A DNA stretch of 64,000 bases, from positions 310,001-374,000 of the forward strand of contig NZ_CP058566.2 in NCBI RefSeq assembly GCF_014672715.2, read 5' to 3'. This DNA is from Dehalogenimonas etheniformans (GTDB lineage: Bacteria > Chloroflexota > Dehalococcoidia > Dehalococcoidales > Dehalococcoidaceae). The position numbers were made by a program, and so were the translations under genes. This document shows, piece by piece, positions 1 to 64,000 of the stretch (its first letter is position 1; every line of letters starts with the position of its first letter). The notes beneath the pieces are model-generated. The model saw only the letters and a program-made list of their open reading frames with translations, had not been told where the DNA came from and did not search any database.

Positions 1-765
1 GTAATGGGGATTTTTAGCGAGTTGTCGGCTGCAAGCCATTTTGCACGCTCTGGTGACTGCCTTGGCGATAAGTTCGCCCAATTTGGTGTGGCCGCCAACG
101 TATCGGCAAGGAAAATCATGGCCGGATACTACGATAATTTGATCCGTACCAGTCCCCGTTGCTTGCAATCTAGGATTAAAAGAACTATGAATCATGAGGT
201 CTTGGAGGGCGATCCCTTTGGCTTCGGTAATTGTTATAAAACTAGATGCCATTGTAGCTAATGAGAGCGAGGCATTTGTTGAGAGAATGATGTTAATGGT
301 CCCGCATTCAGTGAATTTTCCACCAATCTCGATTCCATGAGCGGTATCAACCCCAACTCTGAGTGCGTTGTGTTTGAAGCCAGCTGTGACCCACGCGACA
401 ACCCAAAAATCCCCAAAAGTTTCTTCTGCGTATTCCATTTCGTTCATATCCACCCCCGTGGAAATCAACGAAATATCTTCCAAGTTAACATCATAAATGT
501 TAGCTAGTTGAAGCGCGATCTGTCTCAAGTGATCGTTAAAATCGCAATTTATGTGATGAAGATAGTCACACAACGATTTCGGAAGGTAGCAATTACATAC
601 AAGCTTTGGAAAACTATAACCATTGTCACCGGAAAGACTTGGCCTGGGTTCGCTAAAACGCAAAGCTATTAGATTGGCTTTTTCGTCGTCTGTCTGATAG
701 TCAACAAAATCAGCAATTACTCCATGGCATTTATAGATTTCTCGCTTATCGATAAGTCGTATCAT
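1..765 (-). CDS. cbiZ: Adenosylcobinamide amidohydrolase CbiZ, 3' end beyond the window
   Basis: Reading the minus strand from the ATG at 765 gives an open frame that runs off the left edge, about 255 codons. It aligns by eye along its length with the complete CbiZ at 49330-50094: CNCYLPKSL against CNCHVPKTL, ASSFITITEAK in both, ATGTGTDQIIVVSG against ATGTGTDQIITVSG, and YVGGHTKLGEL near the end. CbiZ removes the aminopropanol tail of (adenosyl)cobinamide to give cobyric acid, which is then rebuilt with another lower ligand. It is the most downstream visible gene of the left corrinoid cluster. The product is close to full length, so only the last residues and the stop are missing. Confidence 0.9.
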   Translation of the reverse strand, partial: MIRLIDKREIYKCHGVIADFVDYQTDDEKANLIALRFSEPRPSLSGDNGYSFPKLVCNCYLPKSLCDYLHHINCDFNDHLRQIALQLANIYDVNLEDISLISTGVDMNEMEYAEETFGDFWVVAWVTAGFKHNALRVGVDTAHGIEIGGKFTECGTINIILSTNASLSLATMASSFITITEAKGIALQDLMIHSSFNPRLQATGTGTDQIIVVSGHDFPCRYVGGHTKLGELIAKAVTRACKMACSRQLAKNPHY

Positions 766-783
766 AGCAAGTGTTCCAATATG

Positions 784-1944
784 CTACACGAATGAATAGC
801 TTCTGATGTTGGCAACAACTTCGCGTAATATTTCTAAGGAACTTTCAAGTTCGGATTCGCTGTTTGCCTTACCTAATGACATTCTAATCGAGCAGTTTGC
901 GAGTTCACGTTCAACTCCCATTGACAAAAGAACGTAGGGTGCTTCGTGAGTATTTGAACTGCAGGCTGAACCAGTTGAAACACATAAACCTCGTTTAGCC
1001 AATTCTTTGCAGAGGTATTCACCCTCTACCCCTTCGAAACTGATGTTAATGTTGGTTGGGAGCCGGTGTACCTCATGGCCATTTAAAGTAGTATGCGGGA
1101 TTTTACTTATTATGCCATTTATCAGTTTCGTAGCTAAATCTTTGATCCGCTTTGAATCATCGATCATTTCTGCCCTGGCAATCTCCGCTGCTTTGCCTAA
1201 TCCAACTATGCCGGGAACATTTTCAGTTCCGGATCTGAAACCTTCTTCCTGTCCACCACCGAATATCATCGGATAAAGAGATATTTCTTTGCTAACGTAA
1301 AGCGCCCCCACACCTTTTGGCCCTGAAAACTTGTGACCTGAGAGGGAGAGAAGATCTAATTGGGTTTTTTTAACGTCTAGCGGTAAATGCCCAATCATTT
1401 GAACCGCATCGGTATGAAATATTACCCCATGTTTGTGACAGACACTACCGATTTCTGATATTGGTTGAAGAGTACCGACCACATTGTTTGCGGTCATGAT
1501 AGTGACAAGAACAGTGTCACTAGTAATTGCTCTTTCTAACGCTTGAGGAGAAACTTGGCCTTTATTATCAACTGCAAGATAGGTAATTCGCCAACCAAGT
1601 TTTTCAAGGTGATGGCAAGTCTCCAATACTGCATGGTGTTCTATTTCAGAAGTGATGATGTGATGACCTCGGTTGGAATACGCGTTGGCAACCCCAACAA
1701 TTGCCAGGTTATCCGCCTCTGTTCCGCCACTTGTAAACACTATCTCATCGGATTGACAACCAAGTAGTGTAGCCAGACTTTCTCTTGCGTTCTCAATAGC
1801 ATTATGTGCTCGGATTCCCATCGGGTGAATAGATGAAGGATTACCATAATCGATACAAAAATAGGGCATCATCGACTCCAAGACTCTGGAGTCGATAGGG
1901 GTGCTAGCGGCATTATCGAAATAAATTAATGACACGAATATCAA
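784..1944 (-). CDS. Cysteine desulfurase (NifS/IscS family)
   Basis: A PLP enzyme of about 386 residues that takes sulfur from cysteine for Fe-S cluster assembly. Visible motifs are the N-terminal YFDNAASTP, the GTEADNLAI cofactor region, the PLP lysine in SGHKFSGPKG (about residue 205) and the catalytic cysteine in STGSACSSNTHE (about residue 327). Length is normal. The listed start is TTG at 1944; a GTG at 1938 also gives a standard N terminus, so the start is uncertain by two codons. It lies between cbiZ and a small ORF in a corrinoid/radical SAM cluster. This suggests (inference) sulfur supply for the Fe-S-rich neighbours. Confidence 0.93.
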   Translation of the reverse strand: MIFVSLIYFDNAASTPIDSRVLESMMPYFCIDYGNPSSIHPMGIRAHNAIENARESLATLLGCQSDEIVFTSGGTEADNLAIVGVANAYSNRGHHIITSEIEHHAVLETCHHLEKLGWRITYLAVDNKGQVSPQALERAITSDTVLVTIMTANNVVGTLQPISEIGSVCHKHGVIFHTDAVQMIGHLPLDVKKTQLDLLSLSGHKFSGPKGVGALYVSKEISLYPMIFGGGQEEGFRSGTENVPGIVGLGKAAEIARAEMIDDSKRIKDLATKLINGIISKIPHTTLNGHEVHRLPTNINISFEGVEGEYLCKELAKRGLCVSTGSACSSNTHEAPYVLLSMGVERELANCSIRMSLGKANSESELESSLEILREVVANIRSYSFV

Positions 1945-1959
1945 CCATTACATTTTAAG

Positions 1960-2214
1960 CTAACATGCTGGAGCTCTTGGTGTTGGGCTTCTAAGACTTT
2001 TATACGCAACAATCGTTGCATCAATTTCTTTGCCTAAAGCTTCAATTTCCCTCAATTGATTTTCATCCAATTCAGCGTATTCACTTCTGTCTGAGTTAAA
2101 AGCAATTAATTGTAAACCCAGTTTGCGTTCAAGGCTGCGGACTTTATCGAGATTATCGTCATCGAGCCGTTTAACAGGAATTTTTACGAAACAATGGGTC
2201 ATTTCTCTCGCCAT
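1960..2214 (-). CDS. Small hypothetical protein
   Basis: An 84-residue ORF starting at an ATG with a purine-rich upstream stretch (CGAGAGG). It fits the gap between the cysteine desulfurase (16 bp) and cobD (18 bp) with no strand change, as expected for an operon gene. The product is soluble and charged, with no cysteine cluster until a terminal Cys and no membrane segment. The middle looks helical (KVRSLERKLG, ENQLREIEALGKEID). I do not recognise the family. Its position hints at a role tied to corrinoid salvage or Fe-S assembly, but nothing in the sequence proves it. Confidence 0.65.
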   Translation of the reverse strand: MAREMTHCFVKIPVKRLDDDNLDKVRSLERKLGLQLIAFNSDRSEYAELDENQLREIEALGKEIDATIVAYKSLRSPTPRAPAC

Positions 2215-2232
2215 TTATTTTTACCTCTCGTT

Positions 2233-3189
2233 TTATAGAAGCAAGTATAGCAAATATATGACACTAGCACTGGCTAAAATATCGAATGCGGCAACAGTTC
2301 TAAATAATTTTACTGAATGTAAGATCGTTTCCGATGTTAGTGGATTGATCGCGTCACCAAGAGAGTAATACCCTGATCGATCCAATCTTGCATTTAACGC
2401 TCCAGCAGTAGCGGACATAGGCCAACCAGCATTAGGACTTTCTGTATTAGAGTGATCCCTCAACATAATTTTCCAAGATTGCCTGGTATTATAGCCCAAT
2501 ATCCAACTCCCCAGCACGAAGAGTAAACCTGTTAATCGGGACGGGATGAAGTTAAGTATGTCGTCGAACCGCGCAGCAAACTTACCGAGGTATTCATATT
2601 TCCCTCGATGACCGATCATGCCATCAAGCGTGTTTGCAACCCGATAAGCAATTGCGCCAGGTACACCTAGGATCAAAAAATAAAAAAGTGGTGCCACAAA
2701 AAAGTCTGAAGCATTTTCAACAAGCGATCTGATCGTGGAGGATATGATCGCAGGCCTAATTTCTTCGCCGCCCTTTATTTCAACGGTCGACAGAAGATAT
2801 CTGATATCGACAGCGGCACTTGAAGGATTGTTAACTTGACCATTTTCAAGAAAAATTTTGACAAGCAAAGAGAGTCGACAGCTATATCTGAGACAAAATG
2901 CAGGTTTCAATAATACACTTCCAAGTACAACATAAACCAAGATTCCGAATCCTGAGGCATAGGCGAGAATTAGGAAGCTCAAGTACCCCAAGCCTAGGAT
3001 CAGGAACAAGGAACCGAGTGCCCCAAAAACAAATTGCCAAATTTTAGAACGGATTTCCAAGCCGAATTTTTCTAAAATGGCAATGATCTTACCAGTCCAA
3101 ACCGTCGGATGTATAATGGATGGAGGTTCAGAAACCACCAAATCAAGTAGGATCGCCAGCAATAATATGATCACGTTTTCGTAACTCAT
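2233..3189 (-). CDS. cobD: Adenosylcobinamide-phosphate synthase CobD/CbiB
   Basis: An integral membrane protein of 318 residues that joins the aminopropanol linker to cobyric acid to form cobinamide (phosphate), which pairs functionally with CbiZ. It shows the family N terminus (DLVVSEPPSIIHPTVWTGK), the central RSLVENASDFFVAPLFYF and NTLDGMIGHRGKYEYLGKFA, and the AGWPMSATAGALNARL segment near residue 255. Several hydrophobic helices are evident. A second copy at 48397-49329 has the same landmarks, so the window holds two cobD genes, each near a cbiZ. It is 13 bp downstream of a radical SAM gene in the same operon. Confidence 0.93.
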   Translation of the reverse strand: MSYENVIILLLAILLDLVVSEPPSIIHPTVWTGKIIAILEKFGLEIRSKIWQFVFGALGSLFLILGLGYLSFLILAYASGFGILVYVVLGSVLLKPAFCLRYSCRLSLLVKIFLENGQVNNPSSAAVDIRYLLSTVEIKGGEEIRPAIISSTIRSLVENASDFFVAPLFYFLILGVPGAIAYRVANTLDGMIGHRGKYEYLGKFAARFDDILNFIPSRLTGLLFVLGSWILGYNTRQSWKIMLRDHSNTESPNAGWPMSATAGALNARLDRSGYYSLGDAINPLTSETILHSVKLFRTVAAFDILASASVIYLLYLLL

Positions 3190-3202
3190 GAGAAAAACCT
3201 CG

Positions 3203-3943
3203 TTAGAGAATTGTTACCGGTTTCCATGACTTATCTCTCATGTCTGAAGTTACTTGGTCAACGTTTGGCAAGTACACTTTGGCTCTAGCCACTGCCGATT
3301 CAACCTGAGGCCTTGTTGCCGAAGGCCAGGGAGCGCTTGGTACAGAGATATACGATGTCACTCTAAAAATTATTTGATCGTTAACACCTGCGATAAACTT
3401 GGCTAATTGTTCTATCTCATGTGTTTCTACCAATCCGGGAATATAGGCGATTTCTGCCTGAATCTGCTTCTCCATCGCGCAGAGGGTTTTGAAATTATCG
3501 AGTATTTGTTCGTTGGTTTGTCCAGTATATTTCCTGTGGATTTCAGGATTGAATGCTTTAAAACTGAAAATAATCTCGTCTATTGCATTTACGTCAGCCA
3601 AAGTAAGTCCATTGGTGAGAAGTATATTTGTTGATTTGAAACGGTCGTGTATAGCCCTTGCTAAAATTGGCATATCTGGATCAAGAGACGCCTCCTTACC
3701 CATAAAGATGGTGTAGTGAGGATCAAGATGTTCTGTTTTAAGCAACACTTCATCATTAGAAAAAAAACGATCCGGTTCGGCGATGACGCTCATCTTGCTG
3801 AAGTCAATAAAATCATTGTCTAGAAGCCCAAGATCATCTCGATAGAATCGTTTGTAACACCCTTTACAATTTAGATTGCAGCCCCAAAAATGCAAATCGA
3901 GTATGTGTCTTTTAGCCTCATAAGTGACCTGGAACACGTTCAT
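3203..3943 (-). CDS. Small radical SAM protein, cobamide-cluster paralogue A
   Basis: A 246-residue protein with the radical SAM cysteine triad near the N terminus, WGCNLNCKGC (C-x3-C-x2-C, about residues 20-28). Compact radical SAM enzymes of this build use a 4Fe-4S cluster and SAM to make a 5'-deoxyadenosyl radical. It belongs to the same subfamily as the genes at 4685, 5490, 6278 and 50106: all open with a VYxxxYAP-like strand and carry LLTNG and YTGxSN-like segments. This copy is the most divergent (FQVTYEAKR) and lacks the second cysteine pair that follows the triad in the others. Its start overlaps the CbiE-like gene by 4 bp. The substrate is unknown; linkage to cobD and cbiZ points to corrinoid chemistry (inference). 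Confidence 0.85.
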   Translation of the reverse strand: MNVFQVTYEAKRHILDLHFWGCNLNCKGCYKRFYRDDLGLLDNDFIDFSKMSVIAEPDRFFSNDEVLLKTEHLDPHYTIFMGKEASLDPDMPILARAIHDRFKSTNILLTNGLTLADVNAIDEIIFSFKAFNPEIHRKYTGQTNEQILDNFKTLCAMEKQIQAEIAYIPGLVETHEIEQLAKFIAGVNDQIIFRVTSYISVPSAPWPSATRPQVESAVARAKVYLPNVDQVTSDMRDKSWKPVTIL

Positions 3944-4707
3944 CTGATCTGGCTCTTAACCTTTTCGTTTTGGCTTGCTTTTTGTGGGATAACCATTATG
4001 GTGTTCCAATGGGAATTATAAGAAGCACTTGCTCCTAAAGTTGTCCAACTCAACTTTTCTGCAGGCGTAGCCAGTTCCTCACAAAGAAGTACTTGAGTTG
4101 TTCGATCGACTTTTTGTGAGAGAAGAAACTCGGCTATATCTTCAGTAGACTGTTCGATATCACTAGAAATAATTACATTACTCCCCTGATTAAAAGCTTG
4201 AATCATTCGAGTTCGGTTGGTTTCAAGTAAATCAAGATCGATTCCACCGTTTTTATCTGGACTGAAAACAACCATTAAAGTATTTTCTAACGATACGCCT
4301 GCCGCCGCCGCTGCGAGTTGAAATCTGCTAGAGCATGGGACAAAATCAAGTGTAAAATCCTCGAACGTTTCTTGGAAATATTGAACGGGAACCGAATAAA
4401 CTAAGGGATCGTCAAGAACGAGAAGAACAATGTTTTGGTTGTGCAGCTTTGCGTAACGAGTCGCTGTTTTTAGAATTTCCCTATATTGGGTGGGATCCTG
4501 GATAAATATCATTTTATCTAAAATTAGCGACTCAACGATGGAAATCGATGCCTGCCATCCGACGATTATATCCGCCACCTTAAGAATTTCCTTTGCCTTA
4601 TCGCAAAGATATGGCGATCCCGTTATACCCATCACGTAAGCCCGTGGTTTAGGCTCAACCTGGCTCGTAGGGCTAATGTCCATTCTATCCATCTTCCAAG
4701 TATTCAT
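3940..4707 (-). CDS. CbiE-like tetrapyrrole methylase homologue, degenerate
   Basis: A 255-residue protein resembling the SAM-dependent tetrapyrrole methylases, closest by eye to precorrin/cobalt-precorrin methylases of the CbiE type. It has an N-terminal KAKEILKVADIIVGW helix, a central LLVLDDPLVYSVPV strand-loop where active members have a GDP motif, and PCSSRFQLAAAAAGVSLEN, typical of the family. The N-terminal Gly-rich SAM loop is reduced (GITGSPYL). It overlaps the radical SAM genes on both sides (4 bp and 23 bp), so it is translationally coupled. No other corrin-ring methylase is visible. It may methylate a salvaged corrinoid or bind a tetrapyrrole without catalysis. Confidence 0.75.
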   Translation of the reverse strand: MNTWKMDRMDISPTSQVEPKPRAYVMGITGSPYLCDKAKEILKVADIIVGWQASISIVESLILDKMIFIQDPTQYREILKTATRYAKLHNQNIVLLVLDDPLVYSVPVQYFQETFEDFTLDFVPCSSRFQLAAAAAGVSLENTLMVVFSPDKNGGIDLDLLETNRTRMIQAFNQGSNVIISSDIEQSTEDIAEFLLSQKVDRTTQVLLCEELATPAEKLSWTTLGASASYNSHWNTIMVIPQKASQNEKVKSQIR

Positions 4708-5464
4708 TGATAACAGGATCTGGAAAGAGGCTTACAACCTCATATTTGAGCTGCTCTTCGCCCGTAAATGCTAATACCCTGTTGAGGTGGCGCTTCGCGA
4801 TGTTAGTAGCCTGCTCCATTTGGTCAGGCGTAGGACGTTTCCAAAGGTTATTTCCAGCCTGGAAATAGGGCAGTATAATGTACAATAGGTTTTTGTCTAT
4901 CCCTGAAATAAACTCTGCGATACGTTCCGTTTCTTCCAAGTCGATGTATCCCGGGATGAAGACCGATTCGATAACCAAGTCCTTCCCTGAACGATAGAGT
5001 TTCCGCAAATTTTCTATGATACGAGCGTTCGAGACACCAGTGTAGTCTCGATGAATTTCATCACTGACAGCTTTAAGCCCAAAACCAATCTTGTGGGTGG
5101 ACCTGAGGTCAGGGAGTTCGTAGCCGTTTGTAAGAAGTAAATTACGGCTAGCAAATCGTTTTGAAATTTCTTCAGACAAGTGACCATAGAAGGGAAACGT
5201 CGAAGCCTCTTGACCTTCGAATGTCACCTCTTCTAACTCCACTCTACTTAGTATTTCCATTACCTGATCATAGGTTAAGAACTGTGTTGGCGGTATTGCC
5301 ATCTTAGGTTGTTGGAGGTTATAGCCTACGCAATCGCCCAACATCGAACTGAAAACTCTTCGTTGGCAATAACACCCTTTGCAATTCAAGTTACAACCCC
5401 AGAAAAATAGACTGGCAGCTTTTGTTGAGGGTGCATAAGTGATGTGATATATATTAGTTAGCAT
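4685..5464 (-). CDS. Small radical SAM protein, cobamide-cluster paralogue B
   Basis: A 259-residue radical SAM protein with the triad FFWGCNLNCKGCYCQ near residues 20-32. The cysteine two residues after the triad is shared with paralogues C, D and E but absent from A. Other shared landmarks are FEGQEASTFP (about 85), LLTNGYELPD, IHRDYTGVSN and FIPGYIDLEETERIAEFI. It overlaps the CbiE-like gene by 23 bp and is 25 bp from the next paralogue. The tandem array suggests related but distinct substrates or a hetero-oligomer. The substrate cannot be read from sequence. Confidence 0.88.
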   Translation of the reverse strand: MLTNIYHITYAPSTKAASLFFWGCNLNCKGCYCQRRVFSSMLGDCVGYNLQQPKMAIPPTQFLTYDQVMEILSRVELEEVTFEGQEASTFPFYGHLSEEISKRFASRNLLLTNGYELPDLRSTHKIGFGLKAVSDEIHRDYTGVSNARIIENLRKLYRSGKDLVIESVFIPGYIDLEETERIAEFISGIDKNLLYIILPYFQAGNNLWKRPTPDQMEQATNIAKRHLNRVLAFTGEEQLKYEVVSLFPDPVINEYLEDG

Positions 5465-5489
5465 ATGGCGATCATCGCATTCCTATTCA

Positions 5490-6236
5490 TTAAAAAAGTC
5501 TGACCAATTCATATTCCATCGTTTCGTCGCCTCCCCAGCCGTGAACATTTTCAAGATACCTTTTCGCCACGGATACTGCTTCAGCCATTTCAAGGGGATT
5601 TGGCCGTCGCCATGGATTGTGGCCCGCTTTGAGGTAAGGTAGCATAACATATGGAATTTGCTTATCTACGCTCGCAATGAATTGAGCGATTTTCTCGATC
5701 TCTGGCAGCGCAATATATTCAGGGATAAACACCGATGTCGCAGCGAGCTTAATCCCTGAATTGTATAGACGTTTGAAGTTTTGTAGTACCTTTACGTTGG
5801 ATTGTCCCGTGTATTCCTTATGCAAATTATCCGTGATCGCCTTAATCCCAAAAGCAATCTTGTCCGTGTTTTGAATGTTGGGAATCTCGAAACCATTCGT
5901 AAGCAGGTGGTTTTGACAACCGAAAGTAGAGTGCAAGGTTTTTGTTAATTCGCCATATTCTGGATCAATACCAGCTTCCTGGCCTTCAAGGTAAACTCTT
6001 TCTAGTTCGACTGTCTTAAGAATGTCTACTATCTCAGATATTTCCAAAAATACTTGTGGAGGGCTGGCGATTGTGGTGGGTTCGGCTCGGAATTGATCAA
6101 GATTTTCTTTCAGCAGAAAATTGTATATTTGTTTTTGGCACAAACAACCGCGACATCGGAAATTGCATCCCCAAAAGAAGATTGTCGCCTCTTTGGCAAC
6201 CGGCGCATATGAAATATGGTAAACTTTTGTCTTCAT
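5490..6236 (-). CDS. Small radical SAM protein, cobamide-cluster paralogue C
   Basis: A 248-residue member of the same radical SAM group, with triad FFWGCNFRCRGCLCQ near residues 20-33, then YLEGQEAGIDPEYG, LLTNGFEIPN, LHKEYTGQSNVKV and FIPEYIALPEIEKIAQFI. The C terminus carries RRPNPLEMAEAVSVAKRYL, matched in paralogues B, D and E (WKRPTPDQMEQA in B). There is no C-terminal SPASM-type cysteine cluster, so the enzyme appears to have only the catalytic cluster. It is in the same operon as its neighbours, with a 41-bp gap to paralogue D. Confidence 0.88.
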   Translation of the reverse strand: MKTKVYHISYAPVAKEATIFFWGCNFRCRGCLCQKQIYNFLLKENLDQFRAEPTTIASPPQVFLEISEIVDILKTVELERVYLEGQEAGIDPEYGELTKTLHSTFGCQNHLLTNGFEIPNIQNTDKIAFGIKAITDNLHKEYTGQSNVKVLQNFKRLYNSGIKLAATSVFIPEYIALPEIEKIAQFIASVDKQIPYVMLPYLKAGHNPWRRPNPLEMAEAVSVAKRYLENVHGWGGDETMEYELVRLF

Positions 6237-6277
6237 ATAAATGGTTGTGATTTGGGGGGGACGAATAATAAGCGGAT

Positions 6278-7021
6278 TTAAACTACCCGCTGCACATCAA
6301 ACAAAATTTCCTGCTCGGTGCCCTGGCAGCCGGACACATTATAAAGGTATTTGGACGCGACCTGGACCGTTTGCTCGATTTCTGTGAGGTTAGTTTTACG
6401 CCAGGGATTATTGCCGGCTGGAAAATAGGGCAACACGAAATACGGAATTTTCTTATCAACACTTGATATAAATCGAGCAACCTTTTCGATTTCCTCTTTC
6501 TCCACCAATCCTGGTATGAAGATGGTCGCCGCCGTAAGATTGATGCCATCCTCGTAATACTTAATGAAATTTTGTTTAACGATATTGACGTCTCGTCCTG
6601 TGTACCATTTGTGTAAATCGTCAGAAATTGCCTTGATTCCGATTTCGACGCTATCCGTATTTTCAGTACTGGGTTTGAAGAATCCATTTGTGTATAAAAT
6701 GTTCTCTGTATGATATCGGGCATGGAAATCTGCTGTGATTTCAGCATAATGTGGGTCAATGGTTGCTTCCTCACCGGTTAAGAATATGCGCTTCAGGTTT
6801 AGAGAAGATAGTTGGCGATCGACTTCTTCAAGGTCGAGGAATCGACTCGGTTTGAATTGTTGGGTCTGAGACTCTTTGCCGGTTCGATATTCTTTCAGCA
6901 GGTGATCAAATATCCCCTCTTTACAAAGGCAACCCTGGCAGGTCATATTGCAACCCCAAAAACGAAGTGAAGCGCTCGAAGTCTCTGGGGTATAGGTTAT
7001 ATGGTATATGTTTGTCTTCAT
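6278..7021 (-). CDS. Small radical SAM protein, cobamide-cluster paralogue D
   Basis: About 247 residues from the ATG at 7021, which reproduces the family N terminus MKTNIYHITYTP; an upstream in-frame start at 7075 would overlap the DUF71 gene and add an unmatched tail. The triad is RFWGCNMTCQGCLCKE, followed by FLTGEEATIDPHYA, YTNGFFKPST, LHKWYTGRDVN and FIPGLVEKEEIEKVARFI. It is the first radical SAM gene of the array, 11 bp downstream of the DUF71 ATP-pyrophosphatase. With A, B, C and the distant copy E it makes five paralogues, all linked to cobD and cbiZ. Confidence 0.88.
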   Translation of the reverse strand: MKTNIYHITYTPETSSASLRFWGCNMTCQGCLCKEGIFDHLLKEYRTGKESQTQQFKPSRFLDLEEVDRQLSSLNLKRIFLTGEEATIDPHYAEITADFHARYHTENILYTNGFFKPSTENTDSVEIGIKAISDDLHKWYTGRDVNIVKQNFIKYYEDGINLTAATIFIPGLVEKEEIEKVARFISSVDKKIPYFVLPYFPAGNNPWRKTNLTEIEQTVQVASKYLYNVSGCQGTEQEILFDVQRVV

Positions 7022-7032
7022 ACAGTTAAATC

Positions 7033-7788
7033 TTACAAAATGGTAGCCATCTCCATCTTTTCGGCTAAGGCACAATTTTCAATATCTAAATACCAAAAAG
7101 GACATCTGGTTGGCTTTCCATCGAAAAGACCATATTCCCGGAATACTAAATTAGATTTTCGAATGTCAAGTCGGTTCTTAAACAGGGGGCCGTCTATTGT
7201 AAGTGTATGATAACAACCGACCTCTCCATTATGAGAATTTGAGTGAAGGTTTTGGAGATCCCTCAGCATCTCCCAATCCATGATTTTACCTATCCAATTA
7301 TTACCGAGTTTATTGTCGTCGGACGCAATAATGAGGGCTTTGAAGCCTGATTCGATCAAGTCACTCAAAATGCTAACCCTGTTCTCATCCCAAAGAGGCA
7401 ATATGATTTCCATGTCGGCAGCCTGGCATACCCGTTTGATCCAAGTGAGATGATCTTTTGCATCTGGATTTCCCAGACTTACGTCCCCAAATACTCCTGC
7501 GGTAATACCGTCTCGACGAAAATCTTTGAGCATTTTAATATAGCTCTCAGTGTATTGTGCGCTGGATGTCCATTGGATCCTTAAAGGGATATCCATCGCT
7601 TTGGCTTGTGCCTCCAATATTTCCGGCATAAGATGATGCGGATACAAACGCCCCATTTCCGTAGTTACCATACTCGCGAGAGTACGGACGTTATGCCCGG
7701 CATTGATTGCCCGATAACATGATAAAGTGCAATCCTTGCCTCCGCTCCACGAAACGAAAACGTCCATCTGTCCTAGTTTCTCCTTCAT
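7033..7788 (-). CDS. DUF71/COG2102 (Dph6-like) ATP-pyrophosphatase
   Basis: A 251-residue PP-loop protein with the N-terminal ATP-pyrophosphatase motif SWSGGKDCTLSCYRA (about residues 13-27) and the family segments TAGVFGDVSLGNP, DENRVSIL and LTIDGPLF. Archaeal and eukaryotic relatives (Dph6) amidate diphthine. Published comparative genomics of DUF71/COG2102 assigned some bacterial members to B12 salvage rather than diphthamide. Here it sits between a regulator pair and radical SAM/cobD/cbiZ genes, which fits the B12 branch. A cysteine-containing C-terminal region (RCPFWYLDIENCALAEK) is shared in part with the paralogue at 28663. The exact amide substrate is unknown. Confidence 0.85.
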   Translation of the reverse strand: MKEKLGQMDVFVSWSGGKDCTLSCYRAINAGHNVRTLASMVTTEMGRLYPHHLMPEILEAQAKAMDIPLRIQWTSSAQYTESYIKMLKDFRRDGITAGVFGDVSLGNPDAKDHLTWIKRVCQAADMEIILPLWDENRVSILSDLIESGFKALIIASDDNKLGNNWIGKIMDWEMLRDLQNLHSNSHNGEVGCYHTLTIDGPLFKNRLDIRKSNLVFREYGLFDGKPTRCPFWYLDIENCALAEKMEMATIL

Positions 7789-7844
7789 ATATTCGATGCC
7801 CTGGTGATAGATACCAAAATCTCCTAAAACGGTGACCGCATTGA

Positions 7845-8576
7845 TTATCCGAAATGATCTTTGATGGTGTATTTATTGACAGCCAAGGCTGCTTGGGTGC
7901 GGTTCTTCACTCCCAATTTGTGAATGATGCTGGCGACCAATTTCTTTACACTAATTTCCGATAGCGATAATGATCTGCTTATTTCCTTATTGGCGGCACC
8001 CCCAGATAGGAATTGCAGCACTTCTTGCTCTCTGGGAGACAGCAGTTCAGTCAGAAGAGGGGCTTCGTTTTCGAGTTTTTCGTTGTTTAATTGCATTTTT
8101 TGCTGCAATTTCAAGTTAGATATTGCCTTACGGAAAATATCTCTTTCCCAAACCAAACCACCCCTGACCACAAGCCTTATGGAATTCAAGATAAAATCCT
8201 TAGTGCTATCTTTTGTGATGAAACCCGAAGATTGGCTTTCGATTGCATCCTGCGCGAAGAATTCGTAGTTATAACCGGAAAGCAACAGGATTGGGGATTC
8301 ACAGCCAACTTTTTTGATCTCTTCCATTGTTGCAAAGCCGTCTTTTCCAGGCATCTTTACGTCCAATAAAATAACGTCGGGTTGTTTTGTGCGAATCTGC
8401 TCAATCGCTTCGTCACAATTTGATGCTTCACCGATGACTTCTATGTCGGTTTGATTTTGCAGGATCATTTTCAATCCATTGCGCACAATTTCGTGGTCGT
8501 CGACGAGTAGCACCATTATTGGTTTGGTTTCATCCTTGCGAAAATTCAATTGTTTTAAAACTAATGTCGAATCCAT
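7845..8576 (-). CDS. NarL/LuxR-type response regulator
   Basis: A 243-residue regulator with an N-terminal receiver domain (VLLVDDHEIVRNG; phosphoacceptor Asp in DVILLDVKMPGKDG, about residue 73) and a C-terminal LuxR-type HTH (LLSPREQEVLQFLSGG, then NKEISRSLSLSEISVKKLVASII). It lies 24 bp downstream of the partner histidine kinase gene. Two-component systems of this kind commonly neighbour rdh genes in Dehalococcoidia. Here it sits about 2 kb from the first of four rdhA genes that share an upstream box, so it is a candidate activator of them (inference). The downstream gene is DUF71, 57 bp away. Confidence 0.92.
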   Translation of the reverse strand: MDSTLVLKQLNFRKDETKPIMVLLVDDHEIVRNGLKMILQNQTDIEVIGEASNCDEAIEQIRTKQPDVILLDVKMPGKDGFATMEEIKKVGCESPILLLSGYNYEFFAQDAIESQSSGFITKDSTKDFILNSIRLVVRGGLVWERDIFRKAISNLKLQQKMQLNNEKLENEAPLLTELLSPREQEVLQFLSGGAANKEISRSLSLSEISVKKLVASIIHKLGVKNRTQAALAVNKYTIKDHFG

Positions 8577-8600
8577 TTACGTACCAAATCGAATGGATCA

Positions 8601-9257
8601 CTACTGGATCGGGACCAACGCTTCGATAGCCGTCCCATTTTCGTTACTTCTAACCAAGAAGGTGCCACCCACCATTTCTATCCGATGTTTCATACTTTTT
8701 AATCCGCTTGGTCTTGGATTTTGTAATGCTTTCTCAATGTTAAATCCATTACCGTTGTCCTCGATTAGCATTCTGATGCTCGATCCTATTCGACATAGGG
8801 AAACAAAAATAATTGTTGCGCGCGCATGTCGTTTGATGTTGAAGATAGCTTCATGAAATACGCGATAGAGAGTGATTTCGGAGGTTTGACATAAATTTGC
8901 TGTATTGCACTGAATCTTGAGATGACATTCAAATCCCTCATGCCCATTTAGGGCGTCCAATTCATTGGTAATTAGAGAGATAAGATGGTACTTAGCGAGG
9001 GTAGAAGGATAAATACCATTTATGACATCTCGTGTTTCTTGTATGGTGAATTTAACGTTTGCACGGATTCTTCGAATCATCTCGCACGTATCCGGATGAT
9101 CTAGCATCTCGAGGGTTTCAAGTTCGTGGAATACTCCGGTGAGAGGCTGAATTATCCGATCATGGATTTCTAATGCTATAGATTCTCTTTCTCGTTCTTG
9201 GGCTTGAACATAACCGATACTGATTTCAGGTATTTGTGATTGCCTTGTGCAGATCAT
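8601..9257 (-). CDS. NarX-type histidine kinase, short, without a recognisable sensor domain
   Basis: A 218-residue kinase made almost only of the transmitter core. The phosphoacceptor helix is IALEIHDRIIQPLTG (His near residue 32) and the ATPase domain includes LYRVFHEAIFNIKRHA (N box), IEDNGNGFN and GLKSMKHRIEMVGG. The 20-odd residues before the helix hold no membrane segment or PAS/GAF domain, so it is probably cytosolic and senses through a partner or a small N-terminal motif. It is the first gene of the left operon, paired with the NarL-type regulator. The ATG at 9257 is the only good start. Confidence 0.9.
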   Translation of the reverse strand: MICTRQSQIPEISIGYVQAQERERESIALEIHDRIIQPLTGVFHELETLEMLDHPDTCEMIRRIRANVKFTIQETRDVINGIYPSTLAKYHLISLITNELDALNGHEGFECHLKIQCNTANLCQTSEITLYRVFHEAIFNIKRHARATIIFVSLCRIGSSIRMLIEDNGNGFNIEKALQNPRPSGLKSMKHRIEMVGGTFLVRSNENGTAIEALVPIQ

Positions 9258-9422
9258 AATAAAATCATCCTGAAATATATTTTATAGTTTGATATGGGAT
9301 TGGTCCCACACTGTCATTTTGGCTCAGATTTGATCTCATATCCACCTCAAGCTGATAAAGGCGAGCGAATCCATCACTGTGTTAGCGAAGGGAAGGAATA
9401 ATCACTCGGGTTGGAGTCTGGT

Positions 9423-9462
9423 GTTGTTGTGAGCTGGGTTATGAACACCAGCTCACAACAAC
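9423..9462. repeat. Perfect 15-bp inverted repeat in the intergenic region
   Basis: GTTGTTGTGAGCTGG (9423-9437) and its exact complement (9448-9462) flank a 10-nt loop. No T run follows on either strand. It lies about 165 bp upstream of the histidine kinase start and could be a cruciform, a leader hairpin or a remnant terminator. The rest of 9258-9865 is AT-rich, with no convincing gene. Confidence 0.7.
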
Positions 9463-9740
9463 TAAATCGTCTAGGGTACTAATCGGTTGTAAAGAATGAT
9501 AACCAATGTTTAGGTTAATATGTAGTTAATATACATTAAATTATACTAATTAATCCGTTTTGAAGCTCGCTATCCTAGAAAAATCAGCATTTATGCTTAG
9601 ACCGCTATTGTACTTAAGGCCAATGGATTAGTACTGGGACTTCCATAATCTGCGGCTGTAAGGAGCAAGGGAGGCGAACGTTTAGCGAGAAAAACTATTA
9701 GCAGAGCGCCCTGTTATAAACAAAGCTCCCCTGTGAGAAG

Positions 9741-9770
9741 GGGGGCTTCCCTGCTGAAGAGCCCCCTTTT
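9741..9770 (+). terminator. Candidate terminator hairpin
   Basis: GGGGGCT and AGCCCCC pair across a 12-nt loop, followed by TTTTC on the plus strand. No plus-strand gene precedes it, so it may act as a second stop for the minus-strand rdhAB transcript or be a remnant. Confidence 0.4.
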
Positions 9771-9865
9771 CATAAATGTTCTCTCGGTTGGTTTTTAATC
9801 TCACGAATTGAAAACCGAGATATTGTAAGAAGTTGTAGGTACTGGTAAAGATGCTAGTTCTTAAA

Positions 9866-9898
9866 TGAAAAGGGGAGAAACCCAAACGTTTCTCCCCT
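9866..9898 (-). terminator. Rho-independent terminator of rdhA1-rdhB1
   Basis: On the minus strand AGGGGAGAAAC and its complement form an 11-bp stem with a 6-nt loop followed by TTTTC, 22 bp after the rdhB stop codon. Confidence 0.85.
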
Positions 9899-9919
9899 AG
9901 ACGACGAAATTACTTCAAT

Positions 9920-10198
9920 CTAGGCTTTTGCTCCACGCGCTCTGCGAACTGCCAATTGCCATGCAATAGCCAACAAGATAAGAGCCGGTAACCCCGTCAC
10001 AAGCAATAACATCATCGGGGCTTTTGTGACCCGCTCTTCGACTGCTTCTAATACGTTTTGGATTGTAAACATAAGTAATAACAAACCCGCGATTCCAATT
10101 AACCAATCGTACCATTTTAGGGATATATTACGTTTGCTGAGCCACCAAGCTATACCCACAAGGCCAGCTCCAACTACCAATGCTACAAAGAACCACAT
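9920..10198 (-). CDS. rdhB: Reductive dehalogenase membrane anchor RdhB (1)
   Basis: A 92-residue protein with three hydrophobic segments (about residues 2-20, 30-48 and 62-82) and a basic C terminus (RRARGAKA). The layout and the KWYDWLIGIAGLLLL segment are typical of RdhB, which tethers the exported RdhA to the cytoplasmic membrane. It lies 11 bp downstream of rdhA1 and is followed by a terminator, so the pair is a two-gene unit. One of only three rdhB genes for eight rdhA genes here; the KATWYEWLIGGIGL segment of the 23202 copy is clearly related. Confidence 0.88.
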   Translation of the reverse strand: MWFFVALVVGAGLVGIAWWLSKRNISLKWYDWLIGIAGLLLLMFTIQNVLEAVEERVTKAPMMLLLVTGLPALILLAIAWQLAVRRARGAKA

Positions 10199-10209
10199 GA
10201 TAAATCCTC

Positions 10210-11700
10210 CTATTTATTGTATCCGATGTCCCAGGCTTCGATGGATGTATCGGAACCGAGCGACGGTAGCGATAAATCCCACCAACTCTCCATTTCTTCG
10301 GGGGGAACAACTCCATACCCAAAGCTTTTACTAATGTTGAACAGGAAGCCATTGAACAGTGGCACGGTCGAGATCATACCTTTTGACAGTTTGTGGATCA
10401 TGGCGCTTGTGTCAACGTTAAAGCTACATGTGCCGTAGCATATGCCGCAACCGCCGGCGTTGTAAGCATAGTATAAGTGGCATGTATCACCATCACACCA
10501 ATATGCCTTTTTACCTGGGAAGTGATATACACGTTCCTTTCCGCGCGATAGAGGGATTTCCCAGGTCGGTTCCTTTTCGCGAGAGATTGAGTTGGATGGG
10601 CAGAATTCAGCGCATTTTCCACAAGTAGCGCAGAACTTAAACATGCCAGCATCAATCGGTGCTTCTGGGGCCAGCGGAATATCAGTCCAAGCCGCAAAGG
10701 TACCGACACATGAACCATCTTCAGGCGTAAAACAAAAATTGTCTTGCCTAGCCATTTCGGCGGCGCCACCCATAATACATGCTGCGGGGCTAGATATGGG
10801 ATCATTGCCATCAGACATATGTGTATAGTAGTGATACCCTAATCCGTATAGGAAAGCATGTGGTCCTTGAGCTAACGGACCGTTACGCAGTCCTCGTGTG
10901 CCGTTGGCTATGTTCTTGAAAATTGAAGGTGATCGCCTCCATAATTCTTTGGACATCGGAGTGACTATACCGATAAGGTACATTTGTTTGTTGCCGGGCA
11001 AGGTAATCGAGGTTGTGTTTTCGTAACCAACGTCCTCGTTCACCCACTTGAATTCTTTAGACACAGTAAGTGGGGGTGGCCATTCTCTACCGAGTAATCC
11101 TTCCGAACCCGTTTTCAGATATTTGAAGTGCATCTTTTTTGAATTGGAGTCAACGGTTGATATGCCTATTTGACTGGCGCCCCATAGTCTGGTCGCGGCA
11201 TGAAGAAGTTTACTATTCTCTTCGGGCGAACCTTGCCATCTGGGTACACCTAGTTCCTCAGGGCTCTTAACCTTTTTTGATCCAGTCCACGTTTTCGTCG
11301 GTCCACCAGGAGAAGCCTTATCAAGAGCGTAAGTCGGGTGACTATAACCTGGAACATTGGCTTTCATGTTGGCCAATTCTTCATTAGCGCGTTTATTCTG
11401 TGATTCTAATGCTTCCATTTCATCGAAACCGATGTATAGAGCATGGGTATGAATATGGTGAGCTTCGAGGCGCTGGTCAAACGAACCATCCATCATGCTC
11501 CAGTCAATGTCGGTGGTCGGATTGCCTATTTCCCTGGATTTTACCCACCAAGGACGCTTGTTATAACTAGGGGAAGACAATAATTCATCTAGATCATGAA
11601 ATGCTGGACTAGTCAGTGAGGCCGCTCCGACACCAGCGCCGGCTAAGCCGAGCCCTTTCATGAACTCGCGTCGCGTAACTGTACTGTGGAATGTCGACAT
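10210..11700 (-). CDS. rdhA: Reductive dehalogenase catalytic subunit RdhA (1)
   Basis: A 496-residue corrinoid and Fe-S enzyme that reductively removes halogen from an organohalide at the outer face of the membrane. It has a Tat motif (RREFMKGLG, residues 10-18) with a hydrophobic stretch, a first cluster motif CATCGKCAEFCP (about 357-368) and a second cysteine set ending GGCGICYGTCSFN (about 408-420). The ATG at 11700 follows AGGGGGT. It is paired with rdhB1. Upstream are the CGG-GAAAGA-CCG leader motif (11732) and the shared rdh box (11869). It is less similar to rdhA2-4 than those are to one another. The substrate cannot be predicted from sequence. Confidence 0.95.
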   Translation of the reverse strand: MSTFHSTVTRREFMKGLGLAGAGVGAASLTSPAFHDLDELLSSPSYNKRPWWVKSREIGNPTTDIDWSMMDGSFDQRLEAHHIHTHALYIGFDEMEALESQNKRANEELANMKANVPGYSHPTYALDKASPGGPTKTWTGSKKVKSPEELGVPRWQGSPEENSKLLHAATRLWGASQIGISTVDSNSKKMHFKYLKTGSEGLLGREWPPPLTVSKEFKWVNEDVGYENTTSITLPGNKQMYLIGIVTPMSKELWRRSPSIFKNIANGTRGLRNGPLAQGPHAFLYGLGYHYYTHMSDGNDPISSPAACIMGGAAEMARQDNFCFTPEDGSCVGTFAAWTDIPLAPEAPIDAGMFKFCATCGKCAEFCPSNSISREKEPTWEIPLSRGKERVYHFPGKKAYWCDGDTCHLYYAYNAGGCGICYGTCSFNVDTSAMIHKLSKGMISTVPLFNGFLFNISKSFGYGVVPPEEMESWWDLSLPSLGSDTSIEAWDIGYNK

Positions 11701-11730
11701 TCTAACCCCCTATCAATTCTTTCGCCTGCA

Positions 11731-11744
11731 TCGGTCTTTCCCGA
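11731..11744 (-). promoter_or_regulatory. Conserved rdhA leader hairpin motif (copy 1)
   Basis: On the minus strand the sequence reads TCGG-GAAAGA-CCGA, a short perfect stem with a GAAAGA loop, about 31 nt before the rdhA1 start. The same loop recurs upstream of rdhA3, rdhA4 and rdhA8. Confidence 0.6.
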
Positions 11745-11842
11745 TTGCCATCCGATCTTTAATGCCAACTATCATTCGAAGACTTTAACGTTTTCGGAAC
11801 AGGGTTGAGAAAAGATACTAATTCCTGTGTAACTCTTACTCT

Positions 11843-11927
11843 AAGATATAGGCACATTATTATTTTCGCATCGTACTTAAGGACTATTTATCTAAGCATT
11901 TTGGATTTTCCACAAAACTAAGGTATA
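11843..11927 (-). promoter_or_regulatory. rdh promoter with 59-bp upstream box (copy 1)
   Basis: The minus strand holds a box (11869-11927) shared with three other rdhA promoters: AATCCAAAATGCTTAGATAA, then ATAGTCCTTAAG, ending in ACGATG. A -10-like TATCTT lies 20 nt further on. This copy has the least perfect GTCC-N4-GGAC inverted repeat. No good -35 hexamer is seen, as expected for an activator-dependent promoter. Confidence 0.7.
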
Positions 11928-11990
11928 TATTCGAATGTAAGAATTTATTCCCCCCAATTGTTAATTTGGTTTTGGATGAAAAACCAAATA

Positions 11991-12021
11991 AATAGGCTGG
12001 GATGGAACATCCCAGCCTATT
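11991..12021 (-). terminator. Rho-independent terminator of rdhA2
   Basis: A 14-bp perfect stem (AATAGGCTGGGATG and complement) with a 3-nt loop, followed by TTTATTT on the minus strand, 18 bp after the rdhA2 stop. Confidence 0.85.
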
Positions 12022-12039
12022 CCTAAAGATCGTTTAGGG

Positions 12040-13620
12040 CTAATCCGCTGCATTCCATGCATTCAAAGTGTTGTCTACGCCCCATGACGGAAGACCGGGA
12101 GCGATGTCCCACCAATCCTCGGCATCAACGAATCCATAGTCGAAAGACTTGCTCATCTGATAAAAGAAGCTGTTGAACATCCCGGTGGTGGCTGCTGTTG
12201 CTCTAACCAGCTGGTGGATCATGGCAGCATCATGAGTGTTGAACGCACAGATCGGCCGGCATTGGATGCAGCCCGTCCTCCCTCTTGTTGCCTGACAACT
12301 GGTCAAGTCAGTCCAGAAGAGTTTCTTCCCCGGGTTATTATCAAGACTTGGAACTTTATAATCCCATCTGGGTATTTCCCACGAAGGTTCGGCGTCGAAG
12401 GATATTGCCTGGGCGGGGCAAGAATCCGCACATTTGCGGCAACTATGGCAAAACCTGAAGATTCCAGCATCTATTGGCTTGCTAGATGCCAATGGCAAAT
12501 CTGTAAGAATGCTGTAGAAGCCGGAAACCGGGCCAAACTCAGGCGTGATCGTTACTTCGCTTGATCGCCCCATTTCACCTTGGCCGCTCAATACTGCGCC
12601 AGCCTCAGCAGGCATTAACCCACCGGGCTGGTCGGCGATTATTGTTGGAAGTTGTCCCGGCTTAGAGCTAGCCTGCACCCGCGAACAGTATCCATAGCCA
12701 TGGTATCCAATCCCCCATAAAAAGGTTTGGAGACCGGGTAGAATTGATTCATGAAACATACGATAACGCGCATCGTTGGAGTCAGCCGCGATTGTGGACT
12801 TCCCTCCCGGATCAAATGAGATTGTACGCCAACCCGGTCTGGACATTTGAATACACACGCTTACATCCCACAGGTCTCCATTCGGTAAAACACATCTTTG
12901 CCCATCAGGAGTCTCATAACCTACGGCGACATCCTCGAAATCGAATTTTCTCCAATTTCCTGCAGGTGGCGGCCAGGGGCCGTCAATCCAGTTCGCTCCG
13001 GTTGAACTACCGGTAGGCCCAGTTCTATTATAGGTATATATTAGCTTTCTCTCGTCGGGTCCTAAGTGAGCACAACCAATCTGCGCCGCACCGAAGGTTT
13101 TCGCCACAGCTCTAATCATTTTGCTATTCTCTTCGGGAGTCCCTTGCCATTTCGGCAGTCCTATCCCCGGTCCGAGTATGTTTTCATTAGTCGGTGTTTG
13201 CAAAACACCCAAAAAGGTATTTCTCGAACCAATTGTACGAAATACGTGACCGCCGGCATTAAGGGCATAGTCCCTTACCGTAAAGCCCTTTTTCCCTAGA
13301 GAATCAATTGCATACTGTTTTTGTTCGGCGAGTATTTTTTTCCACTCGTCTGCACCCCAATGTTGTGCATTGACATAATTAGAGTGGCTGGTCAATCGGT
13401 GGTCAAATCGTTTGATTTGACTCCAATCAATTTCTACCGTGGGTTCATCTTTTTCCTTGACCCACCAAGGTCGCTTCCACCCTGGGCTTCCTGAAGATAT
13501 CAGTTCATCGATATCATGAAAAGTTGGTGCTAAAGCCGCCGCAGCTCCTACACCCGCTCCCGCTAATCCCAATGCCTTCATGAACTCCCGCCTGCTAATT
13601 ATGCTATGAAATTTGGACAC
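12040..13620 (-). CDS. rdhA: Reductive dehalogenase catalytic subunit RdhA (2), no rdhB
   Basis: A 526-residue RdhA with Tat motif RREFMKALG, the mature-region signature GWKRPWWVKEKDEPTVEIDW, a first cluster CHSCRKCADSCP (about residues 391-402) and a second CQATRGRTGCIQCRPICAFN (about 442-459). It is followed directly by a terminator with no anchor gene, so it is an orphan rdhA: either served by another RdhB or not membrane-held. By eye it is close to rdhA3 and rdhA4 (HWGADEW, PKWQGTPEENSKMIRA), suggesting tandem duplication. Its shared upstream box lies about 380 bp away, leaving a long leader with a strong hairpin at 13815. Confidence 0.95.
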   Translation of the reverse strand: MSKFHSIISRREFMKALGLAGAGVGAAAALAPTFHDIDELISSGSPGWKRPWWVKEKDEPTVEIDWSQIKRFDHRLTSHSNYVNAQHWGADEWKKILAEQKQYAIDSLGKKGFTVRDYALNAGGHVFRTIGSRNTFLGVLQTPTNENILGPGIGLPKWQGTPEENSKMIRAVAKTFGAAQIGCAHLGPDERKLIYTYNRTGPTGSSTGANWIDGPWPPPAGNWRKFDFEDVAVGYETPDGQRCVLPNGDLWDVSVCIQMSRPGWRTISFDPGGKSTIAADSNDARYRMFHESILPGLQTFLWGIGYHGYGYCSRVQASSKPGQLPTIIADQPGGLMPAEAGAVLSGQGEMGRSSEVTITPEFGPVSGFYSILTDLPLASSKPIDAGIFRFCHSCRKCADSCPAQAISFDAEPSWEIPRWDYKVPSLDNNPGKKLFWTDLTSCQATRGRTGCIQCRPICAFNTHDAAMIHQLVRATAATTGMFNSFFYQMSKSFDYGFVDAEDWWDIAPGLPSWGVDNTLNAWNAAD

Positions 13621-13814
13621 TTATAACCTCCTTTAAGTTTCTCCGATCTATTGCTTTCATTCTTATCCGTGAACCTAAGATATGCACGAATTAACTCACC
13701 TCGCGGATTTGGACCCGGAACTTTGACAGGGATTCACTTGCCACCTGATAATAGACAATACGGAAGGCTATTAAACACTGACCCTTAACCGGCAGTCTTG
13801 ATACCTTCCTTTCT

Positions 13815-13847
13815 GGCGGCCTCTCGCCCAGGCCGCCGGTTTTATTT
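13815..13847. terminator. Strong GC hairpin in the rdhA2 leader
   Basis: GGCGGCCT and AGGCCGCC form an 8-bp stem with a 7-nt loop. On the plus strand it is followed by GGTTTTATTT, like a terminator, but no plus-strand gene precedes it. On the minus strand it would form a stable hairpin inside the rdhA2 5' leader, where it could attenuate or protect the message. Confidence 0.5.
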
Positions 13848-13973
13848 GGGTTCCCAAAAACACAAAAAGCACCAAACCTCGCTAGGTCTAGTGCTTCAGA
13901 ATCGATAGGCTACCCCCTTTCGCAAAGGTTTATGAGCCTTCAATGATTAAAATTATTAGACATCTTCTGCTTT

Positions 13974-14058
13974 TTTATATCCCCAATTCATCAATAATGC
14001 ATCGTCCCAAAGGACTATTTATCTAAGCATTTTGGATTATGATTATAACTAAAGTATA
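13974..14058 (-). promoter_or_regulatory. rdh promoter with 59-bp upstream box (copy 2)
   Basis: The minus strand carries TATACTTTAGTT, then AATCCAAAATGCTTAGATAA, ATAGTCC-TTTG-GGAC and GATG (14000-14058). A -10 element TATAAA follows after exactly 20 nt (13974-13979). It lies in the gap between the radical SAM gene and rdhA2 and reads toward rdhA2. Confidence 0.75.
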
Positions 14059-14154
14059 AATAATTGAAAATAGTGGATTAAGAAAATGAACCGACGTGAT
14101 TCAAGTAGGTATTGCTCCGCACTACCCCAGCCTATCGATGGGAGATTGGTAGGC

Positions 14155-15249
14155 CTATGCATTTTCCTTTAATAGCGAGACGATGTCATCAACCGAATAA
14201 CGACTCTCCTCACTTGACTTTTCAGGATTGATTTCATTCCTATCACATTTCAGCCTTCTATCATGTCTCTGTTTCTCCCACTCTGGAGGATACTTTCCAG
14301 CCAGAACACTCCAATAACTATTGCCGGTTAGAGCATTCTTACTCTGTTTAACAAATCCGTTGCAGTCAATCACCGAATATGAATAGCCTTTATCCAAAAC
14401 TTCCCTCATGATATCTTCTACTAGACCTCCGTCATCCATCATGGGATAAAAGGCCTGGTAGAGCTCAACATCGCCTACGGTTTTCACTATTTTTTCTAAC
14501 TGTTCTGCGCTATAAATTTCAATCTGGCAGATGTCCAGATGTTTAACGCCAATGTCTTCGATAATCGGTAGCATTTCAAACAGTTTATTTCGATGAGGAG
14601 GCCAAGAAGGTGTTTCAACAGTAACCGTCGGAATATGCTTAACCGCGAGTCTCATATTATCGTAGACTTCCTTGGAGAAGTTTGATGCTCCCGGATGAAT
14701 TCTCACTTCATCAAATCCCATATCCTTTAGCTTCAGGATATTATCCAGGTGTAGCAGAGTTCCATTTGTGTAGATCTTTGCCCATCCTTTAGTCCCCATC
14801 AAAGGGTCAATTTCTTCCCTGAAGAATCTCATCCATTGCTCAATAACGGGGAGATAAAATAATGGTTCACAGAAGCCAGTAAACTGATAATATTGCATTT
14901 TACAATGAGTAGTAATTTTGTCCTTTTCTGCAATCAGAAATTTTCTAGCGGCATCTTTTCCAACATCTTGCACTCTCCAGCCACTAGGTACAGCATAGTT
15001 CTGTTGAACCAAGTGAGGTTTGAAGCAATAAACACAATTCTTGTTACACACATCTGGCAGTCCGACGTCCCTACCGAGCATAAATCCACAACAATATGCA
15101 TCGGAATGAAAACATTCATAACATCCCGGAGAGACATCTTCTCCTATAAAAGCACAACTCCCGTGGCATTTGAATTTGAGTCCGCTCAGTTTTTCTTGTC
15201 GTTCAATCTTTGTCTTATAGGCTGTTTGAATTGGGATAATCCGTATCAT
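14155..15249 (-). CDS. Radical SAM protein with cysteine-rich N terminus
   Basis: A 364-residue protein with radical SAM triad CNKNCVYC (about residues 67-74), preceded by an unusual cysteine-rich stretch: CHGSC, CYEC, then a CC pair (about 28-54). Later segments such as FTGFCEPLFYLPVIEQW, KIYTNGTLLHLDN and FDEVRIHPGA follow a normal radical SAM barrel. The N-terminal cysteines could hold a second metal or Fe-S site. It sits alone between two rdhA genes, with its own long upstream gap, and is not one of the compact cobamide-cluster paralogues. A role in RdhA maturation or corrinoid work is possible but unproven. Confidence 0.85.
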   Translation of the reverse strand: MIRIIPIQTAYKTKIERQEKLSGLKFKCHGSCAFIGEDVSPGCYECFHSDAYCCGFMLGRDVGLPDVCNKNCVYCFKPHLVQQNYAVPSGWRVQDVGKDAARKFLIAEKDKITTHCKMQYYQFTGFCEPLFYLPVIEQWMRFFREEIDPLMGTKGWAKIYTNGTLLHLDNILKLKDMGFDEVRIHPGASNFSKEVYDNMRLAVKHIPTVTVETPSWPPHRNKLFEMLPIIEDIGVKHLDICQIEIYSAEQLEKIVKTVGDVELYQAFYPMMDDGGLVEDIMREVLDKGYSYSVIDCNGFVKQSKNALTGNSYWSVLAGKYPPEWEKQRHDRRLKCDRNEINPEKSSEESRYSVDDIVSLLKENA

Positions 15250-15502
15250 TTGATTAATTCTCCTAATTGTATATGGTATTAGATATATATATTATGCTTG
15301 TATCATTAACCATAGAGTTTATAATATTATAATGAATATAATGGAGCCACAAAATATATCGAAATGAACCCGGCACTCTTACCATTCACCAAAAGTAACT
15401 GATGAAAATGCCACGGTAGAAATCATATCCCTCACGATCTAAGAAACCTGGGAGCCCTTTTGGAATGACCGATTTAATAAACTTAATTACCCCATCGATA
15501 AA

Positions 15503-15540
15503 ATGGAAAGGGAGAGATTTTTAAAGCTCTCCCTTTCCAT
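15503..15540 (-). terminator. Rho-independent terminator of rdhA3
   Basis: A 14-bp stem ATGGAAAGGGAGAG with its complement and a 10-nt loop, followed by TTTATCG on the minus strand, 33 bp after the rdhA3 stop. Confidence 0.85.
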
Positions 15541-15572
15541 TGATCTATAACGAGAACAGGTTCACCCGGGCT

Positions 15573-17123
15573 TTACCTTAAAGAACTTGACCAATCAGTA
15601 ATACCAGTGCCCCAGGTCGGCAAGCCCGGAGCGATCTCCCACCACGTGTCTGCATCCATTAATTCGTAACCGAAGGTCTTGCCCATTTCCCAGAAGAACC
15701 CATTGAATAAACTGGTCGTTGAAACCGTTTGCTTGATCAAACCATGAACCATTGCACCAGTCTCAGTGTTCATGGTGCAGATACCTCTACAGACCTGCGA
15801 GCACCCATTGATCCCTGAAAAGCCTTGGCATTGCGTCGTGTTGGTCCAGAATAGCCTCTTCCCCGGAGCATTGATCATATTCGGTACGAGGTAGTCAAAT
15901 TTAGGTATATCCCAACTGGGCTCAGCTTCGTGAGAGATCGCTTGGCTTGGGCAGAATTCGGCACACCTTCGACAAGTGTGACAAAATCTGAAAATACCTG
16001 CATCTATTGGTTTGGCAGGTTGCAGGGGCAGATCGGTAATCACGCTGTAATAGCCGGTTACTGGACCGTGTTCGGGGTTGATACAAATCTCACTACTGCG
16101 ACCCATTTCGGAAACGCCTCCAACTACTGCACTAGCCTCGGAAGGCATCATTCCACCAGGTCCGTCGCCCGCGCCGTAACCATAGCTGTGCCAGCCTAGA
16201 ATGTTGATAAACATCTGCAGACAGGGATATACCGACTGATGGAACATGCGGTAGCGGCCGGTGTTGGACTCCGAGGAGAGTTTTGTGGAGTCATTACCCG
16301 TACCGGTGGTGCTCCAGGATGCTCTAGCCATCGGTATCATTACCGAGATATCCCAAAGCGGTCTGTCAGGTAATACCAAACGACAATCATCTACGCCATC
16401 GATCTGGGCGTTATAGCCAACATCAACATTTTCAAAATCGATTTTCCTCCAGTAACCTGCAGGTGGTGGCCAGTTGTCTATCCATTGTGTTCCCGTAGAA
16501 TTGCCTTTTGGGCCAATTCTTGTATGGGTATATACAAGGTTTCTTTCATGCCCAGCCAGTTCGGCGGTTCCAATATTACCAGCTCCAAAGCAGATGGCAG
16601 CTGCCCGTACCATCCTGGTGTTTTCTTCTGGAGTCCCTTGCCATTTGGCCATGCCCAGTTTTTCTGGGTTCGTCGGGGTCACACCCATCCAGCCTTCGAT
16701 AGGTTTCTTGGTGAGGTATGGTATCAGAGGCCTATAGGATTGAAAATAGCCACCAGCCGTACCAAGCGCAGTATCCCTTAGCGTGTTCCCTTTGGTACCA
16801 ACACGAGCAGCGCTAGCCTTAGAACTCTCTTCCCGGTTTGCTCTCCATTTGTCCGCACCCCAATGCTGAGCATTAGGATAGGATGAGTGAGCCATGATCC
16901 TATGGTCGTACCGTTTTATGTGGCTCCAATCAACTTCCACCGTGGGTTCATCGACTGATTTGATCCACCACGGGCGTTTCCACCCGCCCGATTCTGAAGC
17001 GATAACCTCATCCAGATCATGGAACGTTGGTGCGACAAGTGCAGCCCCGCCTACTCCGGCACCAGCTAGACCGATGATTTTCATGAACTCGCGTCGACTT
17101 ACTGTGTGATGGAATTTGGACAT
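15573..17123 (-). CDS. rdhA: Reductive dehalogenase catalytic subunit RdhA (3), no rdhB
   Basis: A 516-residue RdhA with Tat motif RREFMKIIG, GWKRPWWIKSVDEPTVEVDW, a first cluster CHTCRRCAEFCP (about residues 381-392) and a second CQGFSGINGCSQVCRGICTMN. Second-cluster spacing is one residue longer than in rdhA2 and matches rdhA4. No rdhB lies next to it. rdhA2, 3 and 4 share long blocks (YPNAQHWGADKW, KWQGTPEENTRMVRAAAI, WWEIAPGLP), so they look like recent paralogues. The gene has its own promoter box (17320), leader motif (17173) and terminator, so it is a single-gene unit. Confidence 0.95.
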   Translation of the reverse strand: MSKFHHTVSRREFMKIIGLAGAGVGGAALVAPTFHDLDEVIASESGGWKRPWWIKSVDEPTVEVDWSHIKRYDHRIMAHSSYPNAQHWGADKWRANREESSKASAARVGTKGNTLRDTALGTAGGYFQSYRPLIPYLTKKPIEGWMGVTPTNPEKLGMAKWQGTPEENTRMVRAAAICFGAGNIGTAELAGHERNLVYTHTRIGPKGNSTGTQWIDNWPPPAGYWRKIDFENVDVGYNAQIDGVDDCRLVLPDRPLWDISVMIPMARASWSTTGTGNDSTKLSSESNTGRYRMFHQSVYPCLQMFINILGWHSYGYGAGDGPGGMMPSEASAVVGGVSEMGRSSEICINPEHGPVTGYYSVITDLPLQPAKPIDAGIFRFCHTCRRCAEFCPSQAISHEAEPSWDIPKFDYLVPNMINAPGKRLFWTNTTQCQGFSGINGCSQVCRGICTMNTETGAMVHGLIKQTVSTTSLFNGFFWEMGKTFGYELMDADTWWEIAPGLPTWGTGITDWSSSLR

Positions 17124-17172
17124 CGAGAGTTCCCCTTTCTGCTAATTAATATCAGTTTTTCCCAAGTGACAC

Positions 17173-17185
17173 CCGGTCTTTCCCG
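17173..17185 (-). promoter_or_regulatory. Conserved rdhA leader hairpin motif (copy 2)
   Basis: On the minus strand the sequence reads TCGG-GAAAGA-CCG about 50 nt upstream of the rdhA3 start. The core is identical to copies 1 and 3. Confidence 0.6.
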
Positions 17186-17293
17186 ATAGTCAAAGAATCG
17201 ATAGGCAATTACCTCGCTAGACTAAACCTCACCCTTGATCCACAATCAATACCTGGGAAAATGAGAAGATCAAAACCGTAGTACTTTTGCCCT

Positions 17294-17378
17294 TTTATAC
17301 CTTCAATCACTAAAACTTACATCGTCCTTAAGGACTAATTATCTAAGCTTTTTGGATTCGCGCATGAACAAAAGTATG
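17294..17378 (-). promoter_or_regulatory. rdh promoter with 59-bp upstream box (copy 3)
   Basis: The minus-strand box (17320-17378) holds AATCCAAAAAGCTTAGATAA and the perfect palindrome GTCC-TTAA-GGAC, ending in GATG. A -10 TATAAA (17294-17299) follows after 20 nt. It reads toward rdhA3. Confidence 0.75.
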
Positions 17379-17520
17379 CATACTCAATGTTGAACATTCT
17401 CAGCGTTGAACATTTTTTCTTAGCGCGGAAGTTTCCGATCTGTAAATGTTGATCGAAGTAAAATTTGTTCGATGGCGAGATAAAATGCCCTTCAAGTTGT
17501 TGGATAACTAAGAAGAATAG

Positions 17521-17552
17521 ACAAAGGAGCCGATCAAAATCGGCTCCTTTGT
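17521..17552 (-). terminator. Rho-independent terminator of rdhA4
   Basis: A 14-bp perfect stem ACAAAGGAGCCGAT with its complement and a 4-nt loop, followed by a T-rich TCTATTCTTC on the minus strand, 17 bp after the rdhA4 stop. Confidence 0.82.
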
Positions 17553-17568
17553 CCGTGATCGCTTTTTA

Positions 17569-19107
17569 TCAGACCCCGCGAGTCGTGTTAAGCGTCGGGA
17601 ATGTACCCCATGCTGGCAAGCCTGGCGCCATTTCCCACCAGTCTTCGGCAGATAATGTCCCGTAGCCGAAGGACTTACCCATGTTCCATAAGAAACCGTT
17701 GAAAACCGGCGTGGTGGACAGCGTTCCCTTGACAACCTCATGAATCATCGCTGCTGCGTTGACATTCATTGTGCACACGCCCCGGCAGAGATGGTTGCAT
17801 TTGTTAAAATACCCGCTTGACGCCTGGCAGGCGGTCATATCCGACCAGAAGAGCTTCTTACCCGGATTGTTAATCATGTTTGGCACCTTGTAGTCGAAAT
17901 TGGGTATCTCCCAAGAAGGTTCACTGTCTTTGGAGATTGATCCTGAAGGACAAGCCTCGGCGCATTTCCTACAGGTATGGCAGAAGCGGAAGATGCCGGC
18001 ATCTATTGGCTTGCAGGGTTCTAGGGGCAGATCGGTAATAATGCTGTAGTAACCGGTAACGGGCCCATACTCAGGATTAATGCATATTTCACTACTGCGG
18101 CCCATTTCGGATACACCCCCAAGTACAGCGCTAGCTTCGGCAGGGAGAGTGCCTCCCGGTCCGTCACCTTTGGGATAGGCGTAGCTATGGTAGCCTAATG
18201 CCCTAATAAAGCTCTGAAGACCAGGTAACACAGATTGATGGAACATACGATAACGGGCTTTATTCGCCTCAGAAGCAATCATTGTCGATGACATCTCATC
18301 GGCGGAGGTGGTGCGCCAGGACTCTTTTGCCATCGGTATCATTACACTGATATCCCAGAGGGGTCTATCGGGCAACACGCACAATGAATCCTCTACACCA
18401 TCGATCGCTGCCGTGTAGCCTACATCGACATCCTGGAATTCAAATTTAACCCAGTTGCCAACTGGCGGCGGCCATTTATCAATCCATCCGGTCCCTGTAG
18501 AAGAACCCGTTGGACCGGTTCTGTTATAGGTATAAACGAGTTTGCGTTCATTCCCAGCTAGCTCGGCAGTACCAATCTGGGTGGCACCAACGTGAATTGC
18601 CGCTGCCCGAACCATACGAGTGTTCTCCTCAGGGGTGCCCTGCCACTTGGGAAACCCCAATTTTTCCGGCGTGTTATTGAACTCTGTCCTACCCATCCAA
18701 AGTGGACTTCTCTTTGGCCAGAGGTCAAATGCGTCACCGCACCAGTAGAGAGCATAGTCTCTGAGTTCCCAGCCTGGTGTACCTTTAAGAGCAGCGTCTT
18801 TGACCTTGCCTTGGGCTACCGCTTCCATCCACCTGTCTTTACCCCAATGCTGTGCATTAGGATACGCTGAGTGTGCTGTAGTTCTGTGGTCGTAGCGTTT
18901 TATTTGACTCCAGTCAATCTCTACCGTGGGCTCATCTTTAGATTTAACCCACCATGGTCGCTTCCAGCCAGCCGTGGGTGCTGAGATTGCTTCGTCCAAG
19001 TCGTGAAACATCGGTGCTGCGACGGCCGCGGCACCAATTCCAGCCCCAGCCAGACCTAGATTTTTAATAAAATCCCGCCTATTTAAAGTACTGTGATAAA
19101 TTGACAT
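17569..19107 (-). CDS. rdhA: Reductive dehalogenase catalytic subunit RdhA (4), no rdhB
   Basis: A 512-residue RdhA with Tat-like motif NRRDFIKNLG (Asp and Ile replace the Glu and Met seen in rdhA1-3), GWKRPWWVKSKDEPTVEIDW, a first cluster CHTCRKCAEACP (about residues 377-388) and a second CQASSGYFNKCNHLCRGVCTMN. It is closely related to rdhA2 and rdhA3 and also lacks an adjacent rdhB. It has its own upstream box (19374), leader motif (19148) and terminator. The 3 orphan paralogues with matching promoters suggest gene-plus-promoter duplication and possible substrate diversification. Confidence 0.95.
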   Translation of the reverse strand: MSIYHSTLNRRDFIKNLGLAGAGIGAAAVAAPMFHDLDEAISAPTAGWKRPWWVKSKDEPTVEIDWSQIKRYDHRTTAHSAYPNAQHWGKDRWMEAVAQGKVKDAALKGTPGWELRDYALYWCGDAFDLWPKRSPLWMGRTEFNNTPEKLGFPKWQGTPEENTRMVRAAAIHVGATQIGTAELAGNERKLVYTYNRTGPTGSSTGTGWIDKWPPPVGNWVKFEFQDVDVGYTAAIDGVEDSLCVLPDRPLWDISVMIPMAKESWRTTSADEMSSTMIASEANKARYRMFHQSVLPGLQSFIRALGYHSYAYPKGDGPGGTLPAEASAVLGGVSEMGRSSEICINPEYGPVTGYYSIITDLPLEPCKPIDAGIFRFCHTCRKCAEACPSGSISKDSEPSWEIPNFDYKVPNMINNPGKKLFWSDMTACQASSGYFNKCNHLCRGVCTMNVNAAAMIHEVVKGTLSTTPVFNGFLWNMGKSFGYGTLSAEDWWEMAPGLPAWGTFPTLNTTRGV

Positions 19108-19147
19108 TTTGGCCTCTCTCTTACAATTTCGCTTTTCATTGTAACCC

Positions 19148-19160
19148 CGGTCTTTCCCGA
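19148..19160 (-). promoter_or_regulatory. Conserved rdhA leader hairpin motif (copy 3)
   Basis: On the minus strand the sequence reads TCGG-GAAAGA-CCG about 41 nt upstream of the rdhA4 start. Confidence 0.6.
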
Positions 19161-19347
19161 GAGTCTTTGATACATAGGCAAATCCTCGCTGTAATTTGCA
19201 TCACGTTGAAAACCCGAACTTGCGATTAACGATAGCCTAAACGTGAGGCCGCCAGAAACTGACTTAGGTAGAGTTAGGATTTTCTTTCTAGCAACCGCAT
19301 CCGTAAAGCCTTTAATGATTAAATAAATTTCAGTATCCTTTTGCGTA

Positions 19348-19432
19348 GTTATACTCCCGCCCTACTGACGATACATCGTCCTAAAGGACTATTTATCTCA
19401 GCATTTTGGATTGTATTTGTAACTAAAGTATA
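19348..19432 (-). promoter_or_regulatory. rdh promoter with 59-bp upstream box (copy 4)
   Basis: The minus-strand box (19374-19432) holds TATACTTTAGTT, AATCCAAAATGCTGAGATAA and GTCC-TTTA-GGAC, ending in GATG. A -10 TATAAC (19348-19353) follows after 20 nt. It reads toward rdhA4. The remaining 19433-19866 holds no gene I can support. Confidence 0.75.
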
Positions 19433-19866
19433 TGGAATCTAAAAACTAGTGGCGGATTGAACGAGACGCATCGCTACTGGGTCTTTGTGAGAGTGTGATC
19501 TTAGTTATAAGCCATGTTTTACTTAGTGTTAGTACGAATGGAGTGGCTACCGGGTAACCAAGTTTTCCTCAAAAGAAGTTTTGAATGTTGTCCTTAAGAA
19601 AGGTTCGAGGTACCAAATCGGATGTCCCCCAAACACTGTAATTACTCCCAAAGCATATATTGCGGACTTTCTCCTAGTGAAGTAGGAGGTTGATAGCGCG
19701 ATTCTCTCCGACCGGGCGGGCTTTGCTTAATGTTAAGAAGCTTTCTTGATTTTTATCCATCTCGAACTTACAGTATGGGGTCCTCGGTTCATTGTCGACT
19801 GCCGATAAAACATCTTCTTCAAATGTTTCAGGCTTGTGGCATTAAGGGATTGCATCAAAAATTAGA

Positions 19867-19990
19867 TTGACGTATAAGGATTTCCTGCTATAATCGTAAT
19901 CAGCTAAATTGAATATAGGAGTCCGGTTAGACCGGACACGGTGCCTTACAGACAGAAAGCGGCAACCGAAAGGTAGCCGCTTTTTATATT
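19867..19990 (+). ncRNA. Promoter, short structured leader and terminator
   Basis: TTGACG (19867-19872) and a perfect TATAAT (19889-19894), 16 bp apart, form a strong sigma70-type promoter. The predicted transcript of about 90 nt contains GTCCGGT-TAG-ACCGGAC and then AGCGGC with a 12-nt loop, GCCGCT and TTTTTATATTTT, an intrinsic terminator ending near 19990. It could be a small RNA or an attenuated leader for the plus-strand genes from 20054. No known riboswitch consensus is recognised. Confidence 0.6.
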
Positions 19991-20053
19991 TTAGGAGTGA
20001 AAAATTGTCCTGTACCGGGTGATGAATCGCTAACCGTCGGAGGAATATAAACA

Positions 20054-20320
20054 ATGCCCAGAAATATGACGAAAATCCGTGTCCTCGAGGCTTTTCAGAG
20101 TGGTGTCTGGGGCGCCTGGATGACTTCTCAAGAGGTCGCCTTCGCATGCGATCTAAGTTTGACCAACGCCTCGGCCCTGTTGCGACATTACTGCCGGCAG
20201 GGACTGCTCAGGCGCCAGCGTAACCCGGCCGTCCCGAAAGGTTACTTCTATTTTTTGACTGAAGCCGGCCAAAATCGTTTTGTTTTTCTCACCGAAACGA
20301 TAACTGCTGATGAGTACTGA
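20054..20320 (+). CDS. Small winged-helix DNA-binding-like protein
   Basis: An 88-residue protein with a clear ribosome site (GGAGGAATATAAACA before ATG). MTSQEVAFACDLSLTNASALLRHYCRQGLLRRQRN has the shape of a winged helix: a recognition helix and then a basic wing, with a GYFYFLTEAGQNR strand after it. It is the first gene of a plus-strand group running opposite to the rdh genes and follows a strong promoter and leader. Base composition is more GC-rich than the flanking rdh spacers, suggesting a separate origin. It probably regulates or nucleates the element. Confidence 0.7.
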   Translation: MPRNMTKIRVLEAFQSGVWGAWMTSQEVAFACDLSLTNASALLRHYCRQGLLRRQRNPAVPKGYFYFLTEAGQNRFVFLTETITADEY

Positions 20321-20347
20321 GTCAGCGGATAACGAAAGGGGGTACCA

Positions 20348-21577
20348 ATGCCGCATTCGTACGAAAAGCGCCTTGAGGTCAGCCTGCTCTATGTATTTGG
20401 CTACACATACAAGGAGATCGAAGACGAGGCCGACGTGTCGCACGGCAGTATCAATGACATCGTCGGTGATCTGAAATCCGGCGACTTGAAGATTTTGGGA
20501 ATCCCGATGGAAGAGGTCGTCACCCTGCGCCAAGTATCGGTCGAAATTAACAAAAAGGGGCTGCAGCCCGCTCAAGCCTTGCTTGGTGGCGTCTTCTTTA
20601 AGAGGTGCCTTGAGTTAGGCATCGAACCGGCGTCCCTGGACCTCCTGGGCGATCTGGTCAAGAAATTCGCCCCAGGCGGTTTTCCAGCCCAGGACTTTTT
20701 TAAGGTAGCCTTCAGACTTCATACTCTGGAGCAATCCGAGGGGACGTCTTATACCGAGCTTGGCCACAAGCTCGATGATTATCAAGCAACCCGTGGCGGA
20801 CTTCAGAAGGAGATTAGCTCGTTACAGGAACTGAAAGCACAGTTCATAGCAGAAGAAACTACGCTTGAAACCGATAAGGTCACCAAGCAACTAGCCACCA
20901 ATCAGGCACAGGCAAAGTTAGAAACGTTGACCAGTGAAATCGAAACGGCCAAGGGCAAGGTGGCGAAGGAGCAGGCGATCCAGATGCATCTTAAAGCCGA
21001 ACGTCAGGACCTGGCGGTAAAAAACCAGGAGCTTGCGGCACAGCTCGGCGCCAAGCAAGCCGCCCTGGCGATAATCAATAAAACCGGCTTCTCTGAGATC
21101 CATCTCTTTCAACTGCGAAATTGCATCTTGGAGCTTGCCGCCGACAAAGGCACCAGCCCGGAAGTATTCGCCGACTAGTTTTTCACCGCGCTAGAACACT
21201 TTGGGAGCGTTGCTGGCCTGGAGTGTGCCATTACCGAGAAGGAGAAACACTGCGCGTGCCTCAGAGAAGAGGAGGCTGCCCTTACGGGAAGGATCGAAAG
21301 TTTGAAGAATCAGGAGTCTTGCCTTTCGGCCAAGATCAAAGCTGATGCCGAGGCGGCCACCGGGATCATCAACCAGACAGTTGATGCGGCAGTCCAACGG
21401 ATCAGTGAGTGCGTGTGCGCTACAGAGCATCGGGTGAAGGATCTTGTCGAGACCGCAGCGCGGACCGGGGCGATCGTCGGCCAGCAGTTACAGGCGCAAC
21501 TCGGCGCTGAGCAATCGATGACCGAGCTAAGGACCGGACTCGAAGAAATAAAGGAACGCGTGAGCCGACGACCATGA
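20348..21577 (+). pseudogene. HTH/coiled-coil protein interrupted by an in-frame amber codon
   Basis: The first part (20348-21178, 276 codons) has an HTH-like N terminus (YKEIEDEADVSHGSINDIVGDL) and a long charged coiled coil (about residues 140-245). It stops at TAG (21176-21178). The same frame then stays open, without a start codon, through FFTALEHFGSVAGLEC and another coiled coil to 21577, giving 409 codons in total. The 3' part overlaps the next gene by 4 bp (ATGA), which supports the joined frame as the ancestral gene. The simplest reading is a nonsense mutation; stop readthrough cannot be excluded. Family unknown. Confidence 0.65.
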
Positions 21578-22136
21578 CGACCGGTGGAAGTTCCGATGTC
21601 TTAGGATTTTTTCAGAGCGCCCTGGCCGAGCTTACAGGCCGGGCGGAGAAAGGGCGTTGTGAGCTTACTCGGTTAGGCCGCCGGGCCGAAAGCCTGAAGG
21701 TGACCTGCCTGATATCAAGTCTCGAAGCCCAGCGCATGGCGCTGGCCCGGCAGAGAGCGTGGACGGCGCTAAGCCAGCAGCCTGGCAGCTTCGAAAATAT
21801 TGTTGGTAACGTGCTTATAAACATCATCAGTGTTGGGACTACGATTGATAAGCCATCAGAAGGTTTATCCTATATGCTGGAAAACGCCGACCGGAGCCTG
21901 CGCCGCTATGGAGAAGCTGACTGGATGGTGAGTATAGGTCGGACCTGATTGTAGCTCCGAGTTCTAACATAGATGTTGGCAGTAAATGGGTTAGCTGGGA
22001 CCGTCTGATCGCGGCGCTGGAACTCTTGGCAGCCCAGGCCGAGGCCGGCCAGGCTCTGGGAACCCTGGACCGGATGCTAGAGATCGCCGAGAAAACCGGT
22101 TTGCTCATTCACACGATCACTATTCGCGCGATCTAA
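21574..22136 (+). pseudogene. Hypothetical protein with a frameshift near its 3' end
   Basis: The ATG overlaps the preceding stop (ATGA). The frame runs to 21948 (124 codons, helical, rich in Ala, Leu and Arg). Beyond the stop a second frame carries SDLIVAPSSNIDVGSKWVSW and continues with AALELLAAQAEAGQALGTLD to a stop at 22134-22136, with the same composition and no good start. A shift between about 21910 and 21950 would join them. Together with the amber codon upstream this marks the plus-strand element as decaying. I do not recognise the family. Confidence 0.5.
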
Positions 22137-22217
22137 GTTTGTGAACCGAAGGTTGATTCAGACCTACCTTCCGGCAGCGACGAACCCTGTACTCCCCAAA
22201 GCCCTATTTCCCCCCGC

Positions 22218-22466
22218 TTGTGCTCAACTCAAGCCTCACGGCCATTCCTATCAACGAAATCCGCCGGTCAAATTTTGGCCAAAATCCCGTCGAATCAAGG
22301 TCAAATCGGTCAGATTCATGTCGCCATCTACCATGATACCGGCGTTTTTTACTATTCAGAACGACTAACCCGTTACCAATTTCAAACTTTAATGCTTAAT
22401 CTGGTTTCTAGTGTGGATTGCCATAAGGTTGACCAGATAATGACCGGAGATGCGGTAGAAAAATGA
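22218..22466 (+). CDS. Hypothetical ORF of the decaying element
   Basis: An 82-codon frame with a plausible middle and C terminus (QIHVAIYHDTGVFYYSE, then LTRYQFQTLMLNLVSSVD), ending in an ATGA overlap with a further short frame (MTDRAQLFVGEEIQLTPWL, 22463-22551). The overlap suggests an old operon. The N-terminal part reads like out-of-frame DNA, so the true gene may start later or be broken. The stretch 22552-22840 holds only weak frames. Confidence 0.35.
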   Translation: MCSTQASRPFLSTKSAGQILAKIPSNQGQIGQIHVAIYHDTGVFYYSERLTRYQFQTLMLNLVSSVDCHKVDQIMTGDAVEK

Positions 22467-22847
22467 CCGACCGGGCGCAACTGTTCGTCGGCGAAGAAAT
22501 TCAACTTACGCCGTGGTTGACTAGGCTGTTGGTCTTATCCGTCCACGAGTGAGGCTGGTCGGGTTATGGCGGGAGATTTACTCAGAGGTGACCCATCGAG
22601 GTTATCCGACGGCCTGGTTAGCTCGATTTCCGAGGGGGGCTGTCCCGAGCGCGACTGGGAGCGACCCGTCGGATAGTTTATCAACTAGGGTCATGCCGGA
22701 GTTTCGCGAAACGATCAAAATTAACTCTGAGGGATGCGTTTCGCTCAATAAAGGTCCGCTAGATACCAAAGATAAGCCACCGAAGCTAAAGTCAACCCTG
22801 ATAAAAAGGAACCTTTATTGGTTCGCTTTTATGGTGAAGACGGGGGA

Positions 22848-22995
22848 GAGTCGGACTCTCCATGAAACGCGACGGAAAATGGATTGGTTAGGGACTAGAT
22901 GGACCGAGAGCTCATAACTCTCGTCTCGTCTACAGTTATGTTCTCCTCGCATAGTCGAACTCTCTTTGAAACACGAACGATAATCGGTTAGCTAT
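22848..22995 (+). repeat. Imperfect direct repeat of about 45 bp
   Basis: AGTCGGACTCTCCATGAAAC (from about 22857) recurs as AGTCGAACTCTCTTTGAAAC (from about 22963). Each is followed by a similar tail ending ATTGGTTAG or ATCGGTTAG. The two copies are about 105 bp apart at the right end of the plus-strand element and could be attachment or recombinase-binding remnants. Confidence 0.5.
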
Positions 22996-23149
22996 AAGTT
23001 AAACTTGCGAAACGTACTTCTTTCCACACGATGCTCAGTTTAGCCTGCTCTTTTGCTATCAACGTCAGTCCTTTCATCTACTGACATTTTCCCTTAACAG
23101 TTAGCTTTTGACTAAATTGTAGACCACCGACAACTCTTGCTGGAGAAGC

Positions 23150-23194
23150 CTAAAAAGGGGTGACGGGGCATTGCGCCCCGTCACCCCTTTTAGG
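23150..23194 (-). terminator. Long Rho-independent terminator of rdhA5-rdhB2
   Basis: About 19 bp of stem (AAAAGGGGTGACGGGGC and complement) with a 5-nt loop sit just after the rdhB stop. On the minus strand the 3' arm ends in a T run. Both sides are T-rich, so it may also stop plus-strand transcription from the element. Confidence 0.85.
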
Positions 23195-23201
23195 CTTTAC
23201 G

Positions 23202-23492
23202 CTAACTACTAGCTTTTTGTCTTCTGGTTATCAACTGCCATGCAACCGCTAACAGGATGAGTGCGGGCAGACCAATTATTAAGAAGCCCAACCATGCCGC
23301 GTAAGGAAATAGCTCGGATCGGGCCCCAAAAAAATGTTGTACCGCCGTTAATAGCAGCACCAAGCCGATGCCACCTATCAACCACTCGTACCAGGTCGCT
23401 TTTAGGCCTCTCCTTTGCAACCACTTAATAAATGCGAATATGCCCAAGGCTACAACTGCACCAATTAGTGCAAAGGGAATGAAGTACTGCAT
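23202..23492 (-). CDS. rdhB: Reductive dehalogenase membrane anchor RdhB (2)
   Basis: A 96-residue protein with three hydrophobic segments and a basic tail (RRQKASS). The first helix covers residues 4-22, KATWYEWLIGGIGLVLLL the second, and LIIGLPALILLAVAWQL the third. The last matches the TGLPALILLAIAWQL segment of RdhB1 closely. It is 18 bp downstream of rdhA5 and ends just before a strong terminator, so rdhA5-rdhB2 is a classical two-gene unit. Confidence 0.9.
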   Translation of the reverse strand: MQYFIPFALIGAVVALGIFAFIKWLQRRGLKATWYEWLIGGIGLVLLLTAVQHFFGARSELFPYAAWLGFLIIGLPALILLAVAWQLITRRQKASS

Positions 23493-23510
23493 AATTTCTT
23501 TCCTCCGATT

Positions 23511-25031
23511 TTATTGGCGTAGGTTATTTGGATTGGTGCCATAGATGTACCAGCCATCAGGTGTATTCCACCATGTTTCCATGTCCTTATCCTGTTTGCC
23601 GTAGTGGAGAACGCCCTCCATACTGGCGAAAAAGCTGTTGAAAACAGGAGTGGTAGACACGGTTGCTTTGACCAGACTATGAATAAAGCTACCGTTAGCG
23701 ATTGTGTTGAACGGACAGGCACTTTTACACGCGCTGCCACAAGGTGTAAAGGCGCAGGCAAATAAATTACATCGCCAGCCTTTAAAGCCCGGCATGTTAT
23801 ACATCGTTTTGGTGCCCCCGGCCTGCTTATCATCAGCCCAATCCTGACCGCAATTAGAGTCCCAGTTTTTGTTAACACCGCGGGGCGGTAAAGCACCCAC
23901 CGGGCAGGTATCGGCACAGGTTCCGCAGCTCTCACAGAATCTGCCGAAACCAGCATCTATGGGGTTGGTCAAGGCTAAGGGCAAGTCTGTGTAAAAGACA
24001 GCGTGGGTGCGCATCATACCGCCTACTTCAGGCGACCCGACACACTGACTCATGCGGCAATGTTCGCCAACTCCGCTCCAGACATCCCAGGCTATAGCTG
24101 CCTGAAGATCGTGCCCGTAGGCTACGTTGTAGCCCAAGCCACGGATAAACTGTTCAACTACACTCTTTGCATAAGCCACCCGGGCATAAGACATATTTTC
24201 ACCGCCACCTGAAGCATTTGAGCCCGAGAGGCTCGTACGTAAAAATCCGTCACAAGACTGATTGTGGGTAGCAATGACGTACTTATGGGAAGCCGGTATA
24301 TGGAAGGTGGTATCAGTTTGGTAGGATTCGGTAATACCCGGGTCAAAGATGATGTGTCTATGTCCATACTTAGGGTCTCCGCCCGTTACGCCTTTGCCGT
24401 TGTATTCCCAAACAAAGTTTTGAGACTTTTCGTCAAGCATGGTGGTGCCCATCATCGGCCCCAACCCAACTAAGCTGAAAACGGCTCGCAGTATCGCCGT
24501 ATTTTCTTCGGGCGTTCCTTGCCACACCGGCATACCAATATCTTGAGGACGAGGCGCCGGGACCTTCGTTGGCATTCCGAATTGATTTGCGTTGATGACA
24601 TATCCAGAGTTGCTGTAACTAAAGGACTGGAAGGCATTTAATAAAGCGCTATCCCTAGTAGTAGGACCCTTATATTGAGGCCAGACCTCTTTCAGTTTTG
24701 CAGCCGAGGCCTCAGCCTGTTGGTGTAAATGCGCCTGGAATGCTGGCGGACCACCTGGGTAGGCATTCATCATCGTGGGAAAATCCCAGTTGGAGAACCC
24801 GCGCAGGTCGCGGCGTTTCATAAGGTTCCAATCGATTTCGACCGTCGGATCGCCGTAATCTCTATCCTTTACGTACCATGAACGATGGAGAAAGGCTTTG
24901 GGTGAGCTGGCCACTTCGTCTAAATCGTGAAAGGCCGGGCCAACGACTGAGGCCAGTCCTAATGTAGCCCCACTTAAGCCCAAACCTTTCATGAAATCTC
25001 GTCTTGACACTATATTATGGAATTTAGACAT
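23511..25031 (-). CDS. rdhA: Reductive dehalogenase catalytic subunit RdhA (5)
   Basis: A 506-residue RdhA with Tat motif RRDFMKGLG, YVKDRDYGDPTVEIDW, a first cluster CESCGTCADTCP (about residues 365-376) and a second CNLFACAFTPCGSACKSACPFN with extra cysteines. It is paired with rdhB2 and ends in VETWWNTPDGWY-like aromatic sequence (METWWNTPDGWYIYG). Its 5' region lacks the 59-bp box and the GAAAGA hairpin found at rdhA1-4, so it is probably under different control. The spacer to rdhA6 is about 280 bp and has no terminator I can see. Confidence 0.95.
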   Translation of the reverse strand: MSKFHNIVSRRDFMKGLGLSGATLGLASVVGPAFHDLDEVASSPKAFLHRSWYVKDRDYGDPTVEIDWNLMKRRDLRGFSNWDFPTMMNAYPGGPPAFQAHLHQQAEASAAKLKEVWPQYKGPTTRDSALLNAFQSFSYSNSGYVINANQFGMPTKVPAPRPQDIGMPVWQGTPEENTAILRAVFSLVGLGPMMGTTMLDEKSQNFVWEYNGKGVTGGDPKYGHRHIIFDPGITESYQTDTTFHIPASHKYVIATHNQSCDGFLRTSLSGSNASGGGENMSYARVAYAKSVVEQFIRGLGYNVAYGHDLQAAIAWDVWSGVGEHCRMSQCVGSPEVGGMMRTHAVFYTDLPLALTNPIDAGFGRFCESCGTCADTCPVGALPPRGVNKNWDSNCGQDWADDKQAGGTKTMYNMPGFKGWRCNLFACAFTPCGSACKSACPFNTIANGSFIHSLVKATVSTTPVFNSFFASMEGVLHYGKQDKDMETWWNTPDGWYIYGTNPNNLRQ

Positions 25032-25309
25032 TTACTTCCTCCTTTTTGTTTCCATTTAGCTTTTCGGTTTTCCTAAGCACTAGCTCCTCCTAACGGTGAG
25101 AGCCGGCGGTTTTCCATATAGTGTTTTGAGCGATTAAAATCGGGCCTCTTTGCATTGAACCTTACATTTTGCTTTGCATAACATCTTGGCCGTAAGCAAG
25201 CCTATCCGTAACCCAGCATTCATGGCTGAATCTAAAATAGGTTTTGCTAATCCCATTGGCTTTCAATCGTTTATTACCTTCTATTGGAATGTTCTTTCCA
25301 ACCTAGAAA

Positions 25310-26767
25310 TCAATAGGCAAGCCCTTTGGTCGGAAGAGCCGTATCGAAACTATGAGCTGGTTGTGACTTGTCGAACCAAGCCTCTTTATCGTCGGCGATG
25401 TCATACCCAAAAACTTTACCCATTTGCCATAGGAAGCCATTAAATGCGCCTGTGGTTGCGACAACTGATCGTACATACGAATGGACGGGTCCCTGATCGG
25501 TGTTAAAAGTGCAGACGCCCATGCATTTACCACATCCGCCCCATTGCTGTTTTGCTGTCCAACACTCAACCCCGTTAGTCCAGAATTGCTTTTTGCCAGG
25601 AATATGGGTTGTATCTTTCTTACCAAAGATATCGGGTATCTCCCACGTTGGTTCATGACTTTTAGAAATGCACTCGCACGGACAGGTATCTGCGCATAAC
25701 GTACAAGTCTGGCAGAAACGCCAAGAACCGGAGTCTATCGGATGTGTTGGGGCAAGTGGTAGATCGGTTAACATAGTGAAAACGCCGGTGACTGGACCGT
25801 AGCTGGGGGTGATAAACACACCATTGTTGCGGCCGCCTTCCCCGAGGCCGGCAAGAGTCGCAGGCCCTTCAGATGCCGTTGGGCCACTGGTTCCAGACGA
25901 AACATAGCCATACACGGTGAAACCCAGGCATTTCATGAATCGCTGGACTCGCGGCTGGATAATGGAGATCTCGCTGTAACGCATGCTATTCGCCGCACTC
26001 TGCAAATCAGACGAGGGGGAGGAACGGAACTCTTCCTTGTTCATGGGATAAAGCCAGGCAAAATCATAGAGAGGGACATTTGCCGGCAATACCATTTTTG
26101 TTGCAGCTTCATAGCCCACCGGGACATCTTCGTAGACATATGGCAAATTGTTAGCCTTATCATATGCCCGAATTAGTTTCTTACTGTTGGCGGTAAGTTC
26201 GTTGTAACCGATCTCGGCAGCACCGAAGTGAATCATGGCAGTACGTAGCAGTCTTGCGTTTTCTTCCGGTGTGCCATTCCATTTTGGAACTCCGAGAGTC
26301 TCTGGAGTACTGCCACCCGTAGGTCCAAGGTAGCTGATGGGGTACTGGTAATTCCCTTGCGAAAGCGCCCTGCATCTAAGTGACATGCCGTTTTGCCCTG
26401 ATTTGAGAGCCGCGGCGCTATACGGACCCCCTATTGAATTGCGGCGTACTCGCTCTGTCTCGCCAAGAAAGTAACTTTGGCAATCGGCACCTTGGCCAGT
26501 CCAATTACCTACCGGCTTTCCGGACAGCGGGCTGATTGACCCTCCCGGTCGGTAGATCATGCTCCAATCGACTTCAACGGATGGTTTTTCCAGTTCCAAC
26601 TCTTTAACATACCAGGGGCGTTTCCAATTGGCGTTTGGACTAGCCATCATTTCATCAACGTCGTTGTACACGGGAGCAACAGCAGCCGTAGCGCCAATAC
26701 CTGCACCAGTTAGACCAAGTTTCTTCATGAATTCTCTTCGACTGATTGTTGAATGGAATATTGTCAT
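25310..26767 (-). CDS. rdhA: Reductive dehalogenase catalytic subunit RdhA (6), no rdhB
   Basis: A 485-residue RdhA with Tat motif RREFMKKLG, NWKRPWYVKELELEKPSVEV, a first cluster CQTCTLCADTCPCECI (about residues 352-367, two additional cysteines right after the motif) and a second CWTAKQQWGGCGKCMGVCTFN. No rdhB is adjacent. It lies between rdhA5 and rdhA7, all on the minus strand with 200-280 bp spacers, so each may be transcribed separately. No shared rdh box is seen. The signal peptide reads GLTGAGIGATAAVAPVY, a normal Tat hydrophobic core. Confidence 0.95.
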   Translation of the reverse strand: MTIFHSTISRREFMKKLGLTGAGIGATAAVAPVYNDVDEMMASPNANWKRPWYVKELELEKPSVEVDWSMIYRPGGSISPLSGKPVGNWTGQGADCQSYFLGETERVRRNSIGGPYSAAALKSGQNGMSLRCRALSQGNYQYPISYLGPTGGSTPETLGVPKWNGTPEENARLLRTAMIHFGAAEIGYNELTANSKKLIRAYDKANNLPYVYEDVPVGYEAATKMVLPANVPLYDFAWLYPMNKEEFRSSPSSDLQSAANSMRYSEISIIQPRVQRFMKCLGFTVYGYVSSGTSGPTASEGPATLAGLGEGGRNNGVFITPSYGPVTGVFTMLTDLPLAPTHPIDSGSWRFCQTCTLCADTCPCECISKSHEPTWEIPDIFGKKDTTHIPGKKQFWTNGVECWTAKQQWGGCGKCMGVCTFNTDQGPVHSYVRSVVATTGAFNGFLWQMGKVFGYDIADDKEAWFDKSQPAHSFDTALPTKGLAY

Positions 26768-26976
26768 TTACTTACCTCGCCTAGTATTTTTGAATCTTTC
26801 CGTTAACCTATTCTGATGTTTTTCTTGGAGCTCTAGCCATCAATTGCCAGGTTACGGCAAACGACTAGAACCCAGATCATAACAATGCCTTCTTTTCAAC
26901 CAGAATCCAGTTCAATGATCCGATTTTAGGTCGCCAAAGAATTTGATTACATGCCTCCTTTTTGTATAAAAATTGT

Positions 26977-28458
26977 TTACATATCCTGACCCGTGTCAAG
27001 GCCCCAGGGATAGATATCTGCGTCCCAGATGGTGTCTGGGTGTTTAAACTTATTTGAACCAAAACTCCTATTCATGCTCGCAAAGAAACTATTAAAAACT
27101 GAAGTAGTACCCGCGGTGGCTCTAACTACGTTGTGGATCACAGCCTCGGTCGAGCCGTTACGGGTAAAGGGACAGACAGTCATGCAGACTGGGCAATGGT
27201 GGCACTTGGTGGTGTCATTACGCCAAGCCAGGTAACCGGGATTATAGCGGTCAGCGTATTGATAGGACTCTGGTGCTGCCCAGGTGGGGTCATCGTATGG
27301 GATAGATTGAAAAGTACACTCCTCAGCGCAGATGGCGCAGGTATGGCAGAACTTGTAGCCGCCGAAGTCTATTGGTTTTGTTGGCGCCAGGGGCATGTCG
27401 GTGAAGAAGCCCCACATGACACGGGATTGAAGGCCCATTAGCGGTTGCATCGGCGTGCCTTGCCGGCATTGCTCGCCAGTTCCAGCCAGAACGCCGGTAG
27501 GGCCTGAGGGCATGATGCCGCTTGCCCACTGTAGAGAAAGATAGCCCAGCGAAATCATGGATTCCTGTATTGAAAAGAGGGTAAGGCGATTGTATGCGTG
27601 CTCCTGGACGATACCTTCATATCCGGCGTTCGCACAATATTGATTACCCTGAAAGTAAGGGTGCTTCTGCGTCCAGTGCAGGAACCACTTGCACTTGTTG
27701 GGTATCACCACCCTTTTTGGGGCGCGCTCACTCGGCTCAAATACGAAATTGTCCACGTCGCCCCATTCATAAGCTGTTCCAGCAGGCGCAACAGCACTTC
27801 TGCCCCACATAAGCCTTTTGAAGTTGTCGTCGATCTCAATGGCACCGATACCTTCCGCACCTGCCATCCTGCCAAGGACTGTCATGGTACGCAGGTTCTC
27901 CTCCGGAGTGCCCTCCCACCTGGAAGAATAGCCACGTTCTTTCCAGCTTGGCTGAAACACCGAACCCCAGCCACTCGGCTTACCAACAGCACTCGTGTAT
28001 TGGCCTGCAGCTGTGAGAGCAGCGGTCATTGGCGCCGTTAAAAAGCTAGATTGGGGGTGACAATGGGTTATCGCATCCCACCTCATGTCAGTAAGTAGTT
28101 GGGCCGTATGGGTTCCCGGAAGATCACTCCAGTGGCCTGATGGCTTCCAATCAGGGAATTGTTTCTGGAAGTATGCGAGGTACGGCTCCAAATTGTCCTG
28201 CGCAGGAGTTGTTACTGGCATGAGCCTCGTCCTGCCAGGCTTAATCATGCTCCAATCTATGGGCACCGTCGGTTCATCCACTAGTTTTACCCACCAGGGT
28301 TTTCTGAGGACAGCTGTTGGTGAGGCGAGTGCTTCATCTAAATCATGAAAAGCAGAGTCAGTAGCTAAAGAAGTTGCAGCCATTCCGAGACCGGCACCAG
28401 CCAACCCTAAACCTTTCATAAATTCCCGCCTGTTTACCGTTGCGTGGAATGTAGACAT
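26977..28458 (-). CDS. rdhA: Reductive dehalogenase catalytic subunit RdhA (7), no rdhB
   Basis: About 493 residues from the ATG at 28458, which follows AAAGGAGAAATCG and restores the usual MSTFHATVNRREFMKGLG start; an upstream in-frame start at 28497 adds a 13-residue tail. The first cluster motif is CHTCAICAEECT, where the usual proline after the fourth cysteine is threonine. The second is CHHCPVCMTVCPF, more compact than in its neighbours. No rdhB follows. It has no 59-bp box. Upstream, after about 200 bp, is a DUF71 gene pointing the same way. Confidence 0.94.
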   Translation of the reverse strand: MSTFHATVNRREFMKGLGLAGAGLGMAATSLATDSAFHDLDEALASPTAVLRKPWWVKLVDEPTVPIDWSMIKPGRTRLMPVTTPAQDNLEPYLAYFQKQFPDWKPSGHWSDLPGTHTAQLLTDMRWDAITHCHPQSSFLTAPMTAALTAAGQYTSAVGKPSGWGSVFQPSWKERGYSSRWEGTPEENLRTMTVLGRMAGAEGIGAIEIDDNFKRLMWGRSAVAPAGTAYEWGDVDNFVFEPSERAPKRVVIPNKCKWFLHWTQKHPYFQGNQYCANAGYEGIVQEHAYNRLTLFSIQESMISLGYLSLQWASGIMPSGPTGVLAGTGEQCRQGTPMQPLMGLQSRVMWGFFTDMPLAPTKPIDFGGYKFCHTCAICAEECTFQSIPYDDPTWAAPESYQYADRYNPGYLAWRNDTTKCHHCPVCMTVCPFTRNGSTEAVIHNVVRATAGTTSVFNSFFASMNRSFGSNKFKHPDTIWDADIYPWGLDTGQDM

Positions 28459-28662
28459 TCGATTTCTCCTTTTTCTTTCTTGCTTCCCTAAATTCAACTT
28501 CCCCAGTCTCTTCTGGGCGTCAAATTATCATGTTCTTGTCCTCCCTAATTCTTTTCACACAAACCTATATATAATGTTTGCCATTTTTCATTCATGGTCC
28601 GTCATCAAGTTTGTTATTCTTATATTTCAAAATTTGAGCTATATCGCCTCCGATTGTGTTCA

Positions 28663-29454
28663 TCAAACAAAAACAAGCTCTTCTTCCCGCAATAATTTGC
28701 ACGATTCGTTAGTGGACTTATCGACGAGGTGGAAACGCTTGATATCCAGATACCACATATCATTGAGCTTGATATCCACAGACTCATCAATATCCAATCG
28801 CTTATTAAAAATTGGTCCATCAAGAACAAAAGTGAGATAAAGGCCGACCTTACCATCAGGAGCCGACCGATGCCGTTCGATAAACTCGGATAAAAGGTCT
28901 TCGTCGAGGACGCGACCGAGATACTCTTTTCCTAAACGGTGGTTGTCACACATCACAACAATGGCTTTGAAACCTTCAGCGACGATATTTCTGATTATGG
29001 ATTCGCGGTCCATTCCCCAGAGTGGCAGGTATGGGCGCACCTCTGCGGGACGGCAGACTTCATCTACCCAACTACGTTGCTGCTCGAAAAACGGGTTGCC
29101 AACGCTAACAACCCCAAAGACACCTCGCGTGACCCCATCAATCCTTAACCCCTGCAACATCTCGGTAAATTTAACGTCATAATCGGTGACCCTGGTCTTA
29201 TCACGTGACACTTTTGCGGGCACAGTCACCCACTGTTGGATAAGTGGAATGCCTATGGCTTTAGATTGGGCTTGCATGATCTCAGGTGTCAGATAATGGG
29301 GAAAAAGTCGGCTGTTATTCGCGGTCATCATTGAGGCCAGGAAACGTACATTTAATCCCTGACGCATAGCCAAGTAACAGGCGTAAGCCGAGTCTTTCCC
29401 GCCGCTCCAAGAAATACAAGCGTCTTCCTGCTGATATTGGTTAACAATATCCAC
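28663..29454 (-). CDS. DUF71/COG2102 (Dph6-like) ATP-pyrophosphatase, second copy
   Basis: A 263-residue paralogue of the protein at 7033. It has the PP-loop CISWSGGKDSAYACYLAM (about residues 13-30), the FLASMMTANNSRLFPHYLTP segment, VTRGVFGVVSVGNP and LTFVLDGPIFNKRLDI. It lies 27 bp downstream of a B12-binding-type radical SAM gene and upstream of rdhA7. Published analysis of DUF71 proposed a B12-salvage branch in bacteria; two copies, both near radical SAM and rdh or cob genes, fit that branch. The amidated substrate is not known. Confidence 0.85.
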   Translation of the reverse strand: MDIVNQYQQEDACISWSGGKDSAYACYLAMRQGLNVRFLASMMTANNSRLFPHYLTPEIMQAQSKAIGIPLIQQWVTVPAKVSRDKTRVTDYDVKFTEMLQGLRIDGVTRGVFGVVSVGNPFFEQQRSWVDEVCRPAEVRPYLPLWGMDRESIIRNIVAEGFKAIVVMCDNHRLGKEYLGRVLDEDLLSEFIERHRSAPDGKVGLYLTFVLDGPIFNKRLDIDESVDIKLNDMWYLDIKRFHLVDKSTNESCKLLREEELVFV

Positions 29455-29481
29455 TTGACCTCCTCATCGACTTACTCATCG

Positions 29482-30936
29482 TCATGTCGGGTTGATTGCT
29501 GTTTCATTTTGCTGAAGATGGAAACCACTTATCGAAGATCGAATATTCATGATTGGTGTTGTATGTAAGGAGGAGCATTTGAACAACCTGACTAAGGCAC
29601 GGATAAATTCACGTGGGTGAAGCACCACGTCCTTGAAATATGATGGATTGTGGCGCAGAGTGAATCTGAGTCGCCTCCAGGTATAGGTCTGGGCGTAGTC
29701 TGCAAGTGCATTATCGATAAGAGGTGTAGGCACTTCACTGAGGTTGATTTCGAAAGGAGCCCTAGCAGAAAAATCAGCCCACTGGATTGGGGTAACCGGA
29801 GGTTTAAAGTGGCCCCTATCAACGCAATAATCAAATAGTCGGGTGCCAGGTGAGGGTACAAATCGGCGGTAGATATATGAAGGATAGTCCAGCCTTTTTA
29901 GGAACTGTTGCGTCATGTTGAAGTCTTCGATGGTTTCGCTAGGAAGTGCCTCCATGATGTACAGATTAGGTTTGATCTTGTAGGCCAGCAAGGTCCAAAA
30001 GGTTTTTTCGATTCGTGCCAAATCGACATCCTTTTCAAGGAAAGAAAGCAACCGCTGGCTACCGGTTTCTACACCCAAACCCACTGCGACGCAGCCTGCT
30101 CTAGCCATAAGAGCGATGTCAGATTCTGATAAGTCTGCCCGAGCTTCGCAGTCCCATTTCAGCTTGATTTTCTTATCTATGAGGACCTGGCAGAACGCTC
30201 GCAGTCTTTTACGATTAGCGGTGAAGTTGTCTTCCAGAAAGCGGAGGTACTTGACGCCAAAGTTCTTCTGTAAGGTCGTGATTTGGCCAACAATTCGGTC
30301 TACCGAGAACTCGCCTCGATAGCCTTGATGGTAAGGTCCGTTGTAGCAAAAAGAGCAATGAAATGGGCACCCCCGGCTGGTATTTAAGCTAATAGCCCAG
30401 TACTTCTTAACGTTTATCAAATGCCAAGCGGGATCTGGAAGTTCGTCTAGATTTACGATGAATGGTCGAGGTTCATTAGTTAATACCTGATCGCCTTTCT
30501 TGTAGACGAGACCTTTTATTTGCTCTAAATTGTCAAAACCGTCCTCAAGATGCTCCACCAGTTCAAGCAGAGTCTGCTCACCGGCTCCGACGATAACATA
30601 ATCAACACAAGATTCGTTTATTACTTGCCCAGGTGTCAGACTGGAATGGACATTACCCCAGACAATCTTGGCTTCCGGTAGGAGCTTTTTGAATCGCTCT
30701 GATTGCGCGAGGGCGTTAGCGATGTATGGACCGGTCAAGACGGAAAATCCAACAATTTTGGGATCGAAAGCGACAAAATCATCCGGATGTCGGTCATCGA
30801 CACTTGTGTCGTATATTTTGACCTCGTGGCCGTTATTTTCGAGGACAGCGGCCAAAAACAGAAGGCCATTTGGAAAAGTGGCGAAAGTGTCTTTGGTGTC
30901 TGTGTCGTTGGAAGCATTGATGAGTAAAACTCTCAT
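29482..30936 (-). CDS. B12-binding-domain radical SAM protein (BchE-like architecture)
   Basis: About 484 residues from the ATG at 30936, which follows AAGGAAAATTAT; an upstream frame to 31020 overlaps the YkgJ gene. The N-terminal 150 residues look like a cobalamin-binding Rossmann domain (VLLINASNDTD, IVGFSVLTGPYIANAL, YVIVGAGEQTLLELVEHL). The canonical base-off DxHxxG histidine motif is not evident. The radical SAM triad is RGCPFHCSFCYN (about residue 195). Families of this architecture catalyse methylations, cyclisations and rearrangements. It sits in a probable operon: YkgJ-like, this gene, then DUF71. Confidence 0.88.
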   Translation of the reverse strand: MRVLLINASNDTDTKDTFATFPNGLLFLAAVLENNGHEVKIYDTSVDDRHPDDFVAFDPKIVGFSVLTGPYIANALAQSERFKKLLPEAKIVWGNVHSSLTPGQVINESCVDYVIVGAGEQTLLELVEHLEDGFDNLEQIKGLVYKKGDQVLTNEPRPFIVNLDELPDPAWHLINVKKYWAISLNTSRGCPFHCSFCYNGPYHQGYRGEFSVDRIVGQITTLQKNFGVKYLRFLEDNFTANRKRLRAFCQVLIDKKIKLKWDCEARADLSESDIALMARAGCVAVGLGVETGSQRLLSFLEKDVDLARIEKTFWTLLAYKIKPNLYIMEALPSETIEDFNMTQQFLKRLDYPSYIYRRFVPSPGTRLFDYCVDRGHFKPPVTPIQWADFSARAPFEINLSEVPTPLIDNALADYAQTYTWRRLRFTLRHNPSYFKDVVLHPREFIRALVRLFKCSSLHTTPIMNIRSSISGFHLQQNETAINPT

Positions 30937-30946
30937 ATAATTTTCC

Positions 30947-31540
30947 TTAGATACTGTTAGAAGGAACTCTATTTGTTTCCGTAGCTCTTGATTGTGCAAA
31001 TACATACGGGTCAAAATCACTGATAAATTTAAAGATATCCCTCTCTCCCCAAGCGCTTATACCCCATTCATTCCTGTCTGAACCGTTGCCTGACTTCCAG
31101 CATCGGACATATCTGGCTTCATGGGGACGAACCGGATGAATCATGCACGACCGGCTCTTCTCATCGAACAAGATACAATAGCCCCGATCGTAAGTCCTTA
31201 AAGGTGGTATGCGCCCCCCGGTTATGTCCTCCTCGCCATGTTTAGCCCAACGCAGAAAAAAGGTCTTACAATCCGGCGTATCAATGACCATGTATTTTCC
31301 AATTAACTCATCTACTGATAATTTGAGGTAGCTAGCAATCGGTTCGATCTCGTCAGGGCGAGGAGTACAGAACCGTAGGCAACACTGTCCGCAACGTTGA
31401 CAACTCTTCAAGCCGAACTTGACTGCCATAGGATTTCGCAACGACATAAGACGCAGGTAATTGTCGTAATCTTCGGTCAGTTGTCGCCAAAAAGCTCTTT
31501 CTTGTAAAGACATCCCGTTTCGGGTTTGTTGTTCTGTCAT
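30947..31540 (-). CDS. YkgJ-family cysteine-cluster protein
   Basis: A 197-residue protein with the motif CQRCGQCCLRFC (about residues 48-59), a mid CILF and a late CMIHPVRPHEARYVRC, the pattern of the YkgJ family of putative zinc or iron chelating proteins. A long charged N terminus precedes it. The stop lies 10 bp upstream of the radical SAM start, so the two genes are probably co-transcribed. Partners in other genomes often include radical SAM enzymes, so a metal-handling or electron-transfer role is plausible. Confidence 0.85.
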   Translation of the reverse strand: MTEQQTRNGMSLQERAFWRQLTEDYDNYLRLMSLRNPMAVKFGLKSCQRCGQCCLRFCTPRPDEIEPIASYLKLSVDELIGKYMVIDTPDCKTFFLRWAKHGEEDITGGRIPPLRTYDRGYCILFDEKSRSCMIHPVRPHEARYVRCWKSGNGSDRNEWGISAWGERDIFKFISDFDPYVFAQSRATETNRVPSNSI

Positions 31541-31609
31541 GTCAGTCCTTTAAACGCGGCACACGTCTGGAATCAAAGCCCAGCGGATTTACCAATAATG
31601 CTTTCACCA

Positions 31610-31900
31610 TCATTCATAAGCTGCATTAAAACTTTCCGAGTGGCGTTTTTTATCCCTCAGAGGGCAAGGCAACGCTTCTTGTTTCTGATGGGCATCACTT
31701 AAGTTGGTTTCAGTATCTTGGATGCCTTCATTCCAGATAAAAACCAGATGCTGAATGCCTAGTCTTTTGTAATTGTTTATACCTATTGCGGGGCCATAAG
31801 GAACTGCATCGTCGATGCAATTTTTTATCCATGCGTTATGAATAAAAATCCCAAGAACTGAGAACCCTGCAACAATGAGTCCAATTATGATCAGTGACAT
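31610..31900 (-). CDS. Small membrane-anchored hypothetical protein
   Basis: A 96-residue ORF with one N-terminal hydrophobic helix (LIIIGLIVAGFSVLGIFI) and a soluble, charged C-terminal part. It is preceded by GGAGGGGATAA, a good ribosome site. It lies between the NrdJ gene (22 bp upstream) and the YkgJ gene on the same strand. No family is recognised. Confidence 0.65.
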   Translation of the reverse strand: MSLIIIGLIVAGFSVLGIFIHNAWIKNCIDDAVPYGPAIGINNYKRLGIQHLVFIWNEGIQDTETNLSDAHQKQEALPCPLRDKKRHSESFNAAYE

Positions 31901-31922
31901 TTATCCCCTCCTGGTACGTGTT

Positions 31923-33719
31923 TTAATTCATCATTTCAAAAAATTGTTCAATTTTTTTCACCAGCTTTACTCCTTCCTCTCCCATAGATAGCGGCTGTAG
32001 TTGTCGACTGTTGTCCCGATAAACGGTGATACCCTTCAGTCCCTGCTCATAAGCCATGGTGAAGACCCGTGCGATGTCATCCCTCGTGGCTGACTTGGGG
32101 AAGTTCACCGTCTTCGAAACAGCTGAGTCGGTGTGCCTCTGGAAGGCAGCCTGAAGCCTCACATGCCAGTCGGGTGAGACTCTATGAGCGGTGACGAAGA
32201 GCTTTTTTACTTCTTCCGGAATCTCGGTCCTGGCATAGAGGTGATTGGAGGTTACCAGCTCTTCGATCAGCTTCTTGGTGAAGAAGCCTCTCTCTTTGGC
32301 TACTTCTTCGAAATAGGGATTGATCTCAAGCAGGTTCTCACCATCAAGGATGTTTCGGACAAAGACCGAGGCAAAGAGAGGTTCGATCCCTGAAGATACT
32401 CCGGCAATGATTGAGAGGGTGCCTGTAGGTGCTATCGTGGTACAGCAGGCATTCCTCATTGGGATGTTCTGCCTGCCATAGATGGAGTCACCCCAGGCAG
32501 GGAAGGCTCCTCTTTCTCTGGCTAGTTGCTGTGAGGCTTCGTGGGCGGTGTCGGTGATAAACTCCATCACGCTCTCAGCCACGGCGATGGCCTTGGTGGA
32601 GTTGTAGGGAATGCCCAGTCTTAAGAGCATATCGGCAAAGCCCATGACTCCAAGGCCGATCTTCCTGGTGCGCTTGGTGGCAGATTCTATCTCAGTGGTC
32701 GGGAACGAGTTCACATCGATGACATCGTCAAGTAAGCGAATTGACAGGCGGACGACTCTCTCCAGTTTGTAGAAGTCGACTTCAGGTCCAGATCCTTCGT
32801 CCATAAGCATCTTTACCAGGTTGATGGAGCCAAGATTGGTGGACTCGTAGGGAAGAAGCGCTTGCTCGCCACAGCCGGTGATAGCCGAGAGTCTTCCGAG
32901 ATTTGAAGTGGGATTGTCTCTATTGATACGGTCGATAAAGATGAGCCCGGGATCGCCTGTTTTCCAGGCTTGGTCGACAATTCGTGAAAAGACCTCTCGT
33001 GCTGATAGCCACCTGACTACTTCCTTAGTGTGGGGATCTATTAATGGGTAATCTTCATTAGCCTTGACTCTCTCCAGGAAATAGTCGGTGATTGATACCG
33101 AGTTATAGAAGTTGGTGAGTGTGTTGGGGTCGGACTTTGCAGTGATGAAGTCGAGGATGTCCGGATGGTTTACTGATAGGACCACCGAATTGCAGCCGCG
33201 TCTCACTCCACCCTGGCGGACGAAATCGGCGGCAGAAGACAGGACATGGATAAGAGCCACCGGGCCACCGGCGGCATCTAAATGATTTTTGACCCTGCTC
33301 CCTTTTGGTCTTAAATCGGATAGATTGAAACCGATCCCGCCGCCACTCTTATGGATCAGGGCTGTATCCTTGACCGTTTCAAAGGCCTCTTCAAGAGAGT
33401 CTGGCACGGGGAGGACGAAACAGGAGGAGAGGGTGCCTGAGCCGATGCCGGCATTGAGGAGGGTAGGTGAGTTGGGAAGAAACTCAAGTGAAGACATCAG
33501 TTCATAGAATTCTTCTTCAACGGCTTCAATGTCCGCGTTACCGTCGTAGATAAGCTCAGCTCTGGCCACAGACCTGGCCACCCGGTGGAACATCTCCTCG
33601 GGGGTCTCGATGACCTGGCCCCGACCGTCTCTCCCCAGGTAACGCTTCTCCAGCACTCGGTGTGCGTTGGGTGAGAGGCGAGACTTAGACAGGGTCTTTA
33701 GATCAAAGGTGTCCAGCAT
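31923..33719 (-). CDS. nrdJ: B12-dependent (class II) ribonucleotide reductase paralogue, truncated C terminus
   Basis: A 598-residue protein of the adenosylcobalamin-dependent reductase family that makes deoxyribonucleotides. Landmarks: LEKRYLGRD, NSPTLLNAG, the first redox-type Cys in SSCFVLPV (about 114), HKSGGGIGFN, VRRGCNS, the thiyl-radical Cys in TGCGEQALLPYE and TTIAPTGTLSIIAG. Two things differ from the canonical enzyme: the N-P-C-G-E motif reads T-G-C-G-E, and the Cys normally in ESCNLGS is Thr (ESTNLGS). The usual zinc-ribbon/cysteine tail is absent after YRDNSR. Its ATG overlaps the stop of a 68-residue ORF. Activity with a thioredoxin-like donor is therefore doubtful. Confidence 0.88.
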   Translation of the reverse strand: MLDTFDLKTLSKSRLSPNAHRVLEKRYLGRDGRGQVIETPEEMFHRVARSVARAELIYDGNADIEAVEEEFYELMSSLEFLPNSPTLLNAGIGSGTLSSCFVLPVPDSLEEAFETVKDTALIHKSGGGIGFNLSDLRPKGSRVKNHLDAAGGPVALIHVLSSAADFVRQGGVRRGCNSVVLSVNHPDILDFITAKSDPNTLTNFYNSVSITDYFLERVKANEDYPLIDPHTKEVVRWLSAREVFSRIVDQAWKTGDPGLIFIDRINRDNPTSNLGRLSAITGCGEQALLPYESTNLGSINLVKMLMDEGSGPEVDFYKLERVVRLSIRLLDDVIDVNSFPTTEIESATKRTRKIGLGVMGFADMLLRLGIPYNSTKAIAVAESVMEFITDTAHEASQQLARERGAFPAWGDSIYGRQNIPMRNACCTTIAPTGTLSIIAGVSSGIEPLFASVFVRNILDGENLLEINPYFEEVAKERGFFTKKLIEELVTSNHLYARTEIPEEVKKLFVTAHRVSPDWHVRLQAAFQRHTDSAVSKTVNFPKSATRDDIARVFTMAYEQGLKGITVYRDNSRQLQPLSMGEEGVKLVKKIEQFFEMMN

Positions 33720-33925
33720 TAGAGCCCTCTGTAGATGAACCGCGTTGGGAAGGCAGCCATATAAGCTAGATCAGAAGCAGCGTATTTGCCTTGAGGCAAG
33801 GAGTAGAGGAGGTGTAATAGTTCGTCTGACACTTCCGATGAGGCTGATGCCTTAAGAAGCTCATCATTGGCTAATGGGTGCACTATGTCACCGGAAACTT
33901 TTGAGAGCTTTTCAGTATCGATCAT
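33719..33925 (-). CDS. Small ORF translationally coupled to nrdJ
   Basis: A 68-residue ORF whose TAA overlaps the nrdJ ATG (TAATG), with an AGGAAATAGGAGAG-rich leader. The product is acidic to neutral with a helical centre (DELLHLLYSLPQGKYAASDLA) and no cysteines. The tight coupling and the structured leader just upstream suggest that it is a real accessory gene. No family is recognised. Confidence 0.6.
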   Translation of the reverse strand: MIDTEKLSKVSGDIVHPLANDELLKASASSEVSDELLHLLYSLPQGKYAASDLAYMAAFPTRFIYRGL

Positions 33926-33960
33926 TGCCTCTATTTTCTCTCCTATTTCCTTCTATAAAT

Positions 33961-34082
33961 GGCAAGCGCTGCGGTGAACCCCGATTACACCCAGGGAGCT
34001 CACGGGAGGGGTTTCACAGCGTATTAAGCCAGACTGGTCGCAACAGCCTGACACCCTGGTTTCCCCCACCGGAGCGCTTGCC
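33961..34082 (-). ncRNA. Strongly folded 122-nt leader, candidate structured RNA upstream of nrdJ
   Basis: The two ends are a perfect 10-bp inverted repeat (GGCAAGCGCT and AGCGCTTGCC). Inside it, GGTG pairs with CACC and CCAGGG with CCCTGG, leaving asymmetric internal loops and a central part (GTCAGGCTGTTGCGACC, CCAGTCTGG) able to form further arms. It ends about 36 nt upstream of the 68-codon ORF that is coupled to nrdJ, on the same strand. It does not contain the B12-box arrangement of the two cobalamin riboswitches in this window. An Rfam family named nrdJ RNA exists and should be compared. Confidence 0.6.
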
Positions 34083-34383
34083 GATAATCTCAAAACGCGA
34101 TCAAAATCTGATTTTTCAGCTTTTCCACTTAACAGCATTAACTCGAGACTAAAAAAAGACATCTCGGAAACTCCTGATCGTTTCGAAAAAAGTGTTTTAT
34201 TCACGATGCATCACTATCATCCAAAGATGTCGACCTTAATATTATGACTTGGTAGCATTGACAATCCTTGATTTCAAAACTAGAAGGCAATTCTTGTCCC
34301 ATCCGAATTGAAATGCTTAATTGCGTAAGTACCCACGACCGAAATAACACACATAATTGATAGGATGAATATTTCCATCTTGT

Positions 34384-34776
34384 TCAGCCCCCCACGGTCT
34401 TTCGATCTAATGGATCCTTTGAATAGCTTATGATCGTTGATATTAGATGGCTGCCTGATAATGGTTTAAAAAGATAATTGTCTGCGCCTAAGTGCAACGC
34501 CTTAATGAGACGATTAGCTCCAGTTCTGACATCGTCAAGCACGACAATTGGGATTCTCGTTCGGTCACGAAGTGAATCAAAGATCTCTAAGCTATTAACA
34601 TTCTGGCAATCTAAGTCAAAGAGGATTAAATTTGTGTCGAGAAAACTCTGTTTACAATTCACTATATCTTTGGGGGAGACTCGAGATATACTCACTTTTC
34701 CGAGATGTTGGATGATCATGCTCCTGGCCTCATCGAATATTTGAGGATTCTCTTCGACAAACTGGACTTTCATCAA
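34384..34776 (-). CDS. Stand-alone receiver-domain protein
   Basis: A 130-residue protein folded like a response regulator receiver domain: VQFVEENPQIFDEAR at the start, the expected phosphoacceptor region NLILFDLDCQN (Asp about residue 55), IPIVVLDD and ALHLGADNYLFKPLSG with the conserved Lys (about residue 105). There is no output domain. The first acidic pair is EE, not DD. It may act as a phosphate sink or protein partner. The spacer to the OmpR-type regulator (34777-35001) holds that gene's terminator. Confidence 0.82.
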   Translation of the reverse strand: MMKVQFVEENPQIFDEARSMIIQHLGKVSISRVSPKDIVNCKQSFLDTNLILFDLDCQNVNSLEIFDSLRDRTRIPIVVLDDVRTGANRLIKALHLGADNYLFKPLSGSHLISTIISYSKDPLDRKTVGG

Positions 34777-34945
34777 AATCTAAGTCCACAACTGAATCTA
34801 CCAAATCGTCTTTAAGGATAGCGCCACATTGAATCAGCTAGGATAACAATTCATTAATAGTTTCGAATTGAATCGAAGCATTAGGGAATTGACATGGTTC
34901 AAAAAAGCTACATTTCGTAACGGAATATCACTAATTCCTAAAATA

Positions 34946-34973
34946 AATTCGGAGGCACAAATGCCTCCGAATT
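34946..34973 (-). terminator. Rho-independent terminator of the OmpR-type regulator
   Basis: A 12-bp stem AATTCGGAGGCA with its complement and a 4-nt loop, followed by TATTTTAGG on the minus strand, 29 bp after the stop. Confidence 0.85.
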
Positions 34974-35001
34974 TAATAAGAGAGTCTTTTTACTTAGAGG
35001 T

Positions 35002-35706
35002 CTATTTAGCTAAAACTAATCTGAATCCGATACCCCGCTCTGTGACGATCCGGACACTGGTGATATCGTCAGTACACAACTTTTTTCTCAAACGTTGGAC
35101 ACACATTCTGATAGCAGCACTAGCCCCAGGGACATTATTGCCCCAAATTGCATGTGCAACGTTATTGTATGTGGTAATCCGCCCAGCGTTTTGCATCAAT
35201 CGGTACATGATGATGTTTTCATTCCTAGTAAGGGCGACTTCGCGCCTATCAACAAATGCTCGATGCACATCCGCTTCAAGCCTCATTCTACCGGAGGTGA
35301 TTGAACTGACGTCCTCCCTCCCTATATATCGACGAAAAACTGCTTGACATTTGGCTATCAGGTCAAGTTGGGCAATCGGTTTTGATAAGCATTCGTCGGC
35401 ACCGAGCTGTAAACTCCTAACTTCATCGGATTCAAGGAGCCCTCTTTTAAGGACAATCGTTGGTTTAGAACAATGCAAGAAAAGCATTTCAAGGAAATCG
35501 AAACCACTCATATCTGGTAATTCCAGATCGACGATAATAAGATCAAAATCAGAATGCCCAACCTCAATTAACCCCAAATTGCCAGTCGTACAACGAATAA
35601 TTTGGGCATCCGGCCATGGAACCTTGATCGCCGATATTGTTATTTCGGTTTCATCCCGGTGACTATCAACAACCAGGATATTCATTAAGCTCAATTGAGG
35701 ATTCAC
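35002..35706 (-). CDS. OmpR/PhoB-type response regulator
   Basis: A 234-residue regulator with receiver landmarks ILVVDSHRDETE (first acid position partly changed to S-H), the phosphoacceptor DLIIVDLELPDMSGFD (Asp about residue 57), a TIVLKRG strand and GADECLSKPIAQ. The winged-helix output domain follows, with ALTRNENIIMYRLMQNAGRI, then GASAAIRMCVQRLRKKL and VRIVTERGIGFRLV. No histidine kinase gene is adjacent, so it is an orphan regulator. It has its own terminator. A link to rdh control is possible but unproven. Confidence 0.9.
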   Translation of the reverse strand: MNPQLSLMNILVVDSHRDETEITISAIKVPWPDAQIIRCTTGNLGLIEVGHSDFDLIIVDLELPDMSGFDFLEMLFLHCSKPTIVLKRGLLESDEVRSLQLGADECLSKPIAQLDLIAKCQAVFRRYIGREDVSSITSGRMRLEADVHRAFVDRREVALTRNENIIMYRLMQNAGRITTYNNVAHAIWGNNVPGASAAIRMCVQRLRKKLCTDDITSVRIVTERGIGFRLVLAK

Positions 35707-35826
35707 CCCTTTTTGAGACTATTAAGGACTCACGACGAAGAATTATGCAAGCGATTACATTATATCCATTCTATATAGAAGAATTATATCGTACCTAAGT
35801 CTTAATCACTAGTGTACTTTATGCCT

Positions 35827-36117
35827 ATTTTACACAATCAAAAAGAATTTTGAGGTCGAATCTCCACCAGTGCAATGAACCATTATGCCATTCGTCTGGG
35901 TGACCTCTGCTTTGAGAATCTTGGTGATCGTATCTACGATTTCCAGGTATTTTTTGCCTTTCTGATACAGGCTGGGTTGGATCTTTGCCGCCGTAAAGAT
36001 CCTCAAGTTTCCTATATACAAGAAACTGCAAAAGTTGCGGATCTTACGCGGGCCTCCCGTTATTCAGGCAAACGACATATCCAAATCCCAATTCGAAGAG
36101 GTTCGGCCAAGCCATTA
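35827..36117 (-). pseudogene. Frameshifted gene remnant next to the tyrosine recombinase
   Basis: On the minus strand MAWPNLFELGFGYVVCLNNG (from about 36117) stops near 36046, and a second frame carries RKIRNFCSFLYIGNLRIFTA, continuing to HCTGGDSTSKFFLIV and a stop near 35830. A single shift would join them. A plus-strand frame (35875-36213) also exists but looks like antisense shadow. The fragment lies beside an integrase, a common place for broken genes. Family not identified. Confidence 0.35.
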
Positions 36118-36224
36118 CGGCATGCGGCGGGTCTGCCACTCCGGAAAGCTTGGCAGGTTCCTACAAGACCTGGAAAAAATGAGGTGGCAGCACTTTATTT
36201 GAGAGAGACGTAGCGCCACTCGTT

Positions 36225-37508
36225 TTAGGAAAGTTCATTTGTTTGAGAAATAGCATTGACCTTTTCGTGTCTTAATTTTAGCACCGTAGATTTGCCGTAG
36301 TCGGTCAATACCCAATAATCCGCGTCGACGCTGCCTCTGATCGAACCGGTTCGGCGCCGTTGTTCGATCCGAATGACTTGATACAGACTTAGTTCCTTTA
36401 GCAGATCATCAGTTTTGTCCCACAACTCTTGGGGATTATCCTTGCTTAGTGAATATTCTTCGATCAACTTGGTCAAGAGGTCACCAGTTGTCACTCCCGA
36501 GATAAATTTGCCCCAGGTGCGTTCAAGAACAGCCAGACAATTCATCTTTACGCCGCTAACCCATACGTCGAATTCCGACAACCCGGCGATCGTTTCATCC
36601 ATATCCGCGCCAGCGAAGTCAGAAGGCTTTTCCATGTTTGTTCTTTTTACTGCATGGTGTAGGTCTTCGGGCAGAAGATCAAGATATCTTCCTGTGGTGT
36701 CCAGTCGTTCATGTCCCAGCCAACCCTGGACTTCGCGTGCCGTAAAACCTTGTCGGAGCATCCAACCAGCGCAATAATGCCTTAGACTATGGGTATGTAA
36801 TTTAAGTCCCGCCCTTTCCGCCGCATCATGGATTTTGTTGGTGATGGTGAATTTGGTCATTCCGAATAGTGACTGTTTAGGGTCCTTGCCTTCGATAAAC
36901 GTAGAGAGTGGTTTAACCAACTCCGGGAGGATGGGGACCATCCGATCTTTGCTGCCCTTACCATGGAAAATTACCTGGGGGCTCTTGCCGAGCTCAACGT
37001 CGCCAATGATTACCTCGGCTGCTTCTTCTCTGCGGGCACCGGTCCGCCCCAGGAACAGTACCAGCAGCCTGTCGCGGGGGATGTTAGCTCTGAAGGATCG
37101 CCGTTCACCCATGGCTTCGATCAATTTATAAAACTGTTCATCTGTGACTACCTGTGGCAGCGGTTTCCCGACAGGTATATCGATTCTGAAATCTTTGATT
37201 GCCAGACCAGCGTCAGAGGTGAAGAGCCCAGCGATCATATTGGCATATCGTCGCTTGGTCGACGGGGCCCGGTCATTGAACTGGTTTAGAAAACCGAGAG
37301 CCAACTGGCGAGTGGGTGGCAAGCCGCCACAGTGGTTAAAGAAGAGATCAAGGGTTCGCATGTACTGACGGTACTGATCATCCACCAACTTGAGCTTTAA
37401 CTCTGCCGAGTACTGGGCAAGGAGTTCCTCATTGGTCATGGTGCGTACCTGCAGTCTTCTCCTGGCGCTCTTATCAAGCAGCCCCTCTAGAAGCTCCCTC
37501 AGTCCCAA
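36225..37508 (-). CDS. Tyrosine recombinase (phage-type integrase)
   Basis: A 427-residue integrase. The N-terminal SAM-like core-binding domain is about residues 20-110 (QYMRTLDLFFNHCGGLPPTR). The catalytic domain shows the first Arg in GRTGARREEAAEV, the box HSLRHYCAGW (H-x-x-R), GHERLDTTGRYLDLL with the second His and the nucleophilic Tyr (about residue 273). An extra C-terminal 130 residues follow, with an HTH-like LSLYQVIRIEQRRR. Directly upstream is a stretch of CTATC/GATAG repeats that could be its binding sites. It suggests an element boundary. Confidence 0.93.
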   Translation of the reverse strand: MGLRELLEGLLDKSARRRLQVRTMTNEELLAQYSAELKLKLVDDQYRQYMRTLDLFFNHCGGLPPTRQLALGFLNQFNDRAPSTKRRYANMIAGLFTSDAGLAIKDFRIDIPVGKPLPQVVTDEQFYKLIEAMGERRSFRANIPRDRLLVLFLGRTGARREEAAEVIIGDVELGKSPQVIFHGKGSKDRMVPILPELVKPLSTFIEGKDPKQSLFGMTKFTITNKIHDAAERAGLKLHTHSLRHYCAGWMLRQGFTAREVQGWLGHERLDTTGRYLDLLPEDLHHAVKRTNMEKPSDFAGADMDETIAGLSEFDVWVSGVKMNCLAVLERTWGKFISGVTTGDLLTKLIEEYSLSKDNPQELWDKTDDLLKELSLYQVIRIEQRRRTGSIRGSVDADYWVLTDYGKSTVLKLRHEKVNAISQTNELS

Positions 37509-37616
37509 CTCTTCCAGGAAGTCAGGGTTTGATGGTGGGCGCTATCAGTCAATAGACAGAACTTTTAGCTGGGTATTTAGCCTTACTCCAATGCCGAAGG
37601 TTTGAATATTTTGACC

Positions 37617-37741
37617 TTTTACTATCCACTATCCCACTATGCTATCTCGTTTGGGAACCCATGCGAAACACACTGGATAGCAAAATAGCTTTGTAGGAAA
37701 GTCAAACGGTCGATAGCACTTGGGTGATAGCCGGATAGCGA
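37617..37741. repeat. Cluster of CTATC/GATAG repeats beside the integrase
   Basis: CTATCC, CTATCCC and GCTATC occur in tandem at about 37623-37646, and GGATAGC, CGATAGC, TGATAGC and GGATAGC in the opposite sense at about 37675-37740. This is typical of recombinase arm sites or iterons. A second CTATCC cluster lies at 56743-56776. Confidence 0.5.
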
Positions 37742-37803
37742 AAATTGAAAACCTCTATACAAATTAGCTGAATGTGATTTCCACACCAAACCTGTGGTTG
37801 CAC

Positions 37804-38070
37804 TCAACGCGCGAAAAAGAGGCGAGGCTGGCCGTAATATTGAATCAGGACAACCGCCAAAAGAATAACGTCGACGTAGTAAAAGTATCCGACGAGACTA
37901 CGCCACGATAAAAATACCGGCAAGATTGAAAGTGGTATCGCCGCCACTGGGTATTTGCGGCCATATATCAGGTACCAGGTGAGACCACCCGCAAAGGATA
38001 TCACTTCCATGAGGGTGAATAACAACGTAGAGTGGATATCAACGATACCCGTTTGCACCAGGCTGACCAA
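37804..38070 (-). pseudogene. C-terminal part of a frame-split polytopic membrane protein
   Basis: An 88-codon frame with two or three hydrophobic segments (SFAGGLTWYLIYG, AAIPLSILPVFLS, YYVDVILLAVVLIQYY). It overlaps the end of the 38039-39100 frame, and GIGLVSLVQTGIVDIHS continues it naturally if one base is shifted at the C5/G5 run 38077-38081. On its own it lacks a convincing start. Probably the tail of one inactivated or mis-sequenced gene. Confidence 0.7.
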
Positions 38071-39100
38071 ACCAATCCCCCGCCGGGTAAAGTGGATTGA
38101 TCATCGGCGCAAGCACTGAGTTCAACCAGAGAACTGGATCAGTGACAATGAATGGCAAGTTCAGGAGCAAAAAGGCAAAACAGATGAAGCAGAATCCGAT
38201 GACCGCTTTTTTCATTCCCCATGAATGATATACGTAGATTGCAGCAAACGGTATCAGGAACCAAGACGTTTGGTAGGTTGCGGCGGCAACGCCAAGGAGT
38301 CCCATCGCAATGAAGGGCCTTTTGGGGATAAGCAACCACCCTGCCAGCATGAAAGGTAGAACGATCAAACGTTTATCGACCTGGATGATACCCGCGATCC
38401 AAAGTTCGAGGCTGAGGAACATCGCAAGCAAAAAGAGTAGTTTGCCTCTATTGGGAATCAGCCATATCCCTAATACAACCGCTCCCAGGAAAAATATTAA
38501 TATGAATACCTGGATATTGTTAATGCCCAATAACAGAAATGGAGCCATAAGTAAAAAGGACCCCGCTGGATAACAAAGGTGTGACTCAACCTCGGGTGGC
38601 AGGATTTCCGGCGTGAGCCTAGCTTGTTGCCAGAATGCATCGAGTTGTTCTGGTGTGGGATAAGGGAATGATTGCGCGAACTCGCCGATTTGAAGTGGGG
38701 TTACATTGGTATATGGACGTTGGGTGAAAAACTGTTTATCGAATTCTTCAAGCGCGGTGATTACGTTTGCAGATGAGTAAGGATTATTGCCACTAATTAG
38801 ATCCTCGGCAGCTTGGTGAACCAACGCCGTCCCATCACAGTAGTGGGGCTGATCACCAAGGATTGTCAATGGGGCTTTCAATATATCGGGAACGACACTA
38901 GCTTGAAGGGCATTGCTTTTTAAACCAAGGTAAGAGCCTCCGACTGCGATACCAATAATCACTAATACGACTACCGCGGCTTGGGCTAAGTATCGGATTT
39001 GTTTTTTCAATTTTTCGTGGGATCGATCTGTTTGGGGTAAAACGATGCCGGCCAACGTCATAAACGCCGTAGCCGGAGTATTCAATCCCAAGCTAAGCAA
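38039..39100 (-). pseudogene. N-terminal part of a frame-split polytopic membrane protein
   Basis: About 353 codons with many hydrophobic helices, ending NPLYPAGDWFGQPGANGYR, where the frame leaves the expected protein. The large extracytoplasmic loop (GNNPYSSANVITALEEFD, with tyrosine-rich YPTPEQL) and the helix pattern resemble GT87/DUF2029-type glycosyltransferase-like membrane proteins. The first codons overlap the divergent toxin gene (39045). The G5 run at 38077-38081 is the likely shift site. Function unknown. Confidence 0.6.
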
Positions 39101-39548
39101 AGCCGCAGGTAAAGTGGCGGTGGGGCTTGTGGATAAATCTGCTGAACAAGGTAAAAAAGCCTCCGATGTCTTAAAATCCTTGGTGAAGAAGACAGGCGAC
39201 GGGGCGAAGCAGGGGGCAAAGCAGTCTATTTCGCAAACGGACGATGTCCTAAAAAAGCTCCCCCTCGAGAATCACCATGTATTAACAGATAAAAACAAAA
39301 CGTGGACGCCGTTGTTTGATAAAATCACTAAGAACTATAAGTTAGACTTGAACGGTAGTTGGAATAAAGTCAAAATACCTCACAAAGGTCGACACGCCAC
39401 CGAATATCATAAATGGGCTTATGAACAATTACAGAGAATAGATGCTACTGCAAAAGGAAACGCAAGGGTCTTTAATGATATGTTTGGTAAGTTATCTCGA
39501 TTTGTAAATGACAATCCTGGAATGCTGAGGAAGTCATGGTGGAAATGA
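39045..39548 (+). CDS. AHH-type HNH/Endo VII nuclease toxin domain
   Basis: A 167-residue protein whose C-terminal half reads LPLENHHVLTDKNKTWTPLF, then NYKLDLNGSWNKVKIPHKGR and HATEYHKWAYEQLQ. This is the pattern of the AHH branch of HNH nucleases found in polymorphic toxins: an early HH, an N-x-x-x-x-x-x-P strand and a late H-x-x-E-Y-H. The N-terminal 70 residues are low-complexity, Lys- and Ala-rich (KKASDVLKSLVKKTGDGAKQ), like a linker left from a larger secreted toxin. It overlaps the partner gene by 13 bp. The 5' overlap with the divergent membrane gene suggests a truncated toxin cassette. Confidence 0.72.
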   Translation: MPANVINAVAGVFNPKLSKAAGKVAVGLVDKSAEQGKKASDVLKSLVKKTGDGAKQGAKQSISQTDDVLKKLPLENHHVLTDKNKTWTPLFDKITKNYKLDLNGSWNKVKIPHKGRHATEYHKWAYEQLQRIDATAKGNARVFNDMFGKLSRFVNDNPGMLRKSWWK

Positions 39549-40156
39549 AGTTGCCTAAAGTAGCAAAGCCATTTGTCTTTAAGTTATTTGCTGGTGGGCC
39601 TGTTTGGCCGAAACTTGGTGGCGTTGTGTTCACCGGTAAGAACGACTTGAAAGGGTTCGATGAATACAGGTTTTACGAAGGAAAACTAATCGATGATTGG
39701 CCACCCGGTATTACTTTTTACGTCAAGGGAACGGGTGAGGAAGATTATATTTTGGTTGGGATCCATTGGATCGTCGTATCTGACCGCGTCAAAACTAAAC
39801 TCGAAGAATGTGGAGTATTTGGCGTCCAGTTCTTACCAATAACTGTCGTCAATGACGAAAATGGAGAGAAACTCGGTCCTTATTGGGCATTGAATGTTTT
39901 TCAAGAAGTTGACGCTTTGGATTGGGAACATACTCGCTGGATCAACCTTGGGGATAAACCAGAGGATACCCACCATCCTCTTTTAGGAGCTGTCAAGGTG
40001 GCTTTGCGTTTTGACAAAGTTAATAATATTGATATATTTCGCCTGAATATCAAAGGCAGAGGAGACACAACTATTTATTTATCCCGTCGTGTCAGAGATT
40101 GCCTAACAAATAACCGATTTACTGGACTAGAAATCGACCCGGTGGCGACCTATTGA
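39536..40156 (+). CDS. Immunity-like protein (DUF1629-type) for the AHH toxin
   Basis: A 206-residue cytosolic-looking protein overlapping the toxin gene by 13 bp, which fits toxin-immunity order. The segments HWIVVSDRVKTKLEECGVFGVQFLPI and, at the end, TTIYLSRRVRDCLTNNRFTG with GLEIDPVA are the repeated strand-helix pattern of DUF1629-type immunity proteins. No signal peptide is seen. Inference: it neutralises the nuclease encoded just upstream. Confidence 0.68.
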   Translation: MVEMKLPKVAKPFVFKLFAGGPVWPKLGGVVFTGKNDLKGFDEYRFYEGKLIDDWPPGITFYVKGTGEEDYILVGIHWIVVSDRVKTKLEECGVFGVQFLPITVVNDENGEKLGPYWALNVFQEVDALDWEHTRWINLGDKPEDTHHPLLGAVKVALRFDKVNNIDIFRLNIKGRGDTTIYLSRRVRDCLTNNRFTGLEIDPVATY

Positions 40157-40286
40157 AAAGACGGTGGGTTTTTTCCCAAGACATTCAAATTAACCCCGTG
40201 TGGATCAGAATGGGTCTCTTATGCAACCGAATGAAAAACTTATCGTACTTTACAAGCTATTGTGTCGCACATCGATGAAATCATCA

Positions 40287-41216
40287 TCAAGTGGTTGTCA
40301 CTTGCAAATTCCACCGACCATTTGGTGGAGCTTCCATCACATGAAAATACAAAGTGCCAGTAAAACCATAGACGTAGGTCTCATAAGGTTGCTCGCGTAT
40401 AGCCTGTCCATTCACAACTAAATCTCCATTTGAGTTAGTTTTGACCTGCACCGCGAAATGCCCATTCCAGTCAACCGAATATTTGAGTTTAAAGGGAGAA
40501 GCACTATTTGTGAATGGAGGGGTATTCATTTTGCCAATGCCAGAATATGAAAAGACTGTCAGGGACAAAGTCCGGCCATTAAGGTACCTCGCAAATTTCT
40601 CGTCAATTACATATCTAGCTACGTTGTTATGAGTAATATCTTTGACAAGGTACCGGTTTTGTAGAATATGCAGCATATTATCGAGTTCAGGATGGTCATC
40701 ATAGTAATAAACCAGCTCGTGGCCATCCTTAGAATTATAAATCCAAGACCTTTGCAAAAGAACGAATTCACGCTTGAGAGGATTTTCAACTAGGTCTTTA
40801 CGCATTTCTGCCAATAATTTAGGCATCAAAGCTTCAAGATCGGAGAATTCATCCTCTAGATGGGATACTTTACATTCAAGCGCCCGAGCAGCGTTTTTTT
40901 CAGAGAGTATTTTCCACTCCAGGAGCTTATCGACCGGATAACGATTCGCGTCATTGTCGATAAGTTTTGCACAATTCTGGCACAACCAGATTCCATTGTC
41001 TGGTGCCTGTCTTTGGGCGCTCGTGAGAGTATTATCGAAACGAGGGCCACCCTCTGATGCGGCGGTGATGTGGGCGGCGACACCGACGTTTATCGATTTA
41101 TCCGGGTCATCTTGGGGGCCGCTAGTGGGCTGCCGGCAAGCCGGGTTCGAACACTTGTTGGCAACCCGCTCAGCCAACAAATCTTTGGTTTGCACTGAAA
41201 AATCGTCTCGGGGCAT
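40287..41216 (-). CDS. HNH-type nuclease-like protein with N-terminal zinc motif
   Basis: A 309-residue protein with CSNPACRQPT (two Cys), VAAHITAASEGGPRF with the expected His, and GIWLCQNCAKLIDND with the last Cys pair, all within the first 100 residues. This is the arrangement of a zinc-supported HNH domain in restriction-like and defence proteins. The C-terminal 180 residues hold a beta-rich region (TLSLTVFSYSGIG, DWNGHFAVQVKTN) with no family recognised. It stands alone, opposite to its neighbours, in a run of accessory genes. Confidence 0.75.
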   Translation of the reverse strand: MPRDDFSVQTKDLLAERVANKCSNPACRQPTSGPQDDPDKSINVGVAAHITAASEGGPRFDNTLTSAQRQAPDNGIWLCQNCAKLIDNDANRYPVDKLLEWKILSEKNAARALECKVSHLEDEFSDLEALMPKLLAEMRKDLVENPLKREFVLLQRSWIYNSKDGHELVYYYDDHPELDNMLHILQNRYLVKDITHNNVARYVIDEKFARYLNGRTLSLTVFSYSGIGKMNTPPFTNSASPFKLKYSVDWNGHFAVQVKTNSNGDLVVNGQAIREQPYETYVYGFTGTLYFHVMEAPPNGRWNLQVTTT

Positions 41217-41421
41217 AGCAATTTCCTCGTGTTAATTGAACAGATTATACTATCAAACGCGCTGGGCGAGCCAGAACTGATCACTCAGGTCGGCTTCGTT
41301 GACCATACTGACTTGTATTTCGATCTAGAGAAGTATGTGATTCGGTTGAATAGTCCAATACGCGGTGCTATAACGTTACCGATTGGAAAATTTATCACGC
41401 AATGCGAGGGCAATTACCGCC

Positions 41422-42402
41422 GTGATACACCTATTTATTGACACTAATGCATACCTCAATTTTTATCATTTCTCCGAGGATGCATTAGAAGAACTCAACA
41501 AGCTTAGTGTAGCAATCCGGAGCAAGGAAATTCTTCTTTACATACCCATGCAGGTTGTTGATGAGTTCAATCGTAATAGAGAAAACAAGATTTCTGATGC
41601 TCTGTCAAAGTTTCGTAACCAGCCGATACCTGATCAATTTCCGAACATCACTAAAACCTACGATGAATATAAAGAAATGCGTAGCCACTTGGAGGCTGTG
41701 CGAAAAACGCGAGCTTCTCTCCTCGAAAAAATCCGAATAGAGATCGATGCAAGAGAGCTGGCCGCAGACAGAATAATAGAGAGCGTCTTTACTGCAGGGA
41801 AATCCATTAAAACAGATGACGATATCGTAGAAGAAGCTGTCAAAAGAGCCAATCGAGGAAATCCTCCTGGGAAAAATGGCTCGTTGGGCGACGGAATTAA
41901 TTGGTTAACTCTTCTCAATTCTGTTCCCAAGAAAACTGATTTGTATCTAGTCACTGAAGATGAGGATTTTGTCTCAAAACTTGATGGGAATAGATTGTGC
42001 GAATTCTTGAGGCGAGAGTGGATTTCAGAAAAAGAATCAAATGTTTATCTCTATAGAAAGCTCACAGATTTTTTCCGGGATAAATATCCAGAAATTAAAC
42101 TAGCTTCGGAGCTGGAAAAGCAATTGGCAATCGATGCTTTAGTTACCAGTCCAAATTTTAAAAGCACCCATGCTGCTATCAAGGACCTAACTAAGCATTC
42201 TGATTTTACCGATACTGAGTTGAATGAGATTGTGCAGGCGATGGTATCCAACAAACAGATATCTATGATCTTTGAAGATGAAGATGTAAAAACATTTTCC
42301 GAACAAATTCTTCGAGGTCGTGAAGGGGTTATTGATCCGGTGCTATACCAAGAGTTCTCTACGATTTATTCTTACATTAATCCCGATGATATCCCCTTCT
42401 AG
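41422..42402 (+). CDS. PIN-like domain protein
   Basis: About 326 residues from a GTG at 41422, preceded by GAGGGCAATTACC, which places HLFIDTNAYLNFYHF at the N terminus; a TTG at 41383 is the other option. The PIN-type acids are visible: IDTN, VVDEFNR, then SLGDGINWLTLL and TEDEDFVSKL. The region IPMQVVDEFNRNRENKISDA resembles DUF4935-like PIN proteins. It probably cuts RNA. No antitoxin-like gene is directly upstream, so it may act alone in defence or regulation. Confidence 0.75.
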   Translation: MIHLFIDTNAYLNFYHFSEDALEELNKLSVAIRSKEILLYIPMQVVDEFNRNRENKISDALSKFRNQPIPDQFPNITKTYDEYKEMRSHLEAVRKTRASLLEKIRIEIDARELAADRIIESVFTAGKSIKTDDDIVEEAVKRANRGNPPGKNGSLGDGINWLTLLNSVPKKTDLYLVTEDEDFVSKLDGNRLCEFLRREWISEKESNVYLYRKLTDFFRDKYPEIKLASELEKQLAIDALVTSPNFKSTHAAIKDLTKHSDFTDTELNEIVQAMVSNKQISMIFEDEDVKTFSEQILRGREGVIDPVLYQEFSTIYSYINPDDIPF

Positions 42403-42530
42403 AGGGATGTATCGGACTGCTCAACCCTAGGCTGAACGTTTTAGATCTCAGTCAAACAAAATGTTATTTTGTTGCCCACCAGGCATCGAGAATCTACAAT
42501 ACAACTAATATTTTGAAAAGGAGAAAATCG

Positions 42531-42707
42531 ATGGGCAAAGAGTTTCACAAGCCAGGAGAGAAAGCTCCCGATTCAGGCCAGTATCCTGTAGTTGGTCCTC
42601 GTGGTGGTGACAGGGGAACTGAGCGAACAGTGACAAAAGGAGAACCATTCCCGCCTACTCCTAAAAAAGGCCAGGGTTACGGGACGCCTGACAAAACTAA
42701 GCACTAA
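42531..42707 (+). CDS. YjzC-like small protein
   Basis: A 58-residue protein from the ATG at 42531, preceded by AAAAGGAGAAAATCG, the best ribosome site nearby. The sequence FHKPGEKAPDSGQYPVVGPR and GGDRGTERTVTKGEPFPP has the Gly/Pro pattern of YjzC-type proteins, whose role is not well established. It is followed by a strong terminator and is probably a single-gene unit. Confidence 0.75.
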   Translation: MGKEFHKPGEKAPDSGQYPVVGPRGGDRGTERTVTKGEPFPPTPKKGQGYGTPDKTKH

Positions 42708-42729
42708 TCGATCCTTTGAACCAAATAAA

Positions 42730-42755
42730 GGGGGCATTTTTATGCCCCCCTTTTT
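42730..42755 (+). terminator. Rho-independent terminator of the YjzC-like gene
   Basis: GGGGGCAT and ATGCCCCC with a 4-nt loop, followed by TTTTT, 23 bp after the stop. Confidence 0.9.
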
Positions 42756-42914
42756 GCAACCACACAAAAGTCAGTTTTGTTATCGAACCCGTTGTTTCTA
42801 GCAATTCGTCTGGATTTTGTGTCCAAGTAAAGGCAAATAGGTTGCTTGGGAAAAAGATTCAAAACATATTTTGGATAAAATAAAATCACGCCAAGTCCTA
42901 AGAGCGAATCAGCT

Positions 42915-43811
42915 TTATCCAGTTGATTCAGTCACGAATGAATTGATTTCGCAGGTATATCCCGCGATCTTTGAGAGATGTTTAAAAATGATGTAGGAGT
43001 ATTCTGCAAACAATGTTAGGTTTTCATGAGTTGCTTCTTTACTCATTTCAACCTGATATCCACTATTTGTTTTTAATCCTGGAGCATATGTGGACAATAA
43101 GTGTTCGTTCACTGACGCCTTCAAGTTTTGGATACGATACGGTTTAATAGTGCCTTTCGAATGGATAGTTGCATGCCTCACTTCGGTTACTAAAGAGAAC
43201 CATTCTTTTAGATCTATTCCGCGATTGTTAGTATTTTCAATTCTTTTAATTTCAGGAGCAATATTATGAATTGCCTTAAGGACGTGGGTATTTTGCGGAT
43301 AGAATCTATCTATGAATCCTCTCCAGTAGTCAGTGTCACTAGGTCTTCGGTCCTTCGTTTTAAGATGATTGTCAAATTCAAATATCTTGGCTTTATCAAC
43401 AAAACGAATGTTTAGTCGGAAAAAGGTGGCAAGCAAGTCCCGCAAAAAAGTTTCAAATGCCTCAAAGCTTTGTGCTACTGCATGTGCGTATTCTTTTAGC
43501 ATTAGCGTTTGATTAACCTTAAAATATTGTTCTCCTTTAGCTATAAAACTCGAAGGGGTTGGGTAGTATATTGCCCAACCGTTTTGAGGCCATTCATCTA
43601 AGTCTCTAATAGCGAGGCAAGCGGCTGAGACCATAAGTGACTGGTCAAGGTGGATACGTTCCAAGTAAATTCTGATATATTTTTCATATTCATCAAGACG
43701 ATTCTCAAAGTTGTTAAGCAAGCCGTTAATGAGATTGAGAGTTTGAATTAGGACATCAAACGGATCACGCACAGGATTGCCTTCCCAACCATCTATGAAT
43801 CGAATTGCCAT
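42915..43811 (-). CDS. Hypothetical protein with an RX4H (HEPN-like) motif
   Basis: A 298-residue helical protein. The only recognisable signature is EVRHATIHSKG (about residue 212), an R-x4-H of the kind seen in HEPN ribonucleases, with a helical context (YAHAVAQSFEAFETFLRDLL, NRGIDLKEWFSLVTEVRH). No transmembrane part. It sits beside HNH, PIN and toxin genes, so an RNA-cleaving defence or toxin role is plausible. The region 43812-43983 downstream of its start holds no gene. Confidence 0.6.
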   Translation of the reverse strand: MAIRFIDGWEGNPVRDPFDVLIQTLNLINGLLNNFENRLDEYEKYIRIYLERIHLDQSLMVSAACLAIRDLDEWPQNGWAIYYPTPSSFIAKGEQYFKVNQTLMLKEYAHAVAQSFEAFETFLRDLLATFFRLNIRFVDKAKIFEFDNHLKTKDRRPSDTDYWRGFIDRFYPQNTHVLKAIHNIAPEIKRIENTNNRGIDLKEWFSLVTEVRHATIHSKGTIKPYRIQNLKASVNEHLLSTYAPGLKTNSGYQVEMSKEATHENLTLFAEYSYIIFKHLSKIAGYTCEINSFVTESTG

Positions 43812-43983
43812 CCTCGGATTCTAGCCTCAATATTCTTACCTATCAACCCGGGTACGAGCTTGCAATTTCGACATTGCACTTTTCGTCACATTGTTAATCG
43901 ATAAATTTTGGATTAAGCATCTAAAAATATCCAAAACTAGGTTTGTATCTGGGTTAGATATAAAATCGTGTTGGCCTACTTTT

Positions 43984-44109
43984 TCACCCTAACGCAGTTA
44001 TTTTGTTAGCGATAACTACAAGGACCATAATCACACCTACTCCCACCAGCGTTGCTACGAAGATGTCGGCGAAGGCTTTGGGTTTTCTAACGCTTTGCGT
44101 TTGGGCCAT
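43984..44109 (-). CDS. Small single-span membrane protein
   Basis: A 41-residue ORF (ATG at 44109, after AAAAGGGGTTATC) with one hydrophobic helix, FVATLVGVGVIMVLVVIAN, after a polar lead with KPKAFAD. It overlaps the end of the rdhC membrane part by 55 bp and ends the operon. Small membrane proteins are common at the end of such clusters; an accessory role beside the RdhC-like protein is possible. The longer frame to 44643 is mostly antisense-like and is not called. Confidence 0.45.
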   Translation of the reverse strand: MAQTQSVRKPKAFADIFVATLVGVGVIMVLVVIANKITALG

Positions 44110-44846
44110 AGTCCGATAACCCCTTTTCTGACTTTGAGTACAATTTCCATAACAGCGCCTACTGGGCACAGGTAATGGCACCAGAAATTGTAGACAAACA
44201 CCGCCGCCAATAGGGCAAAACCCATGAGAACCCATTGGTCCACCGAGCCTTTTAGGCTGAATAACACGTTCCATGGCTCGAAGACCGACACAGACGGGTT
44301 TTTGAGTACGAGCACCAGGAATAGAGCGATGAAAAGTAGGACGAAACGGGCGTTGTTTAACACCTTGAACCATTTCGGATTCGGCCGGGCCCTTGATCCG
44401 AAGGCAAGATGCAACAGCTCCTGTACTGCCACATATGGGCACAGCCAAAAACAGTAAAAGTTCTTGCCGAAGATAACCGCAAGACCTATAACACCGAATA
44501 CAATAATATAAATGACGAAAAAAGTCTGCAAGTGAGGCGAATAACCCACCAGCCAGGAGGCAATATTGGTTAGAGAAAGGGGAATCGATAGCCAAATGCC
44601 CACAACCACAAAGCCATAGGTAAGAGTAACGGCTCGCGGCCATGTGTGCCGTCGTAACCCGGGCAACATCCTGGCTAGCACCACCGATAGCATTCCCAAT
44701 AACAGGCCAATCTCAGGGAACCCAATACGGATAGGGTCCGATGGACCAGTGTAAGGATGGCCCAGGTATTCCGCCAAAATTAGCCTGCCGCTGCGCACCC
44801 CCAACCGCGACTCCATTCGAGGAAACGGTAGATCCGGTATTGGCAT
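44055..44846 (-). CDS. rdhC: RdhC/NosR-like membrane part with two CX3CP motifs
   Basis: A polytopic protein region with six or so hydrophobic helices and two C-x3-CP motifs, CFWLCP and CHYLCP, as in RdhC (PceC) and NosR/NirI membrane parts. The frame opens upstream at 44846, but SGRLILAEYLGHPY looks like a direct continuation of the FMN-domain frame, shifted by one base at the G5 run 44798-44802. Read together, 45279 to 44055 encodes about 407 residues, the usual RdhC size. So it is probably the C-terminal half of a frame-split rdhC. Confidence 0.8.
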   Translation of the reverse strand: MPIPDLPFPRMESRLGVRSGRLILAEYLGHPYTGPSDPIRIGFPEIGLLLGMLSVVLARMLPGLRRHTWPRAVTLTYGFVVVGIWLSIPLSLTNIASWLVGYSPHLQTFFVIYIIVFGVIGLAVIFGKNFYCFWLCPYVAVQELLHLAFGSRARPNPKWFKVLNNARFVLLFIALFLVLVLKNPSVSVFEPWNVLFSLKGSVDQWVLMGFALLAAVFVYNFWCHYLCPVGAVMEIVLKVRKGVIGLWPKRKALENPKPSPTSS

Positions 44847-45279
44847 CTATATCGGCGAACAGTTGGAGTGGTTCACTATAAGATCGTCCGACGTACTGAT
44901 TGAAAAAATCATTTTTGGCTAACACTTTCCACCACGGCAGGTCTTCGTGGTGTTCCGGCACTATGACCGAAGTGATGACCCCATCGGTCGTCCAGCCGAC
45001 CAACACTGACATCGGCCCGCCGTAGCCGGGTCCTTCGGCAGCCGTAATGAAGCCGACAGCTTCACCGGTAGTATCCACTGCCTGGTAAAGCGTTGTCTTT
45101 CCTGAGGTCTTAAGGGAACTATACGAAGCCGCCTCAGGTGTTAACCCCGGAAGGAAATTTTCATAGCCGGATTGCTGGTGGTTAACCTGTCCGAAAACAG
45201 CGGCAGCGAGGAGCACTGCCACTATGCCTACAACGAACAACTTTCGGTGGTGTCGGTTCCAAAGGGTACTAGAGATCAA
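44713..45279 (-). CDS. rdhC: RdhC/NosR-like FMN-binding domain
   Basis: A 188-codon frame with an N-terminal membrane helix (LFVVGIVAVLLAAAVFG) and an extracytoplasmic FMN-binding domain. The DANTGSTVSSNGVAVG segment is the flavinylation motif, in which a Thr or Ser receives FMN covalently. Its ATG overlaps the NrdJ stop (ATGA). The frame then runs past the G5 run at 44798-44802 into GAQRQANFGGIPGPSLHW and a stop, where the other frame gives a normal continuation. RdhC proteins are proposed to serve electron transfer or RdhA maturation. Confidence 0.82.
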   Translation of the reverse strand: MISSTLWNRHHRKLFVVGIVAVLLAAAVFGQVNHQQSGYENFLPGLTPEAASYSSLKTSGKTTLYQAVDTTGEAVGFITAAEGPGYGGPMSVLVGWTTDGVITSVIVPEHHEDLPWWKVLAKNDFFNQYVGRSYSEPLQLFADIDANTGSTVSSNGVAVGGAQRQANFGGIPGPSLHWSIGPYPYWVP

Positions 45280-47096
45280 GCCACAATCCTGCTTTCATGG
45301 TAGGCTCTGACCAACTTAATACCAGTTTCCCCCGTACAAAAAGGCTGCGACGCGCGACTATCGTCACGATAGACAGTGATGCCTTTAAGCCTTGATTCAT
45401 ATGCCTGCAGGAAGATACCAAATAGGTCTTCTCGAGTAGCGCTCGCAGGTAAATTGACCGTCTTGGATACTGCCGCATCGGTAAATTCCTGGAACGCTGC
45501 CTGCATCCTCACATGCCATTCCGGGCTGACCTCGTGGGCGGTAACGAATATTCTACGGATTTCTTCGGGTACGTCCGCCTGATCACCGAGATAGTCGTGC
45601 CGCACCAACCGCTGTAAAAGATCGAGCGACAACACTCCCGATCGCCGGACAGCATCTTCAAAATGAGGGTTTATGTCGAGCAGTTGGTGTTCGCCCTTGA
45701 AGGCGTTCCTGACAAACACCGTTCCGAAGGCTGGTTCGATACCGCAGGTGCATCCGGCAATAAGCGATATCGTTCCAGTAGGAGCGATAGTCGTACAAGC
45801 AGCGTTCCGTATCGGACTCGCCCCATGAACATCGTAAATGCTACCTTTGAAGGCGGGGAAAGAACCACGCTCAAGCGCCAGTTCCCTGGAAGCCCGGTGA
45901 GCTTCCTCCTCGATGAATTCTATCACCTGATGTGCCACCCCAATCGCTGCTTCAGAGTCATACGGGATCCGCATCTGAAAGAGCATGTCGGCGAAACCCA
46001 TGACTCCCAGCCCGATTTTCCTGGTTCTCAAGGTAGCTAACATGGTCTCGGGAGTCGGATACCGAGTGACATCAAGAGCATCATCCAGAAATCGGACGGC
46101 GGTGGCGGCTACATACTGCAACTTATCAAAGTCAATGATGAGTCCGTCGCCATCAACTTTGAGCATTCTGGAAAGATTGATCGATCCCAAATGGCTGAAC
46201 TCATTTGGCAGTAATGGCTGCTCTCCGCAGCCGCTCACGTGTTCGATACGGCCTAGATGTGGTGTCGGATTATCCTCGTTGATGCGATCGATGAAGATCA
46301 GCCCCGGATCCCCGCTATGCCACGCCTGGTCGACAATCTGGTCAAAAACATTCCTGGCATTCAACCAACGAACCGGCTCGTTTGTCCGTGGATTGATAAG
46401 TGGATAATCCCTGCCGGTTTTCACTGTCTCCATGAAATCATCGGTGACTAAAGTGCAGGTGTAGAAATTGGCAAGTGACGTCTGGTCGCTCTTCGCTCTA
46501 ATGAACTCCAGGATATCCGGATGGTCCACGCTTAAGGCAACCGAGTTGCAACCGCGGCGTATGCCGCCCTGCCGGATAGGCTGGGTCGCCCGGGAGAGAA
46601 TATCGATTAACGCCACTGGGCCGAGGGCAACATCAAGCCGACCCCCCACTTGTTCGCCCTTTGGCCTAACATGGGAGAAGTTGAAGCCGATACCGCTGCC
46701 ACCCTGGTGGACCAGCGCCGCGGTCTTAACCGTATCGAAGATTGATGCGATAGAATCTTCGACGGAAAGTACCACCGAACCAGCCAGTTGCCCTGAGCCG
46801 GTGCCTGCGTTTAGAAGCGCCGGTGAATTCGGCAGGAATAGAAGCCCTGCCATAATCCTATAGAACTTATCGGCGATTGCCTTTGTGTCCGCTTCAGGGT
46901 CGTAATTAAGTTCAGCCATAGCAACGGCTTCAGCAACTCGTTGAAATATCTCCCTAGGGGTCTCGATTAACTCACCGCGCTCATTCCGCCTTAGGTAACG
47001 CTTTTCTAAGACGATCCGGGCGTTGGGCGTCAACTCGGTGAAGGCATCTGTGTCTGGTCGCCATAAGGAAGATAATTCAGTCTTAAGATCGAGCAT
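45276..47096 (-). CDS. nrdJ: B12-dependent ribonucleotide reductase paralogue lacking redox cysteines
   Basis: A 606-residue homologue of the NrdJ at 31923, with LEKRYLRRNE, NSPALLNAG, GGSGIGFNFSHVRPKG, RRGCNSVALSVDHPDI, SGCGEQPLLPNE and TTIAPTGTISLIAG. The first redox Cys (SSCFVLPV in the paralogue) is Ser here (AGSVVLSV), and the second position reads FSHLGSIN, not ESCNLGS. The radical Cys in CGEQ is kept. The N-P-C-G-E Asn is Ser. No C-terminal cysteine tail is present. It overlaps the nitrilase gene by 14 bp. It may use another reductant or have a new role. Confidence 0.86.
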   Translation of the reverse strand: MLDLKTELSSLWRPDTDAFTELTPNARIVLEKRYLRRNERGELIETPREIFQRVAEAVAMAELNYDPEADTKAIADKFYRIMAGLLFLPNSPALLNAGTGSGQLAGSVVLSVEDSIASIFDTVKTAALVHQGGSGIGFNFSHVRPKGEQVGGRLDVALGPVALIDILSRATQPIRQGGIRRGCNSVALSVDHPDILEFIRAKSDQTSLANFYTCTLVTDDFMETVKTGRDYPLINPRTNEPVRWLNARNVFDQIVDQAWHSGDPGLIFIDRINEDNPTPHLGRIEHVSGCGEQPLLPNEFSHLGSINLSRMLKVDGDGLIIDFDKLQYVAATAVRFLDDALDVTRYPTPETMLATLRTRKIGLGVMGFADMLFQMRIPYDSEAAIGVAHQVIEFIEEEAHRASRELALERGSFPAFKGSIYDVHGASPIRNAACTTIAPTGTISLIAGCTCGIEPAFGTVFVRNAFKGEHQLLDINPHFEDAVRRSGVLSLDLLQRLVRHDYLGDQADVPEEIRRIFVTAHEVSPEWHVRMQAAFQEFTDAAVSKTVNLPASATREDLFGIFLQAYESRLKGITVYRDDSRASQPFCTGETGIKLVRAYHESRIVA

Positions 47097-47871
47097 CGTG
47101 TTTAACCCCCATCGTGTCTAGCCTGACAACGCCAAACTCAATAGACTCTGTCGACATGGTGTCCATGTCCCAGTCAAAAAGTAGTAGGGAAGGTTCGCCG
47201 GAATATCTCAAGACGGGCTCGCCATATATAAGCACCATACTCTCGGCTTGCGTCCAGTCAACGTTTCGTTCGATGCAAGTGCGGTTGCAGACCCAAACAG
47301 GGAGGCCGGTGTCTGATGAAAGTCTCTTCCAGTGTTCCACCGGCGGGTACTTGTGCCCCCAGGCAGTGCTTACTACCAGCAGATTTGCGTCTTTCCCAGA
47401 CAAGGCAACACCGTGATGAGTGCCCCAGGTATCGGCACAGATAAGCATCCCCACCTTGACTCCACCCACGGTTGCAGGTTCGAGGGTCGTCCCGGGCGAA
47501 GACCAGCTTTCCTCGGCGCCGGGATGGACTTCGATCTTGCGGTGCCCACCGGCAATTACTCCTTTGTCAATGGCGAAGACGGTGTTGTGGCTCTTGCTGG
47601 TTGCCTCATCGAGTTCAGGATGAGACAGGAAGATACTCAGGTTTTTCTCCTGGCTGATGCCCATTATCCGTTTCATCCATTGATCAGGTTGGGGATTGAT
47701 CCAATCGCTGCCGATGACATCAGCAAAGTAATAGCCCGAAACGCATAATTCAGGAGTCATGATCCAATGCGCGCCGTTTTCGGCTGCGGTTAAAATGAGC
47801 CGCTCGATCAGACTCCGATTGTCATCGATTTCGGCAGGTTGCGGCTCAATGTGCAGAAAAGCCACCCTCAT
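47083..47871 (-). CDS. Nitrilase-superfamily carbon-nitrogen hydrolase
   Basis: A 262-residue enzyme with the Glu-Lys-Cys triad in context: TPELCVSGY (Glu about residue 41), GGHRKIEVHPG (Lys about 115) and MLICADTWG (Cys about 145). Family members hydrolyse or condense amides. It sits between cobO (1 bp gap) and the NrdJ-like gene, with 14-bp overlap. The context suggests amide chemistry in corrinoid salvage or nucleotide metabolism, but no substrate can be named. Length is normal. Confidence 0.88.
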   Translation of the reverse strand: MRVAFLHIEPQPAEIDDNRSLIERLILTAAENGAHWIMTPELCVSGYYFADVIGSDWINPQPDQWMKRIMGISQEKNLSIFLSHPELDEATSKSHNTVFAIDKGVIAGGHRKIEVHPGAEESWSSPGTTLEPATVGGVKVGMLICADTWGTHHGVALSGKDANLLVVSTAWGHKYPPVEHWKRLSSDTGLPVWVCNRTCIERNVDWTQAESMVLIYGEPVLRYSGEPSLLLFDWDMDTMSTESIEFGVVRLDTMGVKHDARS

Positions 47872-47872
47872 C

Positions 47873-48400
47873 CTAGTAGTCCAGTCCTTTCCTGGCTGGC
47901 AGGCCGCGATCGAAAGGATGTTTCACGTTACGCAGGTCCGATACCAAGTCGGCGGCTTCTATGATCTTTTCATCGGCATACCGGCCGGTAATTATGAGCT
48001 CGGTGTTTTCGGGCTTATGCCGGATAAGATCGAGTAGTTCATCCGTCGGGATGAGCGCCCAGGCGGCGGCTGTGTTGGCCTCATCAAGGACGATTAAGTC
48101 ATAGTCCCCGCTGCATACCGCCTGTTGAGCGAACTGCAGAAGTTGCCGTGCCTTCAGTCGGTCTTCGGCTCGGATGTTTTTGGGGCTTAGAAGTCCAGCC
48201 CGGCCGTAGTTCTTATGCTCCACCCCTAAAAGGTCGAGTGCTTCGTATTCTCCCTGCTTGCGGCTGCCTTTCATGAAGAAGACCACCAGCACCTTCAGCC
48301 CGTAACCCACAGCCCGCATGACTGTACCCATCGCCGCCGATGTCTTACCCCGGCCTTCGCCGGTGAATACCTGGACCATTCCTTTGGTTATCATGTTCAC
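47873..48400 (-). CDS. cobO: Cob(I)yrinic acid a,c-diamide adenosyltransferase CobO/BtuR
   Basis: A 175-residue CobO/BtuR-type adenosyltransferase that transfers the adenosyl group from ATP to reduced corrinoids. The P-loop VFTGEGRGKTSAAMGT lies at about residues 11-26, LKVLVVFFMKGSRKQGEY follows, and DLIVLDEANTAAAW and LIITGRYADEKIIEAAD match the family. Its start overlaps the cobD stop by 4 bp. It is needed to make the adenosylcobamide used by the reductase-like neighbour. Confidence 0.94.
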   Translation of the reverse strand: MNMITKGMVQVFTGEGRGKTSAAMGTVMRAVGYGLKVLVVFFMKGSRKQGEYEALDLLGVEHKNYGRAGLLSPKNIRAEDRLKARQLLQFAQQAVCSGDYDLIVLDEANTAAAWALIPTDELLDLIRHKPENTELIITGRYADEKIIEAADLVSDLRNVKHPFDRGLPARKGLDY

Positions 48401-49329
48401 CCTCGCATTAGAGATACCAAAGTCAGCGTTGAAGCTGCCGTAATTATCCAGACCGTCATGCTTACCCGAAAAAGCCCGGCAGCCTCGGAAATATTCCCGG
48501 GCGTCAGATCCCTGGTCGATTGCCCGATCTCATAGTGACCAGCTTTGTAAAGCTTCACCCCGAGCGCTCCGGCTGCAGCAGCCATCGGCCAACCACCATT
48601 GGGGCCAGGTGTCTTATCGTGGTCCGACAGCATCGTCCGCCAAGCCTGGCCGAAACCGAAACCGCGGAGTCTTGCGGCTATCACTATGAATAGACCCGTG
48701 ATTCTGGCCGGAACAAAGCTAGCCAAATCATCGAGAACCGCGGCGAACTTCCCGAGATACTCGTATTTCCCCCGATATCCGATCATATTGTCCAGGGTGT
48801 TAATAACCCGATAGGCGATTGCACCCGGCACACCAAGGAAGATGTAGAAGAACAAAGGCGCGGTGACAAAGTCCGATGCGTTCTCGGCGATAGATCTGAC
48901 ACTCGAAGATATGATGTCGTTCCTGGTAACAGCGTCACTATGGCTGATCGTGTCGAAAAGCCCTTTCATCCCAAGAGGCACTTGCGCGCCTTTCTCAAGT
49001 ACTGCCTGAGTCTTCTCCGCTACCTGCCATTGCTGCTTCAAACAGAAAGTCGGTTTCAACAACACTGCGCCTGTTACGATGTAAAGCCAGTAATTGATTC
49101 CCTTCAACCAATCAAGTAATAGCCAAGCGGGCAGTGTGAAAAGCGCGATGATCGCCAGGCTGATAAACAATCCATATACAAATTGGAAGCCTGCCGGCCA
49201 CCTGAAACCCGGCTTGATCAGGAATCCTGTCACCCTCCCCGCCCAAACCGTCGGATGCAGACCAACCGGATACTCCCCAACGGTAAGGTCGCTTAAAAGG
49301 GCCAGAAGCAGGATCAGTACCAGGTCCAA
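48397..49329 (-). CDS. cobD: Adenosylcobinamide-phosphate synthase CobD/CbiB (second copy)
   Basis: A 310-residue membrane enzyme matching the copy at 2233: DLTVGEYPVGLHPTVWAGR, SIAENASDFVTAPLFFYIF, NTLDNMIGYRGKYEYLGKFA and NGGWPMAAAAGALGVKLY. The start is a TTG at 49329, directly after the cbiZ stop, so translation is tightly coupled. It rebuilds the aminopropanol linker on cobyric acid from CbiZ. Together with cbiZ upstream and cobO downstream it forms the core of the riboswitch-controlled operon. Confidence 0.93.
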   Translation of the reverse strand: MDLVLILLLALLSDLTVGEYPVGLHPTVWAGRVTGFLIKPGFRWPAGFQFVYGLFISLAIIALFTLPAWLLLDWLKGINYWLYIVTGAVLLKPTFCLKQQWQVAEKTQAVLEKGAQVPLGMKGLFDTISHSDAVTRNDIISSSVRSIAENASDFVTAPLFFYIFLGVPGAIAYRVINTLDNMIGYRGKYEYLGKFAAVLDDLASFVPARITGLFIVIAARLRGFGFGQAWRTMLSDHDKTPGPNGGWPMAAAAGALGVKLYKAGHYEIGQSTRDLTPGNISEAAGLFRVSMTVWIITAASTLTLVSLMRG

Positions 49330-50094
49330 CTAATACCCTCTCGCATTCCTGATAGCGTTGACCGTCGATCGGGTGACGGCTACCGCCATCATCTCCCCCA
49401 GCTTGGTGTGGCCGCCGACATAGGTGTATTTGTATTCTAAGCCCGAGACGGTAATTATCTGGTCAGTACCGGTGCCCGTGGCCAGGCGCGTGGGATCATA
49501 GGCGCTTCTGATGTCTAACTCTTGCAAGGCTACATTTTTAGCTTCGGTAATTGTTATGAAAGATGAAGCCAAGGCAGGGGGCTCGAGAATGGCGTTGGTC
49601 AGGACAATGTTGTTGATAGTGCCGATCTTCTCGAATTTGCCATTACGCTCGATGCCGGTGGCTTTATCCACCCCGACGCGCATGGCGTTGGTTTTGACCC
49701 CAGCCGTAGTGATGGCCAAAACCCAGAACTCTTCATAAACCTCTTCGGCAATAGCTAGCTTCTCCTGATTCAGGCCGGTGGATAAAAAGGCGATGTCCTC
49801 GATGGTGGTGCCGTGTTCTTCAAGGACTTCTTTTATGATCTGGCCGTAGGTCTCCTGCCAGCAGCGAGACTCGTCATGCATATAGTCCCAGAGCGTCTTG
49901 GGCACGTGACAATTGCAGATGACGTCGGTTACCTTATAGCCGTGGCGGGTGGAGAGCATCGATCTTTTCTCCGGCAAGTCGATACACAGGGTATCGGCCG
50001 GTACCCCGACGGCATTGTGGTAGACGACATCGACGTCTATGCCTTGGTAATTTCCTATTTGTTTCCGGGGGAGTTTCTTATCGATCGTAGTCAT
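49330..50094 (-). CDS. cbiZ: Adenosylcobinamide amidohydrolase CbiZ (complete)
   Basis: A 254-residue protein of the CbiZ family. Landmarks are NCHVPKTL (about residue 60), FLSTGLNQEKLAIAEEVYEE, GVKTNAMRVGVDKA, ASSFITITEAKNVAL, ATGTGTDQIITVSG and YVGGHTKLGEMMAVAVTRST at the end. It removes the linker of cobinamides so that the ligand can be exchanged. It lies 11 bp downstream of a radical SAM gene and abuts cobD. The partial copy at the left edge is a paralogue. Confidence 0.92.
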   Translation of the reverse strand: MTTIDKKLPRKQIGNYQGIDVDVVYHNAVGVPADTLCIDLPEKRSMLSTRHGYKVTDVICNCHVPKTLWDYMHDESRCWQETYGQIIKEVLEEHGTTIEDIAFLSTGLNQEKLAIAEEVYEEFWVLAITTAGVKTNAMRVGVDKATGIERNGKFEKIGTINNIVLTNAILEPPALASSFITITEAKNVALQELDIRSAYDPTRLATGTGTDQIITVSGLEYKYTYVGGHTKLGEMMAVAVTRSTVNAIRNARGY

Positions 50095-50105
50095 CTTTCT
50101 TTCAC

Positions 50106-50894
50106 CTAATACAGCCTGACCACTTCGTACATCAGGTCAGTCTTCTCCAGCTTTTTCGCTGTCTGTTGCGTACAGGTCACATTGATCAGGTGTTTTTTGG
50201 CTGCAGCTACAGCCGCTGCCATCTCTTGGGCGGTGGCCCGCCGCCAGGGATTGTCCGCCCCAGATTCGAAATATGCATCGATGCGGTAGGGAATCGCCTT
50301 GTCGATAACCCCTACGAACTCGGCGATCTTTTCCGTCTCCTCCTGGTCGATTAGCCCAGGGATAAAGACGCTCTCGGCCCGCAGTTTGATACCTCGGTCA
50401 TACACCTCCGCGAAGTTCCGGAGCACCCGGTTATTCGTGTGAAGGGTATATTCACGATAGGTCTCCGGCGTCACCGCCTTCAGACTCATCACCACCTCAT
50501 CGGTGTAGGTAAGGTCTGGCAGCTTGACTCCATTGGTGTTAAGGGTAATGTAGGAATGGAATTTCTCCTTTAGAGCCTTGGTGATGGCGCCGTAAGCCGG
50601 GTCGATCGAAGCTTCCTGACCTTCAAACAACACTTCTTTGACCGGGACTTTACTGAGCGTGTCCATGAGATGATCGAGCGGAAGAAACTGCGACGGAGAC
50701 TCAGGTTTCGGCAACTTAGGATCCCTCAGAACCACGTCGAGGTTCTCCTCTAGTGCCATGCAATTGATCTCTTTGTTGCACAGGCAACCGCGGCATTTAA
50801 GGTTGCAGCCCCAGTGAAAAAGATAAGCCTTGGCTATTGCGGGCGCATAGGCGACATGGTAGACCGTCGTGTTTATCGCATCGTGTGTTTTCAA
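50106..50894 (-). CDS. Small radical SAM protein, cobamide-cluster paralogue E
   Basis: A 262-residue member of the radical SAM group found in the left cluster, with triad FHWGCNLKCRGCLCNKE (about residues 26-42), LFEGQEASIDPAYG, LNTNGVKLPD, YREYTLHTNNRV and FIPGLIDQEETEKIAEFV. The start is a TTG (50894) with GGAGG 5 bp upstream. It is the first gene after the cobalamin riboswitch. Its presence with cbiZ and cobD in a second locus supports a corrinoid-linked function for the group. Confidence 0.88.
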   Translation of the reverse strand: MKTHDAINTTVYHVAYAPAIAKAYLFHWGCNLKCRGCLCNKEINCMALEENLDVVLRDPKLPKPESPSQFLPLDHLMDTLSKVPVKEVLFEGQEASIDPAYGAITKALKEKFHSYITLNTNGVKLPDLTYTDEVVMSLKAVTPETYREYTLHTNNRVLRNFAEVYDRGIKLRAESVFIPGLIDQEETEKIAEFVGVIDKAIPYRIDAYFESGADNPWRRATAQEMAAAVAAAKKHLINVTCTQQTAKKLEKTDLMYEVVRLY

Positions 50895-50910
50895 TTGTTC
50901 CTCCCTAATA

Positions 50911-50948
50911 AATTTAGCCCCCTCCGAACGGCAGGAGGGGGCTAAATT
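50911..50948 (-). terminator. Expression-platform hairpin of cobalamin riboswitch 1
   Basis: AATTTAGCCCCCTCC and its complement form a 15-bp stem with an 8-nt loop, lying between the aptamer and the ribosome site of the radical SAM gene. It probably acts as the intrinsic terminator controlled by the aptamer. The second riboswitch has the same AGCCCCCTCC stem. Confidence 0.8.
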
Positions 50949-50994
50949 ACTTTAACTCCATTCCCACCTTCTGTTACCACCGGAAGATGTTGTG

Positions 50995-51114
50995 TCTGAA
51001 ACCGGCGCTTTACTGGCTCGTGGTCACCCACACACAGTAGGCGGTACTGCGCCGGACTCTCACCGGCTTTCCATTCCGTTCGCTGAAGAAAAATTATCTT
51101 CAGTGGGTTTCAGA
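50995..51114 (-). promoter_or_regulatory. Cobalamin riboswitch 1 (aptamer)
   Basis: On the minus strand the order is TCTGAAACC, GGAAAGCCGGTGAGAGTCCG, GCGCAGTACCGCCTACTGTG, GAGCCAGTAAAGCGCCGG and GGTTTCAGA. The end segments pair exactly (9 bp, P1). The GGTGAxAxTCC, CCGCCxACTGT and GAGCCAG parts are those of the AdoCbl/cobalamin aptamer. It precedes the radical SAM-cbiZ-cobD-cobO-nrdJ-rdhC operon, so high corrinoid would lower its expression. Confidence 0.92.
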
Positions 51115-51158
51115 AGCTCGATTTTTAATGTGCGATGACAATATCGAAAGGCGAGGGT

Positions 51159-51269
51159 CTATTCCTGATCATTTTTATCACGATTGTCGGTGTCACCAAA
51201 TTTCCTTCCGATAATACAGACAACAAGCATCGCGATGACAATGATTATATACAGTAATTCGCCAGACAT
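51159..51269 (-). CDS. Very small membrane peptide
   Basis: A 36-codon frame from the ATG at 51269: MSGELLYIIIVIAMLVVCII, then a charged tail (GRKFGDTDNRDKNDQE). One membrane helix is clear. A longer frame starts at 51359. It lies just upstream of riboswitch 1 on the same strand and after the lipoprotein gene. Whether it is translated is uncertain. Confidence 0.35.
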   Translation of the reverse strand: MSGELLYIIIVIAMLVVCIIGRKFGDTDNRDKNDQE

Positions 51270-51312
51270 TGCTTTCGTCTTTTTGGATATGAGTAGTTCA
51301 TCAAACTGTCTT

Positions 51313-51783
51313 TCAGATGTGCACTGAAAACGGAATGCTAATTTTCTCCCAGAAATCAATGTAAATTTTCACGGTATAAACACCTGGAACGTATCCATTT
51401 CCGTTCGCTTTCAAACTAAGTGTTACCGGAAATTGTGAGTGGATGTTATCATCTATTTGAATGGGGTCGGGCTTGCCTTCACTGAACCACCTCACGTTTA
51501 ATGTACGGCAACACATGTCATCAGACAAGGAGAACACCAAGTAGATTGCTCTACCTGATACCGAAAACTCGTTATCCGAAGTAATTGGACGACCATACGG
51601 ATCTAGCGTATCCGTCACTACAGCCTTTGTAACTAACAACCCCAGGTCAGGACATTCATCGGGTATGGTTTGTTTCGCTTCCGGCACAGCACACCCGACG
51701 CACACGAGCAAGATCGTCATCCCCAAACAAAATAATTTGACTACTAGCTTTCTCCTTTTTATTTGCGTAAGGTTAGCCTCCAA
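51313..51783 (-). CDS. Lipoprotein of unknown function
   Basis: A 156-residue protein with a basic N terminus (IKRRKLVVK), a hydrophobic core and lipobox-like LLVCVGC (Cys about residue 31), so it is predicted to be lipid-anchored outside the membrane. The mature part is beta-rich (RAIYLVFSLSDD, GVYTVKIYIDFW) with CPDLG and a CC pair (about residue 92). No enzyme motif is seen. It follows the FmdB-type gene, on the same strand. Confidence 0.72.
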   Translation of the reverse strand: MEANLTQIKRRKLVVKLFCLGMTILLVCVGCAVPEAKQTIPDECPDLGLLVTKAVVTDTLDPYGRPITSDNEFSVSGRAIYLVFSLSDDMCCRTLNVRWFSEGKPDPIQIDDNIHSQFPVTLSLKANGNGYVPGVYTVKIYIDFWEKISIPFSVHI

Positions 51784-51795
51784 AGCCCGCCACCT

Positions 51796-52089
51796 TTATC
51801 TACTCGCCTTTTTAGATATCTTCTCAGCTTTCACTTTCTCGATCCATGCACCCGGGTCTAGGGATTTATCCTCGCTCAATCGCCTTTCAGCATAAAACAT
51901 TTTCTCGTCAGCGCCATGTTTAAATTGTTCAAGGGATGACGTTTGGTGTTTCCACGAAAAGCTAGACAATAGGCGGTATCCCTGTGCTCCGCAATTAGGA
52001 CAATGGTTTATATTTGTGCCATCACTGATTTTAGCGATGACCTCAAATGTGTTTTGACATCCAGGGCATTCGTATTCGTATAAGGGCAT
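51796..52089 (-). CDS. FmdB-type zinc-ribbon protein
   Basis: A 97-residue protein with the FmdB zinc ribbon: MPLYEYECPGCQNTFEVIAK and then HCPNCGAQGYRLLSSF (two C-x2-C pairs about 18 residues apart). The C-terminal part is charged and helical. The family is small and regulatory in annotation, without firm function. It lies downstream of rdhB3, separated by a hairpin. Confidence 0.85.
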   Translation of the reverse strand: MPLYEYECPGCQNTFEVIAKISDGTNINHCPNCGAQGYRLLSSFSWKHQTSSLEQFKHGADEKMFYAERRLSEDKSLDPGAWIEKVKAEKISKKASR

Positions 52090-52101
52090 ACTACCTTCTC
52101 G

Positions 52102-52133
52102 TTCAGCGGTGCGGGTATTACCCGCACCGCTGA
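52102..52133. terminator. GC-rich hairpin between rdhB3 and fmdB
   Basis: TTCAGCGGTGCGGGT with its complement forms a stem of about 15 bp and a tiny loop. No clear T run follows on the minus strand, so it may slow transcription or protect the rdhAB message rather than terminate. Confidence 0.55.
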
Positions 52134-52143
52134 ATATATTCGA

Positions 52144-52449
52144 TTATTTTGCGAGGGTTTTCTGGCGTCGAATCAACTGGAACGTAACCAAAGCAAGGAG
52201 AATGCTTAGAGCGAATGCAATGCCCCAACCAAAAATGGCGCCCTGCGCAAATACCTTGCCTCCCAATTCTTCACCCAGTTGGGCTCCCAGCCACGAGAAA
52301 CTGAATATCCAGAGGATTGCCGAAATAACAAACATGAACCAGTGCCACCATTTGACTGCTTTTCCGTAGCTTTTCGCCATTGAAAATAAAGCCCAGGCAA
52401 CAGCAGCCAAACCAAGTCCCATGAGGATATTTAGCAACATCATCCACAT
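52144..52449 (-). CDS. rdhB: Reductive dehalogenase membrane anchor RdhB (3)
   Basis: A 101-residue protein with three hydrophobic segments (about residues 3-20, 36-54 and 70-92) and a basic tail RRQKTLAK. The GKAVKWWHWFMFVISAILW segment is the expected aromatic second helix of RdhB. It begins 1 bp after the rdhA8 stop codon, so the pair is closely coupled. It differs more from RdhB1 and RdhB2 than they do from one another. Confidence 0.85.
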   Translation of the reverse strand: MWMMLLNILMGLGLAAVAWALFSMAKSYGKAVKWWHWFMFVISAILWIFSFSWLGAQLGEELGGKVFAQGAIFGWGIAFALSILLALVTFQLIRRQKTLAK

Positions 52450-52450
52450 A

Positions 52451-54049
52451 TTACTTCACTCCGATCGGAGTTTTAATGAAACTCCCGATGTACTCATCAG
52501 TTTTTATCCACTTTGGAGGCTCATAAACACCCTTGTAATTTGGTGGATTGAGTTCCTCGTTATAGTGCTTGGGATACAAAGTCCGCTCTGCCCAGATAGC
52601 CACATTCTGAGAGACACCCGTTGGATCGTGCGATAGAACCTCACGTACGAAGCGATGGACCCATGTGTTCTTTTTAGTCCATGGACACACGGAGACGCAT
52701 GCTCGGCAGCCCATTGGACCTGCGCCGAGATTCCATCCATCGCGACATTTCGCGAGGTTTGTGTTAAACCTGCGCAGACCATAAATTTCGAAATCCGGTT
52801 CATTGGCGTAGCTGATACATTGAGTCGGACAAACCTCAGCGCAAAGCTTGCAGCGGCTGCAAAACTCACTAAGGTTAAAATCGATTGGCTTATCCGCGGC
52901 CATCGGTAGGCTTGTAGTGATGACTGCAGGCCGAACGTTACCGCCAAAATCTGGCGCGATGCAGTTCGATGTGCGTCCGATTTGGCCCATGCCGCATTCA
53001 GCACCAATTCCGGGTATCGGCATATCGTACCCGCCAAATGGTGAATGCCATCGAGCAGGGTAACCCAAGTGTTTGAGGAATTTTACCATTTGCTGCGCAA
53101 TCTGAGAGGAAATATTGTATCCGGTCCAAGAATCACCATAGTTTGGATCGCCGGCATTAACGTCCCAACTCATCGTGCCAGACACTAGGATGGCGTTGTC
53201 CCACCATTCGGGAATCTTGATTGGAGTATTCAAGCCAAAACCGCGGCCTCCAGTACCAGCGCCCAGCCCACCAAGCGCAGCATGACTCCAAGCAACCCAA
53301 CCCTTATTCAATGGGGTTACCCCTACAAAGGTTGCTCCCAGATCAGCCGCCATGCGTTTTACTAATTGACTCGCCAGCTCGGGGGTATCAAAAACAGCTC
53401 GACGTTCCGATACACCCGACCAATCGTTTTGTTCGGGTGGAGTAGTGACAGACGAAACTGGTACGGCACGTTGGGCTTCCGATCGAGCCATGGCGATTAA
53501 ACCTTCGTTCTGGTTGAAATCAGCGCGGCTGTCGATGCTTGACTTAAAACGTTCGATAAGTTGGGGGAGCCAGTCGTATTTGTACTCTTTATCGACATCG
53601 AGCATCATCGGATACAGCTCATAGTACCGCTGATATAGCGGATCTAATGCCGCAACGCCATTAGAAGGCCATGTGTTTGGCAGGCAATCCACTTTGGATG
53701 GATCATAGCCTATAGCGGGGCTGCTTCCTGAAACGGCATGTCCCGTAGTTTTAAACCTTTCACCGTAATACCATCGCATGTCGACCCGATGATACCCGTT
53801 GACAGACTGGCCATTGGGTAAATCCTGCCCAAGAACTTTCCAGCTGGAGGTAGGGACTTGGTCCACTTCAAAGGGTACGCGATCGAAGTAAACATGACCT
53901 TGGCGGTGTTCTTGACCTTGCATTGAGAACGCCGATTGGCCTTCGTGATAGCTATTCCACGTACTGCCAGCAGCTGCCACGGCAAGTCCGGCGCCACCGA
54001 TACCGGCGGCTTTAATAAAAGCCCGCCGGCTTATACCATTTTCGCTCAT
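52451..54049 (-). CDS. rdhA: Reductive dehalogenase catalytic subunit RdhA (8), divergent
   Basis: A 532-residue RdhA with Tat motif SRRAFIKAAG, the longest of the set. The first cluster is CSRCKLCAEVCP (about residues 398-409) and the second CRDGWNLGAGPMGCRACVSV with CPW after it. It lacks the GWKRPWWVK block of rdhA2-4 and differs in its N-terminal third (HRQGHVYFDRVPFEVDQVP), so it belongs to another subgroup. It is coupled to rdhB3 and diverges from a marR gene. Two copies of the GAAAGA leader motif lie 28-60 bp upstream. Substrate unknown. Confidence 0.95.
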   Translation of the reverse strand: MSENGISRRAFIKAAGIGGAGLAVAAAGSTWNSYHEGQSAFSMQGQEHRQGHVYFDRVPFEVDQVPTSSWKVLGQDLPNGQSVNGYHRVDMRWYYGERFKTTGHAVSGSSPAIGYDPSKVDCLPNTWPSNGVAALDPLYQRYYELYPMMLDVDKEYKYDWLPQLIERFKSSIDSRADFNQNEGLIAMARSEAQRAVPVSSVTTPPEQNDWSGVSERRAVFDTPELASQLVKRMAADLGATFVGVTPLNKGWVAWSHAALGGLGAGTGGRGFGLNTPIKIPEWWDNAILVSGTMSWDVNAGDPNYGDSWTGYNISSQIAQQMVKFLKHLGYPARWHSPFGGYDMPIPGIGAECGMGQIGRTSNCIAPDFGGNVRPAVITTSLPMAADKPIDFNLSEFCSRCKLCAEVCPTQCISYANEPDFEIYGLRRFNTNLAKCRDGWNLGAGPMGCRACVSVCPWTKKNTWVHRFVREVLSHDPTGVSQNVAIWAERTLYPKHYNEELNPPNYKGVYEPPKWIKTDEYIGSFIKTPIGVK

Positions 54050-54076
54050 CTTCTGACTCCTTCTTTATTAATGCTT

Positions 54077-54109
54077 TGGTCTTTCCCAGCGTCACCCGGT
54101 CTTTCCCAG
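54077..54109 (-). promoter_or_regulatory. Two tandem rdhA leader hairpin motifs
   Basis: On the minus strand CTGGGAAAGACCG (54097-54109) and CTGGGAAAGACCA (54077-54089) are 20 bp apart. The second has T-G-G paired with C-C-A, where copies 1-3 have C-G-G with C-C-G. Confidence 0.6.
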
Positions 54110-54189
54110 GAGTCAATGCAACATGGTCACCTCCAAGCCTAAACTTTCAGGCTCTTGTGCACCAGGTACGTTATCGGGCACGATATCGT

Positions 54190-54269
54190 ATATGATACAT
54201 GAGGTTACCGTTAGTAACATCGTACTAAGGTACTAGTACCTAGAAAATATTTTTTCCCCCTAGTATAAT
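54190..54269. promoter_or_regulatory. Divergent rdhA8/marR operator region and marR -10
   Basis: AGGTACTAGTACCT (54228-54241) is a perfect 14-bp palindrome, and GTTAC-CGTTA-GTAAC (about 54204-54218) is a second dyad. TATAAT for marR lies at 54264-54269. Such dyads next to a marR gene are the usual autoregulated operator layout. Confidence 0.65.
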
Positions 54270-54297
54270 TGAGCTACTGAAAGGACACGGGTGAAAA

Positions 54298-54768
54298 ATG
54301 CTCATTGAAAACAGCTGGCAACATACACCTGATGATGATGACGATCTGAGCCTCCTCATAATGCGTACCCGAAGAGCTATCTACAAAGAAAAAGAGCGGG
54401 CATATGCCAAGCTCGATATCAGCCCTGAACAACACGGCGTACTTTCGCACCTCATGCAACACGAAAAAGCGACCATCGGCGACATTACCGAAAGGATGCT
54501 CAGAGAACCTCATACCATTCTCGGCCTTGTGACCCGGATGGAGGCAAGAGGATTAATTACCAAAACGAAAGACATGAACAATAAGGGTTTGATCACCATC
54601 ACTCTTACCGATCCCGGGCGTCGGTTGTGTAAGGACCTTGAGTTGGTTGATAAAAAGTTTAAGCCTACTGCTGTTCTCACCGACTTAGAACGGGATCAAC
54701 TCGCGCATTCTCTAGAGAAAGTGCTCATTGGTTGCCTTTCCCGTCTTGGGAAATACCCCGAGCTATAG
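54298..54768 (+). CDS. MarR-family transcriptional regulator
   Basis: A 156-residue winged-helix regulator: LDISPEQHGVLSHLMQHEKATIGDITERM (helices 2-3), REPHTILGLVTRMEARGLITK (recognition helix) and KGLITITLTDPGRRL (wing). It diverges from rdhA8 with about 250 bp of palindrome-rich DNA between them. MarR-type regulators next to rdhA are well known in Dehalococcoides and act as repressors of neighbouring rdh genes. Its 3' side faces a minus-strand cobalamin riboswitch. Confidence 0.93.
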   Translation: MLIENSWQHTPDDDDDLSLLIMRTRRAIYKEKERAYAKLDISPEQHGVLSHLMQHEKATIGDITERMLREPHTILGLVTRMEARGLITKTKDMNNKGLITITLTDPGRRLCKDLELVDKKFKPTAVLTDLERDQLAHSLEKVLIGCLSRLGKYPEL

Positions 54769-54803
54769 TCTGACCCTTGCCCTCGATCCTCCTCCCCCCG
54801 TTG

Positions 54804-54838
54804 AAAAAGAAAGCCCCCTCCTTCGTTTGGAGGGGGCT
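54804..54838 (-). terminator. Terminator of cobalamin riboswitch 2
   Basis: AGCCCCCTCC and GGAGGGGGCT form a 10-bp stem with a 7-nt loop, followed by TTTCTTTTTC on the minus strand. In the plus direction the same hairpin could also end marR, which stops 43 bp before it. Confidence 0.85.
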
Positions 54839-54889
54839 AACAATGTTAACTCCATCCTACCTTCAGTTACCACCAGAAGGAGGTGTATT

Positions 54890-55004
54890 CCTGAAACCGG
54901 CGCTTTGCTGGCTAGTGGTTACCCACACACAGTAGGCGGTACTGCGCCGGATTCTCACCGGCTTTCTCTTCCGTTATCTTCTCATTAATGCAGGACGTTT
55001 CAGG
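54890..55004 (-). promoter_or_regulatory. Cobalamin riboswitch 2 (aptamer), antisense to marR
   Basis: The minus strand has CCTGAAAC at the 5' end, GAGAAAGCCGGTGAGAATCC, GCGCAGTACCGCCTACTGTG, CTAGCCAGCAAAGCGCCGG and GTTTCAGG at the 3' end, so P1 pairs over 8 bp. Most of the core is identical to riboswitch 1. No co-directional gene follows before marR (antisense) and then rdhA8. Confidence 0.9.
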
Positions 55005-55394
55005 TTGCCAATTATTTTGTAAGGTACAACTAGACCTTTGAGCGAATTACCCACAGAAGGCGTCATTCTCGTAATGTATGCCATTAACTGGGAAGGGGTT
55101 TTGTCTACCATATTTATCATCGTACATAGTACTAATTTTCATTATACTTAAATGCTTATTTTAACCTCGAGTATTCATTGCAACCACCCCAATGCCTTAT
55201 CTGCCAGCGTATTAACTCCACGTAGAGCATTACCGAAAACCTGTGATCAATTTTTTCAAAAACAATTTATCTTTTGCCCACAAAAGATTGCACAAGCTCT
55301 GCAAATGTGTGAGGTTGTGAGAATCTCACCATGTTGGAAGCCACAAGACAATGGCTTCGGTTGGCCCGGCTGCCCATGAATCGAAAAGCGGTGC

Positions 55395-55660
55395 GGCAAC
55401 TACTGCGTTAGCGCTAACGTTCGTTAGCGCCTGTAGTAACTTATTAGCCCCGACAGCCCGCTGACGCTAACCCCAGCTAACAATAACTACTGTTAGCTGG
55501 GGGGATGGCATCTTCCCAGGCCTAATGACCCGCCAACACTAACGTTTGGTAACGGGGGTAGCGGTGTAAATGGTAAGTGGTAAACGGTAGTGGGCTATAG
55601 CCCGTTACCACTACCCCCGCTACTGCCGCTACCATTTACCGCTACCACCCCGCTAATGGG
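55395..55660. repeat. Cluster of strong hairpins and inverted repeats
   Basis: CTACTGCGTTAGCGCTAACG with a partly matching downstream arm (from 55398), then the perfect 12-bp stem CCCCAGCTAACA/TGTTAGCTGGGG (55472-55503), and then an inverted repeat rich in TACCGC and GGTAGCGG around the palindrome GGGCTATAGCCC (about 55551-55660). No gene is supported. The flanking 55005-55394 holds nothing recognisable. Confidence 0.65.
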
Positions 55661-56063
55661 AGATTCGGTTCAAGAACGCGCCCTGTCAATCAGTTTGCCC
55701 TATAGTCCGTTCCATCAAGTCCCCAGACAAGCATCGAGCATTACTTCGGGCACTCGGCATGTTTTTGATCAAGCGGTTTTGCCAAACCCAGCCGGTCCAT
55801 TACCGCCGGGCGGTTCTTCGGTCAGGGACAACTAAGATAAATCCAAGACACAAGGATAAAGAAGACAACAATCCCGAGGACAACGCTACTTGACGCGTCA
55901 GGGACGGCTGCCCGTGACACTCCGTGTGAAGCCGAACCTGTCTCATAAATTGACACCGGAGCATCTCGCCCTGTAAACACCACCTAGGCATCAAAAAACC
56001 CTTCAGAATAGAGGAGGGGGTTCGGGGGAGGGGACTGGCCAATGTGTCGCGGCGGAGGTAACA

Positions 56064-56648
56064 CCATGACAAACAAGACCCTACGACAATTTCGATAATA
56101 TGACAGTTTTCAGGACAATCATGTTGAAACGGTCTTTGAGGTCGAACTGTCACCCGGTTTATATGTCATCCCGATAGGCTATGATTGGCTTCCAAACAAA
56201 TCGAAATTGCTCCAGCTATCCAGATTAGCAAACAAAACGCCGAAATTGCCAAGGAGTGTGACTATTCCTTCACGTTGGCAACCAAAATCAGACATTTGAC
56301 TAAAGAATATAAGCATGCCCCCAAGGGCGACCGACAAACATATGGCTTGAGCGTAGGCTTTGACCGCATTCTCCTGGTCTTTTGGTCTCGATTGACCCAA
56401 ACGTAGTGCGTGGATGAGATCGATTGCCATCTGCGTTTTCCAACCCTAGCTCAACAGTTGACAGGCAAGGATATTCCCGGTGCGACCCAATCGGGCTCGC
56501 AAGAGTCAGCCACCGGTTGCTAGGCCTCTATCAACTTGTTGATGAACTCTATTGTCTTGTCTATCTGACCTGGACCCGGGTCGGTGAAATCGACGATAGA
56601 CCTTTGAAGATCCCAAATCTAGATCTTCTCTATTTGAGCGCTGTTTAA
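56064..56648 (+). pseudogene. Degraded coding remnant
   Basis: After GGAGGTAACACC, an ATG at 56066 opens MTNKTLRQFR and stops at once. Beyond that stop the same frame gives VFEVELSPGLYVIPIGYDWL and runs on to about 56300. Another frame near 56500-56648 gives VSHRLLGLYQLVDELYCLVY. Frequent stops and frame changes mark decay. The plus-strand sense follows the ribosome site. The gene is not identified. Confidence 0.4.
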
Positions 56649-56675
56649 CAGAGTATCGCCTAGGAGTTATTAACC

Positions 56676-56695
56676 ATCAATAATATATTATTGAT
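56676..56695. repeat. Perfect 20-bp AT-rich palindrome
   Basis: ATCAATAATATATTATTGAT, with no T run, about 50 bp left of the CTATCC repeats. A protein-binding or crossover site is possible. Confidence 0.6.
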
Positions 56696-56742
56696 GTCCA
56701 TAAAATTAAGCCAAATTGTAATTTAAGAGCTTGTCGATATTC

Positions 56743-56776
56743 GCTATCCAGTTGACTATCCGATTCACTATCCAAA
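56743..56776. repeat. CTATCC repeats
   Basis: CTATCC occurs three times with 11-bp or similar spacing (GCTATCCAGTTGACTATCCG, then TTCACTATCC), about one helical turn apart. The same hexamer is repeated at 37617-37741 beside the tyrosine recombinase. Confidence 0.5.
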
Positions 56777-56989
56777 TCGGTTAGTATCCTGTTTATACCT
56801 ACGCATTCCGAAATAAGATAGCATAATGACTCGTGAAGTAGTAGGTGGTTAGGATACCAAATGGGATACCAAATAGGACGCAAAAATATTGGGTTTTGTG
56901 GCCCCGGTTACCTTCAATAATTACGTTAATATTGGTCTCTTGGTTCAGGGCACACAATAACATCTACTTATAAGGGCTCGAATGCCGAG

Positions 56990-57532
56990 CTACATATTTC
57001 GAAGCTCTCGAAAATATTCTCTCACCGCACTTTCCTGGCTCTTCGGTTCAATCGAACCCGGCCTCAGGCTCCGGACATGATCAATGGCGCTTTGCGGCTC
57101 CCAGTCGCGGCTAACCAGGCAACAGGCAAGAATGGTCCCAGTGCGGCCAAAACCGGCTCCGCACGAAACGCCTACCGGTCTTGTAGCTTCGAGCGACTTT
57201 GCGATGAAGGCCACTATCTTGCGTATTTGATTCAGCGTAGGGGCTGTAAAGTCGGCTACCGGTTCGTGGCAATCCCAAAGTCCGAGTTGGGTGATTTGAG
57301 AATTGGTTACCGGGGTATATTTAGTTTCTTGCATTCTCACGAGGGCAAGGACTCCTTGCTTCTTCAACCATGACAAGTCTTGCTCTGATACGGGGGCTGC
57401 ATGTCCGGCTAACTCGCCCTCAATTATCCAGCTGAAATTCAAATTGTTCGTTTTCGGGATACTCTTTTCCATGGTTTTGCTTGGCGAGTTGTACTTGCTG
57501 CTCAGGCGGTGGAAATGTATTTGATTCCTCAA
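56990..57532 (-). CDS. Dual-specificity protein phosphatase family protein
   Basis: Up to 180 residues, with the C-x5-R signature loop in VSCGAGFGRTGT (about residue 130; Ser replaces the usual His before Cys) and the following SAIDHVRSLRPGSIEP. The KQGVLALVRMQETKYTPV strand precedes it. The likely start is the ATG of MEKSIPKTNNL, 20 codons in. It acts on phosphoproteins or small phosphates. It stands next to a small membrane protein gene on the same strand, near a mobile element. Confidence 0.85.
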   Translation of the reverse strand: MRNQIHFHRLSSKYNSPSKTMEKSIPKTNNLNFSWIIEGELAGHAAPVSEQDLSWLKKQGVLALVRMQETKYTPVTNSQITQLGLWDCHEPVADFTAPTLNQIRKIVAFIAKSLEATRPVGVSCGAGFGRTGTILACCLVSRDWEPQSAIDHVRSLRPGSIEPKSQESAVREYFRELRNM

Positions 57533-57559
57533 AGAGCTTATTACCCACTTGAAAGATAT

Positions 57560-58096
57560 TCAATTATTTGTCATTTCCCAAAACCCTGAGCGGGAATGGT
57601 CACTGTAGATCCTGTACATAATGTGAACCGTAGCTTGTTCTATTGAAGAGCTATTCTCGATCAATATAAATAAATCGTCGCCCACCCCGGTTCCAAACCC
57701 ACCGACATACGGAAATCCCGAATGCAACGAAATGGACTTGTTTAATGAGGTTCTGACGTTATTGAAATTGGCGCTCAAAATGCCTTTTTCGTCTGAAATG
57801 ATTATGAAGTCAATGTATTCATTCCCAGCAAGATGAACCGGGTAGAGGTAATTACCTCGGGCGGGGATTGTTAGAGCGAGTCCTGCATATTTCATTGACA
57901 AGGCAGACTGGCTTTCATTGGCTATCTCCTCGAATCTTGTAGCTTGATATTTAGAAGATACAAGATCTTGGGACAGTCCGGTGTTATCAGCCAGTAGCGA
58001 GTCATTCGATTTGTCTAGACGATAATAGGAATACCCCAGGACACCAACCGACAGAACGATTAAAACAACTAACACGCTAAGAATGACTTTCTTCAT
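57560..58096 (-). CDS. Membrane-anchored protein of unknown function
   Basis: About 178 residues from the ATG at 58096 (MKKVILSVLVVLIVLS), preceded by AGGAAAGATG; a start at 58135 adds a soluble tail. One N-terminal membrane helix is followed by a coiled-coil-like stretch (DKSNDSLLADNTGLSQDL) and a beta-rich outer domain (GNEYIDFIIISDEKG). No cysteine. No family is recognised. It shares the strand of the phosphatase gene downstream. Confidence 0.7.
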   Translation of the reverse strand: MKKVILSVLVVLIVLSVGVLGYSYYRLDKSNDSLLADNTGLSQDLVSSKYQATRFEEIANESQSALSMKYAGLALTIPARGNYLYPVHLAGNEYIDFIIISDEKGILSANFNNVRTSLNKSISLHSGFPYVGGFGTGVGDDLFILIENSSSIEQATVHIMYRIYSDHSRSGFWEMTNN

Positions 58097-58327
58097 CTTT
58101 CCTCCAAGTCTCGGACTCAGGGTGAACCACCCCACAGGACCATCAACCCTGGTCCTACAGTTCTGGCCAGCTTTGAAAACACCTTACAAGCAGCGTTCGG
58201 AAAGTTAATCGTCTGGGATAGTTCAGACACCTGGTTCATAATGGCAGAACATCCTTCGATAAAATGATACTTATAGTCTGTAGACTCATATTATACATCA
58301 CCATATCATTCGTCAAGCATATTTTGT

Positions 58328-58573
58328 TTGGCTGAAATGACCGACGATATTATCCAGAAGCGCTTTGGCGAAAGAATCAGATCTCTCAGGCAACTCAGAA
58401 GATTATCGCAGGAAGAGTTGGCTTTTAGGGCTGGTATCCACCGCACCTATCTCGGCGGTATCGAACGGGGCGAGAGAAACCCTGCACTCAAAAATATCAA
58501 TTCATTAGCCGATGCCTTAAATGTAAGCCTTCCTGAACTGTTTCAATTCGGAGAAACCAGGAAGTCAAAATAA
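58328..58573 (+). CDS. Xre-type HTH regulator
   Basis: An 81-residue (or 78 from ATG at 58337) HTH_3 protein: RLRRLSQEELAFRAGIHRTYLGGIERGERNPA is the classical Xre/Cro helix-turn-helix, here preceded by FGERIRSLRQL. It leads the plus-strand side of a region with recombinases and probably controls the integrated element. Confidence 0.85.
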   Translation: MAEMTDDIIQKRFGERIRSLRQLRRLSQEELAFRAGIHRTYLGGIERGERNPALKNINSLADALNVSLPELFQFGETRKSK

Positions 58574-58632
58574 ATCATTCCTGGTCAATTGGGTTGCCCA
58601 ATTAAACCGAACGGACATTGTCCTACAGTTTT

Positions 58633-59273
58633 CTACTTTCCTGTCATATCCACTTTCCACCGTCGAAAATGAAGCCTATAGGACAGCCCGCCCCGACGGT
58701 TCTCGGACGGTAGATTTTGACGGTAACTCGACGCTGGGGATGAATAATGCCGACGTTTCTTAAACAGCAGGGTGCCTTGATTAATAGAAGATTGGGCAGC
58801 CAGAATCACACAATTCGATATTCTTTTTCTGTGAACCCCCGCCTTCTTTGGGCTTTACGCGGCTTTAAAATCGCAAATCGGGTTGAACAATTTGTTTATT
58901 GATTTAGGCAATTGTGCACTTAAATATGAGTCGAAGGAAACGGTCATCTATTGGTGCAGAACCCCCAATTTTCCGACTGTAGGGCCTGTGGCACCGGCTA
59001 TTGGAGATTTTCCGGCAACAGGATTCGGCGGGAGAGCCTTCACAAAGAGATGCTGACCCAAAAAAGTCTCGGGGATTTCCCTAAATTTCCTTGAGGTCAG
59101 TTTGCTTTCCAGGGAAAAGTGATAGTGTCCGAAATAAGGCTTAAAGGGTAAGTTTCGGGGACACACTTGGGAAAACTTTGAACAGGAAAGTAACGGGACA
59201 CCGTCTGACACCATAATTTAGCTATGAATAGGCAACTGCAGGACAGTAACTGGAAAGTAGCTGGAAAGTGGAT
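58633..59273. repeat. ACTTTCC/GGAAAGT boxes flanking a gene-free stretch
   Basis: Boxes occur at 58633-58641 (CTACTTTCC) and 58648-58659 (ATCCACTTTCCA), and in the opposite sense at 59185-59192, 59251-59260 and 59262-59273 (TGGAAAGTGGAT, the exact complement of the second). They lie just outside the tyrosine recombinase. The rest of 58574-59302 shows no supported gene. Confidence 0.5.
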
Positions 59274-59302
59274 TGAGTAACCGACCAAGGTGATTGTGGA
59301 AG

Positions 59303-59995
59303 CTAGTCCTCTGAACCACCAGTCCATAGATCTTGATACCACTTCCGGTGTTCCTCACCCGCTATTTTCCGGTACTTGGCGGTGGTATTAAAACTTTGGT
59401 GACCAAGGTGCTGTTGTAGCATCCGCATCCCTTCGCCCGAATCATTGTGTTTCATGGCGAAAACCGCAAAAGCATCCCTCAATTTGTGGGGTGAAGCATT
59501 ATGAATCTTCCCTGTTTCCGGGTTAATCAGCTTGGGTAAACCGGCTTTTTCAGCCAGATTCTTGATTATTTGCCAGGCTCGATGCCGGTTGATCCCGAAA
59601 AGGACCAGTCTGCCGTTCCGTTCTACCGGACCTCCTGATGCGATGAATTTCTTGACAAGGCTTAGGAGCGTATCATCCACTGGCAAGACACGTTGTCTTC
59701 TGACGTCTTTGATGTCATGTATCGCCGATTCCACTTTGGCGCCGCAAGCCGGGCAGAATATAGTTGTCAGGCATAAGGCCGCCTGGCACTCCGGGCATTT
59801 AAGCTTGATCCTGCTTTTGAGATGTTTGATCGTAATTGTCCCGTTTGCAAAGTCGATATCATCAACGCCTATGGCCAAAGTTTCACTGATGCGCGTACCG
59901 AGACGAAAAGATGTTGAAACAAGCAGTTCATCCCGGACATTTGTCGCCTCTTCTTTCATTTTGAAGATATCGGTAGGTTCAAGATAAGCTTTCAT
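59303..59995 (-). CDS. Tyrosine recombinase, catalytic domain with zinc-ribbon insert
   Basis: A 230-residue integrase that is nearly all catalytic domain: SFRLGTRISETLAIGVDDID (first Arg, about 35), PHKLRDAFAVFA (H-x-x-R, about 169), LQQHLGHQSFNTTAKYRKI (His and nucleophile Tyr, about 205). Between strands it carries CPECQAALCLTTIFCPACGA (about 68-87), a zinc-ribbon insertion of two C-x2-C pairs. The N-terminal core-binding domain is missing, so it may need a partner. A 72-residue ORF overlaps its start. Confidence 0.9.
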   Translation of the reverse strand: MKAYLEPTDIFKMKEEATNVRDELLVSTSFRLGTRISETLAIGVDDIDFANGTITIKHLKSRIKLKCPECQAALCLTTIFCPACGAKVESAIHDIKDVRRQRVLPVDDTLLSLVKKFIASGGPVERNGRLVLFGINRHRAWQIIKNLAEKAGLPKLINPETGKIHNASPHKLRDAFAVFAMKHNDSGEGMRMLQQHLGHQSFNTTAKYRKIAGEEHRKWYQDLWTGGSED

Positions 59996-60197
59996 AGGGA
60001 TCAGCCTCCTTGTTCATCGCCGGATCAAGTCCATTGGCCGCAGTGCAAACGCTGGAAATGCCTTCGTCCATACCATTTCTTGGTGGAGAAGAAGACCCCA
60101 ACTCCCTAAGGCGGCGACGGACAATCAGCCTGGCTAAGATTCTCATAGCCAGATGACGACCGTCTGAGTTTTCCGGACCCCATGAATTGCTCACCAT
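59979..60197 (-). CDS. Small ORF coupled to the tyrosine recombinase
   Basis: A 72-codon ORF overlapping the recombinase start by 17 bp. The N-terminal part is basic (RHLAMRILARLIVRRRLREL), and the rest is polar. It could supply the missing DNA-binding part of the recombinase or be a regulator. The family is not recognised. Confidence 0.45.
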   Translation of the reverse strand: MVSNSWGPENSDGRHLAMRILARLIVRRRLRELGSSSPPRNGMDEGISSVCTAANGLDPAMNKEADPYESLS

Positions 60198-60315
60198 TCT
60201 ATTCTAAGGCATCGGATCAACGCAGATGTCTAAGGCAGCTATATATTGACAATGACATAATAGTATGGTATGACGTACAAATATCACAGGTGAACTCATA
60301 CCGGAGGTGTTTTTG

Positions 60316-61224
60316 ATGCCGAAGAAAAAAATCCCTTCACCCAAGGAGATGCGAGATTGGCTGGAGAGCCGAGAGAACGGAACCTCCGAGGTCGAACTCG
60401 CCCGAACTAAGGGACGGGATATCCGCACGATCAGGGCTAGTCTTCAAAAAGCGATGGACGAGCGCAGGTTTAACCTGGCTCAAATCGAACTACTAAGAAA
60501 CGCTCTTAAAGCCCACCAGGAGCAGCTTATGGGGGCTGTAGACTGGCTACAGCAGAACGATGATTTGCCGCCGCGCGATCTGGATATCCCGTGGCCGGTG
60601 GGGAGCGGAGAAATCAATTCTTCGAGCGAGGAACCTCCGCTGGAAGTCGCTTTACTCAGGGAACATTTGCCAAAAGACCAGCTGTGGATCCGGCTCGATC
60701 GATGGCAGAAAGCACGGAAGGATTACATTGACAGTCTGGCTAACGTCAAACAAATCGCTGCCGAAATGTTGATGCAACGAACCGGCGGCGTCTTTGTTGA
60801 CGAACGTTTCAATCCAATCGAAGGCGCTCCAACAAGCGTCGTCAATAGTGAAAATACCGTCAAGCTGGTTGAGAGTAACCTCTTGGAACTGGCATACAAA
60901 CGGTCGATCGATTCAATATTTCAAAAGATTCCCCATTCTAATGAGAACCTCGAAAAAAGCATCAAAATCGATAAGCACAGCGGTGAAGCCCGGCTTGGTC
61001 AGGGAAATACCCTTGCGATCTGCCCAGGTAAAGAGTCTGTTTGTAAGGCGTCGATCGTTTCAGTTCTAATAGAATTGCCCGTAACACCTGCAGCAAACAG
61101 AATCAAAACCTCGTGGGAAGAACTCGTTGCCGCCAAAAAGGAGCTCGACGAGACGCTTAAAGAAATCAAGCTCGGAATTCTTATCACCGGGCAATGCCGA
61201 ATTTGTAAAAGGCTCAAGGGTTAA
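60316..61224 (+). CDS. HTH-containing accessory protein of the serine recombinase
   Basis: About 302 residues from the ATG at 60316 (MPKKKIPSPKEMRDWLESRE), after GGAGGTGTTTTTG. EVELARTKGRDIRTIRASLQ looks like an HTH, and RRFNLAQIELLRNALKAHQE follows as a helix. The C terminus holds four cysteines, the last two CRICKR. Its stop lies 13 bp before the recombinase ATG, so the genes are coupled. It is probably a directionality or accessory factor; the function is unproven. Confidence 0.65.
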   Translation: MPKKKIPSPKEMRDWLESRENGTSEVELARTKGRDIRTIRASLQKAMDERRFNLAQIELLRNALKAHQEQLMGAVDWLQQNDDLPPRDLDIPWPVGSGEINSSSEEPPLEVALLREHLPKDQLWIRLDRWQKARKDYIDSLANVKQIAAEMLMQRTGGVFVDERFNPIEGAPTSVVNSENTVKLVESNLLELAYKRSIDSIFQKIPHSNENLEKSIKIDKHSGEARLGQGNTLAICPGKESVCKASIVSVLIELPVTPAANRIKTSWEELVAAKKELDETLKEIKLGILITGQCRICKRLKG

Positions 61225-61237
61225 AAGAGAGGGCGTT

Positions 61238-62815
61238 ATGGATGTCGTTTTGTATGCCCGCGTCAGTTCGGAAAAACAGGATGTCGACCTCAGTTTATCA
61301 GCGCAGCTTAAAGCTCTTCGAGCTTTCGCTTTGAGCAAAGGCTACACCATTGTGCGTGAATACGTCGATGAAGCTGAAACCGGCAGAACGACCTCCCGTC
61401 CGGCGTTTAAGGAGATGATCGCCGCCGCTCGTCGTCCCGGCAAGACTTTCCAGGCAATCCTCGTTTGGAAATTTTCTCGTTTCGCCAGAAGCCGCGAAGA
61501 TTCGATCGTCTTCAAGACACTTCTGCGAAGAAATGGGGTTCAGGTCATTTCAATCAACGAACCATCTGAAAACACACCTGTTGGTCATTTAATGGAAGCA
61601 ATTGTCGAATCATTAGACGAATTTTACAGCGAAAATTTAGGCGAAGAAGTCGTTAGAGGCATGCGGGAAGCCGCCTCGCGCGGGTTTTACCAATCATATC
61701 GGGCTCCCTACGGATATCAAAAGGTCAGAGTGTCTGACGGAGCTAAAGTCAGGACGAAGCTTGAATTGAATACATCTCAATCCAAAGTAGTCGAAGGCAT
61801 TTTCAACGCTGTTCTTTCAGGCCAGGGTTCTATCGACATCGTTAGAGACCTGAACTCCAAAGGCATTCCCAGCTCCAAGGGCAAGGCTTGGACCAAAGGT
61901 ACTATCTATTCGATGCTTGGCAATGAGATCTACACCGGCACTGTTGTCTGGGGACGCGTCAGCAAAAGGGGGCTGAAACCCATAAGAGTTGAAGGTGCAT
62001 GTCCGAAGATCGTCGAGCGTGAGACCTTCGACAACGTTCAAAAATTGCTGGGTGAACGGGCTCCAAAGAAGGTTCATCCGAGGGTGGTTTCCAGTAAGTT
62101 CCTCTTAAGCGGACTAGCGCGCTGCGGATACTGTGGTCGCGCTCTCACCGGGGCGGACGCAAAGAGTGGTAAGTTCTCATATTACGTGTGCGGTAGTCTG
62201 ACTAAGAAGGGGGCGGGTTCTTGCCATTCCAAATACCTGAACGCTTCCAAATTCGAAGACGCAGTGATTGCCGAAATCAAGAAAGCAATTCTTACAACGG
62301 AGAATCTCACCGACCTTGCTAAGATTGCCAGCGAGGAATGGAACGAAACGCTATCCCAGCTCAGGCAGGAAATCGACACTGTCCAGGATAGTCTTAAAGA
62401 TACTGGATACCGGCTCTCTAATATCTATGATGCCATCGAGACGGGAAAATTCGACTTACCGGATCTGTCGCTAAGGATCAAAGAACTGAAGATGCAACAG
62501 GAGAAACTGCTGGAAAGGAAACATCAGATTGAACTCGAGTACGCTGAGCATAGATATGAATTACTTGACCCCAAACAAATGGAGGCTTACGTTGAGGATC
62601 TGAAATCACTGCTTGATGAAGGCCAGGTCTTCGAGAGAAAGGCGTTCATCAAGGGATTTGTAAAAGAGATACGGGTCAAGGGTGATGAGGTGATTTTGGA
62701 GTACACACCCCCGTTACCTGAAGGGGTAGGGGAAACGGTTCTATCTATTGGAGGTCATGGTGGGCAGCAGAGGATTCGAACCTCTGACTTCCTGCGTGTG
62801 AAGCAGGCGTTCTAA
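61238..62815 (+). CDS. Large serine recombinase
   Basis: About 525 residues from the ATG at 61238 (MDVVLYARVSSEKQDVDLSL), after GAGAGGG. The catalytic Ser is in ARVSS (about residue 10). RYSRFARS-like KFSRFARSREDS follows, then YGYQKVRV, a recombinase domain, the zinc ribbon CGYCGRALTG and a coiled coil (QLRQEIDTVQDSLKDTGYRL). The last 19 codons lie inside the tRNA-Val gene, so the stop is supplied by the target. This is the integrase of an element lying to its left. Confidence 0.94.
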   Translation: MDVVLYARVSSEKQDVDLSLSAQLKALRAFALSKGYTIVREYVDEAETGRTTSRPAFKEMIAAARRPGKTFQAILVWKFSRFARSREDSIVFKTLLRRNGVQVISINEPSENTPVGHLMEAIVESLDEFYSENLGEEVVRGMREAASRGFYQSYRAPYGYQKVRVSDGAKVRTKLELNTSQSKVVEGIFNAVLSGQGSIDIVRDLNSKGIPSSKGKAWTKGTIYSMLGNEIYTGTVVWGRVSKRGLKPIRVEGACPKIVERETFDNVQKLLGERAPKKVHPRVVSSKFLLSGLARCGYCGRALTGADAKSGKFSYYVCGSLTKKGAGSCHSKYLNASKFEDAVIAEIKKAILTTENLTDLAKIASEEWNETLSQLRQEIDTVQDSLKDTGYRLSNIYDAIETGKFDLPDLSLRIKELKMQQEKLLERKHQIELEYAEHRYELLDPKQMEAYVEDLKSLLDEGQVFERKAFIKGFVKEIRVKGDEVILEYTPPLPEGVGETVLSIGGHGGQQRIRTSDFLRVKQAF

Positions 62816-62833
62816 CCACTGAACTAGCCGCCC
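62758..62833 (-). tRNA. tRNA-Val (CAC)
   Basis: The minus strand folds as a full tRNA: acceptor GGGCGGC/GCTGCCC, anticodon arm CCTGC-TTCACAC-GCAGG (anticodon CAC) and T arm AGAGG-TTCGAAT-CCTCT. CCA is encoded (62758-62760). The 3' half is shared with the end of the serine recombinase gene, marking it as the attachment site. Confidence 0.95.
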
Positions 62834-62994
62834 ACGGGGAGAATTATTCTAGCCCAAAAAGCGAACCCTTTACAAATACAATACTTGATTTTGCCAAGAC
62901 ATTTCGGATGTAACTCGGGAGAAATCAGAGAGGAGTGTACTCTTTGATTCACTGCCCGGTCTTTCCATCGGTACCAAGGCTGGTTTAAAATATT

Positions 62995-63963
62995 GTGCCA
63001 TACCCGACGGGGAAAGATACGAGTAACATCAAATTACTGCCAAAATCGTATAAAATAAGGATAAATTTGTTGACGGATCCCTTAGAAACATACTCGCTTC
63101 TGTTCGATAATCTTAAAAATTGCGATAAACAGTCGCTTTTGAAGACTCGAGATCAAGTGGCTGATGTTGTCCGGAAGGCACTTACGTCTTCGTTACAAGA
63201 TGTTTCTCGGATGCCTGGTGTCAACGACCAAAAAAATGTACATCTCCCCATCCTACAATACGTAGCTCATCTGCTTGACTCGCGTTCTATCATTTTCATA
63301 GGCATTATCGGTTCTCCGGGTTCGGGGAAATCCACTATAGCTTCTTATTGGGCAATCGCATTAAAACTAGGTTTTGGCTTGGATGTTTTGATGCTTTCGT
63401 CTGACGATTTCTATTTACCGAAATCGGAACGAGTCAGTCGAGGGTATACTTGGCGAGGCAGCCCCGAGACACACGATATAAGTTTATTCCGCGATACAAT
63501 ACAAAATATTTATCAGGGAAAATTTCCTCTCGTGGTCCCAAGGTTTGATCCAAAGCTCGATGATCGCGGGGCACCGGATTTAATCGAAGTAAAGCCAAGA
63601 GTGTGTATCCTTGAAGGTTGGATGATCGGTAAGCTTGCGGAAATGGCTTGTGGTTCAATTCGACCGTTTTTCGATTTTCTGGCGTATTTGAATATGTCTG
63701 ACATCGGTGCCAAACACGCCCGCTTCAAGAGAGAATCAATGATTTATAAGGAAAGCCGCGGTGAAATGGGATTCAGTCCTGACGAGATGTCCTCATTTTG
63801 GTTGAACAGTCTCAAACCTAATATCGATAATTTTGTTAAGCCATACTTGAACCTTTCGGACCTGATTCTGGAGCTGGGCCCCGGGCATCGGATTTGTAGC
63901 ATTGCAAAACCAGTTTGCAGTGGCGCCATCACCAACATTACACGAACTTACCGAGAAAAATGA
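62995..63963 (+). CDS. P-loop kinase resembling D-glycerate 3-kinase
   Basis: A 322-residue protein with Walker A GIIGSPGSGKSTIASYWA (about residues 103-120), VLMLSSDDFYLPKSERV, RGSPETHDISLF and PRFDPKLDDRGAP with ILEGWMIG. This is the pattern of D-glycerate 3-kinase/uridine kinase-like enzymes. It starts at GTG (62995). It lies outside the integration site, so it is probably resident DNA. A strong terminator follows. Confidence 0.85.
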   Translation: MPYPTGKDTSNIKLLPKSYKIRINLLTDPLETYSLLFDNLKNCDKQSLLKTRDQVADVVRKALTSSLQDVSRMPGVNDQKNVHLPILQYVAHLLDSRSIIFIGIIGSPGSGKSTIASYWAIALKLGFGLDVLMLSSDDFYLPKSERVSRGYTWRGSPETHDISLFRDTIQNIYQGKFPLVVPRFDPKLDDRGAPDLIEVKPRVCILEGWMIGKLAEMACGSIRPFFDFLAYLNMSDIGAKHARFKRESMIYKESRGEMGFSPDEMSSFWLNSLKPNIDNFVKPYLNLSDLILELGPGHRICSIAKPVCSGAITNITRTYREK

Positions 63964-63969
63964 AAATCT

Positions 63970-63998
63970 AAGAAGCCCCTTTCCGGGGCTTCTTTTTT
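63970..63998 (+). terminator. Rho-independent terminator of the kinase gene
   Basis: AGAAGCCCC and GGGGCTTCT with a 5-nt loop, followed by TTTTTCT. Confidence 0.9.
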
Positions 63999-64000
63999 CT

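Follow-up and report, generated by a model that had tools for sequence, protein, structure and literature searches.

Corrinoid supply is limiting for organohalide-respiring bacteria, and in an organohalide respirer other than the one studied here, corrinoid starvation raises the genes downstream of cobalamin riboswitches up to 346-fold (PMC4285132). In Listeria monocytogenes, a B12 riboswitch governs an antisense RNA: B12 cuts AspocR, the antisense RNA to pocR, from 1,400 nt to 230 nt, and since PocR is an activator, AspocR turns a B12-dependent pathway down under B12 shortage (PMC8079631). MarR-type repressors encoded divergently from reductive dehalogenase (rdhA) genes have been shown for Dehalococcoides CBDB1 and surveyed for Dehalogenimonas; the accessible part of that survey takes the MarR regulators beside rdhA to be repressors, mentions no cobalamin riboswitch beside marR, and refers to a riboswitch once, a Moco riboswitch (PMC13390414). 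A direct link from B12 sensing to the control of a dehalogenase gene was not found in the literature that we searched.

The locus described here lies in a window of 64,000 nucleotides from Dehalogenimonas etheniformans, and positions given without a genome are those of this window. On its minus strand, at 54804-55006, stands a cobalamin riboswitch (ribA) composed of an aptamer, a P13 hairpin, an antiterminator-like hairpin and a strong terminator. Like the riboswitch of Listeria AspocR it is of the termination type, is convergent with a regulator gene, here marR, and would cover that gene in antisense. It differs from AspocR in that its target is a presumed repressor and not an activator, and in that any readthrough would go on into rdhA8, a gene lying in the sense direction. 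As in the surveyed MarR systems, marR is divergent from rdhA8, which is accompanied by rdhB, and palindromes are present in the shared promoter region.

Structure, kinship and preservation of the riboswitch

The aptamer of ribA extends from P1 to P1 over 54890-55004 (minus), with P1 formed by 55004-54997 and 54897-54890 and closing exactly at the ends that a sequence-only reading of the window had proposed. The conserved core (GCCGGUGAGAAUCCGGCGCAGUACCGCCUACUGUG) is present with its conserved residues, while the first 5' hairpin, at the P2 position of Rfam, does not fold (0.0 kcal/mol). A P13 hairpin (CCUUC..GAAGG) lies at 54860-54880 (minus), and both hairpins needed for an L5-L13 kissing loop are present, with only some three complementary bases by eye (GGU/ACC). 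The antiterminator-like, or pre-terminator, hairpin (GG.GUUAAC-AUU-GUUAGC.CC, at about 54833-54853, minus) overlaps the 5' arm of the terminator and is conserved in the aligned members of the subtype; its loop-closing pair is C-G in ribA, U-G in a paralogue at 247 kb in the same genome and A-U in a second paralogue, ribB, the pairing being kept. The intrinsic terminator, for which the terminator scan agreed with the earlier placement at 54804-54838 (minus), consists of a 10-bp stem (54838-54812) and a U-tract (54811-54804), with a folding energy of -22.0 kcal/mol. From the end of the U-tract to the stop codon of marR there are 35 bp, and no sense gene belonging to ribA lies between. Judged by these predicted structures, ribA is a genuine, structurally intact B12 riboswitch of the termination type. 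A different antiterminator, in which the aptamer segment GGAAGAGAAAGCC pairs with the 3' arm of the terminator and the U-tract, came from the minimum free energy fold and was dropped, since the paralogues keep this pairing poorly and it also comes too late in transcription; the conserved alternative is the hairpin over the terminator 5' arm.

Rfam at its default threshold reported no match for ribA. At a relaxed threshold, the model RF00174 matched 54878-55017 with 21.5 bits (E=0.0095), short of the gathering score of 31.5. Scores of 19-30 bits, also under the RF00174 cutoff, were obtained for several operonic members of the subtype, so that this threshold is set too high for it. When a covariance model was built from nine relatives but not from ribA, it matched 54804-55006 with 181.4 bits (E=6e-45), its members ranging from 160 to 209 bits. 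By blastn, ribA shares 87% identity over 175 bp (E=1e-54) with the riboswitch at 247 kb, which heads a corrinoid-salvage operon, 84% with ribB (50909-51116) and 87% with a riboswitch in the related genome G003. Between them, the held-out model and the blastn matches establish homology over the whole length of ribA to riboswitches that stand before corrinoid genes. When compared with the corrinoid-salvage riboswitches of the Dehalococcoidaceae, a subtype of RF00174 found before rSAM/cbiZ, ribA aligns at full length through aptamer, P13, antiterminator-like hairpin and terminator, with 77-83% identity to its two paralogues in the alignment; unlike them, it has no downstream gene of its own, its P2-position hairpin is unfolded, and it points into marR on the opposite strand.

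Across 11 genomes of the family, the covariance model identified ten strong members of the ribA subtype. Eight of these are followed, after no more than about 40 nt, by a corrinoid-salvage operon (cbiZ, cbiB, cobA and others) that begins with rSAM or cbiZ on the same strand. The 247-kb locus (G000) has the intact order rdhA, about 48 nt, riboswitch, rSAM, cbiZ, cbiB, cobA. The sister riboswitch ribB (minus), a member of the model with 195.6 bits, precedes rSAM-cbiZ-cbiB-cobA-nitrilase-nrdJ; it is encoded on the same strand as ribA, 3.9 kb further down, and was not part of the earlier finding. Of the other cobalamin riboswitches in these genomes, those inspected likewise stand before a same-strand gene; where recognisable by translation, this gene looks like a corrinoid gene (cobS-, cobT- or btuF-like) or is alcohol-dehydrogenase-like (named by eye), and one weak candidate (L082, 16.9 bits) has no clear gene. 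Elsewhere in the window, at 15478-15618 (minus), a very weak match (12.3 bits) to the riboswitch model falls at the 3' end of a further rdhA-like ORF; the core is missing, and the match is probably due to chance. The two remaining strong members, ribA and one in G003, are orphans, and both stand directly behind an rdhA 3' end.

The G003 orphan (G003:1414371-1414570; L058 6371-6570) comes from a related genome of this genus and is flanked by two rdhA genes. It resembles ribA in its subtype, in its place behind the rdhA 3' end and in the lack of a cob gene, but it is followed by a further rdhA gene in the same orientation, and the element has decayed, showing 13 deviations at invariant columns and the loss of its terminator (-2.0 vs -22.0 kcal/mol in ribA). 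A very strong terminator-like hairpin follows this orphan (AGTACCTGTGGGGCTTCACCAGCCCCACAGGTACTTTTT), and an Rfam scan around it gave nothing of note. At the aptamer columns without variation among operonic members, ribA shows no deviation; overall it deviates in three of 110 columns, each of them located in the terminator loop. Eight substitutions are unique to ribA, and every one lies outside the 98 columns conserved in the Dehalococcoides members (hypergeometric P=2e-5); six of them are in the first hairpin at the P2 position, which is the sole structural loss. Given that a G010 member standing before cbiZ also lacks this hairpin, it may be dispensable. This distribution of substitutions indicates that the switch has been under selection, and ribA appears to be a true and unusually well-preserved riboswitch that has been left without its operon. 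Such preservation is a point against simple decay, and the reading of ribA as a leftover does not explain why the switch is so well kept; conservation does not in itself prove a present use, since the unique substitutions may be older than the loss of the operon.

The state of the element also bears on two readings that make no use of antisense control. The riboswitch-terminator could have been retained as a barrier protecting marR against transcription on the minus strand, with B12 sensing incidental, and the very stable terminator with its good U-tract is indeed aimed at the 3' end of marR; however, a bare terminator would suffice for this and the invariant aptamer would be left unexplained, so that we consider the proposal very unlikely. 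We give hardly any credence to a role in trans for the short terminated RNA, for instance as a corrinoid sponge or an sRNA similar to EutX/Rli55: while ribA is a stand-alone riboswitch unit without a gene, as such a role would have it, the genome in any case encodes two leader RNAs like it at other places.

The marR-rdhA8 module and the predicted path of readthrough

The gene convergent to ribA, marR (54298-54768, plus), encodes a MarR-family regulator of 156 aa, whose orthologues in G009 and G010 are 53% identical. Divergent from it is the reductive dehalogenase gene rdhA8 (52451-54049, minus), 83-84% identical to its G009/G010 orthologues, together with rdhB8 (52144-52449, minus), encoding a putative membrane anchor that is 74% identical in G010. 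Genes for an FmdB-type zinc-ribbon protein (51796-52089, minus) and a putative lipoprotein (51313-51783, minus) are also part of the conserved module. Three genomes keep these last two (51313-52089) downstream of rdhA8-rdhB8, and next to the 50-53% identical RdhA of G003 there is likewise an FmdB-type gene; both proteins are possible accessory factors of the rdhA8-type dehalogenase. For strain GP, a comparative paper from 2026 lists five rdhA genes linked to marR, of which one has rdhB and a promoter palindrome, and rdhA8 may be that gene.

Between 54812 and the start of rdhA8, the terminator scan found no intrinsic terminator on the minus strand, and any readthrough past the ribA terminator would therefore cover the whole of marR in antisense and then run into rdhA8 in the sense direction. 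The sequence-only reading had described the same gene order, with marR on the opposite strand and then rdhA8, and had foreseen a transcript antisense to the entire marR gene that could reach rdhA8; both stand. The element is convergent with a regulator gene and would read antisense into it, a geometry that matches Listeria AspocR, which likewise has a B12 riboswitch convergent with a regulator gene and controlled by termination (PMC8079631). It suggests a scenario in which corrinoid limitation would open the terminator, the antisense RNA would lower MarR and the same RNA may lead into rdhA8, which would be derepressed and read through at once. The integrity of ribA with both of its alternative structures, the path to rdhA8 free of predicted terminators and an operator-like sequence common to the marR/rdhA8 promoter and the region upstream of ribA all speak for it. 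Nevertheless, the sign is backwards: AspocR lowers an activator, whereas here scarce B12 would reduce a repressor and so increase an enzyme that needs B12. Because a shortage of B12 would thereby raise a B12-dependent enzyme, adaptive control is less likely, unless this MarR acts differently. Furthermore, an untranslated antisense RNA would presumably be exposed to Rho termination, the ribA-marR junction occurs in one genome only, and the placement of ribA is fully explained by its history, as set out below. On balance, we regard an AspocR-like circuit as unlikely.

The operator-like sequence upstream of ribA, ATCGTACATAGTACTA (55119-55134, plus), lies next to a TATAAT and resembles ATCGTACTAAGGTACTA (54219-54235, plus) in the marR/rdhA8 promoter region. 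Only two sites in the 2.07-Mb genome (2,068,322 bp, one contig) match the pattern ATCGTACN{1,8}GTACTA, those at 54219 and 55119, and a reversed control pattern has zero sites in the same genome; these counts should be interpreted with caution, as the pattern was written after both sites had been seen and the spacings of the two differ. A looser pattern adds two sites, G000:1809518 and 1809681, in the apparent promoter region of another rdhA (start by eye), which represent a close 25-bp version of the 54219 site (92% identical). One regulator could act on both the marR/rdhA8 and the ribA promoter through a shared operator, which is suggestive and is offered here as a lead and not as evidence. 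For ribA itself, the sigma-70 promoter scan gave no confident site; the TATAAT upstream, at 55141-55146 (minus), was recognised by eye and has no good -35 element. A palindrome in the marR/rdhA8 promoter region, ATCGTATAYGAT (54185-54198, plus), which is doubled as ATCGTATACGAT in the corresponding intergenic regions of G009 and G010 (L060, L062), is likely to be the operator of this MarR. If a stranded B12 riboswitch had been co-opted in this way, low corrinoid would yield antisense RNA over marR along with readthrough into rdhA8, driven by a promoter of its own that shares the MarR operator, and corrinoid supply would be directly coupled to the expression of a corrinoid-dependent dehalogenase. 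We hold this full scheme to be distinctly improbable.

Origin of the locus

Immediately upstream of ribA, at 55045-55121 (minus), there is a relic of an rdhA 3' end (..NPFPVNGIHYENDAF..) that is frameshifted and ends in TAA. Its translation matches RdhA C-termini by tblastn (E=2e-5 and 7e-5), and its DNA aligns to the tail of the 247-kb rdhA with a score of 67, the best of 200 shuffles reaching 52. The relic ends about 40 nt before P1 of ribA, a spacing similar to that of the intact rdhA-riboswitch-rSAM-cbiZ locus (about 48 nt). Because the relic matches the 247-kb rdhA tail at this similar spacing, ribA can be taken as the riboswitch of a former rdhA-riboswitch-salvage locus. In the pre-terminator segment, ribA follows the 247-kb paralogue and ribB resembles the Dehalococcoides form (alignments, by eye). 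An origin through a circular rdh module integrated by a crossover inside the riboswitch, with ribA and ribB as direct repeats, was considered and found unsupported, there being no hybrid pattern in the alignments (by eye).

The module comprising marR, rdhA8, rdhB8 and the FmdB-type and lipoprotein genes has a syntenic counterpart in G009 and in G010; in both, a riboswitch and cbiZ come next, in the position that ribB occupies here. Behind marR, no riboswitch is present in the syntenic loci of either genome, so that the arrangement itself, whose conservation would be a supporting and not a strictly defining feature, is not conserved there. RdhA8 orthologues were not found outside the Dehalococcoidaceae among 393 genomes of the class; together with the loci of G009 and G010 that lack ribA, this leaves the ribA-marR junction known from one genome only among those searched. 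Scans of genome and viral contigs for named relatives returned none, and neither did a plasmid search.

The stretch 55020-56990 contains no clear intact gene. At 56353-56642 (minus) lies a broken second copy, with in-frame stops, of the neighbouring dual-specificity phosphatase gene (56990-57532). A tyrosine recombinase, a large serine recombinase and a tRNA-Val occur close together at 59303-62833, possibly marking the edge of a genomic island, and the presence of recombinases further out would fit a rearranged region.

We suggest that ribA is probably a stranded leftover of the shuffling of rdh and corrinoid-salvage loci, its readthrough being incidental and not part of a selected circuit. 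Originally it would have stood at the head of an rSAM-cbiZ corrinoid-salvage operon, with an rdhA gene before it; a rearrangement of rdh modules would then have taken away the body of the upstream rdhA along with the downstream operon, and brought marR-rdhA8-rdhB8 alongside. If the promoter still fires, corrinoid would be expected to favour the ribA terminator, as for the cobalamin riboswitches of the other organohalide respirer (PMC4285132), giving an RNA of about 200 nt at high corrinoid, while at low corrinoid polymerase would run antisense through marR towards rdhA8. What the sequences show is the element itself, how intact it is and to what it is related, the rdhA relic and the syntenic loci that lack ribA, whereas the order of events, any activity of the ribA promoter, a response to B12 and the lack of a selected function are inferred. 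The sequence-only reading had named a leftover of a lost cob operon as its alternative, and with a decayed rdhA 3' end upstream at the spacing of the intact locus, this alternative is better supported than an antisense regulator. Its preferred interpretation had the geometry right, whereas the regulatory device drawn from it sits poorly with a junction found in one genome, syntenic modules without a riboswitch and a sign that is physiologically backwards.

Should ribA be active, the locus would provide a direct link from B12 sensing to the control of a dehalogenase gene and would add to AspocR a second natural example of its type. Should it be a leftover only, it would mean that riboswitch-headed salvage loci and rdh cassettes have been rearranged side by side, with intact switches becoming stranded without their genes.
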